Positions 1 through 35,960 of a stretch of DNA of 35,960 nt are shown piece by piece; positions within the stretch are counted from its first letter, which is position 1, and each line of letters starts with the position of its first letter. The stretch comes from Candidatus Thermoplasmatota archaeon. Lineage in GTDB: Archaea > Thermoplasmatota > Thermoplasmata > UBA10834. The translations under genes and the position numbers were made by a program. The stretch covers positions 1 through 35,960 of the forward strand of contig JAHIZT010000105.1 of assembly GCA_018814355.1 (NCBI GenBank), written 5' to 3'. The notes beneath the pieces are model-generated. The model saw nothing but the letters and a program-made list of their open reading frames with translations, searched no databases and was not told the DNA's origin.

Positions 1-391
1 CTTGCTCCTCGAGCTTGTCGTCTATTAGCGTTACAAGTTGGTATGCTGTAAATGCACGTGATATGTTGATGCGGGACAGTATGTCGCGCTTGTCCAGCCT
101 CAAGCGCTTGCACAGTGAGCTGATGGCGTACGGGTCGATCGTGTTGCCCCCGTCGATCCACACGACCTCCTCATCGAACTGAGAGATTGCTTTTATGCAG
201 AGGAGGTGTAGCAGGCTTGTCGCATAGTTGTTGTCGCTGTCAAACAGCGTCACCTGGGCCGATTTGAAGCCTCCTGTGAGTTCGTCCAGTTGCAAGATGG
301 AGGTGTTGAGAGTTCTATCGTGCAGAAGTGGTTCCTCATCAATGATGTGCACGAGCGGCTCTTCGAGCGCGGCCGCCTTTTGGAAGTTCAA
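1..391 (-). CDS. RecA/RadA-like ATPase paralog with degraded P-loop (3' end cut by window)
   Basis: The minus-strand frame runs off the left edge after 130 residues. It has a RecA-fold layout: a LDELTGGF segment (residues 35-42), then AQVTLF (45-50), where Walker A should follow, and WIDGGNTIDPYAI (78-90), which matches the strand after the P-loop in RadA/RadB-type proteins. The segment NISRAFTAYQ (109-118) resembles the ARAYxxDHQ region of RadA. In place of GxxxxGKT/S the protein has DSDNNYATS (51-59), so nucleotide binding by the normal mode looks lost. The start chosen is TTG at 391, preceded by GGTGA at 6-nt spacing and with an in-frame TGA just upstream; GTG further in is possible. A TATA-like AATATAAT lies at 472-479. 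It may be a recombinase paralog or a KaiC/RAD55-type regulator; the function is unknown. Confidence 0.6.
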   Translation of the reverse strand, partial: MNFQKAAALEEPLVHIIDEEPLLHDRTLNTSILQLDELTGGFKSAQVTLFDSDNNYATSLLHLLCIKAISQFDEEVVWIDGGNTIDPYAISSLCKRLRLDKRDILSRINISRAFTAYQLVTLIDDKLEEQ

Positions 392-544
392 GCAATCTCA
401 CCGGCACCGCGTTATCTCCCCTTCTGGAGTTAAACCGATGTTGGGGGGAGCATAGTGAAACTAGTGCGCCGAATATAATCCAGCATGTCAACTTCGAGAC
501 GAACCTTTGGAAATGAGAGTCTCATGCCTCTTACATGATCGCCT

Positions 545-1600
545 TCATCGGACATCGAGCATTTCTCTCTCTATCGCATAGAAACAATAGGGATCGTTGT
601 GGAACATGCCGGTGGTCGAGTAGGACACCGAGCTGCAGCCACCGCCGCACTTGAATTCGTTCTTGCACCCAGCGCAGTTAGGTCCAGGAATCATCTTACC
701 AGGCTTCCGGTTGTACGGGAAGCTGTCCTGACTCTCCCAGATATCCCTGAGCCGCCTCTGCCTGAGATTCCCCTCCAGGAACCTGTCGTTCCCCATCGAC
801 AGACAACCCACTATGTCTCCATCACTCGTAATCCCGATCGATGAAATGCCCGCGGTGCACCCATTCCAACTGCAGCCTGGAAGAAGCTTTGAGTAGTATC
901 CGTAGCAGTGGGCGCCAACGACAGGTAGGTCTTCGAATTTGTTATTGATACGCTCCTTGGCTATGAACAACGCGGTCGCATAGAACTCCTCTCGGGAGAG
1001 CGTTAGCTCGCGTTGGAAATTCCCGAAAGGCATGGCAATCTGAATCTGCCAATTCACGCCCTTTCCAAAGATGATCTCCTTGAGCTTGGGAAGGTCCTTG
1101 AAGTTGATCTTGCTCACAGTCGTGATCACAGTTGTCTGGATATTGTTTTCGCGAAGGAGCTCGATCGCGGACACGGTCTTATCCCAAGCGCCCTTCCCCC
1201 GGATTTGTTCGTGGTTCTCCTTCACGCCATCCAGGCTGATTCCGACGACCTTGGGTTCGATTCTCCTGACCTTGTCGATGTATCGGTCCATCATAGTTCC
1301 ATTGGACACGAAGCAGACGTTCATGCCGAGGTCCTTGGCGCTCCTTGCAACCGTGAAGCAGTCAGACCTGAGGAACGATTCTCCGCCCATCAAGGATACG
1401 TCAGCGCATCCCAGATCTGCGAGTTGCTCACATAGGTCGAAGGACTCTTTGGTTGTCAATTCGTTCTTTCTTGGGACTCCAGCAGAGGATCCGCAGTGAG
1501 TGCAACGAAGGTTGCACGCGAGAGTGAATTCCCACACGGCGCACGACAACTTTCGCTCTCTCAGAGGTCTCTGTCTAGATCTTCTTTGAGAAAGCCCCAT
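545..1600 (-). CDS. radical SAM/SPASM domain protein
   Basis: This 351-residue protein has the radical SAM cluster motif C29-x3-C33-x2-C36 (ACNLRCTHCGSS), followed by the MGGESF glycine-rich SAM-binding segment and a GISLDG strand. The C-terminal third is a SPASM-type domain: Cys in GCSWNGC and DIVGCLSMG, then CAGCKNEFKCGGGC and a last Cys in DPYCF, enough ligands for auxiliary iron-sulfur clusters. Known SPASM enzymes mostly modify ribosomal peptides or proteins or mature cofactors. Its ATG lies inside the end of the upstream small membrane protein gene (26-nt overlap), which implies translational coupling. That tight link to three paralogous small proteins suggests, but does not prove, that they are its substrates. 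A haem- or PQQ-type maturase role is an alternative. Confidence 0.85.
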   Translation of the reverse strand: MGLSQRRSRQRPLRERKLSCAVWEFTLACNLRCTHCGSSAGVPRKNELTTKESFDLCEQLADLGCADVSLMGGESFLRSDCFTVARSAKDLGMNVCFVSNGTMMDRYIDKVRRIEPKVVGISLDGVKENHEQIRGKGAWDKTVSAIELLRENNIQTTVITTVSKINFKDLPKLKEIIFGKGVNWQIQIAMPFGNFQRELTLSREEFYATALFIAKERINNKFEDLPVVGAHCYGYYSKLLPGCSWNGCTAGISSIGITSDGDIVGCLSMGNDRFLEGNLRQRRLRDIWESQDSFPYNRKPGKMIPGPNCAGCKNEFKCGGGCSSVSYSTTGMFHNDPYCFYAIEREMLDVR

Positions 1601-1934
1601 AGTAAGTCACTACGCCAAAGGAGGATGGACTGCTGAGAGCCGCGCCAATGGAGAACGAGAAAAACGCCAGAATGGCAAGCACTACCCCGAGTAGCCACCT
1701 CCGCTTACCGCTTCTTGCAGCCATCAAGGCGCCTGTTGTGGATGCGGAGTACGGATAGCTCCCTGATGATGTGCTGCCACCTATGAGGTATCCTGCGACG
1801 AACGAACCCACAATAACGACGGCTCCAGCAATGATTGTCCAAAAACGAGATCGCTCTTCCGCTTTGCGGATTTCGCGCATGTCGTTCTCCGTCAATTGAA
1901 GATCCCGACCGATATCAATCAGCTTCGAATTCAT
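1575..1934 (-). CDS. small membrane protein, paralog 1 of 3
   Basis: This 119-residue protein matches no family I can name. The layout is a soluble charged N-terminus (1-30, with DIGRDLQLTENDMREI), a membrane helix (31-53), a loop with GSYPYSAS (58-65), a basic patch RSGKRRW (74-80), a second helix (81-101) and a short tail ending YYGAFSKKI. The same order recurs in the two genes upstream: helix, YP[YL][AS], basic-W, helix, YG-x-x-[SH]-[KR]. The ATG at 1934 is preferred over the ATG at 1943 because the TATA box at 1960-1967 then lies 26-33 nt away, as expected for a leaderless message. The stop is TAG. Its 3' end overlaps the radical SAM gene by 26 nt. Confidence 0.75.
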   Translation of the reverse strand: MNSKLIDIGRDLQLTENDMREIRKAEERSRFWTIIAGAVVIVGSFVAGYLIGGSTSSGSYPYSASTTGALMAARSGKRRWLLGVVLAILAFFSFSIGAALSSPSSFGVVTYYGAFSKKI

Positions 1935-1957
1935 CCAACACATGAGAGCTTCAAACT

Positions 1958-1969
1958 GCTATAAAAGAG
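1958..1969 (-). promoter_or_regulatory. TATA box for small membrane protein 1 and radical SAM gene
   Basis: On the minus strand the sequence reads CTCTTTTATAGC, a good archaeal TATA element 26-33 nt upstream of the ATG at 1934. The spacing equals that of other leaderless promoters in the window. It would drive paralog 1 and the radical SAM gene separately from the genes further upstream. Confidence 0.55.
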
Positions 1970-2018
1970 CTGGTCTGGCGTTGACATAGATGTCATCGAG
2001 ATTGAAACGGCCAGAGTG

Positions 2019-2393
2019 TCATTTTCGGTGATGCACGCCGTACTTAGGGCTCACGCCAAACGTCCCGGAAGAAGTGACCCACGTAATAACGAAAAATGTC
2101 ATGAATGCGACTACGGCCACGAATACCGCTGCAATCCAGGACTTACGCGATGTTCCGACCAGAAGAACAGGGGTAAACAGCAAAGAAGCATATGGATAGC
2201 CTTCGTTGGATTGAGTTGCTGCATGTGGACTGGTCGCTTTCCCAGCTGCGAATCCTGCGAGGGCTGCGAGGATTGTCACTCCGACTTGAGCGATTCGTGA
2301 CAACACGGCCTTTCGCCTAGAGGCCTTGATAGTCTGGGCATCCTCAGGGGTGACGCCCAAGTTCCGAGCGATCTCCAATGGTCTCGAACCCAT
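2019..2393 (-). CDS. small membrane protein, paralog 2 of 3
   Basis: This 124-residue paralog of the flanking small proteins has an N-terminal soluble segment (PLEIARNLGVTPEDAQTIK, 5-23), a membrane helix (34-53) and a loop with EGYPYASLL (64-72). A hydrophobic stretch, basic TSRKSW (81-86), a second helix (87-107) and the tail SPKYGVHHRK follow. It is closest to paralog 1: both have a Ser-rich stretch then FGV shortly before the terminal YG motif. The ATG at 2393 has a weak TATA-like TTGTAATAG 24-32 nt upstream and no clear ribosome binding site. The function is unknown; the N-terminal LGVTPEDA segment looks like a small helical recognition element, possibly a leader-like region. Confidence 0.7.
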   Translation of the reverse strand: MGSRPLEIARNLGVTPEDAQTIKASRRKAVLSRIAQVGVTILAALAGFAAGKATSPHAATQSNEGYPYASLLFTPVLLVGTSRKSWIAAVFVAVVAFMTFFVITWVTSSGTFGVSPKYGVHHRK

Positions 2394-2460
2394 CAGAGCA
2401 TATGAGCTTTCCGCGGCTATTACAATTCTTCGGTCCTGTTGACCGAGAAGTCATGGCGGC

Positions 2461-2835
2461 CTATCTTGAGTAGGCTCCGTACATAAGCACCGGCGGATCA
2501 GGACGAGTGATAGAGTAGATTGTCCACCCAGCAAACCCGAGGATGAACCCGATGACCGCTAGTATTGACGTGCCCTTCCAGGAGCTTCTCCTAGCAATCA
2601 CCATCGAAGGGATTGCCATGCTAGCCATCGCGAGGGGATAGCCGCCATACGTTTGAGGAGGCGGGAATGCGTACCTCCCGGTCAGAATGCCCATGATTGT
2701 AGTGAGCACCGGAAGCGCCAGCTGTGCTATCCTGATGATCCGGGCAACTACGGCGGCCTTTCCAATCTCGGAGATGTCGGACTCTTGTATGCCGACGGGT
2801 CCTCCGATCTCCGAGGCCCTTTTCGGGTTAATCAT
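2461..2835 (-). CDS. small membrane protein, paralog 3 of 3
   Basis: This 124-residue third family member has an N-terminal segment (ASEIGGPVGIQESDISEIGK, 7-26), a membrane helix (33-55), a Pro-rich loop with GGYPLAMAS (64-72), basic ARRSSW (81-86), a second helix (90-109) and the tail VLMYGAYSR. It is the most diverged of the three but keeps every landmark. ATG 2835 is chosen over the adjacent TTG at 2838. It begins 36 nt after the methyltransferase stop, in the same direction, so co-transcription is likely. I do not recognise the family. Confidence 0.7.
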   Translation of the reverse strand: MINPKRASEIGGPVGIQESDISEIGKAAVVARIIRIAQLALPVLTTIMGILTGRYAFPPPQTYGGYPLAMASMAIPSMVIARRSSWKGTSILAVIGFILGFAGWTIYSITRPDPPVLMYGAYSR

Positions 2836-2871
2836 CAATCGTGAATCAGATTCGAATTCATTAGTGCTTTG

Positions 2872-4152
2872 TCATAGTTCAGATATCGGCGTCATCTTGC
2901 CAATGTCTGCGTTTCCTTCTGAGAAGCGGTGCAGCTCAGACTTCACCTTCTTTCTCAAGCCAACGTCTAGCATCAGATCGACAGTCTTGCAGTAGTGTCT
3001 GCTGACCATTTCGGGGCTTCTTCCGGATATGACGGATACTCTCGCCAGGTTCCAGTATGCGAGAGGGTTGCGCGGGTTGATGCTGAGAGATTCGGTCAAT
3101 CTTTTCTCAGCCTCGGCTAGATCCTTCATGGAGAAAGCCTTCACACCAGCGCTGAAGGATTTCTGTGCTTCCTGGAGAACGATACTCAAGTCAAACAGAG
3201 CTATAGGTCTGGGATCCAGGTTTTGTATGTATGCGAGCCGCTCCTTGCGCAATCCAGGGTTCTTCAGAGAATCGCGGACAAGTGATTCGACTCTTGAGAT
3301 GAACGATGCGAACTCTCTTTCCACCTCCAGTCCCTTCTTGCTTCGTGTCCAAAGCTCAAATGCCCTTTCGTGAAACCTCATATCGACAAGCTCTCTGAGG
3401 AATGCTCGTTCTTCCAAGACCTCTGGTTCGCTCAGCATGTTTGATGCAACCGCCTCATCAAGGAGCGCAAGCGGGACAATGGGATTACAGGGGGCAAGGC
3501 TCGAGATCAGTTCGTGTAAACGGTTTTTGCTCGCAATCGCACTAGGAGCCGAACGCGCCTTTTCGATCCAATTCTCCAGAGGTATCAGGATGAACGAGTC
3601 TTGCATGCCTCGAATGTTCCTTAGCCGCTTTCGAAAGCATGCGAAGAACATTTTCTCCTCTGGGTTGAACTGCTTCCTGCACTTGACCCTCATCCCAGGC
3701 TCGTAGGTGTGCGTCTTCTCCTTTTCTCTGACAGCCTCGCAGAAGCCGGTCAGCTCAAGCTCTTGTTTGAGATGCGCGAAGGTAAAACCAGATTTGTGCT
3801 GAAGTCCCGGGCTATCTATCCCGAAGATCCATTGAAGCGTGGTCTTTCTTTGCTCATTCTTCGACCGGAGCAGTTTCTTGAAGGAGCGTGAAAGATCTGG
3901 AGTTTCGAGCACCAGCTCTGCCCCCGGTTTCAGGACCCTGAACCACTCGGCGAGCACATACCTAAGACGAGCTAGGTCGAAATGCTCAATCAGCTGTGCT
4001 GCCTCAATCACATCAATGCTGTTAGATTCATAGGGTAGGGAGGAGACGTCAGCGAGCATGTCCGCAACGGACCCGTCGAACCTGTCGATGTTGATGTATC
4101 CAGGCTTGTAGGTGGATCCACATCCAAGATTGATTCTGAGCGCTTCTGCCAT
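2872..4152 (-). CDS. class I SAM-dependent methyltransferase with C-terminal TPR-like region
   Basis: The 426-residue protein opens with a class I methyltransferase domain: motif I INLGCG (7-12), acidic post-motif I NIDRFDG (21-27), SLPYESNSIDVIEAAQLIEHF (38-58, with the typical D-x-I/V strand) and VLKPGAELVLETPD (73-86). This is the Methyltransf_11-like pattern. The middle section (about 150-320) is helical and unassigned. Residues near 330-400 (a TPR-like AEAEKRLTESLSINP, then AYWNLARVS) look like tetratricopeptide repeats, suggesting protein or peptide binding. The gene heads the minus-strand cassette with the three small membrane proteins and the radical SAM enzyme. Its ATG is 25-30 nt from a TATA box, so it is probably leaderless. 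The substrate is unknown. Confidence 0.75.
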   Translation of the reverse strand: MAEALRINLGCGSTYKPGYINIDRFDGSVADMLADVSSLPYESNSIDVIEAAQLIEHFDLARLRYVLAEWFRVLKPGAELVLETPDLSRSFKKLLRSKNEQRKTTLQWIFGIDSPGLQHKSGFTFAHLKQELELTGFCEAVREKEKTHTYEPGMRVKCRKQFNPEEKMFFACFRKRLRNIRGMQDSFILIPLENWIEKARSAPSAIASKNRLHELISSLAPCNPIVPLALLDEAVASNMLSEPEVLEERAFLRELVDMRFHERAFELWTRSKKGLEVEREFASFISRVESLVRDSLKNPGLRKERLAYIQNLDPRPIALFDLSIVLQEAQKSFSAGVKAFSMKDLAEAEKRLTESLSINPRNPLAYWNLARVSVISGRSPEMVSRHYCKTVDLMLDVGLRKKVKSELHRFSEGNADIGKMTPISEL

Positions 4153-4174
4153 TTCAATTGGGAATCGCCTCTTG

Positions 4175-4187
4175 ACTTATATCTAAT
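4175..4187 (-). promoter_or_regulatory. TATA box for the methyltransferase gene
   Basis: The minus strand reads CATTAGATATAAGT around here, with ATATAA at 4182-4177. That is 25-30 nt before the ATG at 4152, so transcription should begin at or next to the start codon. Confidence 0.55.
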
Positions 4188-4210
4188 GGAGGATGCCTTT
4201 CGCTTCAGTG

Positions 4211-4227
4211 GAGTTCGAATCGAACTC
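4211..4227. promoter_or_regulatory. 17-nt perfect palindrome, candidate operator
   Basis: GAGTTCGA and TCGAACTC flank a single central A, giving an 8-bp perfect inverted repeat. It lies about 30 bp upstream of the methyltransferase TATA box, in the gap between that gene and the divergent coiled-coil gene. The position fits a dimeric regulator site. It resembles a tRNA T-loop by chance, but no tRNA surrounds it. Confidence 0.4.
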
Positions 4228-4359
4228 GGCTTGACTCTCGCCGACCATGTCTCTGGCGATCACAATTGGTGAGAGCATTGTTCGCAAGGATCTCTGAGGT
4301 TGATTGTCAACGCGCTTTCTATGCTCATCTTAGTTATCTTGATAATCGCCACAACTATG

Positions 4360-4367
4360 TTTAAGTA
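4360..4367 (+). promoter_or_regulatory. candidate TATA box for the coiled-coil KaiC-like gene
   Basis: TTTAAGTA is a fair archaeal TATA element. It would start transcription near 4388-4392, giving a leader of about 140 nt before the GTG at 4531 or about 48 nt before the short ORF at 4438. The rest of 4228-4530 holds no convincing gene on either strand. Confidence 0.35.
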
Positions 4368-4437
4368 CGCTAAGGGCCCTTTTCGCTTAACGGTTCTAGG
4401 TAATCGTTGAGCGTTGTAGATAAGGGACTTGAGGAAA

Positions 4438-4524
4438 ATGGCCCCAAGATCATCCTCCAGAAGACAGCCTATGCCGCCGTCCAAGCCGCCTGTGCACAGG
4501 AGTTATGGCGCGCAGATGGAATAG
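4438..4524 (+). other. 28-codon upstream ORF in the same frame as the next gene
   Basis: An ATG preceded by GAGG opens 28 codons rich in Arg, Ser and Pro (starts MAPRSSSRRQ), ending at TAG 4522-4524. The next gene's GTG begins in the same frame, two codons after that stop. It could be a leader peptide, the former N-terminus of the downstream protein cut by a point mutation, or chance. Confidence 0.3.
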
Positions 4525-4530
4525 GCGGAG

Positions 4531-7296
4531 GTGAAGCGCTCACGCAAGGCGGCCTTATTGCAGCTCAGGATGGGTAGGCTAGCCCACACCATAGGGATAG
4601 CTTCTGGGCTCGCACTAGCATTGACAGCGGTGATCGCTTACGGCCTGATCAATTGGGATTTCCTCAGGAATGCCTCCGAGTTCTGGGTCACTCTCAAATG
4701 GATAATCCCGCTCACTGCCGGAGTTGCTGTATCGGCAGTCGCGCTCGCGATGAAGTGGGAGCCCTACTACACGGACAGGGAAGAGACTCACTTCGTAATG
4801 AGCATAGTCGCGATGATCGCCCCAGCATTCATAATTGCGCTAATAGTCCTAGACGAATACAACTACGTCCAGCTTGGTAGGCCTGACTGGCTGTATCCAG
4901 CCTCGTTGCTCGGCATCTGTCTCACGGAGATATCCCTCGCGATGACGTGGGAGGGCTCGAGCACTCGCAGGACGATCAGCTTCGTCTCAGCGATATTCCC
5001 CATCGCGCTTCTAGTCTTCCCGATGGTCTTTCATTTCACACCGCAGGAATTGGCGAGCATACTGCCCATGGCCTACCTCGGCAGCGCGGCCGCCATTCAA
5101 CTCAGCGGCTCGATGTTGCACATTATCGCCAGTTCGACCTCGGTCCAGCAACGCGAGGTCCTGAAGGCGAGCGACAGCAAACTGAAGGAGCAGCTCAAGG
5201 ACATCGACAACAAGAGAAAGGCGCTTGCCTACCGCGCAGATGCTCTAAGGTCCAGGGAATCCGACCTCGAGACGTACGAGAAGAGGATCACGGACGAGAT
5301 GGCGTCTGTCGAGGAACACAAGACCCAGGTCGTGGCCAGCGAGAACGAAATCGAGCAAAGGCTACAGCAGTTGCGTGCAGACAGGGAACGGCTCTCTAAA
5401 CAGGAGGCGGCTTTCGAGAGCGAGCGCGAAACCCTCCGAATCAAGCTCGCAGACGTAGATTCTCAGAGGAAGGAACTCGAGAAGAGATCGAAGAGCATCG
5501 TTGCGAAAGAAGAATCACTCTTGTCCAAGGAGAGGGAGGCTAACAACCTCCTCCTCGAGGCACAGTCCAAAGACCGGGAGATGAAGAACAGGCTCTCCGA
5601 AATCGAGGCGGAGGAGTCCACCCAGGAAACGATGAGGAAGGAGCTGGAGTCGCTCCAGGATGCCCTCGCGGAGCGGGAGAAGCAGATAGGCATCAGGGAG
5701 AGCGCTCTGGACATGAAGAGCCTCGAGATAGTCGCAGCCAGAGAGCAGCTGGGCACCGTCGCCGCCGAGAAGACAAACATCAAGAGCGTAGAGCAGCAGC
5801 TGCTGATGAGACAGGAGTCGCTCTCGGAGAAGGAGATCAACCTCAGGGCGATGGAGGACGATCTAAGAAAGAAAGCAGAGCGCGCGGAGCGGCTCACGGG
5901 ACGCGCGGACAAACAGATGAACGAGCTTGTCGAGAAGGAGAGTTCGCTTCTGAAGCGCGAACAGACTATTGCGGAGAAGGAAGCCGAACTGAGGGCGGAG
6001 ATAGAGAAGCTGAACTCAGGCCTTGAAGAGATGCAGAGCGCAAAGGCCACGATAACCAATCATGAAAAACAGTATTTCGATCTGACTGAGACGACGAGAT
6101 CGAAGCTCACAGCCGTCTCCGTCAGGGAAGAGGAGATGGCCAGGAAGATGGCCGCCCTGGAGAAGCGCGAGGAGAAGATCAAGGAACTGGAGTTGCGGCT
6201 CAAGACCGAGCATGATTCCATGAACTCCAAGCTCAGAGGGCTCCTGGCGAAGGAGAAGGACCTCAAGGCAGAGGAGGCGGAAGTTGGTCTGCGGCATGCG
6301 GAGCTCAGAGCCATGGAGCGAGAGATTCTCGAGAGCGTTGAGGATGTCGAGGAGGTCCGGGCGGAGGTTCCTGAGGAGGATGAGGGGCAGGAGAAAACGC
6401 TTGATTACCGCGAGAAGCGCCTGGTGGAGAAAGAGAGGGAGGCTAAGTCGCGGCTCTATCAGCGGGAGAAGGAGCTCGAGAAGCGCGAGGATTCCCTCAG
6501 AATGCATCTCCAGAAGGACGTCGAGGGGATGGAGGAGGCCGTCGAGGAGGAGTACTCCGAGCAAAAGGTCAAGACAGGCATGGAACGCCTGGACGACCTT
6601 CTGATGGGCGGAATGCCGTTCGGGTCAAATGTGCTCTTTGTGGGTCCGCCGTTCATTGGCAAGGAAGTGGCCATGCTAATGTTCATCGCCGAAGGACTCA
6701 GAAAGGGGGTTCCGGCTGTGATCGTCACGACCTCTCGTCCGCCCTCTGAGATATCCAAGGAGATGGCGCCGATACTTCCCGCCTTCATGGAGTTCGAGCA
6801 GGTGGGATTGGTGTACTGGATAGATGCGTCCGGCATGCAGACTGGCGTTAGGGACGAATCTGTGACCGAGACAAAAGTGACGAGGGTTTCGGGCCCTGGG
6901 AACTTCAAAGCCATAACCGATGCGGTAGACGCGTGCATCAAGTCCATTGCGAGGCAGAAGCAGCCGTATTTCAGGGTCGCCTACATGTCCCTCTCGATGA
7001 GCATCACGCAGTCGGACGAGAAGAGCTCCTTCCAGTTCATCCAGAGCCTGGCCGGGAGACTGAAACAGGGTGGTGCGGTCTCGGTGTTTGCGGTTGAGCG
7101 CGGGATGCATACGGAGCAGCAGCTCGAGTCGATCCAGCATCACATGACGGGAGCCGTTCAGTTCAAGACAGACAAACAGAAGACCTTGCTGAGTGTCCAG
7201 GGCGTCGGCGATGCCCAGACCCGGGACTGGATAGAGTACAGACACAGTAGCAAGGCGCTGATGATCGGAGCATTTTCACTTGAGAGGATAAGGTAG
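4531..7296 (+). CDS. six-helix membrane protein with long coiled coil and degenerate KaiC-like domain
   Basis: The 921-residue protein has three parts. Residues 19-200 contain six predicted membrane helices (about 19-40, 56-75, 87-107, 121-140, 148-168, 175-200). Residues 208-670 are an almost unbroken charged coiled coil rich in K/E/R/L heptads. Residues 678-921 match the RAD55/KaiC-type RecA fold, opening with VKTGMERLDDLLMGGMPFGS. The P-loop reads GPPFIGKE (705-712), with Glu where Ser/Thr coordinates magnesium. The strand expected to carry the Walker B acid (VAYMSLSMSI) has none. ATP hydrolysis is therefore doubtful, and a scaffold or sensor role at the membrane is my inference. An in-frame TAG at 4522 limits the start to GTG 4531 or later. 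The stop is TAG. Confidence 0.8.
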   Translation: MKRSRKAALLQLRMGRLAHTIGIASGLALALTAVIAYGLINWDFLRNASEFWVTLKWIIPLTAGVAVSAVALAMKWEPYYTDREETHFVMSIVAMIAPAFIIALIVLDEYNYVQLGRPDWLYPASLLGICLTEISLAMTWEGSSTRRTISFVSAIFPIALLVFPMVFHFTPQELASILPMAYLGSAAAIQLSGSMLHIIASSTSVQQREVLKASDSKLKEQLKDIDNKRKALAYRADALRSRESDLETYEKRITDEMASVEEHKTQVVASENEIEQRLQQLRADRERLSKQEAAFESERETLRIKLADVDSQRKELEKRSKSIVAKEESLLSKEREANNLLLEAQSKDREMKNRLSEIEAEESTQETMRKELESLQDALAEREKQIGIRESALDMKSLEIVAAREQLGTVAAEKTNIKSVEQQLLMRQESLSEKEINLRAMEDDLRKKAERAERLTGRADKQMNELVEKESSLLKREQTIAEKEAELRAEIEKLNSGLEEMQSAKATITNHEKQYFDLTETTRSKLTAVSVREEEMARKMAALEKREEKIKELELRLKTEHDSMNSKLRGLLAKEKDLKAEEAEVGLRHAELRAMEREILESVEDVEEVRAEVPEEDEGQEKTLDYREKRLVEKEREAKSRLYQREKELEKREDSLRMHLQKDVEGMEEAVEEEYSEQKVKTGMERLDDLLMGGMPFGSNVLFVGPPFIGKEVAMLMFIAEGLRKGVPAVIVTTSRPPSEISKEMAPILPAFMEFEQVGLVYWIDASGMQTGVRDESVTETKVTRVSGPGNFKAITDAVDACIKSIARQKQPYFRVAYMSLSMSITQSDEKSSFQFIQSLAGRLKQGGAVSVFAVERGMHTEQQLESIQHHMTGAVQFKTDKQKTLLSVQGVGDAQTRDWIEYRHSSKALMIGAFSLERIR

Positions 7297-7305
7297 CTTA
7301 TACCC
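7297..7305 (+). promoter_or_regulatory. possible TATA box for the metallo-beta-lactamase gene
   Basis: CTTATACCC directly follows the stop of the coiled-coil gene and would give a start near 7328, about 30 nt before ATG 7358. It is a weak element; read-through from upstream is equally possible. Confidence 0.3.
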
Positions 7306-7357
7306 TCCGTGCCTTGTGGGGAATTGAGCAGGTCTTGGTAGCGAGGGTCCAGGTCAG

Positions 7358-8320
7358 ATGATTCAGCAAGGCAATGGCATCCTGGTCAAGATGGATGGAT
7401 GCTCGTTCAGGTTCGACCCGAAACGCGTCCTCAATGACGAGGTGTCCATGATATCCCATGCGCACACGGATCACCTTCCCACCTCATTTGAGAGGCCTCT
7501 TGCGATATGTTCGCCCGTTACGAGAGATTTCGTGAAGGTCCGGAGGAAGAGAGAGATAGAGATATGCTCGGACGACAGGGTGAAGGTGCTCGAGGCCGGG
7601 CACATCGCTGGGTCGAGAATGTTCCTTGTCCAGGGAGAATCCAAAGTCCTGTATACAGGGGATTTCTGCACCCGGGAAAAGAAGAGCACGAAGGCGGCGA
7701 AGCCCCACAAATGCGATATACTGATCACGGAGGCCACCTATGGAAAGCCTCGATACGTCTTCCCGGACCATGCCGAGATGATGTCCGTCGTCAGGGATTG
7801 GCTGGATGACATAGTGAAGCGTGATGGCAGTGCGGTGCTCTTCGCATACCCCCTTGGGAAGTCTCAGGAACTCACAGTCTCACTGAAGGACCTTCCATTG
7901 GTTCTCCACCCAACAATCGCCGACAACAACCGTCTGCTCAGGAAGCACGGATACGATCTTGTCGAGAAGGAGTTCGACGGGCATCACACGAAACGGCCCT
8001 TCGTGTACATCACTTCTGGATTGGGGAAGGACGCGGAGCGGGTCGAGTCGCTCGTCAGGCATGGGGCCAAGACCGCGGCATTCTCGGGCTGGGCTCTGGA
8101 CAAGGGTTTCACATATCAATCAGGTGTCGACGAGGCATTTCCTGTATCGGACCACTGTGGATTCGATGAGCTTGTGGAGTTCGTGAGGAAGTGCGGCCCG
8201 AAGCAGGTGTTCACGACACACGGCTTCGTGAAGGAGTATGCCATGCACCTTCGAAGAAGTCTGGGGATCCAAGCTCAGCCGCTCATATCCAGGCAGCGTA
8301 CCCTGGATCACTTCTGCTGA
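7358..8320 (+). CDS. metallo-beta-lactamase-fold hydrolase, RNA/DNA exonuclease-like
   Basis: The 320-residue protein has metal-site motif H34-x-H36-x-D38-H39 (SHAHTDHL), a downstream GHIAGS histidine, YTGDFC (Asp bridging ligand) and later SDHCGFDELVEF and TTHGF, which match the C-terminal motifs of the mRNA 3'-end processing/exonuclease branch (COG1236-like). It is shorter than full beta-CASP enzymes such as CPSF73 or RNase J, so any CASP insert is reduced. It probably cleaves nucleic acid using two zinc ions. The start ATG is preceded by AGGT. It is 61 nt downstream of the coiled-coil gene on the same strand, and its last 13 nt overlap the end of convergent cbf5. The natural substrate is not evident. 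Confidence 0.8.
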   Translation: MIQQGNGILVKMDGCSFRFDPKRVLNDEVSMISHAHTDHLPTSFERPLAICSPVTRDFVKVRRKREIEICSDDRVKVLEAGHIAGSRMFLVQGESKVLYTGDFCTREKKSTKAAKPHKCDILITEATYGKPRYVFPDHAEMMSVVRDWLDDIVKRDGSAVLFAYPLGKSQELTVSLKDLPLVLHPTIADNNRLLRKHGYDLVEKEFDGHHTKRPFVYITSGLGKDAERVESLVRHGAKTAAFSGWALDKGFTYQSGVDEAFPVSDHCGFDELVEFVRKCGPKQVFTTHGFVKEYAMHLRRSLGIQAQPLISRQRTLDHFC

Positions 8321-9282
8321 CCGTCCTTCGCAGAGCTGCCCCAGACGCGGGCATATGTTCCTGCGGGCATGAAAACGCGCGAGACTCTGACAGCGACCCC
8401 TTCAGAGCGCTTCATGATCTCTTCCGAGTCCATGAGAGCAGAGCCCAGTCCAACACTCTCCCCGCTCTGAGTCATGATGGCCACGGCGCCGCCTCTTCTG
8501 ATATGTTCGTCCAGCGTCACGACTCCCGGCACTGCGAGGCTCGCTCCGTGGCATATGGCATCAACCGCGGAATCCTTGATCTCTATCTTCGGCATCTGGG
8601 CCATAAGGACTTCCATCGGGTGGAGCATCTTCCTCAGGAGGCGTGAGTCCCCGGCTCTGTGCTCCTCGAGCGCATCCTTAAGGTCGTGCAACGACACCGC
8701 AGCATCTTCCGTGAGAGCGCCGGCTCTGGTCCTTCTCAGGTCCTGGAGATGAGCGCCAACGGCAACGGCGTCCCCGATGTCCACGCACAGGCTCCTAATG
8801 TACGTACCAGCATCGCATTCGACTTTGAACAACACATCCCTGCCAGAAATCTCCATCAGGCTGAGCGACTCGAGGCTCCGAGACCTCAGCTCTCGCTTGA
8901 CCGCAGAGCGCATCGGGGGCGTCTGATAGATCTCGTCTGTGAACTCCTTGAATACTTCCTGGAGACGTCTCTGGTCGACGTTCCCGTGCATCCTCATGAC
9001 GCCGACATACGCCTTCGTGCCGTAGTGCAGCGCATCCATGGCACGGACAGCGTTCCCAAGACCGACGGGCAAGACGCCCGTGACCCTCGGGTCCAAGGTT
9101 CCACCGTGAGCGGACTTCTTGGCTCCTATCATGTCCCCGACCCAGCTGGTGATCTGGTGTGATGTAGGTCCTGCGGGCTTGTCTATGACAACAACGCCGT
9201 TCGCTAGTAGCTCGTCGACAGTCCTGTCCTGGGGTCTCGCGCCCTTTCCCTGGCTAGTCGATCTCTTCGATTTGACGAGCAT
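8308..9282 (-). CDS. cbf5: tRNA/rRNA pseudouridine synthase Cbf5 (TruB family)
   Basis: This is the catalytic subunit of the archaeal H/ACA guide RNP, which also acts on tRNA U55. The 324 residues include VVVIDKPAGPTSHQ (30-43), the catalytic motif GGTLDPRVTGVLPV with Asp64, the DAGTYIRSLCVDIG segment, and a C-terminal PUA domain (about 235-312). ATG 9282 is chosen; an upstream TTG at 9312 would add ten Arg-rich residues and lengthen the overlap with the kinase gene from 29 to 59 nt. It is the last gene of the ribosomal superoperon. Its 3' end overlaps the convergent metallo-beta-lactamase gene. Confidence 0.93.
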   Translation of the reverse strand: MLVKSKRSTSQGKGARPQDRTVDELLANGVVVIDKPAGPTSHQITSWVGDMIGAKKSAHGGTLDPRVTGVLPVGLGNAVRAMDALHYGTKAYVGVMRMHGNVDQRRLQEVFKEFTDEIYQTPPMRSAVKRELRSRSLESLSLMEISGRDVLFKVECDAGTYIRSLCVDIGDAVAVGAHLQDLRRTRAGALTEDAAVSLHDLKDALEEHRAGDSRLLRKMLHPMEVLMAQMPKIEIKDSAVDAICHGASLAVPGVVTLDEHIRRGGAVAIMTQSGESVGLGSALMDSEEIMKRSEGVAVRVSRVFMPAGTYARVWGSSAKDGQQK

Positions 9283-9820
9283 TCTCTGCCTCTGCCTTCT
9301 TCGCTCTCTCAATGACCGTGTCTGCTATCTTTTCCGCAGGCATGTTGGAGGAATCCAACCAGAGATCGTATATCGACCTGTCTGATGGGTCGATGCCATA
9401 GTACGCCATGTACCTCTTCCTCTCCGACCTCTCTCTGAGCCGCATCTCCCTCAGGACGAGTTGGACGTCCTTACCTTCTCTCCGGGCTATCCTGTCGGCT
9501 CTTACTTGCTCGGTCGCGTCTATGTACGCTGCGAAGACCGAGACCTTCCTACCCTTCAGGATCGGTCCCGACAGCCTGCCGTCGAGGACGATGTTCTCGT
9601 TCGCTTTCGCCAGCGCGAGCATCCGTTCGTCCAGCTCCTTGTCTATCGTCTCGTCCTCCTCTGCCAGTCTTCCGAGGGTTTCCAGGTCGAGCTTTCTCTC
9701 CATAGCCATCTGCCTGAATATCTGTCCTACTAGAATGAAATCGTAATCGAGCCTGTTCGCGACGAGCATGCAGATAGTCGTCTTGCCGCTCCCTGGTGGT
9801 CCTGAGATCGCTATTCTCAT
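9254..9820 (-). CDS. cmk: cytidylate kinase
   Basis: Phosphorylates CMP/dCMP using ATP. The protein has 188 residues, the normal archaeal size, with P-loop GPPGSGKTT at 7-15 and the NMP-kinase pattern of LDGRLSG and RIARREGKD segments. The start is ATG 9820: the upstream gene ends TGATG with one shared base, and the P-loop then lies at the usual N-terminal place. A longer in-frame reading to 10069 is only the shadow of the upstream gene. The archaeal order SecY-(adk)-DUF106-cmk-cbf5 supports the assignment. Confidence 0.92.
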   Translation of the reverse strand: MRIAISGPPGSGKTTICMLVANRLDYDFILVGQIFRQMAMERKLDLETLGRLAEEDETIDKELDERMLALAKANENIVLDGRLSGPILKGRKVSVFAAYIDATEQVRADRIARREGKDVQLVLREMRLRERSERKRYMAYYGIDPSDRSIYDLWLDSSNMPAEKIADTVIERAKKAEAENARQIEEID

Positions 9821-10527
9821 CAGGCCGCTCCCTCTCCGCCGACGGCCTCGGCCATGTCCAGCCCACCTCTTTCCAGCTCTCTCAACCTTCTGCTGAAGCT
9901 GAAGTACTTCAGCACGCGGGTCAAGATCTGGCCGAAGGGAAGCGTGAGCAGGGAATACAGCAGAATCCAGTTGGGCAGTATGCTCGAATGCTTCATGTCC
10001 GCGCTGAACGCCCACGGGACCGAGAACGTGGTGGATGACAGGTCGAGGTAGATGAAGTTGGCGAGCCATGCGAAGATGGGTATGATCACGAGCATCGTCA
10101 CCGGCATGAGCTTCAGCTGAGTCTGTGATGCCTTCATGGATTGCGCCATTATCTGCGGCTGGAGTTCTGTGAGCTTCTTCAGCTTGTATGTGTTGTTGCT
10201 CGTCCTCGCCCCTCTGAGCTCCTTTTGGAACGCCGATGTGATCCTCTGGGTCCTCGCCTGGTCTACCCAGTTGACGAAGAAGTGCCTCACGCTTATGCTG
10301 AAGAAGCTCATCAACAGGCCGGTGAACAAGAGCGTCAGTATGGGCTGGTTCCCGCCGAAGCCCACCAGCGGCGCCAGAGGGATGCCGACGAGTCTGCCGA
10401 GTCCTTGCCTCAGGTTGTTGTCGAACATCACGAACATCGCGGTGATGAATGCGAGCATCACCACCATCTGGTTCCCTATGTCGGGCTTGGGCGGTCTCCC
10501 TGCCCCTGGACCGGACTTGCTAGCCAT
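9820..10527 (-). CDS. DUF106/EMC3-like membrane protein insertase
   Basis: The 235-residue protein of the DUF106 family, archaeal relatives of the Oxa1/YidC/EMC3/TMCO1 insertases, has predicted helices near residues 20-36, 60-80, 140-160 and 188-205. A charged cytosolic hairpin (about 85-130, with RGARTSNNTYKLKKLTEL) lies between the early and late helices, as in that superfamily. It sits 4 nt after secY, consistent with a joint role in inserting membrane proteins. The C-terminus is short and acidic. The assignment rests on topology and location rather than on a single catalytic motif. Confidence 0.85.
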   Translation of the reverse strand: MASKSGPGAGRPPKPDIGNQMVVMLAFITAMFVMFDNNLRQGLGRLVGIPLAPLVGFGGNQPILTLLFTGLLMSFFSISVRHFFVNWVDQARTQRITSAFQKELRGARTSNNTYKLKKLTELQPQIMAQSMKASQTQLKLMPVTMLVIIPIFAWLANFIYLDLSSTTFSVPWAFSADMKHSSILPNWILLYSLLTLPFGQILTRVLKYFSFSRRLRELERGGLDMAEAVGGEGAA

Positions 10528-10531
10528 TCGA

Positions 10532-12109
10532 CTACTCGCCTCCGAAGAAGCCCCTCAGCACTGGGTGCATTTCCATCATCTGTTCTCTGCCTATAGCGTC
10601 GTACAATTGGATCATGATTCCCACTGCCAGCAGCACACCCGTCCCGGACGCGTTGCCCACGGTCCCTATCAGGTCAGCCCCGGCCGCGAGTCCTCCGACT
10701 GTCGCACCTGATATCACAGTGACGACAGGGATATACCTCTCGAGCACCCTCTTGAGGACCCTCGGATCCCTTCTGAAGCCGGGAATCTGCATGCCGCTCG
10801 ATTCGATCTGCTTCGCGACGGCCTCCGCCCCCATGTTAGTGGTCTCTATCCAGAACTTGGCGAACAGTATGGAGCCGGTGACCATGACACCAACGTAGAC
10901 GATCACGTGAATGCCGATCTGCAAGCGGCTTTTGTCGAGCCCCGTGGCATTCAGGTAGTCTCCGCTCAGGAGCGGCAGCAGCCAATCGCTGACTCCGCTG
11001 ACCGTTGACAGATAGTATGCGAGCCCTCCGGCAGGACGTGTGTCGTCCGGCAGGTAGTAACCCAGCATCCAGTTATGTCCCAGGATGGGCACATTCTGGA
11101 ACGACGGGTGTGACCAGAACAGCATCGAGAACATGCTCACGTTCGCGAGCAATGCCGCCATCAGGATGACTGGTATGTTGGATGCGTAGATGAGCTTGAT
11201 CGGGTACCTGCCCCTCGCGCCCCTCGCTCCGCCGTGCGCGAGCGGGAGTTCGATCCTGCTCGATTCCGTATATGCGACGAACAGGAAGATGACTATGGTG
11301 CCTATGAGCGCGACCATCGGGTTGGGCTGCGCTAGGAATATACGTTCATAGCCTCCGCTGGACAGCTGTGGTCCCGACATATGGTGGAACATGTAGATCG
11401 TCTTCGGTATGGTGCCCGCAGGCGGATTCTGAGTTACGTCGAGAGGCATGCTCGTATCCACCGGGTGCCAGTTGAGCGAGCCTGTGAATATCGCCTGCGC
11501 CACTCCCGCGGCGATGAAGAGCGATATTCCGCTGCCTATGCCCCACTTCGAGACCACCTCGTCCATGAGGAACACTAGGTATGAACCGGCGATGAGCTGG
11601 ACCACTATGAGCGTTCTCGCAATGGATACGCCGTTGTCCGTCGAGAAGTGTTCCATGCCGGTGATGAACTTCTGCGACGGCTCCATGAAACCGTATACCT
11701 GGGGAGCGGACTCCACGACGATCATGATGATGACCATGAGCTTCTGCGTGCCCTGATAGACGGCCTTGTCCTCCTCGTCCTTCAGGTTGAGCTTGATGAT
11801 CTTCGCACCTGTGAACAGCTGCATGATGATGGAGCCGGTGACGATCGGACCGATGCCCAGGTGCATGAGCGAGAACTGCGCACCCGCCAATATCGCCCTG
11901 TACTGGGCGAATAGGTCGATCCCAGAACTCGTGTCCAGCCCATAGATCATGATGTTGGTCATGACGAAGTAGATCACGAGTATGAGGATGACCCAGGTCA
12001 TCTTCGTCCTGAAGTGAACGTGCCCCTCAGGCCTCGTCACTGCCGGCAGCCTGTCCGTGATTGGCTTGAGCTTGTAGAGCAGGCTCTTCTCTTCGTCCCC
12101 CTCGGCCAT
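10532..12109 (-). CDS. secY: protein translocase subunit SecY
   Basis: The central channel of the Sec translocon in the cytoplasmic membrane. The 525-residue protein has about ten hydrophobic helices, conserved archaeal SecY blocks (GLDTSSGIDLFAQYRAI near the plug, GSGISLFIAAGV, and TYARS-type loops) and a long periplasmic insert around residues 325-380. ATG 12109 is chosen because GGAAGG precedes it by 6 nt; GTG 12115 lacks spacing for a binding site. It follows L15 after 50 nt, the largest gap inside the superoperon, and is followed by the DUF106 insertase. Confidence 0.95.
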   Translation of the reverse strand: MAEGDEEKSLLYKLKPITDRLPAVTRPEGHVHFRTKMTWVILILVIYFVMTNIMIYGLDTSSGIDLFAQYRAILAGAQFSLMHLGIGPIVTGSIIMQLFTGAKIIKLNLKDEEDKAVYQGTQKLMVIIMIVVESAPQVYGFMEPSQKFITGMEHFSTDNGVSIARTLIVVQLIAGSYLVFLMDEVVSKWGIGSGISLFIAAGVAQAIFTGSLNWHPVDTSMPLDVTQNPPAGTIPKTIYMFHHMSGPQLSSGGYERIFLAQPNPMVALIGTIVIFLFVAYTESSRIELPLAHGGARGARGRYPIKLIYASNIPVILMAALLANVSMFSMLFWSHPSFQNVPILGHNWMLGYYLPDDTRPAGGLAYYLSTVSGVSDWLLPLLSGDYLNATGLDKSRLQIGIHVIVYVGVMVTGSILFAKFWIETTNMGAEAVAKQIESSGMQIPGFRRDPRVLKRVLERYIPVVTVISGATVGGLAAGADLIGTVGNASGTGVLLAVGIMIQLYDAIGREQMMEMHPVLRGFFGGE

Positions 12110-12159
12110 CTGCACCCTTCCTTTACCAGGCGAATCTTTGATCGTATGCTAGCTCTGAC

Positions 12160-12585
12160 CTATTCCTTGAGTATCTTCCCGCCGGCCTTCTTCAGCTTCT
12201 CCTCTGCTGAGGCGGAAGCCTCTGCCACTTTCACGGCTATCGGTGTCGAGATCCTCCCTGACCCCAGGAGCTTGTCGATGCCCATCTTGGTCAGGTCGAC
12301 GCTCCACTTTCCATCCTTGTGGACTGCGAACCCATCTTTCGACAGCGACGGGAGTGACTGCTCGATGTCCGAGAGGTTCATGGTCACCTTGCTGTATACG
12401 ACGGATTGTGGCCTCTTGAACCCGTGGTGGCCGAAATAATCCGGACAATATTTAACGACACTTATCCACTTGTGCTTGTGGAGACCCGCATTCCCTCGGC
12501 CGCCTCTCAGGCCAGCTCCTCTGCCGGCCTTCTTTCCCCGGCCGTGGGTCCTGCTGCCTCTGAACTTGCTCGTCTTGCTGACCAT
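12160..12585 (-). CDS. rpl15: ribosomal protein uL15
   Basis: Large-subunit protein of 141 residues with the basic Gly-rich N-terminus (SRTHGRGKKAGRGAGLRGGRG) typical of archaeal/eukaryotic L15/L27a, followed by the HKHKWISVVKY segment that contacts 23S rRNA. Its ATG directly follows the TAG stop of L30 with no gap. SecY follows, as in most archaea and bacteria. Confidence 0.95.
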   Translation of the reverse strand: MVSKTSKFRGSRTHGRGKKAGRGAGLRGGRGNAGLHKHKWISVVKYCPDYFGHHGFKRPQSVVYSKVTMNLSDIEQSLPSLSKDGFAVHKDGKWSVDLTKMGIDKLLGSGRISTPIAVKVAEASASAEEKLKKAGGKILKE

Positions 12586-13074
12586 CTACTTATCCTCCAT
12601 CGGCTTTGCGAGCATACGGTCCACGAGCTTCTCGATGTCGGCCCCTCTGTAGCCCAAGGAACCGCCGTCGGAGTAGCTTCTCCTCGTGCTCCTGTACCCC
12701 TTCCTCGGCGGTGGGAGCCTGATGACGGGCTTCAGCCCCTTCACATCGGAGACCTTCGCCTCGCCTTTCTCCATGGCCTTTGCAAGCGACAGTATGGACG
12801 GGTACTTCGAGTTCTCCTTCACATAGGCGTCCGTGAGCTTCCCGCCTCCGATGACCTCTCCCCTCTGGAAGAGCATCCGGGCGATCGTCTCGTGGCCGAC
12901 CTCTCCCCATGTGACGAAGTCCTTGACCACCTGGAGCATCCCCTTCGTCGTGGAGTTCTCCGGAAGCAGCACGCAGTGGTTGGGTCTTGTGAGCTTCATC
13001 ATGTCCATGGTCTTCACGGCCCGGTGCTGTATCTTCGCATGGCCTCGGATCCGGACTATGGCTATGGCAGCCAT
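12586..13074 (-). CDS. rpl30: ribosomal protein uL30
   Basis: The 162-residue archaeal-type L30 has the core AIVRIRG (5-11) plus the long C-terminal extension shared with eukaryotic L7. ATG 13074 is chosen because it lies 1 nt after the S5 stop and gives the canonical N-terminus MAAIAIVRIRG; an in-frame reading to 13200 only shadows S5. The C-terminus (PPPRKGYRSTRRSYSDGG) matches the archaeal family. Confidence 0.95.
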   Translation of the reverse strand: MAAIAIVRIRGHAKIQHRAVKTMDMMKLTRPNHCVLLPENSTTKGMLQVVKDFVTWGEVGHETIARMLFQRGEVIGGGKLTDAYVKENSKYPSILSLAKAMEKGEAKVSDVKGLKPVIRLPPPRKGYRSTRRSYSDGGSLGYRGADIEKLVDRMLAKPMEDK

Positions 13075-13075
13075 C

Positions 13076-13795
13076 TCACTGTGCCCCCTTTGGCGGTTCG
13101 CTTCCTTCCATTTCTGGCTGCTCCTCGGGCTCCGGAGGAACGCCTGCGACATGTATCTGGACTGGCCCTGACATGATCTGGAGCCTGCTCTTCTGCTCAT
13201 CGGTGACTCTCAGCTGCGAGGTCTTCCTGAGCGCCTCGAACGCGGCGATCGAATAGTTGATCGTCGTCTTCGTGTGCCCATCCGTGAATCCCCAGGCGTC
13301 CTTTATGCCGGTCATCTTGATCACGCTCTTCGCGACGTCACCGACTGCGAGGCCTGTGCCTCTCGGAGCCGGCTTGAGGTTGACAACCACCGAACCTGAA
13401 TGCCCTGAGACCTCGAAGGGCAGCGAGTGGGGAGTGAGGCATCCGCACTGCCAAGAACCGCACCCTCTTTTTACTTCGATCATATTCAGCTTGGCGACGT
13501 CGATTGCCGCCCTGATGGCCGGCCCGACCTCTTTCCCTTTCAGCCTGCCTAGACCGACGTATCCATCGAAGTTGCCTACGACGACAGTGATCGCGAACCT
13601 CACTCTGCGGCCCGAGTCCGTCATCCGCTGGACCATGTTGACATCCAGGACCTCGTCTGCGAGTTCAGGCAGGAGTATGTCCACTATCTCAGGCTCCCTC
13701 AGCGGCAGCCTGCTCCTGAGCGCCTCGCTCATCGTGGTTATCTTGCCCTCGGCGACGAGCCTTCCCAGCCTCGTCTTGGGAGCCCAATCACTCAT
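13076..13795 (-). CDS. rps5: ribosomal protein uS5
   Basis: Small-subunit protein of 239 residues. The double-stranded RNA-binding-like N-domain (RRVRFAITVVVGNFDGYVGLG) and the C-domain (PRGTGLAVGDVAKSVIKMTG) are clear. It includes the archaeal Cys-containing segment GCGSWQCGC. A tail of about 25 residues rich in Pro and Glu follows the conserved core. ATG 13795 is used; it overlaps the L18 stop by 8 nt. Confidence 0.95.
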   Translation of the reverse strand: MSDWAPKTRLGRLVAEGKITTMSEALRSRLPLREPEIVDILLPELADEVLDVNMVQRMTDSGRRVRFAITVVVGNFDGYVGLGRLKGKEVGPAIRAAIDVAKLNMIEVKRGCGSWQCGCLTPHSLPFEVSGHSGSVVVNLKPAPRGTGLAVGDVAKSVIKMTGIKDAWGFTDGHTKTTINYSIAAFEALRKTSQLRVTDEQKSRLQIMSGPVQIHVAGVPPEPEEQPEMEGSEPPKGAQ

Positions 13796-14297
13796 CAGTC
13801 GCACCTCCGATCTTGCTCTTCGCACTTTCGAACATGGCAGCCGTGCCCTCGTGCATGTGCTTGCCGCTTATCCTGTCATCGTTAGGGAGCATCTCGTCGC
13901 TGTGCGGGATCTCTATGCCGGCGTCGAGCATGCCCTTCAGGGCGGCGAAGATCGCCGCGCCCTTTGTGGGCTTTCTGAGCCCAATGTCAAGGACAGACCT
14001 CTCGACACCCTTCTCCTTGGCCCTCTTCCCGGCAAGGAGTCCTGTAAGATAAGCCCCTGGTGTGCTCTTCCCCGAGGCGGTCCACCCGAACTCCGACAAC
14101 TCCGTGGAGACCGCAGCCGCTAGGACGACATCTCCCTTCTCCAAGTAATCGATGAACTGGATTCGCATGTTCTTGTTCGACTTCCTGACGACGGCCCTTG
14201 GGCGGCCGCCCTTGATGAGCGCTGCCCTGTGCCTGTAGTCCGTTCGACCTTCTCGCCTTCTCCTGAACGGGACTTTGTATCTAGGTCCTGTAGCCAT
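13788..14297 (-). CDS. rpl18: ribosomal protein uL18
   Basis: The 169-residue 5S rRNA-binding protein of archaeal type has YKVPFRRRREGRTDYRHR near the N-terminus and the long archaeal/eukaryotic L5-like C-terminal part. Three near starts exist (GTG 14306, ATG 14303, ATG 14297); ATG 14297 has GGAG 8 nt upstream and gives MATGPRYKVPF, the usual N-terminus. The gap to L19e is 5 nt. Confidence 0.94.
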   Translation of the reverse strand: MATGPRYKVPFRRRREGRTDYRHRAALIKGGRPRAVVRKSNKNMRIQFIDYLEKGDVVLAAAVSTELSEFGWTASGKSTPGAYLTGLLAGKRAKEKGVERSVLDIGLRKPTKGAAIFAALKGMLDAGIEIPHSDEMLPNDDRISGKHMHEGTAAMFESAKSKIGGATDE

Positions 14298-14302
14298 CTT
14301 CA

Positions 14303-14752
14303 TCACTCCTTCAGGATGCCCTCGGCCTTCAGGTGCGACTCCAGATGCGGTCTGCTCTTGAAGACGCCTCCCTTGGCCTTGAGATAGTACTTGCGGTAGG
14401 TCGCGGTGTCGATCTTCCCGCTATCCCTGAGCTCCTTCAACTTCCGCCTTATGGGCCTGATGGTCTGCATCCAGCGCTCCTTGGAGGGCTTCCTAGCGCC
14501 CTTCCTGCCGCGCCTTGATCCGTGACCGCGCTGTCTGCCCTTGCGCCTCTGGGCCAGCTGGAACTCCGCTCTGCCTCTGGAGACGCCCTTCTTCTGTCTG
14601 GATGATACCGCGCCCGATGCGATAAGCGTGCGAACGTCGGCGCGCGTGATCGCGTCCGACACGTCCTCAGCGCGGTTCGGGTCCATCCAGACCCTGTTCT
14701 CACCACATTTCAGCAACTGGGATGCCATCCTTCTTTGGTTCTTCAGGTCCAT
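14303..14752 (-). CDS. rpl19e: ribosomal protein eL19
   Basis: Archaeal/eukaryotic-only large-subunit protein of 149 residues. It shows LKNQRRMASQLLKCGENRVWMDP at the N-terminus and the very basic RRKGRQRGHGSRRGRKGAR hinge typical of L19e. The C-terminal helices are standard. It begins 3 nt after the L32e stop. Confidence 0.95.
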   Translation of the reverse strand: MDLKNQRRMASQLLKCGENRVWMDPNRAEDVSDAITRADVRTLIASGAVSSRQKKGVSRGRAEFQLAQRRKGRQRGHGSRRGRKGARKPSKERWMQTIRPIRRKLKELRDSGKIDTATYRKYYLKAKGGVFKSRPHLESHLKAEGILKE

Positions 14753-14755
14753 GGA

Positions 14756-15571
14756 TCATCCGCTCCTGTTGAGTACTCTGATATTGAGCTCGTCCGCCTT
14801 CTTCTCGATCTCGAGCCTCTTCTTCATGCCGACCGAGTGCGCGACCCTTGCAGCCTCCTGCTCGGGCCTTATCTTCGCGAGGTCCTTCACGTTGTAGACC
14901 ATTACCTCTCTGAATCCCGATGGGTGCAGGAACCTCGCCTCCCTCGGCGAGCCGTACCCGATCGAGACTACGGGTGGTCTGTAACCGTAATGCTGTCTCA
15001 TCTTGGAATGGCCACCCCTGGGCCTGCGCCATTTCGCGGTCTGGAGCCTCTTCCTCCTGTGCCACTCCTGCCTGAGGAACTCAGGCCTGCGGGCAGCCAC
15101 TTCGGCCCGCTTCCTCAGGGCGTCGATGGTCTCCTTCGAGAGCTTCGGCTTCAGCTTGACCTGGTAGCCCTCCTCCTCGATCTCGACCTCCTCCTCTTCC
15201 TTCTCGCCCTTGCCCATCTTCTTCACGGGCTCCTCGGGCTCCTTCTCCTCCTTCTTCGTTTCCTTCTCCTCAGAGGCTTTCTTCGGGGCGGTCTTGACCT
15301 TCCTGGTCTTGGGAGCCGGCTTCTCCTCCTCCTTCTTCTCGGCCTTCGGCTCGACGCGCACCTTCAGGTCCTCCTTCCAGTGCTCGATGGTCTTCGGGCC
15401 AGCGCCCTTGAGGTTCTCGCGTATCTCCTTTGTCTTCTCCACGTCCTCGAGCGCAGCTGCGAGCTCTTTCGGCGACCCGATCCCTATCGCCTCGAGCTTC
15501 GCGATGTACTCCTCCTTGAACATATGGAGTTCCATGAACTCGTCATGATGGGTGGACTTCTTCTCTGCCAA
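14756..15571 (-). CDS. rpl32e: ribosomal protein eL32 with N-terminal helix-hairpin-helix-like domain and charged linker
   Basis: The 271-residue protein carries the true L32e fold only in its last 125 residues or so (PEFLRQEWHRRKRLQTAKWRRPRG onward). Residues 20-65 look like a helix-hairpin-helix module (YIAKLEAIGIGSPKELAAAL and NLKGAGPKTIEHW). A Lys/Glu/Pro linker (about 70-135) joins the two. Haloarchaeal L32e also carries an extended N-terminal domain, so the design is known, but the linker is long. TTG 15571 is preferred because GGAGGTG lies 5 nt before it; GTG 15580, overlapping the L6 stop, would add three residues. Confidence 0.93.
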   Translation of the reverse strand: MAEKKSTHHDEFMELHMFKEEYIAKLEAIGIGSPKELAAALEDVEKTKEIRENLKGAGPKTIEHWKEDLKVRVEPKAEKKEEEKPAPKTRKVKTAPKKASEEKETKKEEKEPEEPVKKMGKGEKEEEEVEIEEEGYQVKLKPKLSKETIDALRKRAEVAARRPEFLRQEWHRRKRLQTAKWRRPRGGHSKMRQHYGYRPPVVSIGYGSPREARFLHPSGFREVMVYNVKDLAKIRPEQEAARVAHSVGMKKRLEIEKKADELNIRVLNRSG

Positions 15572-15576
15572 ACCAT

Positions 15577-16116
15577 TCACCTCCCGGGCTTCTCGATAAT
15601 GTAGATGCCGTCCTGGAAGACCCTGGGGTCGAACCCTTTGATCTTCGTGGCCCTTTCTATGTTGGCCGCGGTCTGCCCGGCATCCTCCAGATTCGGCCCA
15701 TTGAGCACGACCTGGTCTCCCTTGATCTGCACCTTTGTCGCCCCGAGGATGCTGGCCTTCCTCGGGTACTTCTCACCAAGGAAGTTCTCGATCAGGAACG
15801 TATCTCCCTTGATCGATGTCTTGATGGGGAAGTGTGCGTAGACGATCTTCATCTTGTACTCGTGGCCCGCCGTTGCGCCGATGAGCATGTTCCGTATGTG
15901 CGCTCCATAGGTCCCCACGAGCGCCTTCTCCCGCTTCCTCGGCATCTCGCTCGAGACCACCACGTGCTTTCCCTTGACCTCTATCTTCACCCGCGGGTGC
16001 ACGAGCTTCTTCTGCACCTCTCCCTGAGGTCCCTTGACCTTGACGATGCCGTCCTCTATTTTGACCTGGACCTTCTCCGGCACCTCGATGTCGTCCTTCA
16101 AGAATCCTTCGCGCAT
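15577..16116 (-). CDS. rpl6: ribosomal protein uL6
   Basis: The 179-residue L6 has two tandem L6 folds. It includes VKVKGPQGEVQKKLVHPRV in the first repeat and the archaeal ending DPRVFQDGIYIIEKPGR. ATG 16116, 10 nt after the S8 stop, gives the canonical MREGFLKDDIEVPEKV start; the longer in-frame reading upstream overlaps S8 and is rejected. Confidence 0.95.
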   Translation of the reverse strand: MREGFLKDDIEVPEKVQVKIEDGIVKVKGPQGEVQKKLVHPRVKIEVKGKHVVVSSEMPRKREKALVGTYGAHIRNMLIGATAGHEYKMKIVYAHFPIKTSIKGDTFLIENFLGEKYPRKASILGATKVQIKGDQVVLNGPNLEDAGQTAANIERATKIKGFDPRVFQDGIYIIEKPGR

Positions 16117-16126
16117 CGTGGCCACC

Positions 16127-16516
16127 TCAGTATACGAACGCCAGCAGCTTGCCGCCGACGCCTCCATTCCTGGCATCCATGTGAGTCACGACGCCCTTGG
16201 TGGTCGTGAGTATGAGCACCCCGAAGTCCTGCGCGGGCAGGTACCTCGATTCGTACTTCTCCAGGTCTGCTACCTTGACCGAGTACCTCGGCCTGATGAC
16301 TCCGCAGTCGTTTATCTGACCCGATAGGGCGACCTTGAACATCCTGCTTCGGCCATCCTCCACGAGCTCGAACTGCCTGATGTAGCCGCTCTCCTGCATG
16401 ACCTTGAGAACGCGACCGATTAGCATCGAGGAGGGTCGGACGATGCACTCGCCCTTGCCTACCTTCTCGGCGTTCTTGATGACCGCCATCGCGTCGTTGA
16501 GCGTGTCGTGTTGCAT
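16127..16516 (-). CDS. rps8: ribosomal protein uS8
   Basis: The 129-residue small-subunit protein binds the central domain of 16S rRNA. It opens with TLNDAMAVIKNAEKVGK and ends with TTTKGVVTHMDARNGGVGGKLLAFVY, the archaeal form of the S8 C-terminal motif. GGTGAG lies just upstream of the ATG. It follows S14 after 11 nt. Confidence 0.95.
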   Translation of the reverse strand: MQHDTLNDAMAVIKNAEKVGKGECIVRPSSMLIGRVLKVMQESGYIRQFELVEDGRSRMFKVALSGQINDCGVIRPRYSVKVADLEKYESRYLPAQDFGVLILTTTKGVVTHMDARNGGVGGKLLAFVY

Positions 16517-16527
16517 GTCATCTCACC

Positions 16528-16674
16528 TCATGAGTACTTCCTGAATCCGATGTTGGGAGCGATCTCCCTGAAGCACTGCCTGCACAGGTGCATCCCGTAT
16601 CTTCGGATGATGCCCCTCTTCCTTCCGCATCTGGTGCATCCGACAGTCCTTCCAAACTTCTTCTTGGGCTTCAA
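16528..16674 (-). CDS. rps14: ribosomal protein uS14, zinc type
   Basis: This 48-residue zinc-ribbon S14 has C13-x2-C16 (CTRC) and C31-x2-C34 (CRQC) and the standard ending [13 protein letters not shown]. It is easy to miss because it is short and starts with TTG: the codon at 16674 shares TTGA with the stop of L5. No ATG exists in frame upstream of the conserved core. Its place between L5 and S8 is the universal one. Confidence 0.93.
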
Positions 16675-17189
16675 TCGACCACCTCCACACCGAACTTCGA
16701 CTTGACGAACTCGACGCCCTCCTTCCGAGCGACCCTGTGGTGCTTCGAGATTCTGCCCCGCAGGATCTTCCTCTTCTGGACCCTCTTGCCTGCCCTGCCT
16801 ATGGACGAGCAGACGTCCAGGCCGAATATGCCGATCTCGGGGTCGTACTTCATTCCCGGGAAGTCCGTGTAGTCCTGAATTCCGAACGAGAAGTTCCCCG
16901 CGGGGTCGAAAGAGTAGGTAGCGAGCCTGTTCTCCTTGATCCAGAAGGCCTTCTTGACGAACTCCTCAGCCTCCTTGCCCCTTAGCGTGACCTTGCATCC
17001 TATCTGCATGCCCTCCCTTAGGCCCAGGTCTCTATTGGTGACCTTTGCGACGGTCCTCACAGGCTTCTTGCCGGTGATCATCTTCAGGACCTTCTCCGCC
17101 TTCAAGAGTCTCTCGCCAGCGTCACCTACGCCGATGTTGACGACGGTCTTCTCCAGGCGGATGTCCCTCATCTTGTTGGCTTCGGTCAT
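16671..17189 (-). CDS. rpl5: ribosomal protein uL5
   Basis: 5S rRNA-binding large-subunit protein of 172 residues. Conserved segments include [21 protein letters not shown] near the start and the [11 protein letters not shown] loop. The C-terminal part ([24 protein letters not shown]) is the archaeal extension. The ATG overlaps the S4e stop by 4 nt (ATGA). Confidence 0.95.
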
Positions 17190-17896
17190 GCGGCCTTCGC
17201 CTCCACCAGCTTGATCTCCGGGGCCTTGTCGCCGACCACGAAGACATTCTCCTTGATCGTGCTGAACCCCTCCTTGAATGTGACGAGGTTTGGCGCCGAC
17301 CCTCTCCTTATCTGGTAGTTCTCGACTGTCTGTAAGCTACCAGGGTGCGAACCACCGATGAGTAGAGCCATGCTGCCCTTCTCGAGCTTGAAGTCCTTGA
17401 CCAGCTTCTGCGAAGGCACATCGATCTTGAGCACATCGCCGGTCTTGTACTGGTCCTTTGCCAGGATCATGCACCTTCCATCGTGCAGGTTCAGCTGCAC
17501 CTTGCCCTTCTTGATGACCTTCTTTCCGTCGATGCGCGCGAGCTTCCAACCCTTCTCGGAATCGTCGATCGCAACAAGCTTCAGCTGCGACTTGTAGTCG
17601 ACGAGCATCCTGTAGCTCTGCTTCGTCTTGAGGATCGTGACGACGTCCATCAATCCGACTGGGTACTTGTAGTTCGTAACGACCTTGCCATCGACCGAGA
17701 CGCCTCGGCTCCCGATGATGAACCTTGCCTCTCTGGCGTTGTCGCACAGCTTCAGCATGTCGCGCACGACTGCGAGCAGAGGCATCGACTCCCTTGTCCC
17801 GTGGGGTCCTGGAGCCGGCTTCGTCACCCAGTGGCTGGTCTTCCTCGGGATCGCCCAGCTGTTCGGTGCCGCCATTCTCTTGATGTGCTTCTTCAT
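17186..17896 (-). CDS. rps4e: ribosomal protein eS4
   Basis: Archaeal/eukaryotic S4e of 236 residues, with basic N-terminus KKHIKRMAAPNSWAIPRKTS, an S4-like RNA-binding segment (RFIIGSRGVSVDGKVVTNYKYPVGLMD) and a C-terminal KOW-like domain (LLIGGSHPG and after). It lies one base after L24, its normal archaeal location. Confidence 0.95.
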   Translation of the reverse strand: MKKHIKRMAAPNSWAIPRKTSHWVTKPAPGPHGTRESMPLLAVVRDMLKLCDNAREARFIIGSRGVSVDGKVVTNYKYPVGLMDVVTILKTKQSYRMLVDYKSQLKLVAIDDSEKGWKLARIDGKKVIKKGKVQLNLHDGRCMILAKDQYKTGDVLKIDVPSQKLVKDFKLEKGSMALLIGGSHPGSLQTVENYQIRRGSAPNLVTFKEGFSTIKENVFVVGDKAPEIKLVEAKAA

Positions 17897-17897
17897 C

Positions 17898-18278
17898 TCA
17901 GCTCACGCCTCCTTTCAGGCTGTCCAGCTTCTCCTTTCTCCAAGGATCCGACAGGTCCAGCTTTGTCAGCACCACGTCCGATGGGTCGACCGGCTTCTGC
18001 TTCTGCGTGCCGTCCGCCTTCGGGATCGTGACGTTCTCAACAACTATCTTGCAGCTCTTCAGGTCCACGGACGCCACCTTCGCCTCCGATGCCCTGAAGT
18101 CCTTGTTCCCTCTGAGGATCTTGACTGTGTCGCCCTTCCTAACTGGGAGCGAGCGAACGTTGTACTCTGTCATCAACGCGGAGTTCAGGTGCGCTGAGAC
18201 CATCCTCTTCTTCTTGTGCAGGGGCGCGTTCGCCCTCCACTTCCTCTGCTTTCTCGCCTTAGTGCTCGTGGTAACCAT
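17898..18278 (-). CDS. rpl24: ribosomal protein uL24
   Basis: The 126-residue large-subunit assembly initiator has a KOW motif in VRKGDTVKILRGNKDFRA and the archaeal/L26-like N-terminus KARKQRKWRANAPLHKKKRM. ATG 18278 is chosen over GTG 18287 because GTGAG lies just upstream of it. The gap to L14 is 13 nt. Confidence 0.95.
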   Translation of the reverse strand: MVTTSTKARKQRKWRANAPLHKKKRMVSAHLNSALMTEYNVRSLPVRKGDTVKILRGNKDFRASEAKVASVDLKSCKIVVENVTIPKADGTQKQKPVDPSDVVLTKLDLSDPWRKEKLDSLKGGVS

Positions 18279-18291
18279 GGCACTCACATCC

Positions 18292-18690
18292 CTACACTAT
18301 CATCGAGGCCGTCGCTGCGATCCTCGGCCACCTCTCAGCGGCCTCCCTCGCAACCGGTCCCTTGATGTCCGTTCCTTTTGTCTCGCCCGTCTCGGTGACG
18401 AGCACCACAGCGTTGTCCTCGAACTGGACCATCGTGCCCTCGGGCCTCCTGAACGCCCGTTTCTGGCGGACGATGACCGCCCTGAACAGCTGTTTCCTCG
18501 TCTCGGGCGAGCCCTTCTTGACTGTGACGACGCACACCTCTCCGAGGGCAGCGTTCGGGTACCTTCTCTTGGTTCCGTGGTATTTCGGCACGGCGACGAC
18601 CTGGACGATCTTGGCGCCGCTGTTGTCTATGCAGTCCAACCTCGCCCCGGTCGGTATGCCCCTCGTCTGTCTTCCTGGGATGCCTTTCAT
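18292..18690 (-). CDS. rpl14: ribosomal protein uL14
   Basis: The 132-residue protein sits at the subunit interface. It shows GARLDCIDNSGAKIVQVVAV and KKGSPETRKQLFRAVIVRQKR, both diagnostic of L14. ATG 18690 is preceded by GGTGAG at 4 nt; the GTG at 18699 is less likely. The end RIAATASMIV is typical. Confidence 0.95.
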   Translation of the reverse strand: MKGIPGRQTRGIPTGARLDCIDNSGAKIVQVVAVPKYHGTKRRYPNAALGEVCVVTVKKGSPETRKQLFRAVIVRQKRAFRRPEGTMVQFEDNAVVLVTETGETKGTDIKGPVAREAAERWPRIAATASMIV

Positions 18691-18699
18691 CGCGCTCAC

Positions 18700-19053
18700 C
18701 TACTTCTTCTCGATGACTACGTATGACACTCTCTTGCTCAGTGGCCGGCACTCCATGATGCTGACCTCGTCTCCGAGCTTGACCTGAAAGCATGGGGGAG
18801 AGTGCGCGAGGTACCTGCTCGTGCGCTTCTCGTACCTCTCGTACTTCGGTACGTACCTCATGTACTCCCTCTCGATGACAACCGTGCTCTGCATCTTCGT
18901 GGAGACAGCGGTGCCGTTGAGCACCGTGCCTCTGACCGACATCTGTCCGTGGAACGGGCAGTGGCTGTCCTTGCACGTCCCCTTCGGTGGCTCGACATCG
19001 AGTCCTATATCCTTCACGCCGGGTTTGGCCGCCCTCTTGACCTTCTCTGCCAT
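18700..19053 (-). CDS. rps17: ribosomal protein uS17
   Basis: The 117-residue archaeal S17 has the DSHCPFHGQMSVRG segment of the archaeal/S11 family and the RNA-binding part IEREYMRYVPKYERYEKRTSRY. The C-terminal PLSKRVSYVVIEKK is standard. The N-terminal 25 residues (Lys/Pro-rich) are slightly extended. Confidence 0.95.
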   Translation of the reverse strand: MAEKVKRAAKPGVKDIGLDVEPPKGTCKDSHCPFHGQMSVRGTVLNGTAVSTKMQSTVVIEREYMRYVPKYERYEKRTSRYLAHSPPCFQVKLGDEVSIMECRPLSKRVSYVVIEKK

Positions 19054-19064
19054 CGCATCTCACC

Positions 19065-19328
19065 CTACCGCACTTTCTTGATCCTGTCCTCAGGTCTGAA
19101 CTTGATTTCCTTGCCGGAGACAATGTGGGTTTCCTGGCCTTCAACGAACTTGAACCTGCAGCAGTCCTTGGGCACCATCTTCTCAGCCCCGTCCTGCTCT
19201 ATCGTGAATGTGTTCCTGGTCTCGTCCACGACCTTTCCCTTGACGCCGACATACTCGGCGCAGGTCGATTCCAGGACCTCTACTCCAAGTCCGATGAACT
19301 CCCGTCTCCGGAAATCTCCTACACTCAT
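19065..19328 (-). CDS. rnp1: RNase P protein component 1 (Rpp29/Pop4 family)
   Basis: Subunit of archaeal RNase P, which trims tRNA 5' ends. The 87 residues include EFIGLGVEVLES, GVKGKVVDETRNTF and KFRPEDRIKK, the conserved Sm-like barrel pieces of Rpp29. Placement between aIF1 and S17 is the usual archaeal arrangement and supports the call. Confidence 0.9.
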   Translation of the reverse strand: MSVGDFRRREFIGLGVEVLESTCAEYVGVKGKVVDETRNTFTIEQDGAEKMVPKDCCRFKFVEGQETHIVSGKEIKFRPEDRIKKVR

Positions 19329-19340
19329 GCTCGGTTTCCT

Positions 19341-19634
19341 TCACTCCACGGAGAACCCCAGCTCCTCGAGGACCTCTTTGACCTTCCTCTTGTGCTCGCC
19401 CTGCAGCTCGATCCGCCCTTCCTTGGCGGTCCCGCCTGCAGCGCACCTGGTCTTGAGCTTCCTTGCGAGGTCGTTCAGATCAATGTCCGTCGCATCGATT
19501 CCATCGACGACGGTCACGATCTTGCCGTACCTTCTGGTGTCCGTGAGTATCCGTATCTTCTGCTGCTCCTTCGCTATCTGCTCACACATGCACAGCTCTT
19601 CGGGCAGCCCACATACCGAGCAAATTCCTGCCAT
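19341..19634 (-). CDS. translation initiation factor aIF1 (SUI1/eIF1 family)
   Basis: Start-codon fidelity factor acting on the small subunit. The 97 residues have an N-terminal Cys cluster ([13 protein letters not shown], residues 5-17), a probable zinc knuckle typical of archaeal aIF1. The SUI1 core follows ([41 protein letters not shown]). ATG shares one base with the L29 stop (TAATG). Confidence 0.92.
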
Positions 19635-19948
19635 TACTTCTTCTCCTCCTTCTTCGGCTTCTCAGCCTTCTCCTTCTTCACGTTGGGTTTCGGCTTATCC
19701 TTGTTCGCTTCGTTCGCGAGCTTCTTGGGGCCGGCTTTGACGGCCTCTGCCACATCTATCTCGCGCATGATCGTGTGAATTCGGGCCACGTTCGTCCTCA
19801 GCGCCCTGATCTTGCCAGGACTCGAGGGCGCGCCGCCCATCGCGGCTATGCCTCTCTCGTGCATCAGCTCGTCGTTGATCTCCTTGAACTTGGCCATCAG
19901 GTCGTCCGGCCTCATGGCCCTGATCTCCTTCGGCTTCAACAGCGCCAT
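19634..19948 (-). CDS. rpl29: ribosomal protein uL29 with lysine-rich tail
   Basis: The L29 coiled-hairpin core fills residues 1-72 ([10 protein letters not shown], then [13 protein letters not shown] and [18 protein letters not shown]). A Lys/Glu/Pro tail of about 30 residues follows, making 104 in total against about 65-70 usual. L29 sits near the polypeptide exit tunnel, where the tail might contact targeting factors; that is inference. It overlaps aIF1 by one base. Confidence 0.93.
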
Positions 19949-19953
19949 CCTCT

Positions 19954-20943
19954 TCAGGCCTCCTTGCTCCCTTCAGGCTCGGGCTTCTTCTCCTCTTTCT
20001 TCACCGGGACTTCTGCCAAAGGTGCCGTCTTCTCAGGAACTGTTATCGCCTGGACCGGCGCCTGCGTGATCGCGCCCTCAGCCGGTTTCGCGACGGGGGC
20101 GGTCTCCTTCTTCTTCCGCTTCCGGACTGGTTTATTCTCCTCACCCGGTGCTCCGGGTGCAACCGGTGCCGGCGGAGCGGATCCTTCGCCCGCCTTCTTC
20201 TTGAACCTCGGCTTCTTCGGCTTGGCGGCCGCCTCCGTGGTCGCCGTCTTCCTGAGCTCCTCGACCGCCTGGGCAGCCTTCTGCTCCTCTGCCTTGACTT
20301 CGGCGGCCGGCACGGCTGGTGCCTGAGTCGCCGGTGCTGGAGTCTCTGGCGGCGGGATGATGTCGATCTCGTCTGGCAGTCTGGCATTCTGGTCCATGAT
20401 CTGCACCGTCACGCCTATGACGCCGGGCTTGAGTTTCGCGGCCGCGAAGCCTTGGTGCATAAAATTCAGTTTCGCCTCGCCACAGTACTTTATGTGGCCC
20501 TCCTTGAACTTCACCGTCCTGTGCCTCTGGCCAGTGAGCTTGCCAGCGATTATCACCTGACAGCCCCTGGCTCCAGAGTCTATGATTCTCCGAACGGTCG
20601 AGTGGCCAGCGCGCCTGAAGTGCCAGCCCCGCTCGAGCGCGTTGGCAAGCTTCTCTGCCATGATCTGCGCGTTCAGGTTCGGATTCTCCACCTCCTGGAC
20701 CTCGATCTGCGGGTTGTTGAAGTTGAAATTCTCCTCGATTGCGCGGGTCAGGCTCTTGATCGACTCTCCCCTCCGGCCGATGACGAGCCCCGGGCGTTCG
20801 GTGATCAGTGTCACACGCGTGCCCATAGGGGTTCTTTGGACGTCCAGCCCTCCGAACCCAGCCCTGCCGACCTTGCTCATCAGGAACTCTTTCAGCAGGA
20901 CCCTTCGGATGTTCTCAGTGACGAACTTTCTCTCGCTTGCCAT
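19954..20943 (-). CDS. rps3: ribosomal protein uS3 with long disordered C-terminus
   Basis: Residues 1-205 are a normal archaeal S3: a type 2 KH domain containing GLVIGRRGESIKSLTRAIEE and a C-domain with RGCQVIIAGKLTGQRHRTVKF. Residues about 210-329 form an Ala/Pro/Lys/Glu-rich low-complexity tail, so the protein is roughly 100 residues longer than most archaeal S3. The frame and codon use stay consistent to the stop, so this is not a frameshift. Confidence 0.95.
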   Translation of the reverse strand: MASERKFVTENIRRVLLKEFLMSKVGRAGFGGLDVQRTPMGTRVTLITERPGLVIGRRGESIKSLTRAIEENFNFNNPQIEVQEVENPNLNAQIMAEKLANALERGWHFRRAGHSTVRRIIDSGARGCQVIIAGKLTGQRHRTVKFKEGHIKYCGEAKLNFMHQGFAAAKLKPGVIGVTVQIMDQNARLPDEIDIIPPPETPAPATQAPAVPAAEVKAEEQKAAQAVEELRKTATTEAAAKPKKPRFKKKAGEGSAPPAPVAPGAPGEENKPVRKRKKKETAPVAKPAEGAITQAPVQAITVPEKTAPLAEVPVKKEEKKPEPEGSKEA

Positions 20944-20966
20944 TCTGATACCTCCACAAGGCCGTC

Positions 20967-21416
20967 CTAGAACGCCTCGACCTCCTCAAGGATGACCTCT
21001 ATGTTCGTAGTCTGATCGTTCCAGGGCGTGCTCCTGCCCTGCGCCCTCGGCATGAACGACTTCTGAATCCTCCCTCTGTGGGCTGCGGCAATCTTGACTC
21101 GCATGTTTTCAGCGTCCAGGCCTTTGTACTCTGCATTCGACTGGGCGCTCTCGAGGACCTTGAGTATGGCCTTGGCGGCATTCTTCGGGAACCTGCCAGG
21201 GCCGACCTTCGGCTTCGGGTTCAGATACAACTTGAATCGTGTGTATGGAACAGGAGTCTTGATGTCGACGACCTCTTTCAGGTACTTCTTCGCGTCATCG
21301 ACCTTCATGCCCTTCAGCATCTTGCAGACCTCTCGACAGTGCTTCGGTGACACGCCGATCTCAATCCCGAGCGCCTTCGAGGTCTTCTCCGGGTCCGAAT
21401 CCATTGAGTATCCCAT
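20967..21416 (-). CDS. rpl22: ribosomal protein uL22
   Basis: The 149-residue L22 lines the exit tunnel. It shows ALGIEIGVSPKHCREVCKMLKGM, KNAAKAILKVLESAQSNAEYKGL and the tunnel loop RAQGRSTPWNDQTTNIEVILEE. Length and order (between S19 and S3) are standard for archaea. Confidence 0.95.
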   Translation of the reverse strand: MGYSMDSDPEKTSKALGIEIGVSPKHCREVCKMLKGMKVDDAKKYLKEVVDIKTPVPYTRFKLYLNPKPKVGPGRFPKNAAKAILKVLESAQSNAEYKGLDAENMRVKIAAAHRGRIQKSFMPRAQGRSTPWNDQTTNIEVILEEVEAF

Positions 21417-21431
21417 TGTTCTCGACCTCCC

Positions 21432-22070
21432 TCACTTCAGCGGCATGAACTTGGATGATCTGGTAGCACCTACACCCAGTCCAGAGTGCCTCACGGATCT
21501 CCTGGTCATGGAGAACTCGCCCAGCGCGTGTCCGATCATCTCCGGCTTGATGTCAACAGGTGAGAACTCCTTGCCGTTGTAGACATGGACCGTCTTGCCA
21601 ACGAACTCGGGCAGCACCGGGATCTCCCTCCTGTGCGTCCTGACGGGTCCGCCGGCTACTCTTAGCCTCCTCACGAACGCCTCCTGCTCGGTGTTCAGGC
21701 CCCTGATGTAAGTCCTCCGGGCCCTGGCCGGCAGCAGCTCGATGATATCCGCGAACGGAAGCTTCAGGAGCTCTTCCATCGTGTGCCCACGGTATGTGAA
21801 CTCCTTCTTTCTGCGAGCTTGGATCTGGCTCTTCTTCTTCCTCATCTTCCTTCTTGCGGCCTTGGCAGATCCCTGATGCCTCGCGGAGGGTTTGATCTTC
21901 TTCTCCGGCGGAGCGACTGAAGGCGCGCCCACGGCCGGGGTGGCTGCTGGTGCCACAGTTCCAGCCTTCGGTGCAGCCGCTGGGACCTTTGCTGCGCCCT
22001 TGTCGGCTGCTGGTGCTTTCGCGCCCGCCTTCGGTGCCTCTTCCTTCTTCTTTTTCTTCTCGTCGGCCAT
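21432..22070 (-). CDS. rps19: ribosomal protein uS19 with N-terminal low-complexity extension
   Basis: The conserved S19 part begins near residue 85 (KEFTYRGHTMEELLKLPFADIIELLPARARR) and ends with GEFSMTRRSVRHSGLGVGATRSSKF, matching archaeal S19/eukaryotic S15. The first 75 residues are Ala/Pro/Lys-rich. The result is 212 residues against about 130-150 usual. The extension keeps the same frame and base use as the core. Confidence 0.94.
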   Translation of the reverse strand: MADEKKKKKEEAPKAGAKAPAADKGAAKVPAAAPKAGTVAPAATPAVGAPSVAPPEKKIKPSARHQGSAKAARRKMRKKKSQIQARRKKEFTYRGHTMEELLKLPFADIIELLPARARRTYIRGLNTEQEAFVRRLRVAGGPVRTHRREIPVLPEFVGKTVHVYNGKEFSPVDIKPEMIGHALGEFSMTRRSVRHSGLGVGATRSSKFMPLK

Positions 22071-22073
22071 TCA

Positions 22074-22775
22074 TCACACCTTCTTCTTCTTTCTCTGTGG
22101 GGCCAGCCTACCGACCTTCCTCCCGGGAGGAGTGTTCCTACCGACGCTGGATTGGGTACCGACGTGCGGGTGGCCACCGCCACCGTGCGGGTGGTTGACC
22201 GAGTTCATCGCTACGCCTTTGACCTTGAAGTAGGCCTTCGCCTTGCCGTGGTAAGCCCAGAACTTCTTGCCGGATTTCACGAACGGCTTATCCTTGTGCC
22301 CTCCACCTGAGACGAGGCCGACCGTCGCCAAGCACTTGTTGTCGACCTCCTTGAACTTGCCAGAGGGCATCAGAAGGACCGTCTTCGCGCCCTGCGTGAC
22401 GATCGTGGCTGCAGTGCCCGCGGTCCTCGCGAACTTGCCGCCATCGCCTGGTTGCGACTCGATGTTGTACACGATCGTTCCCTCGGGCAGGTTTCCCACG
22501 GGCATCGTGTTGCCTGCAACGACTGCGCCGCGCGTGCCGAAGCTGACCTCCTGGCCGACAGTCATCCCGTCGGGAGCGATCATGAACTGCTCGTTGTTTC
22601 CGTACATGACCTTCGCCAAGGGCGCTATCCTGCCGGCCTCGTGGACGAGGTCCACCACCGTGCCAGTACCCTCCCTTATCTTCGGGTGGGTGGCGCTCGT
22701 GAACCTGAGATGTCTGGGGGACCTGTACCTTCCGAAGCCGCGTCCTCTTCTCTGAGTGATTAGTCTCTTTCCCAT
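22074..22775 (-). CDS. rpl2: ribosomal protein uL2
   Basis: The 233-residue protein is needed for subunit joining and peptidyl transfer. The conserved His-rich loop VNHPHGGGGHPHVG is intact near residue 195, as is the N-terminal basic part RLITQRRGRGFGRYRSP. It starts 11 nt after L23. Confidence 0.96.
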   Translation of the reverse strand: MGKRLITQRRGRGFGRYRSPRHLRFTSATHPKIREGTGTVVDLVHEAGRIAPLAKVMYGNNEQFMIAPDGMTVGQEVSFGTRGAVVAGNTMPVGNLPEGTIVYNIESQPGDGGKFARTAGTAATIVTQGAKTVLLMPSGKFKEVDNKCLATVGLVSGGGHKDKPFVKSGKKFWAYHGKAKAYFKVKGVAMNSVNHPHGGGGHPHVGTQSSVGRNTPPGRKVGRLAPQRKKKKV

Positions 22776-22786
22776 GTCAGCACCGC

Positions 22787-23065
22787 CTAGAATATGCCGA
22801 TCCTCATGCCGATCTCCTCGGCAGAGTAGCCCTCCTTCAGCTTGATGATCGCGTGCTTGCCGTCCTTCATTAGCTTGATGTTTATCTTATCGACCTTCGC
22901 CTCGAACCGCTCCTCGAACGCCTTCTTGATGTCAGGCTTTCTTGCGTCCTTGCGGACTACGAACTCGAGCCTGTTGCCGTCCGTGAGGTCCTGGTTGGGC
23001 GTACCGGACATCGCATTCATGGTCTTCTCTGTCACGTACGGATGAAGAATGATGGTCCTTCTCAT
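22787..23065 (-). CDS. rpl23: ribosomal protein uL23
   Basis: The 92-residue exit-tunnel protein docks the signal recognition particle. It has HPYVTEKTMNAM at the N-terminus and NRLEFVVRKDARKPDIKKAFEERF, the family core. Its ATG overlaps the L4 stop by 4 nt. Confidence 0.95.
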   Translation of the reverse strand: MRRTIILHPYVTEKTMNAMSGTPNQDLTDGNRLEFVVRKDARKPDIKKAFEERFEAKVDKINIKLMKDGKHAIIKLKEGYSAEEIGMRIGIF

Positions 23066-23886
23066 CTATGCCACCCTCCTATCGTCTGGAGCGCGGTCTC
23101 AGTGACGAGCATCAGCCTTCCGGGTGCTCCTCCTGGTGCGAGCACGGACGCGTTGAGCTTGGTCGGTGTCGCGACCTCCACGCCTGGGAGATTCCTGACG
23201 CTCCTGCCACCGTCACATTCCTTGGAGATGACCACCAGGATGCTCCTAGGGGTCCTGAACCTCCGGCCCCTCATCTTGCCCCGGCCGGCCCGGACGTTCC
23301 TGCCATCGATGGCCCTCTGGACATCGTCGTAGACGCCGAGTGACAAGAGCGCCTTCACGGCATCCTGGGTCGTCTTGATCGATTCGAAATCGTCCTTGAC
23401 GACGACTGGCACCGTCAGCTTCTCATCGAACCTATGGCCCCTGGCCTTGACAAGCTCGAGGTTGCTCGTCGCGCTCAGGGCAGACAGCTTCCCCATCATG
23501 AGCTCCTTCTTGTTGATCTTCTTGCCAAGATCCTTGTCGACCTTTGGCGGGTGAGCGCGCCTGCCCCCGACATTGTTCGGAGACTGGGCCGCGGTCGAGC
23601 TGTTCATGAGCCTCTGGACCCTTGCCACGCCTCTGCCCTTCCCCCAGGTCTGAACGGAATGGCGCATGCCTGCGGTTGGTGACGGCGCGTACGGTTGCCT
23701 CGCGTTAGCCTCTATGGCGGTCACGGCCCTCCTGATGACGTCGGGCCTGAGTTCCGCCTTGAACACCTCCGGGAGAGACGCCTCACCGGACACCTTTCCC
23801 TCGAGGTCGTACACATTGAGCTTCCCTGGAGTGTGTTTTGGCTTCTCTTCCTCTGCCTTTATCTTCTTTGCTTTCTTCTCCGCCAT
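23062..23886 (-). CDS. rpl4: ribosomal protein uL4
   Basis: The 274-residue L4 has a Lys-rich first 20 residues, then the core VYDLEGKVSGEASLPEVFKAELR and the tunnel loop TWGKGRGVARVQRLMNSSTAAQSPN. The archaeal segments RNVRAGRGKMRGRRFRTPRS and GVEVATPTKLNASVLAPGG are clear. ATG 23886 is used; the TTG at 23913 lies inside the end of L3. Confidence 0.95.
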   Translation of the reverse strand: MAEKKAKKIKAEEEKPKHTPGKLNVYDLEGKVSGEASLPEVFKAELRPDVIRRAVTAIEANARQPYAPSPTAGMRHSVQTWGKGRGVARVQRLMNSSTAAQSPNNVGGRRAHPPKVDKDLGKKINKKELMMGKLSALSATSNLELVKARGHRFDEKLTVPVVVKDDFESIKTTQDAVKALLSLGVYDDVQRAIDGRNVRAGRGKMRGRRFRTPRSILVVISKECDGGRSVRNLPGVEVATPTKLNASVLAPGGAPGRLMLVTETALQTIGGWHR

Positions 23887-23890
23887 GAGC

Positions 23891-24892
23891 TCACACTCCC
23901 TGTTTTGATTCAAGAGATACGAATGTAACTTGCGGTGGTTCCGAGAGCTTCACGCCGATGGCCCGGACCGGCTCCCTCAGGCGGACCATCCTCTTCGACG
24001 GTCCCGGCACGGACCCGTGCAGTATGACGTAGCTGTTCCTCACGGTCCCGTAGTGCAAGAACCCGCCCTTCGGGGTGACCTCCTCGCCGTTCTCGCCGAT
24101 CTTGAGGACGCGCTTGTTCAGCTCGGTCCTCTGGTGGAAACCTATCTGGCCGCCCTGCGGGACGGTCGGCCTGACGTAGTTCGGCCTCTTGGTCCCGAGG
24201 GTACCCACTAGCCTCCTGTGCTTGCTGTTCTTGTGCATCAGGAGCTTCGTGCCCCACCTCTTGGTCGTGCCCTGCCACCCCTTTCCCTTGGTGATGGAGG
24301 CGACATCGACCATCTCTCCTTCCTTGATGAAATCTTTGATCGTCACAGCCTTGCCCAGGACGCCCTTGGCGTATGATAGCCGGTCGGCCATCTTTGCGCC
24401 ACCGATCCTGATCTCCATGAGCTCAGGCCTCTTCTTCGGCAGGCCACTGATGAGCACCGGCTGAGTGTACACGAGCGCGCGGACATCGTCGTACTCCAGC
24501 TTCTCCGCGGTTGCCCAGCCTGCCTTCTCATCGTACTCCTTCGGTATCGGCAGCCTGCGTGCGAGCTCCTTGTCCAGGTTCTTCGCCCACACCTCTCCTA
24601 TGGCCTTCCTGCCGTAGGCGGTGTCCTGGTAGAAGCGAACTGCGCACACTTTCACCGGCGGGACTTCCAGCACTGTGACGGGCACCTGGACTTCCTGCCC
24701 AGCAGTCGTGCTCCTGGGCCGAAAGTCCACGATGAAAGCGTGGGTCATCCCTGCTTTGTACCCGGCAAAGCCCTGGAGCTTCGCTCCGTCTGCTCCTTCT
24801 GGCCATTGGGAGATTCTGGCGGTTATGCTCCTGGCTCTCTTTCTCGGTGAGTAGCCCATTGAGCCCTTTCTTGGACGTCTTGTCTGTGGCAT
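23891..24892 (-). CDS. rpl3: ribosomal protein uL3
   Basis: The 333-residue archaeal L3 is the first gene of the S10/spc superoperon. Diagnostic segments are the N-terminal RPRKGSMGYSPRKRARS, GFAGYKAGMTHAFIVDF, the Trp-finger ITKGKGWQGTTKRWG and the C-terminal block with HKNSKHRRLVGTLG. GAGGG precedes the ATG by about 8 nt. It follows a structured leader of about 185 nt. Confidence 0.96.
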   Translation of the reverse strand: MPQTRRPRKGSMGYSPRKRARSITARISQWPEGADGAKLQGFAGYKAGMTHAFIVDFRPRSTTAGQEVQVPVTVLEVPPVKVCAVRFYQDTAYGRKAIGEVWAKNLDKELARRLPIPKEYDEKAGWATAEKLEYDDVRALVYTQPVLISGLPKKRPELMEIRIGGAKMADRLSYAKGVLGKAVTIKDFIKEGEMVDVASITKGKGWQGTTKRWGTKLLMHKNSKHRRLVGTLGTKRPNYVRPTVPQGGQIGFHQRTELNKRVLKIGENGEEVTPKGGFLHYGTVRNSYVILHGSVPGPSKRMVRLREPVRAIGVKLSEPPQVTFVSLESKQGV

Positions 24893-25100
24893 TGCTATCC
24901 CTCGTCTCGGTTCGATAGACCTTGCTGTGAGTCCTCGAGTATTCGAGCACAGCGTCCGAGAGGCAACGTTTCTCGGCCGTGACGCCTCGTTCGCGCCTGA
25001 AAATTCGTTTCAGCGCGAGTATTGGGTTGCTCGAAGCATTGCCCAGATGGCGTCTGGCCGATACCGCCTCAGGTATCGCAAGCCGCTGAATGGGCTGCTG
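24893..25100 (-). promoter_or_regulatory. structured 5' leader of the ribosomal superoperon
   Basis: No credible gene fits here. Transcribed from the TATA box just upstream, the RNA could form three hairpins. The first pairs 25059-25065 with 25072-25078 (7 bp, 6-nt loop) and begins at the predicted start of transcription. The second spans 24992-25017 (10 bp with one bulged base, 5-nt loop). The third pairs 24934-24938 with 24943-24947. A role in feedback control by a ribosomal protein is inferred only. Confidence 0.45.
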
Positions 25101-25110
25101 ATATATAAAC
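25101..25110 (-). promoter_or_regulatory. TATA box for the ribosomal protein superoperon
   Basis: The minus strand reads GTTTATATAT, one of the best TATA elements in the window. Transcription should begin near 25078. It lies about 20 nt past the stop of the upstream gene, so the superoperon has its own promoter. Confidence 0.65.
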
Positions 25111-25129
25111 GTGACCGCTCGCCCAGCGG

Positions 25130-25450
25130 TCAGAGCTTGCCTTCCTTCACCTTCTTCTGGGCCTTCTTCGCCCGCTCCTTTGCGGTGAGGCCCGTCGCTC
25201 TCTCCAGAAAAACGTTGTACGCCTTGATCGTGCTCAGGGCGACCTCGTCCCCGACCGAGGGGTCCATCTTAGTATCAACGCACACAGTTTTCTTGCTCGG
25301 CCAGACAGCTATCTCCTTCAGCGCCCCGAACGATGACACGAGCTCCCCGTCCCTCTCCTGCACGTTCCCGAAGATGTCCTGCATGTGGACCTTGAGCTTC
25401 TCCAGCTGTATGTTGTCTTGATGGCCTCTGCGGATCTCGTATTCCTGCAT
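25130..25450 (-). CDS. DUF5611-like archaeal protein
   Basis: The 106-residue cytosolic protein begins MQEYEIRRGH, has GELVSSFGALKEIAVWPSKKTVCVDT in the middle, and ends AYNVFLERATGLTAKERAKKAQKKVKEG. The overall pattern resembles the archaeal family DUF5611 as I remember it; the family role is not known to me. No membrane segment or metal motif is visible. It starts 18 nt after the RaSEA gene on the same strand, so the two are probably co-transcribed. Whether it helps in archaeosine synthesis cannot be told from the sequence. Confidence 0.75.
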   Translation of the reverse strand: MQEYEIRRGHQDNIQLEKLKVHMQDIFGNVQERDGELVSSFGALKEIAVWPSKKTVCVDTKMDPSVGDEVALSTIKAYNVFLERATGLTAKERAKKAQKKVKEGKL

Positions 25451-25468
25451 CGACTCACCTTCTAGCAG

Positions 25469-26491
25469 TTAAGCTCCGTGCTTCCTGAAAAACCTTTGGA
25501 GGTCGCACGTGCCGCCCATCACGAACCCTTCGAGATCCATCACGCTTCTCCAGATCTCCCTGCAGTCGCATTCTGGCGCTCCCAAGCGTGATGCGTCCTG
25601 GGTCTGGGAATAGCCCTTGATCGAATCAAGGATCACATCATCGCACTTGCCGCAGTTGTGTGCTCCTCGTTCCTTGCCTCCGCCCGTCGGGTCGCATATG
25701 ATCTTCTTGCCAGAGTCCTTGCTGGCCTTCAGGACGTCCAGGACGCTCCAGAGCCATGGGGGCCTGTACGCCCAGTTCTTCCAGAGTCTCTCGACAAGGG
25801 TTCCCTTCTGTACGTTGACTGGGTTGAGCGAGACGGTCTTGCTGTTCTTTGCCGCATGTATCATGGTGGCCTTCGCATCGGCGACCGCCTCCGCTTCAGT
25901 CAGGAACGGCGGTTTGAGGAGCACATAGGTCCTGATGTCGACTCGTTTGTCCGTTAGCACTTGAACCGCATCGTCATAGTCCTTGACAGTGAATCCTTTG
26001 TTGATCGAGTATATCAGGACCTTGCCGTTCGCGCTCTCCAGCCCGAGTGCCAGCTCGATATGGTCGTGGGTCCTGAGGACTCTGTCTAGTGTCTCTGGCG
26101 TTACGTACTCCGGTCTCGACTCGAACAGGAGTCTCGTATGATTGTCGGCGCAGTGCCTGAGTATCTGATCCGCCTGCTCGACGGGTATCTCGCACTCGTC
26201 GAGGAACGACCCTGACGTGTATACCTTCAGCAGGTCGACCTTGCCCAGTTCCTCGATCGCGCGCGTGAACTGCTTTGAGATGTCCTTTGGTGCGATGGTC
26301 CCGCTCGACCCGATGTTGTATCCACACATCGAGCACCCGCCTCTGTGGGAATGGCTGCATCCTGTCGTCTGAAGTATGATGACGCCGGCTTCGACGATCT
26401 TGCCATCAAGAGACTCCTTCTCTTTCCAGACTGACGCCGGTGAGTCCGCACCTCTCCTGTGCGTGCGCCTGGTCCCCGTTTCATCTCTCAT
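25469..26491 (-). CDS. raSEA: archaeosine synthase radical SAM subunit (RaSEA-type)
   Basis: The 340-residue radical SAM protein has an unusual cluster motif C45-x7-C53-x2-C56 (TGCSHSHRGGCSMCGY), the hallmark of the COG1244/RaSEA group. RaSEA works with ArcS to turn a lysine adduct of preQ0 at tRNA position 15 into archaeosine. Other supporting segments are KVYTSGSFLDECEIP, FESRPEYVTPETL and ALGLESAN. A late Cys group (HNCGKCDD, PECDC) may bind another metal. ATG 26491 has GGTTAGG just upstream. It lies between the histone-fold gene and the DUF5611-like gene; no ArcS or TGT gene is in the window. Confidence 0.82.
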   Translation of the reverse strand: MRDETGTRRTHRRGADSPASVWKEKESLDGKIVEAGVIILQTTGCSHSHRGGCSMCGYNIGSSGTIAPKDISKQFTRAIEELGKVDLLKVYTSGSFLDECEIPVEQADQILRHCADNHTRLLFESRPEYVTPETLDRVLRTHDHIELALGLESANGKVLIYSINKGFTVKDYDDAVQVLTDKRVDIRTYVLLKPPFLTEAEAVADAKATMIHAAKNSKTVSLNPVNVQKGTLVERLWKNWAYRPPWLWSVLDVLKASKDSGKKIICDPTGGGKERGAHNCGKCDDVILDSIKGYSQTQDASRLGAPECDCREIWRSVMDLEGFVMGGTCDLQRFFRKHGA

Positions 26492-26518
26492 GTCCTAACC
26501 GGCAAAACGCTGAGATGC

Positions 26519-26713
26519 TCAGAGATCGTAGGGCTTGAGAGTTCTTCGGCCGTTCTTCTTCGCCCGCCTCGCAGCGCTCTCGATCATCTCGTGGACCTCT
26601 CTGTCCAGTTCGTAATAGAATTCCTCGGAGATCCGGATGCCCTCTCCGGCCACATCCTTGACCTCAGACACCTTGATGACCATCTTACCGTTACGCAAGG
26701 CTGAGACTTTCAT
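26519..26713 (-). CDS. single histone-fold protein (DUF1931/face-to-face histone type)
   Basis: This 64-residue protein ends with a strong histone-fold signature: long helix SEEFYYELDREVHEMIESAARRAKKNG (29-55), then GRRTLKPYDL (55-64), matching the RKTvkpeDl loop of histones. A short first helix (15-22, VSEVKDVA) and loop GEGIRIS precede it, but there is no room for a normal third helix. This is the layout of the minimal DUF1931-like and face-to-face histones reported in archaea and some bacteria. It probably binds DNA as a dimer or higher oligomer. GGGGGAG lies just before the ATG. It is divergent from tyrS and heads the raSEA group. Confidence 0.75.
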   Translation of the reverse strand: MKVSALRNGKMVIKVSEVKDVAGEGIRISEEFYYELDREVHEMIESAARRAKKNGRRTLKPYDL

Positions 26714-26837
26714 ACGCTCCCCCGCTTGAATCCCCGAGTGGGACTAGAGCTAATGCGCATACCCTTCTTAACGTTTTCCTTCGTATTCGCACCCACAAAG
26801 CTTTTTCATGCGCATTCTTCTATCGGGACGGGACACA

Positions 26838-27884
26838 ATGATGGACGTCGATTCCAAGGTCGAATTGGCCTCAAGGGACGCTCTCGAGATCGTCACGCCC
26901 GAGGAGCTGAGAAATCTCTTCGAGACCAGCTCCAAACCTACTGGGTACATCGGATACGAGCCGAGCGGGTTCGTACATGCTGGACAGATTATCACCGCGA
27001 GCAAGATCATCGACCTACAGAACACCGGCGTCGAGATGACCATCTTCCTGGCGGATTGGCACGCGCTGATCAACGACAAGATGGGAGGGAAGATCGAGAA
27101 CATACGAGCCTGTGGAGAGTACCTACGCGAGTGCTTCATTGCGTTGGGAGTGAAGGACACTGCGAAGTTCGTTTGGGCCAGCGACCTCATCGACCATTCA
27201 AGCTACTGGGAGAAGTTCATCCGCATATCCAAAGCGAGCTCTCTCACTCGCATCAAGCGAGCGATGACGATCCTCGGAAGGACTGAGGATGAAGCCGAGA
27301 TCGATGCATCCAAGGTCATGTATCCTCCCATGCAGGCAGCGGATATCTTTGAGCTAGGAGCTGACATCGCTCTCGCCGGCATGGATCAGAGACGGGCTCA
27401 CATGCTGGCCAGGGATGCCGCCGAGAAGCTCGGATGGAAGAAGCCCATCGCGCTCCACACCCCGTTGCTTGTGAGCCTCCTGGGCGCAGGAAGGATGGAC
27501 CCTGTAGACGCGAAGATGTCAAAGAGCAACCCAAACAGCGCGGTCTTCCTGCATGACTCGCCGCAGGAGATATCGAAGAAGATCAAGGGTGCCTTCTGTC
27601 CCGCAGAGGTCGAGGGGAACCCCGTCGTAGACACAATGAGGCTCATAGTCTTCCCGAAGCTAGGTTCGGTGCACATCGACAGGCCCGAGAAGTATGGAGG
27701 CCCGCTCGATTTCGCCAGCTTCGCAGAGCTCCAGCAGTCCTATGCGTCTGGCAAGCTCCATCCGCAGGACCTGAAGAAGGGCGTATCCGATTCCATGTCA
27801 ACATTGCTTCTGCCGGTTCGAGAGTATTTCGAGAAGCATCCGCAGAACCTCGAGAAGGTCAAGTCACTCTCAGTCACGAGATGA
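26838..27884 (+). CDS. tyrS: tyrosyl-tRNA synthetase
   Basis: Charges tRNA-Tyr. The 348-residue class I synthetase has GYIGYEPSGFVHAGQ (37-50, the HIGH-like motif being HAGQ), ADWHALIND in the archaeal TyrRS style, KVMYPPMQAADIFELGADIALAGMDQR for tyrosine and tRNA binding, and KMSKS at 226-230. ATG 26838 (followed by a second ATG) is preferred to ATG 26808, which would add ten unrelated residues. The last 15 nt overlap the convergent DHH gene. Confidence 0.93.
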   Translation: MMDVDSKVELASRDALEIVTPEELRNLFETSSKPTGYIGYEPSGFVHAGQIITASKIIDLQNTGVEMTIFLADWHALINDKMGGKIENIRACGEYLRECFIALGVKDTAKFVWASDLIDHSSYWEKFIRISKASSLTRIKRAMTILGRTEDEAEIDASKVMYPPMQAADIFELGADIALAGMDQRRAHMLARDAAEKLGWKKPIALHTPLLVSLLGAGRMDPVDAKMSKSNPNSAVFLHDSPQEISKKIKGAFCPAEVEGNPVVDTMRLIVFPKLGSVHIDRPEKYGGPLDFASFAELQQSYASGKLHPQDLKKGVSDSMSTLLLPVREYFEKHPQNLEKVKSLSVTR

Positions 27885-28829
27885 GTCGATCTTCTTCAGG
27901 ATCTTCATCGCATTCTCGGCTGATATGTTCAGAATGGCCTCGACGTCGCCAACCCCCGTGAGGCCAGCAGCGCCCGGATGACCACCGCCGCCGTTCGTGG
28001 TCTCGGACCCGACTCCTCCCAGCAGCTTGCCGAGATGGATGCCTTTTCTCACGACGGCCTGCGTCGCCCTTGCGCTTATCCTGAACTGTTCTCCCCTCTG
28101 GGAGCCCACGAAGCCTATGTCCGCTCCAAGCGATAGCAGCGATTTGCAGACGGATGCTTCGAACGCGCTGCCCTGTGAGGTCGCGATGATGTAGTTCCCG
28201 ACCTTCCAGTACTTCAGCCTCTGAGCGCCCTTGAGCTGCGAGATCCTCTCCGATATGTCCGTGTCAACGTCCACAAGTCCCATCGCCTCGTCCATGGCGA
28301 TGTCGTGGATGGCCATCAGCTCGGAGAATGTGATCAGGGTCGTAGGTTTCGCGAACTTGAAGTATCCCGTGTCCGTGAGCATCCCGAACAAGAGTGCCAA
28401 GGCCACATCGCGGCTCGGCTTCTTCCTTGCAGCCTTCAGCAGCTCGTAAACGATCTCCGAGCACGAGCTCTTGGTATCGTCGCAGTAGTACTGCCTAGCC
28501 TTCTCCCACCCTTCGTTCCTGGTGTGGTGGTCGACAACGATGGCTCTTGAGATGTCGATCTCGATCCCGAGCTGCTCCGGGCCAGACGTGTCAAGCACGA
28601 GGAGTCGGGCCATCGGCAGCTTCGCGATATCCTCAGATGCTTCGATGTTGAGCGTCTTCGCCAAGACCTTCGAAACCATGTCCAGACCGCCGGGAAGACC
28701 GATCAAGACCTCAGGAAACGATTGCTGCACCGCGAATGCGCTAGCGACGGCGTCGGGATCCGCGTTCCCATGCAGGAGCACTAGCGTCCCCCCTTCTTTC
28801 GATAGCTCTTCGGCGATGCTGGAAAGCAC
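27870..28829 (-). CDS. DHH-DHHA1 family phosphoesterase
   Basis: The 319-residue protein of the RecJ/NrnA-like superfamily has HGNADPDAVASA (20-31, first metal motif), VLDTSG (78-83), VVDHHTRNE with D100-H101-H102, and a later LTDTGYFKFA motif. The C-terminal DHHA1 domain has NGGGGHPGAAG. These make a manganese-dependent nuclease or oligonucleotide/cyclic-nucleotide phosphodiesterase likely; the substrate is unknown. The start is GTG 28829, backed by a TATA box 25-31 nt upstream, so the message is probably leaderless. It follows the prefoldin gene, a common archaeal neighbour. Confidence 0.88.
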   Translation of the reverse strand: MLSSIAEELSKEGGTLVLLHGNADPDAVASAFAVQQSFPEVLIGLPGGLDMVSKVLAKTLNIEASEDIAKLPMARLLVLDTSGPEQLGIEIDISRAIVVDHHTRNEGWEKARQYYCDDTKSSCSEIVYELLKAARKKPSRDVALALLFGMLTDTGYFKFAKPTTLITFSELMAIHDIAMDEAMGLVDVDTDISERISQLKGAQRLKYWKVGNYIIATSQGSAFEASVCKSLLSLGADIGFVGSQRGEQFRISARATQAVVRKGIHLGKLLGGVGSETTNGGGGHPGAAGLTGVGDVEAILNISAENAMKILKKIDSSRD

Positions 28830-28852
28830 GAGCTAATGTCAGGATGAATGAT

Positions 28853-28862
28853 GTATAAAATA
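28853..28862 (-). promoter_or_regulatory. TATA box for the DHH phosphoesterase gene
   Basis: The minus strand reads TATTTTATAC, centred about 27 nt before GTG 28829. Transcription would begin on the start codon. It separates this gene from the proteasome/exosome superoperon. Confidence 0.6.
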
Positions 28863-28871
28863 GATACCTAG

Positions 28872-28898
28872 CTCCCGAGGAAGGTGATGCCCCGGGAG
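28872..28898 (-). terminator. possible hairpin terminator after prefoldin beta
   Basis: CTCCCG and CGGGAG (28872-28877 and 28893-28898) form a 6-bp stem with a 15-nt loop, 20 nt past the prefoldin stop. T-rich sequence follows on the minus strand. The evidence is modest. Confidence 0.3.
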
Positions 28899-28917
28899 AA
28901 GATCGATGGTTTGCGCC

Positions 28918-29304
28918 CTAGCTCTCGTCGACCTCGGGGGCCGGTTTGGCGGGGGCGGGAGCCTGGAGTGCCTGCGTTATCTGGTCCTGAAGGCTCTTGT
29001 GCCTCTCTCTGAGGTGCTTGTCCTGCCTGTCGATCGTCTTCACGCGCACCTCGGCCGTCTCCTTCTGTTCCTTGAGCTCCGTGACCAGTGCGGGCCTGTC
29101 CTTCACCTGGATTAATAGCGACCCCACGTTCTTGAAGGCCGCTGAATCGTCCGTGATCTTCTCGAGCTCTACTATCGTCCTGTCTAGCTCACGAACCTGT
29201 GCCTCCAGCTGTATCTTCTGCGTGGTGACCATTTGTATCTGCTGTGTCAGTTGCTGGAACTGCGCGATCTGGTTCTGGACCTTCGGTGGTATGTTGTCCA
29301 TCAT
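28918..29304 (-). CDS. pfdB: prefoldin beta subunit
   Basis: Prefoldin is a hexameric holdase chaperone that passes clients to the thermosome. The 128-residue beta subunit has the two coiled-coil arms (PKVQNQIAQFQQLTQQIQMV and KEQKETAEVRVKTIDRQDKHLRER) joined by the hairpin region KNVGSLLIQVKDRP. An Ala/Pro tail of about 15 residues is extra. ATG 29304 is used: GGAGG lies about 10 nt upstream, and it overlaps the Pcc1 stop as ATGA. Confidence 0.93.
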   Translation of the reverse strand: MMDNIPPKVQNQIAQFQQLTQQIQMVTTQKIQLEAQVRELDRTIVELEKITDDSAAFKNVGSLLIQVKDRPALVTELKEQKETAEVRVKTIDRQDKHLRERHKSLQDQITQALQAPAPAKPAPEVDES

Positions 29305-29546
29305 CTACGTCCTGCCTCCTTAGCTGTCTCCTCTGCTACATTAGTCCATCTGATATATGAGTTCAGGGCCGCCCTCAGGGCGTTCTGGTCGTCCGCCTCT
29401 ATGCGGATCAAGACCTCCCCTTCCCGTTTCTCTACAGAGACCTTCGTGCGTGGGATCCTTTCCGCCAACTCGGGGGAGAGTGCTCCAGCGATCACGTCGG
29501 GCTTCTCGGTCCTTACGGTCAGTTCGGCCCTGCTGGTCAAGATCAT
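29301..29546 (-). CDS. pcc1: KEOPS complex subunit Pcc1
   Basis: The 81-residue protein matches the Pcc1 fold (beta-strands AELTVRT and GEVLIRIEADDQNALRAALNSYIRW). Pcc1 is the dimerisation subunit of KEOPS, which makes the t6A modification on ANN-decoding tRNAs. It overlaps rpoP and pfdB by 4 nt on each side. Its place between rpoP and pfdB is the common archaeal one. Confidence 0.88.
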   Translation of the reverse strand: MILTSRAELTVRTEKPDVIAGALSPELAERIPRTKVSVEKREGEVLIRIEADDQNALRAALNSYIRWTNVAEETAKEAGRR

Positions 29547-29683
29547 CTACCTTTGATCGATTTCCTCACGTTTGGCCGCTCTTTATAGAAGACCTTAGAG
29601 CCACACTTCTCGCACTGCAGCCCGACGGTGTTCACGTTCGTCCTCACGGGCTCCTTGCATTTAGAGCACTTGTACATCGGCAT
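29543..29683 (-). CDS. rpoP: RNA polymerase subunit P (RpoP, Rpb12-like)
   Basis: This 46-residue zinc-ribbon subunit has C6-x2-C9 (KCSKC) and C24-x2-C27 (QCEKC) and ends with FYKERPNVRKSIKGR, the conserved basic end of Rpb12/RpoP. It is very short. ATG 29683 directly follows the L37Ae stop with no gap; a second ATG lies two codons later. Its stop overlaps the Pcc1 start. Confidence 0.92.
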   Translation of the reverse strand: MPMYKCSKCKEPVRTNVNTVGLQCEKCGSKVFYKERPNVRKSIKGR

Positions 29684-30049
29684 CTACTCCTTCTTCTTCC
29701 GCTTCTTGGGCTTCTCGGCCATCTCTTCAAGCTCCGCCAGTCCAGCGATCTCTTCCATTGGCGCTGCCTCCTCCTCACTGCCCTCGGCCTTAGCAAGGAC
29801 CTCTTCGACGTCGCGCGTCACGGCCACGGGGGGCGTGGGCCTGTAGGAGCCGCTGGCCATCTTGGCGCCGCAGTGCCTGCAGACCCAGATGCCGCTCGCG
29901 GTCCTGCCGAGCGCCACTGCTCTGCAATACCGGCACTCGTGCCTGCCCTTGCTCACCGCTTCGACGTCCGCTATCCGCTTCCTGACAGTGACGCCGTATC
30001 TCGGGCCGAACCTGCCGGACGAACCTACCTTCTTAGTTCTCTTGGACAT
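29684..30049 (-). CDS. rpl37ae: ribosomal protein eL43 (L37Ae) with acidic-to-basic tail
   Basis: The zinc-ribbon ribosomal protein has SGRFGPRYGVTVRKRIADVE near the start, CRYC and CRHC zinc ligands, and GIWVCRHCGAKMASGSYRP. About 40 further residues (EEVLAKAEGSEEEAAP to a terminal Lys run) bring it to 121, longer than the usual 80-95. ATG 30049 is chosen; the longer in-frame reading overlaps Rrp42. Confidence 0.93.
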   Translation of the reverse strand: MSKRTKKVGSSGRFGPRYGVTVRKRIADVEAVSKGRHECRYCRAVALGRTASGIWVCRHCGAKMASGSYRPTPPVAVTRDVEEVLAKAEGSEEEAAPMEEIAGLAELEEMAEKPKKRKKKE

Positions 30050-30062
30050 ATCATCCCGTCCC

Positions 30063-30833
30063 TCAGAGCTTGGAGCGTATCTCCGCCCCGATTCTCCTAG
30101 ACATGCCAACGACTTTGGACACTTCTTCCAGCGTGAATGCTCCTGCCAAACCCTTCTGCATCGCGCACAGGTTTCCTGTCTCGATCGTGGCGACCGTGAG
30201 CCTGGCATCCGCCACCCTCTCCTCGTCGTGGGTGGGGTCGAGCAGTATCTTGCCGTCTATCTTGACTGCAGTGATGGAGATTGGTTGGTGCAGCACGGGC
30301 AGCGGGTAGTCTTCTCCCTTGCCCGCCCTCTTCGCAGGAACGATTGCGGTCTTGAAAGCCGCATTCACCGCGATGTTGGCAGCATCGAACAGGTTGCCGT
30401 CGTAGTCCAGGACATGTACGTCGACGAACATGATCCAGACCTCCTTGCCGGGCTCGATGCACAGCTTGGTCATGTCGACCGCGTGTCCTTCTCTGATCCC
30501 TCTGTCGATGACCCTCGCAACCTCGATCGACTCCTGGTCTGGCGGTCCGCTCTCGAAGGTGTTACTTGCCATCGGAATGAGTTCCGCGTTGGTGGTCAGG
30601 ACGCCGGTGTTCGGTGTGTCCGGGAATGGCGCGCCCAGGATGAGTTTCACCCCCACGACGACCTGCGTTTCTCCCAGGGTGACTCTCGCGGAGCCCTCCG
30701 CCGAGCCGATGAAATTGGTCTCGATGGTCAGCGGGCGTAGCTCATCGAGCTGCCTGCCGTCCGCCCTGGCGCCCTTTGCCAAGAGCTTTGAAATGTAGTC
30801 CCTCTTCAGGTCGGCGACGACATCTTTGCCCAT
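30063..30833 (-). CDS. rrp42: exosome subunit Rrp42 (RNase PH fold)
   Basis: The 256-residue protein is the non-catalytic partner of Rrp41 in the hexameric exosome ring that degrades RNA from the 3' end. It has RADGRQLDELRPLTIETNFIGSAEGSA and DVHVLDYDGNLFDAANIAVNAAF, typical of archaeal Rrp42. Its ATG abuts the Rrp41 stop. Confidence 0.95.
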   Translation of the reverse strand: MGKDVVADLKRDYISKLLAKGARADGRQLDELRPLTIETNFIGSAEGSARVTLGETQVVVGVKLILGAPFPDTPNTGVLTTNAELIPMASNTFESGPPDQESIEVARVIDRGIREGHAVDMTKLCIEPGKEVWIMFVDVHVLDYDGNLFDAANIAVNAAFKTAIVPAKRAGKGEDYPLPVLHQPISITAVKIDGKILLDPTHDEERVADARLTVATIETGNLCAMQKGLAGAFTLEEVSKVVGMSRRIGAEIRSKL

Positions 30834-31616
30834 CTAGACCGCCTCCTTCTTCATGTCGGTCTCGGAAGGCATCGCGGTCTCTGTTGCTGCTCCCTTTGCC
30901 GTGTACCTTCTCCTGAGCGCGTCTCTCTGGACCTCGTACACCTTCTTGCAGGCCTCAACGGCCATGTGTAGGCCCTTGTCGAACTCTTCGTTCGTCAGGT
31001 CGCCATCCATCTGGAGAAGCACGATCTCTCCGGCCCTCGGCACGTACCCGACCGGAATGTCTGCCTGGCCGAAGTTATCCTCCTCCTTGCCCAGGTCCAG
31101 GACCATTGTGTCAGCGACCTTGCCGGCCGCGCAGGATGCAACGAGGTCCCTCATCGGCACGCCAGCGTCTGCGAGGGCCACTGAAGCTGCCGTCAGGCCT
31201 GCGCATCTAGTGCCAGCATTGGCCTGAAGAACCTCGATATAGACATCGATCGAAGTCCTTGGGAAGTACTCTGTGAACACAACGTGTGTCAACGCTTCCG
31301 AAGTGATCTTCGATATCTCGTGCGACCTTCTGTCCGGTCCCGGCCTTTTCCTGTCGTCCACGGAGAAAGACGCCATGTTGTAGCGGCACTGGACGAGCGC
31401 CCTATCTGGGTTCTGCAGGTGTCTGGGATGGCATTCCCTCGGTCCGTAGACCGCGGCCATGACCTTGTTCAGGCCCCACTCTACATATGCGGACCCGTCC
31501 GCTCGTTTCAACACTCCCGCTTCTATCTTCAGAGGCCTCATCTCGTCTGGCCTCCGGCCGTCTATCCTGCGGCCGTTCTCGTCAATCAGCTTAAGATCCG
31601 TAGGTGCTCCACCCAT
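30834..31616 (-). CDS. rrp41: exosome subunit Rrp41 (catalytic RNase PH fold)
   Basis: The 260-residue phosphorolytic subunit has [37 protein letters not shown]-type substrate residues, the [21 protein letters not shown] stretch, and an acidic VDGDL-like catalytic segment ([12 protein letters not shown]). A 20-residue tail follows the core. It begins 5 nt after Rrp4. Confidence 0.95.
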
Positions 31617-31621
31617 TCAAT

Positions 31622-32314
31622 TCACGCTCCCTTGTTGGAACTCTTTTCCAGGAATTCCTTGACCTTTTCCGTGAGTCCGAGGTTGTGCGCCTCGTCCTCT
31701 ATCATCTTGATCGCCTGGACAGCCCGGACTATGTTGTCAAGCTCCCCATCGATCCATATTCTTCCGTTCTGCCCGACGTATATCCGGCAGGCCGTCTCAT
31801 TCTTCAACATCTGTATCATAGACCCGTTCTTCCCGATGACCCTCGGGACCTTGGACGGGGATACCTCGATGACCATGCCGCCCGTAAGCTTCCTGAGCCC
31901 GTGATCCCGCATCGAGACCGAGATCCTCTTCAGCTCGTTCACGGCGACGATCTTCAGCAGGACGATGTCACCTACCTGCATGAACTTGCGAGTCTCTCCG
32001 AATTCGACCCTCCACGGAACCTCGTTCACGTGCAGAGGGGAGGGATACGGCGAGTTGATGTCGACCAGCCAGTTCGAAGCTCCCGTGTCGACGATCTTGC
32101 CGACCACCAGGTCGCCTGTCACCGGCAAGTACCGCCCGGCCAATGGGACGACGCTAACCGAATCTGGCCTCACGCTCTTTATACCCAGCTGAGAAGCGAA
32201 TATCTTGCCCCCCTGTGAGTAGGTCCCGGGCCCGGCCCTCTTGCTGGATATCGCAAGCAGGTCCCCAGGTACGACTATCTCTCTCGTGTTCTCTTTAGAA
32301 TCACTTGTTGGCAT
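31622..32314 (-). CDS. rrp4: exosome cap subunit Rrp4 (S1 and KH domains)
   Basis: The 230-residue RNA-binding cap of the exosome has an N-terminal strand region (EIVVPGDLLA), an S1 domain (TGDLVVGKIVDTGASNWLVDIN to KRISVSMRD) and a KH domain with KVPRVIGKNGSMIQMLKNET. ATG 32314 is chosen, with GTGAG about 6 nt upstream. It lies 192 nt after SBDS; that gap holds a TATA-like CTTTAAG on the minus strand at 32438-32444. Confidence 0.94.
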   Translation of the reverse strand: MPTSDSKENTREIVVPGDLLAISSKRAGPGTYSQGGKIFASQLGIKSVRPDSVSVVPLAGRYLPVTGDLVVGKIVDTGASNWLVDINSPYPSPLHVNEVPWRVEFGETRKFMQVGDIVLLKIVAVNELKRISVSMRDHGLRKLTGGMVIEVSPSKVPRVIGKNGSMIQMLKNETACRIYVGQNGRIWIDGELDNIVRAVQAIKMIEDEAHNLGLTEKVKEFLEKSSNKGA

Positions 32315-32506
32315 TTGTCTCACTCGCATGTTTGCGATAAACACGCTGCCAGCGAGGCTTCAAATCACAAAGATCTACTTCGCGGCTCGCAGTGCATTTA
32401 CCATTATCTCTCGTCGGAGCCGAAAACGCATTCCTTGCTTAAAGGTTTTGGTTGCACCCCTGCGTCCCCGATGTCCTGTCAGTGGGCGCAGCCAGCAAGG
32501 CGTTTC
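32315..32506 (-). promoter_or_regulatory. 192-nt spacer with a possible internal promoter
   Basis: The spacer between SBDS and rrp4 holds no ORF. The minus strand carries CCTTTAAGCA near 32438-32444, a TATA-like element that would start transcription about 100 nt before rrp4. It suggests the exosome genes can be expressed apart from psmA-SBDS. I saw no tRNA or clear small RNA. Confidence 0.35.
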
Positions 32507-33202
32507 CTACTTCAGAATCTTCGTCTCAGCTTCGCCGTGCGTCTTGTTGCTGACCTTCTCGAAGAACTCGGTTTGCAGGCCTGCGGGCATCTCGATGACG
32601 CCGATCCATGAACCGTCCTTCTGCCACTCCTCCTTCGTCAGCTTGCCGAAATGCTTGAAGTCCTCGTAGCAGCGGCCGTAGTCCTCGCCCGACACCTTGA
32701 CAGCGATTCGGACCTTGTCGAACTTGATCGGAATCAGGGGTCTGAGGGCGTTCATAATTGCGGGCACCTGGGCCTCGACCGACTTGAACGGGTCGATATG
32801 GATCTTCGCCTCCTCCATCGCCGTCTCGATCCTCGCGGGCGGATGAGGTGCTCCTGTCTGCGGGTTCATAGCATTCCTCGCGATGTACTCGACGATCCTC
32901 TTGCGCTTGTTCTCCTGCATTATCTTTCGCTGCTCGGTAGTGAGCTGGACCTCTCCCTTGAGGATGATCGTCTTAGCGACCTCGGTCGCGTCCGTCGTCC
33001 CGAAGATCTCCTTTATCTTGTCCTCTGGAGCTCGAGTGCCCTTCTTTGCGTTCTTGAAGATGGTGTCAATGACCATGTGTTCGAAAAGGTTGACCTCTTT
33101 TCCGTCCTTCATCTTCTGGACGATGGCCGGATCTATCAGGATCTCAAAGCTCTCTCCGTGTGATTCGTACCTTGCGACAATTGCATCCTCAAGGTCAACC
33201 AT
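32507..33202 (-). CDS. sbds: ribosome maturation protein SBDS (Sdo1)
   Basis: The 231-residue three-domain protein is the archaeal homolog of the factor that helps release the anti-association factor aIF6 from new large subunits. It has an FYSH-like N-domain ([20 protein letters not shown]), a helical centre ([35 protein letters not shown]) and a ferredoxin-like C-domain. It follows psmA after 9 nt, the usual archaeal order. Confidence 0.94.
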
Positions 33203-33211
33203 GGTATCCGC

Positions 33212-33928
33212 TCAGGTCGTCATCTTCTTCACGTAGGCCTCGACCTCGGCCTCGGTGAGCCTTCTGAACCTCTCGCCCACCATGACCACGCCTATCTCAA
33301 CGGCCTTCATGTTGAGGTTCTCCTCTGTGGCTTTCGCCAACGCCCTGAGCCCCAGCAGGATCGCCTCTTCCGCGGACATTTCCTCCTTGTACTGCTCCTC
33401 GAAGACGTCCATGATGGCGTTCTTGCCAGCGCCTATGGAGCCCGCCTTGTAAGCCACGAGCGCTCCGCTCGGGTCTGTCTCAAACAGGTGGCAGCCTTGG
33501 TCGTCCACTCCTGCGACGAGCAGAGCCGTTCCGAACGGCCTCACGCCACCGTACTGCGTGTAGTTCTGCTTGTAGTCGCAGAGCCTTTTGACAAGCGTTT
33601 CTATGTCCATCTTCTCAGCATAGGTGACCTTGTTGACCTGAGCAAGCATCCTCGCGTGGTCCACAAGTACTCGTGCGTCCGCGACCAAGCCGGAGGTCGC
33701 GCAGCCGATGTGCTCGTCTATCTGGAAGATCTTCTCGATGGATCGCGATTCGATGAGCTTGCTCGCGATCCGTTTGTCCACGATGAGCGCGACGCCGTCT
33801 TTGAACTTGAGCCCGACCGTCGTCGTTCCCCGCTTGACCGCCTCACGGGCGTACTCTACTTGGAACAGTCTGCCGTCGGGCGAGAAAACAGTGATCGCCC
33901 GGTCATATGCCATTTGTCCTGGTTGCAT
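33212..33928 (-). CDS. psmA: proteasome alpha subunit
   Basis: The 238-residue outer-ring subunit of the 20S proteasome has the alpha signature YDRAITVFSPDGRLFQVEYAREAVKRG at 8-34 (gate and H0 helix), ALIVDKRI and GCATSGLVADARVLVDHAR. Being an alpha subunit it lacks the catalytic Thr; the beta subunit is not here. GAGGTG lies 8 nt before ATG 33928. Possible TATA elements are TAGTTATTTC near 33949-33958 and GCTTAAGTAG near 34040. It heads the superoperon. Confidence 0.95.
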   Translation of the reverse strand: MQPGQMAYDRAITVFSPDGRLFQVEYAREAVKRGTTTVGLKFKDGVALIVDKRIASKLIESRSIEKIFQIDEHIGCATSGLVADARVLVDHARMLAQVNKVTYAEKMDIETLVKRLCDYKQNYTQYGGVRPFGTALLVAGVDDQGCHLFETDPSGALVAYKAGSIGAGKNAIMDVFEEQYKEEMSAEEAILLGLRALAKATEENLNMKAVEIGVVMVGERFRRLTEAEVEAYVKKMTT

Positions 33929-34119
33929 GTGTGTGACACCTCTTCTGACAGTGAAATAACTACAGCTATTGCAGCTACAACTGGATTCTGCCTAAATCCG
34001 AAGCCAGCATAGCACACTGTCCAGCAAATATCGGTAGAGCTACTTAAGCCTTCTGAATTATTGGTTCGGGTTCAAGGCGCCTCGCCCCTGTGGACTCCTG
34101 CATCGAGGTTACCTTCGCT

Positions 34120-34350
34120 TTATGTGTGCGCCCGCTCTAGTATCCTTCGCACGACCGAACTCGTGGTAACCTCACGAACTTGAGCCTCCCGGACGACCCA
34201 ATCGAACACCGCCGTCGGGACTTTGGTGGCCAAGGGCTTCATCGCAATCGCTACAGGCGTCTTATCGTGGGCGAGGTCCTTCTTGGAACTGTCGGTGGTC
34301 GTCCTCAAGTTCTTGGTGACCAGTTTCTCGGGGTCCGTCGACAACTGCAT
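34120..34350 (-). CDS. small ribbon-helix-helix DNA-binding protein
   Basis: The 76-residue protein's last 40 residues (LATKVPTAVFDWVVREAQVREVTTSSVVRRILER) fit a ribbon-helix-helix fold: a short strand, then two helices with the T/S-S-x-VVR-x-IL pattern of CopG/Arc-type regulators. The first 36 residues are charged and probably flexible. ATG 34350 is chosen because TATTTAAG lies about 58-65 nt upstream, giving a leader of about 35 nt; the longer in-frame reading to 34566 crosses that promoter. Such proteins often control plasmids, proviruses or toxin genes; no toxin partner is obvious. Confidence 0.65.
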   Translation of the reverse strand: MQLSTDPEKLVTKNLRTTTDSSKKDLAHDKTPVAIAMKPLATKVPTAVFDWVVREAQVREVTTSSVVRRILERAHT

Positions 34351-34407
34351 ACGTCTGCGTGCAAGTCTCTTCTGTTCTGGTCCCCCGTCCGTGCAAGAAT
34401 ATGATGA

Positions 34408-34416
34408 CTTAAATAC
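34408..34416 (-). promoter_or_regulatory. TATA box for the ribbon-helix-helix gene
   Basis: The minus strand reads GTATTTAAG, a strong archaeal TATA element, in the gap between the helicase-like fragment and the small regulator. Confidence 0.55.
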
Positions 34417-34471
34417 CACCAGAAAGAAGAGAAGAAGAATAAGTTGGAGACAGTACAGGAACATCTGGCTC

Positions 34472-35305
34472 TCACCACCTTCTCTTCTTGTGATACTCGT
34501 AGATTCTGGTTTCTTTGCCCTTCTTGCTTCGGGTTTTTCCAGAAACCACCTCGCCTGTCGCATCAAGCGTCCTCAAAGCCTCGTCGACTTCGATTGTCCT
34601 CATCCCTAGATTGCTGGCGCTGTGAACCAGCTCCGACCGAGTCATCCTGCCCGTGCGTTCCAGTATCCTTCTGACCTTCTTGACGCTCTTCTCACCGCCG
34701 ACCTGATCGCACAACCTAATGGCGTCGTCGACGTAAGGTTCGATGGCCTTCTCCACTTCCTGGAAGTGCGACACGTCAACCGACCAGGTGTTACCGAGGA
34801 AAGTCATCCCGTTCTCGCTCACGGCGAAGATGATTATGAACTCAGGGAAGATGTCCTCGACCAAGCGGGAGAGAATCGCCGCTACTGCAGCGGATTCCTT
34901 CTTCCCCCTTTTGTCGAACTCCTTGCTCTTGGCGTCCCATAGCTTCTTCGCTTCATCGCTCCAAACAATTTCAGTCTCCTTCCCGATGTAGTCGTTCTGC
35001 AACTTCTTCAGCTCATCCACCAACCACTTCTCCTCCGCAATCATCCACGGGGTGGGGATGCTCTGAGGTGCCCAACGACCGTCACAAATCCTGACTGCGA
35101 AGCGAGGAATGAAGCCGGAAAGGTAATTGTCCATCGACAGAGCGTTCGTCAAGTCGTCAAGCACAGAGGCAGAGCACCAAGTTAGATGCATCGCTGGCAC
35201 CGAGATTGTCTTGCTGGCGAGACGTTTCTGGAATGAATCGCCGTCTTTGAGGAGTATGACTGTCTGCTCCCAACCCTGCGTGTAGTCTCGTTGAAAAGCC
35301 TTCAA
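34472..35305 (-). CDS. C-terminal part of a mobile-element primase/helicase-like protein, probably 5'-truncated
   Basis: In this 277-residue frame, residues 12-75 (VILLKDGDSF, SVPAMHLTWCSASVLDDLTNAL, YLSGFIPRFAVRICDG) resemble the end of the ATPase domain in DUF3987/primase-helicase proteins of archaeal plasmids and proviruses. There a TWCSAS/GATQP-like strand is followed by GFxxRF. Residues about 200-277 form a winged helix (GGEKSVKKVRRILERTGRMTRSELVHSASNLG). No Walker A or B lies upstream: the frame is closed by TAG two codons before the TTG at 35305. I therefore read it as a decayed gene that has lost its N-terminal half, perhaps still translated. The family match is from memory and uncertain. 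Confidence 0.55.
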   Translation of the reverse strand: MKAFQRDYTQGWEQTVILLKDGDSFQKRLASKTISVPAMHLTWCSASVLDDLTNALSMDNYLSGFIPRFAVRICDGRWAPQSIPTPWMIAEEKWLVDELKKLQNDYIGKETEIVWSDEAKKLWDAKSKEFDKRGKKESAAVAAILSRLVEDIFPEFIIIFAVSENGMTFLGNTWSVDVSHFQEVEKAIEPYVDDAIRLCDQVGGEKSVKKVRRILERTGRMTRSELVHSASNLGMRTIEVDEALRTLDATGEVVSGKTRSKKGKETRIYEYHKKRRW

Positions 35306-35310
35306 GGTCT

Positions 35311-35508
35311 ATGCAGTCTGTCGGAGAGCGCCTCATGAAGATTGGAACGGCCATAGGAGTTGTTCTCCTCGTGTTGAACTGGGGCGTGGTCGGCTATAGT
35401 CCTTCAGTCGGCGTAATGATGCTGTTTGATTCGCCAATCGTCAAAGTGGTTGCACTAGGCACTGCCGGAGTCATACTACTCGGCCTCGTCCTCTATGTGC
35501 TGGAATGA
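35311..35508 (+). CDS. small two-helix membrane protein
   Basis: This 65-residue hydrophobic protein has predicted membrane helices at about 11-28 and 43-63 with a short GYSPSVGVMMLFDSP loop. An ATG at 35335 is an alternative start. It begins 6 nt from the divergent helicase-like fragment. No family is recognised and no clear promoter is seen, so it is only a plausible gene. Confidence 0.45.
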   Translation: MQSVGERLMKIGTAIGVVLLVLNWGVVGYSPSVGVMMLFDSPIVKVVALGTAGVILLGLVLYVLE

Positions 35509-35670
35509 AAAGGAAATTGGTTTGAGCCTCGCCTCGGAAAGGACCATAGGGGAGGAAAAGCGGCACATATGATGAACTTAAACGTTGCGTTCTTCAAGGA
35601 CTCACTAGATGAACTCAGAATGGAAACAGAGAAGTATACCTTCGCATCGTAGCATTGATGGGAACGTCCT

Positions 35671-35838
35671 ATGGATTTCTGCGTGTGCTTCACAGCGCGC
35701 CCGTGTGGTCACTATAGGATCCAGGTTTCTTCTGTCAGACCTGAAGAAGTTGGCTTGAGACAGATTCTGAAGATGCTGCTCTTGACGATGAGCGCAGTAA
35801 TCCTGCCATTTTGCCTAGTTTGGGTGGCCCTTTCGTGA
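35671..35838 (+). CDS. possible 55-residue ORF with C-terminal membrane segment
   Basis: ATG to TGA, starting MDFCVCFTARPCGHYR and ending with a hydrophobic stretch (MLLLTMSAVILPFCLVWVAL). It has three N-terminal cysteines. There is no ribosome binding site, promoter or known relative. The rest of 35509-35882 shows nothing I can name, apart from a 27-codon ORF at 35569. Confidence 0.2.
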   Translation: MDFCVCFTARPCGHYRIQVSSVRPEEVGLRQILKMLLLTMSAVILPFCLVWVALS

Positions 35839-35882
35839 TAGTGGTTTGCGCCTCCGAAAAGCCTCTATGTTGAAATGTCCCG

Positions 35883-35960
35883 CTATGCCTGTTCGATATC
35901 GACTATCTTCTTCTGAAATCCCTTCATCTTCACGGATCCGTTGGGGCTATCGGACATGCC
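35883..35960 (-). CDS. C-terminal end of an unidentified gene entering from the right edge
   Basis: On the minus strand the frame is open from the window edge for 25 codons, ending KMKGFQKKIVDIEQA then TAG. An ATG at its second codon means it could also be tiny. It is too short to identify. Confidence 0.3.
   Translation of the reverse strand, partial: GMSDSPNGSVKMKGFQKKIVDIEQA

Follow-up and report, generated by a model that had tools for sequence, protein, structure and literature searches.

A putative RiPP-like cassette of archaea and bacteria that combines a relative of the PlpX spliceases, small tyrosine-tailed proteins and a TPR-methyltransferase

Five adjacent genes in a 35,960-nucleotide stretch of Thermoplasmatota DNA (hereafter the window) probably encode a RiPP-like system. 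Judging from sequence comparisons, a radical SAM/SPASM enzyme would edit the peptide backbone at a conserved tail tyrosine of three small proteins, possibly by excising tyramine, and a TPR-methyltransferase would then act on the product.

The five-gene cassette

An earlier reading made from the sequence alone had placed five minus-strand genes together at positions 545-4152 and had proposed that they produce modified membrane peptides. All five genes lie at these positions, as follows.

545..1600, minus strand: radical SAM/SPASM enzyme, 351 aa, with CNLRCTHC cluster motif and seven-Cys SPASM region; relative of the PlpX splicease and GDL maturases
1575..1943, minus strand: small protein 1, 122 aa, with leader-like N-terminal helix, two TM segments, loop SYPYSA and tail VVTYYGAFSKKI
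2019..2393, minus strand: small protein 2, 124 aa, with loop GYPYAS and tail GVSPKYGVHHRK
2461..2838, minus strand: small protein 3, 125 aa, with loop GYPLAM and tail PPVLMYGAYSR
2872..4152, minus strand: fusion of a class I SAM methyltransferase with a helical TPR-like domain, 426 aa

The open reading frames of the SPASM enzyme and small protein 1 overlap by exactly 26 nt, as the sequence-only reading had it. For small protein 3 the listed start is a TTG at 2838; the ATG at 2835 is likelier.

The identities given to the two enzymes were borne out. The SPASM enzyme matched Pfam Radical_SAM (3.9e-24) and SPASM (4.3e-07) and possesses both the CxxxCxxC radical SAM core and the seven-Cys region, with Cys positions conserved across the cassette clade. 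The upstream protein matched Methyltransf_11 (7.9e-08), a class I methyltransferase family; its Pfam TPR matches were weak and its TPR part is clear at the profile level. The protein combines a Rossmann-like methyltransferase fold with TPR helices: its AlphaFold model (pLDDT 94) has methyltransferases among its Foldseek matches, and the TPR helices are matched by profiles.

The three small proteins are paralogues, as had been suggested: they are 24-30% identical, Y63-P64 and Y115-G116 are invariant, and two TM segments are predicted in each. AlphaFold gave only a poor model for one of them (pLDDT 66), and the membrane topology is therefore tentative. No Pfam or NCBIfam family could be assigned to them; the matches to GPHR_N, DUF3792 and PalH were weak, look like hydrophobicity matches and were rejected.

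Recurrence of the cassette and variation of the small proteins

Cassettes with all three components are found in Thermoplasmata, Nanohaloarchaeota, Asgard archaea, Elusimicrobia, one Margulisbacterium and one Geobacter. Where the contig of a related locus extends far enough, the TPR-methyltransferase almost always adjoins the enzyme. The enzyme was found in 58 of 228 Asgard genomes, with adjacent precursors in all 20 Asgard loci examined. The sequence-only reading had asked whether homologues of the small proteins keep company with a SPASM enzyme, and they do: the Thermoplasmata genomes with strong small-protein matches are the same six that carry the enzyme (6/6), and among 199 Elusimicrobia genomes the enzyme is present in 13 of the 13 that have a precursor (p about 7e-11 and 3e-17). 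This exceptionless co-occurrence holds at strong scores. One genome has two extra small-protein copies that are unlinked, but it also carries the cassette.

Among 29 homologues of the small proteins just three columns are invariant (loop Y-P and tail Y) while mean column identity is 27%. Because of this, and because the whole cassette recurs in two domains of life, its conservation exceeds chance.

The inventory of precursors was made with profile HMMs because the tail regular expression alone is unspecific and matches random ORFs too. The tail Tyr was conserved in 116 of the 117 precursors found in this way, usually followed (position +1) by Gly, Ala or Ser, and most have an aromatic residue six positions ahead of it. 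X-Tyr-Gly occurs in all three window proteins and in 42 of 50 archaeal-group precursors, the others having N, D, E or S at +1. Other subfamilies have Ser (17/17 Loki precursors), Tyr or Phe (11/11 Elusimicrobia precursors) or Ala.

Precursors have two, one or no TM helices, and the leader-like segment and tail Tyr are common to all types. Those of Helarchaeota are without a TM helix and are reduced to GYP[YF] and YGVY. The TM helices are therefore dispensable and membrane embedding is not an essential feature: the earlier description of membrane-embedded proteins with aromatic motifs in loop and tail fits the window proteins, but it does not define the family.

Two properties by which RiPPs are recognised were observed here: modifying-enzyme and precursor genes are adjacent and strictly co-occur, and a leader-like N-terminus and core residues are conserved in otherwise variable precursors. 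These data point to the small proteins as very probable substrates. It could be speculated that they are instead membrane partners or electron-transfer or docking subunits of enzymes that act on another molecule, as several mostly membrane-anchored copies per cassette might suggest while modification is so far putative. However, copy number ranges from one to at least six, the copies diverge fast, and little besides short Tyr motifs is kept. Related enzymes are associated with the same motifs in unrelated scaffolds: Nif11, DUF1843, a Kunitz protease-inhibitor domain fused to one Geobacter precursor, and repeated YGV motifs in proteins adjoining two outlying Elusimicrobia enzymes. Because copy number varies, TM helices are dispensable and the short Tyr motifs occur in unrelated scaffolds, this is the pattern of precursors and not of subunits, and we consider the subunit role very unlikely.

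Relationship of the SPASM enzyme to known systems

The top NCBIfam models for the cassette enzymes were TIGR04103 (nif11_3) and TIGR03913 (GDL). The window enzyme scored 203 bits against TIGR04103, far below the curated cutoff of 725 (the Nostoc reference scored 853), and the cassette enzymes are therefore relatives, not members, of this family. In the enzyme tree they form a single clade (99/99) on the splicease/GDL side (96/77), adjoining the splicease/GDL group, and an AU test did not reject grouping with that group (p 0.17). Seven residues (R44, W184, Q185, Q187, G234, W245 and G265) are common to cassette and splicease/GDL enzymes and occur in 0 of 13 MftC/haem-side rows. The lead enzyme is thus related to the PlpX splicease/GDL maturases.

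Clustering with a cofactor maturase had been named as one of two results that would tell against modified peptides, the other being small-protein homologues mostly without a radical SAM neighbour. On that account the enzyme would be a PQQ-, mycofactocin- or haem-type maturase with incidental neighbours, and it does score weakly against the AhbD, NirJ and MftC models. The mycofactocin enzyme MftC and the haem enzymes AhbC/D and NirJ belong to the same superfamily and have the same domain architecture, but they lie on the other side of the tree, have none of the seven diagnostic residues, and grouping with them was rejected by AU tests (MftC, 2.4e-05; haem enzymes, 6.7e-79). PqqE was left out of the tree; its model scores far below the splicease/GDL models for this enzyme. 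The exact co-occurrence of enzyme and precursor at strong scores also argues against incidental neighbours. A cofactor-maturase identity, rejected by the tree and by the AU tests on MftC and haem enzymes, is largely refuted and extremely improbable. Neither of the two refuting results was observed, and the proposal of modified membrane peptides is supported as a hypothesis.

The characterised splicease PlpXY removes tyramine from X-Tyr-Gly (-135.0757 Da), its natural sites being MYG and LYG (PMC10533398, PMC11002830). Precursors beside splicease/GDL relatives carry LYG (as in the Nostoc splicease precursor), PYG, MYG (as in the Agathobacter precursor) or MYA. The cassette resembles the spliceotide systems (TIGR04103) in several ways: its SPASM enzyme falls on their side of the tree and has the same diagnostic residues, several precursors are encoded next door, and the tails of the window proteins and of most archaeal-group precursors contain X-Tyr-Gly. 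The small proteins had been called unlike classical peptide precursors; as to the tail motif this does not hold, since it resembles the known spliceotide site.

In contrast to PlpXY, the cassette is without a Nif11/NHLP leader and without PlpY/RRE. No PlpY or Nif11 homologue was found in any cassette locus, and just 14-28 residues precede the cluster motif of the cassette enzymes, which leaves no room for a fused RRE. Its precursors are usually membrane-anchored, it includes a seemingly obligatory TPR-methyltransferase, and outside the archaeal group +1 is often not Gly.

In the GDL system (a TIGR03913 enzyme with DUF1843 trio peptides), too, the gene of a related enzyme follows immediately downstream of three small paralogues in tandem. 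Its peptides bear X-Tyr-[Gly/Ala/Met], and in Aureibacter the system includes a methyltransferase as well. On the other hand, its precursors are soluble, about 60 aa long and carry the motif N-terminally, and it is without the TPR-methyltransferase of the cassette family. The literature searched held no account of its chemistry.

A proposed reaction at the tail tyrosine

The tail Tyr is likely to be the site of modification. We propose that the N-terminal helix-turn-helix-like segment (L..IG..LGV...DI..I.K) of the small proteins would be a leader to which the enzymes bind, the TPR domain taking the place of the absent PlpY/RRE, and that the SPASM enzyme would act at [aromatic]-x(5)-Tyr-[Gly] in the tail. 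Because of the homology to PlpX spliceases, the leading candidate reaction is excision of tyramine from X-Tyr-Gly, after which the backbone would contain an alpha-keto-beta-amino (ketoamide) residue. By analogy with PlpXY such excision has a little under an even chance of being correct.

Several observations count against splicing. As +1 is not always Gly, strict X-Tyr-Gly splicing is not general and does not cover every subfamily. The missing PlpY/Nif11 homologues and the low TIGR04103 score also weigh against it. The second invariant motif, loop Y-P, is not accounted for. In two-TM proteins, loop and tail would be separated by the membrane, and a single cytosolic modification step is then harder to envisage.

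Another possibility is a different radical reaction on Tyr, without excision, in which the SPASM enzyme would cross-link the tail Tyr to the -6 aromatic or to loop Y-P-Y, or modify Tyr residues in some other way. Seven-Cys SPASM enzymes carry out many cross-linking reactions. The tail Tyr is kept though +1 can be G, A, S, Y, F, N or D, the -6 aromatic is nearly constant, and the Thermoplasmata/Nanohalo group keeps loop Y-P without exception. However, loop Y-P is absent or different in the Thor, Loki and Agathobacter systems, and the nearest characterised relatives are spliceases, for which X-Tyr-[Gly/Ala] motifs of the same kind are found. We regard this alternative as unlikely, though a serious one.

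If tyramine is excised, the methyltransferase might then methylate the product; a plausible target is the acidic, enolisable carbon beside the new ketone. This step is more tentative than excision itself. A precedent is the aminopyruvatide (Apy) pathway, where the methyltransferase ApyS acts on a peptide alpha-keto-beta-amino unit, C-methylating the carbon of an alpha-keto acid in a RiPP; there, however, an MNIO generates the ketone from a C-terminal Asp, and the pathway has no related enzyme (PMC10635010). The finished protein could present an electrophilic ketoamide at or within the membrane. It might, for instance, inhibit proteases covalently, a role that we consider rather improbable. The Kunitz domain of the Geobacter precursor was counted in favour of the preferred explanation as a whole.

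A putative substrate and a putative enzyme can thus be named for an uncharacterised cassette that a quarter of the searched Asgard genomes carry and that occurs in several further phyla. Asgard archaea are the closest archaeal relatives of eukaryotes. It is conceivable, though doubtful, that the cassettes make up a cross-domain family, common in Asgard, of membrane-displayed backbone-edited proteins in which a splicease-type enzyme and a TPR-methyltransferase turn the site of a fixed tail tyrosine into a methylated alpha-keto-beta-amino unit. Were this true, Asgard membrane proteins would carry ribosomal beta-amino acids. If the reaction is indeed splicease-like, beta-amino acid backbone editing would extend from secretory bacterial peptides to membrane-anchored archaeal proteins with a built-in electrophile. 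The tail variants, in which Tyr is followed by G, A, S, Y or F, would offer a natural series for what such enzymes accept.

Organisation and distribution of the cassette

The sequence-only reading grouped five minus-strand genes at 545-4152 of the window and noted a 26-nt overlap between the SPASM enzyme and the last small protein. Both observations were confirmed.

Genes of the cassette
2872-4152, minus strand: methyltransferase-TPR
2461-2838, minus strand: small protein (of three)
2019-2393, minus strand: small protein (of three)
1575-1943, minus strand: small protein (of three)
545-1600, minus strand: radical SAM/SPASM enzyme

The window is archaeal, and the close relatives recovered are Thermoplasmata. 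The cassette lies at the edge of a housekeeping stretch (Cbf5, SecY, ribosomal proteins, exosome, proteasome) and is flanked by two KaiC/Rad51-like ATPase genes (1-391 and 4531-7296), one of which encodes a long coiled coil and membrane segments. A search of the genome itself found no small-protein copies beyond the cassette, and the SPASM relatives it recovered were all distant, the best at 28-33% identity.

Homologues of the small proteins (putative precursors) keep company with the SPASM enzyme. Among 150 relatives, strong enzyme matches (E below 1e-100) and strong small-protein matches fell in the identical six genomes (p about 7e-11 if independent, ignoring shared ancestry). Among 199 Elusimicrobia genomes, the enzyme was present in 13 of 13 precursor genomes and the precursor in 13 of 17 enzyme genomes (p about 3e-17, shared ancestry again ignored). 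In the other four enzyme genomes the enzyme is more distant, and in two of these a repeated YGV-motif protein adjoins it (loci L192:4856-5095 and L193:5719-6189). These proteins, alongside outlying same-family enzymes, repeat AYGVAPVRP/KYGVAPVRP/EKYGV. Two further enzymes of this phylum (genomes G394 and G489; loci L194 and L195) lie beside an MFS-like protein and a 390-493 aa protein, which at both loci has a similar terminal segment of PVYPIGI/PYYPLGI type and is possibly another substrate type. One Thermoplasmata genome (G013) has two unlinked small-protein copies (L196:3621-3992, L197:2909-3370; tails MYGVFHS and EYGVYHS) with no enzyme nearby.

Searches with the enzyme and with the small proteins placed the cassette in archaea (Thermoplasmata, an SM23-78 euryarchaeote bin, Nanohaloarchaeota, Helarchaeota, Heimdallarchaeota, Lokiarchaeota, Thorarchaeota) and bacteria (Elusimicrobia, one Margulisbacterium, one Geobacter bin). 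Many of these genomes are metagenome bins, and the lone Geobacter and Margulisbacteria placements might be artefacts of binning; the overall distribution is independent of them. The enzyme occurs in 58 of 228 Asgard genomes, with precursors adjoining it in all 20 Asgard loci fetched. A methyltransferase homologue adjoins the enzyme wherever the contig reaches, save at locus L053, where an apparent transposase-type gene occupies its expected place.

Precursor anatomy and the tail tyrosine

The small proteins consist of an N-terminal leader-like segment (L..IG..LGV...DI..I.K; MKKLYEIGAKTGLT..EV in Elusimicrobia and LYKIGKELGLSRKEI in Loki), zero, one or two TM helices, and a tail. In 29 Thermoplasmata/Nanohalo-type sequences only the loop Y-P and the tail Y are invariant. 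The tail Tyr was found in 116 of 117 profile-found precursors, a count of profile matches with the motif near the end rather than an unbiased column count, since the placing pattern itself contains Y; MAFFT alignments made without that pattern agree. The lone exception is a short ORF (L056:6735-6926).

Tail consensus by group
Archaeal group: F/Y-G-x-x-x-x-Y-G-V-Y/F
Thor: T-Y-x-P-G-T-x-Y-G-S-I-x-P-x-D-F
Loki: Y-P-x-G-T-x-Y-S-T/S-I/V-x-x-K-D-F
Elusimicrobia: P-G-Y-P-C-G-T-R-Y-Y/F-T-V-S-x-x-D-F

The Helarchaeota precursors (54 and 65 aa) have no TM segment and retain only GYPF/GYPY and YGVY. They are the strongest indication that what the enzymes require is the motifs rather than the membrane helices.

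Relationships of the SPASM enzyme

The top NCBIfam models for the window enzyme were TIGR04103 (nif11-class maturase 3, 203 bits), which we take to correspond to IPR026482, and TIGR03913 (GDL, 179 bits). Its scores are far under both family cutoffs; the Nostoc TIGR04103 enzyme scores 853 bits. The same models rank first for other clade members tested. PlpX, of the PlpXY splicease, is assigned to IPR026482 (PMC11002830).

In a tree of 60 sequences the cassette enzymes form one clade (99/99) with two halves, one archaeal and the other Loki/Thor/bacterial. The Nostoc and GDL enzymes are on the cassette's side of a 96/77 branch, with MftC (mycofactocin) and haem enzymes on the other. The enzyme does not cluster with these cofactor maturases: AU tests rejected its grouping with MftC (2.4e-05) and with haem enzymes (6.7e-79). 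Grouping with the splicease/GDL enzymes was not rejected (0.17). Seven residues (R44, W184, Q185, Q187, G234, W245, G265) are common to the cassette and splicease/GDL side and absent in 13 of 13 MftC/haem-side rows.

Splicease sites are X-Tyr-Gly, naturally MYG and LYG, from which tyramine is excised (-135.0757 Da; PMC10533398). The cassette tail motif appears to resemble the X-Tyr-Gly-type motifs beside the related enzymes. The Nif11 precursor adjoining the Nostoc enzyme has a terminal SIALYGLPPELF. DUF1843 peptides beside GDL enzymes start MLYGG, KPYGV, PMYMA or VLYAA, PMYAA, QPYGA; at loci L144 and L145 each has an N-terminal X-Tyr-[Gly/Ala/Met] motif, which suggests that GDL maturases target the same type of site. 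An Agathobacter rectalis enzyme (38% identity) has an adjoining unannotated 68-aa ORF ending FGPVMYGTGVRM. This ORF (L142:4707-4913; end GPVMYGTGVRM), upstream of the related radical SAM gene on a plasmid and beside tuf and fusA, is probably an overlooked precursor.

Proposed chemistry

The hypothesis that the enzyme modifies the adjoining small proteins stands, and now includes a specific testable chemistry. The small proteins are very probably the substrates, the tail Tyr is a good candidate for the modification site, and tyramine excision is the favoured reaction. The SPASM enzyme would act on the tail Tyr, excising tyramine, and the methyltransferase would methylate the product. Methylation is plausible; as a precedent from a RiPP pathway, ApyS methylates a keto-beta-amino unit (PMC10635010). 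After the tail Tyr, Loki precursors have Ser and Elusimicrobia precursors Tyr/Phe, and therefore some subfamilies may perform a different reaction.

AlphaFold predicts with confidence (pLDDT 94) that the methyltransferase has two parts: a class I MTase fold and, from about residue 165, a domain made up entirely of helices. TPR similarity lies at profile positions about 331-395, and Foldseek matches are confined to the MTase part. PlpY, the partner in PlpXY, is an RRE (PMC11002830). The cassette contains neither a PlpY homologue nor an RRE-sized N-terminal extension, and the TPR domain is therefore a candidate for precursor binding.

The cassette is RiPP-like and splicease-related. It is not a TIGR04103 member because, in contrast to that splicease, its enzyme scores below the family cutoff and it has no Nif11 leader and no PlpY partner.

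In the Geobacter-bin precursor (L059:7493-7969) the leader-TM part is separated from the core motif by a Kunitz/BPTI protease-inhibitor domain (Pfam, 1e-13). This domain and the use of ketoamides against proteases (PMC11002830) suggest protease inhibition as one of several guesses at the role of the cassette.
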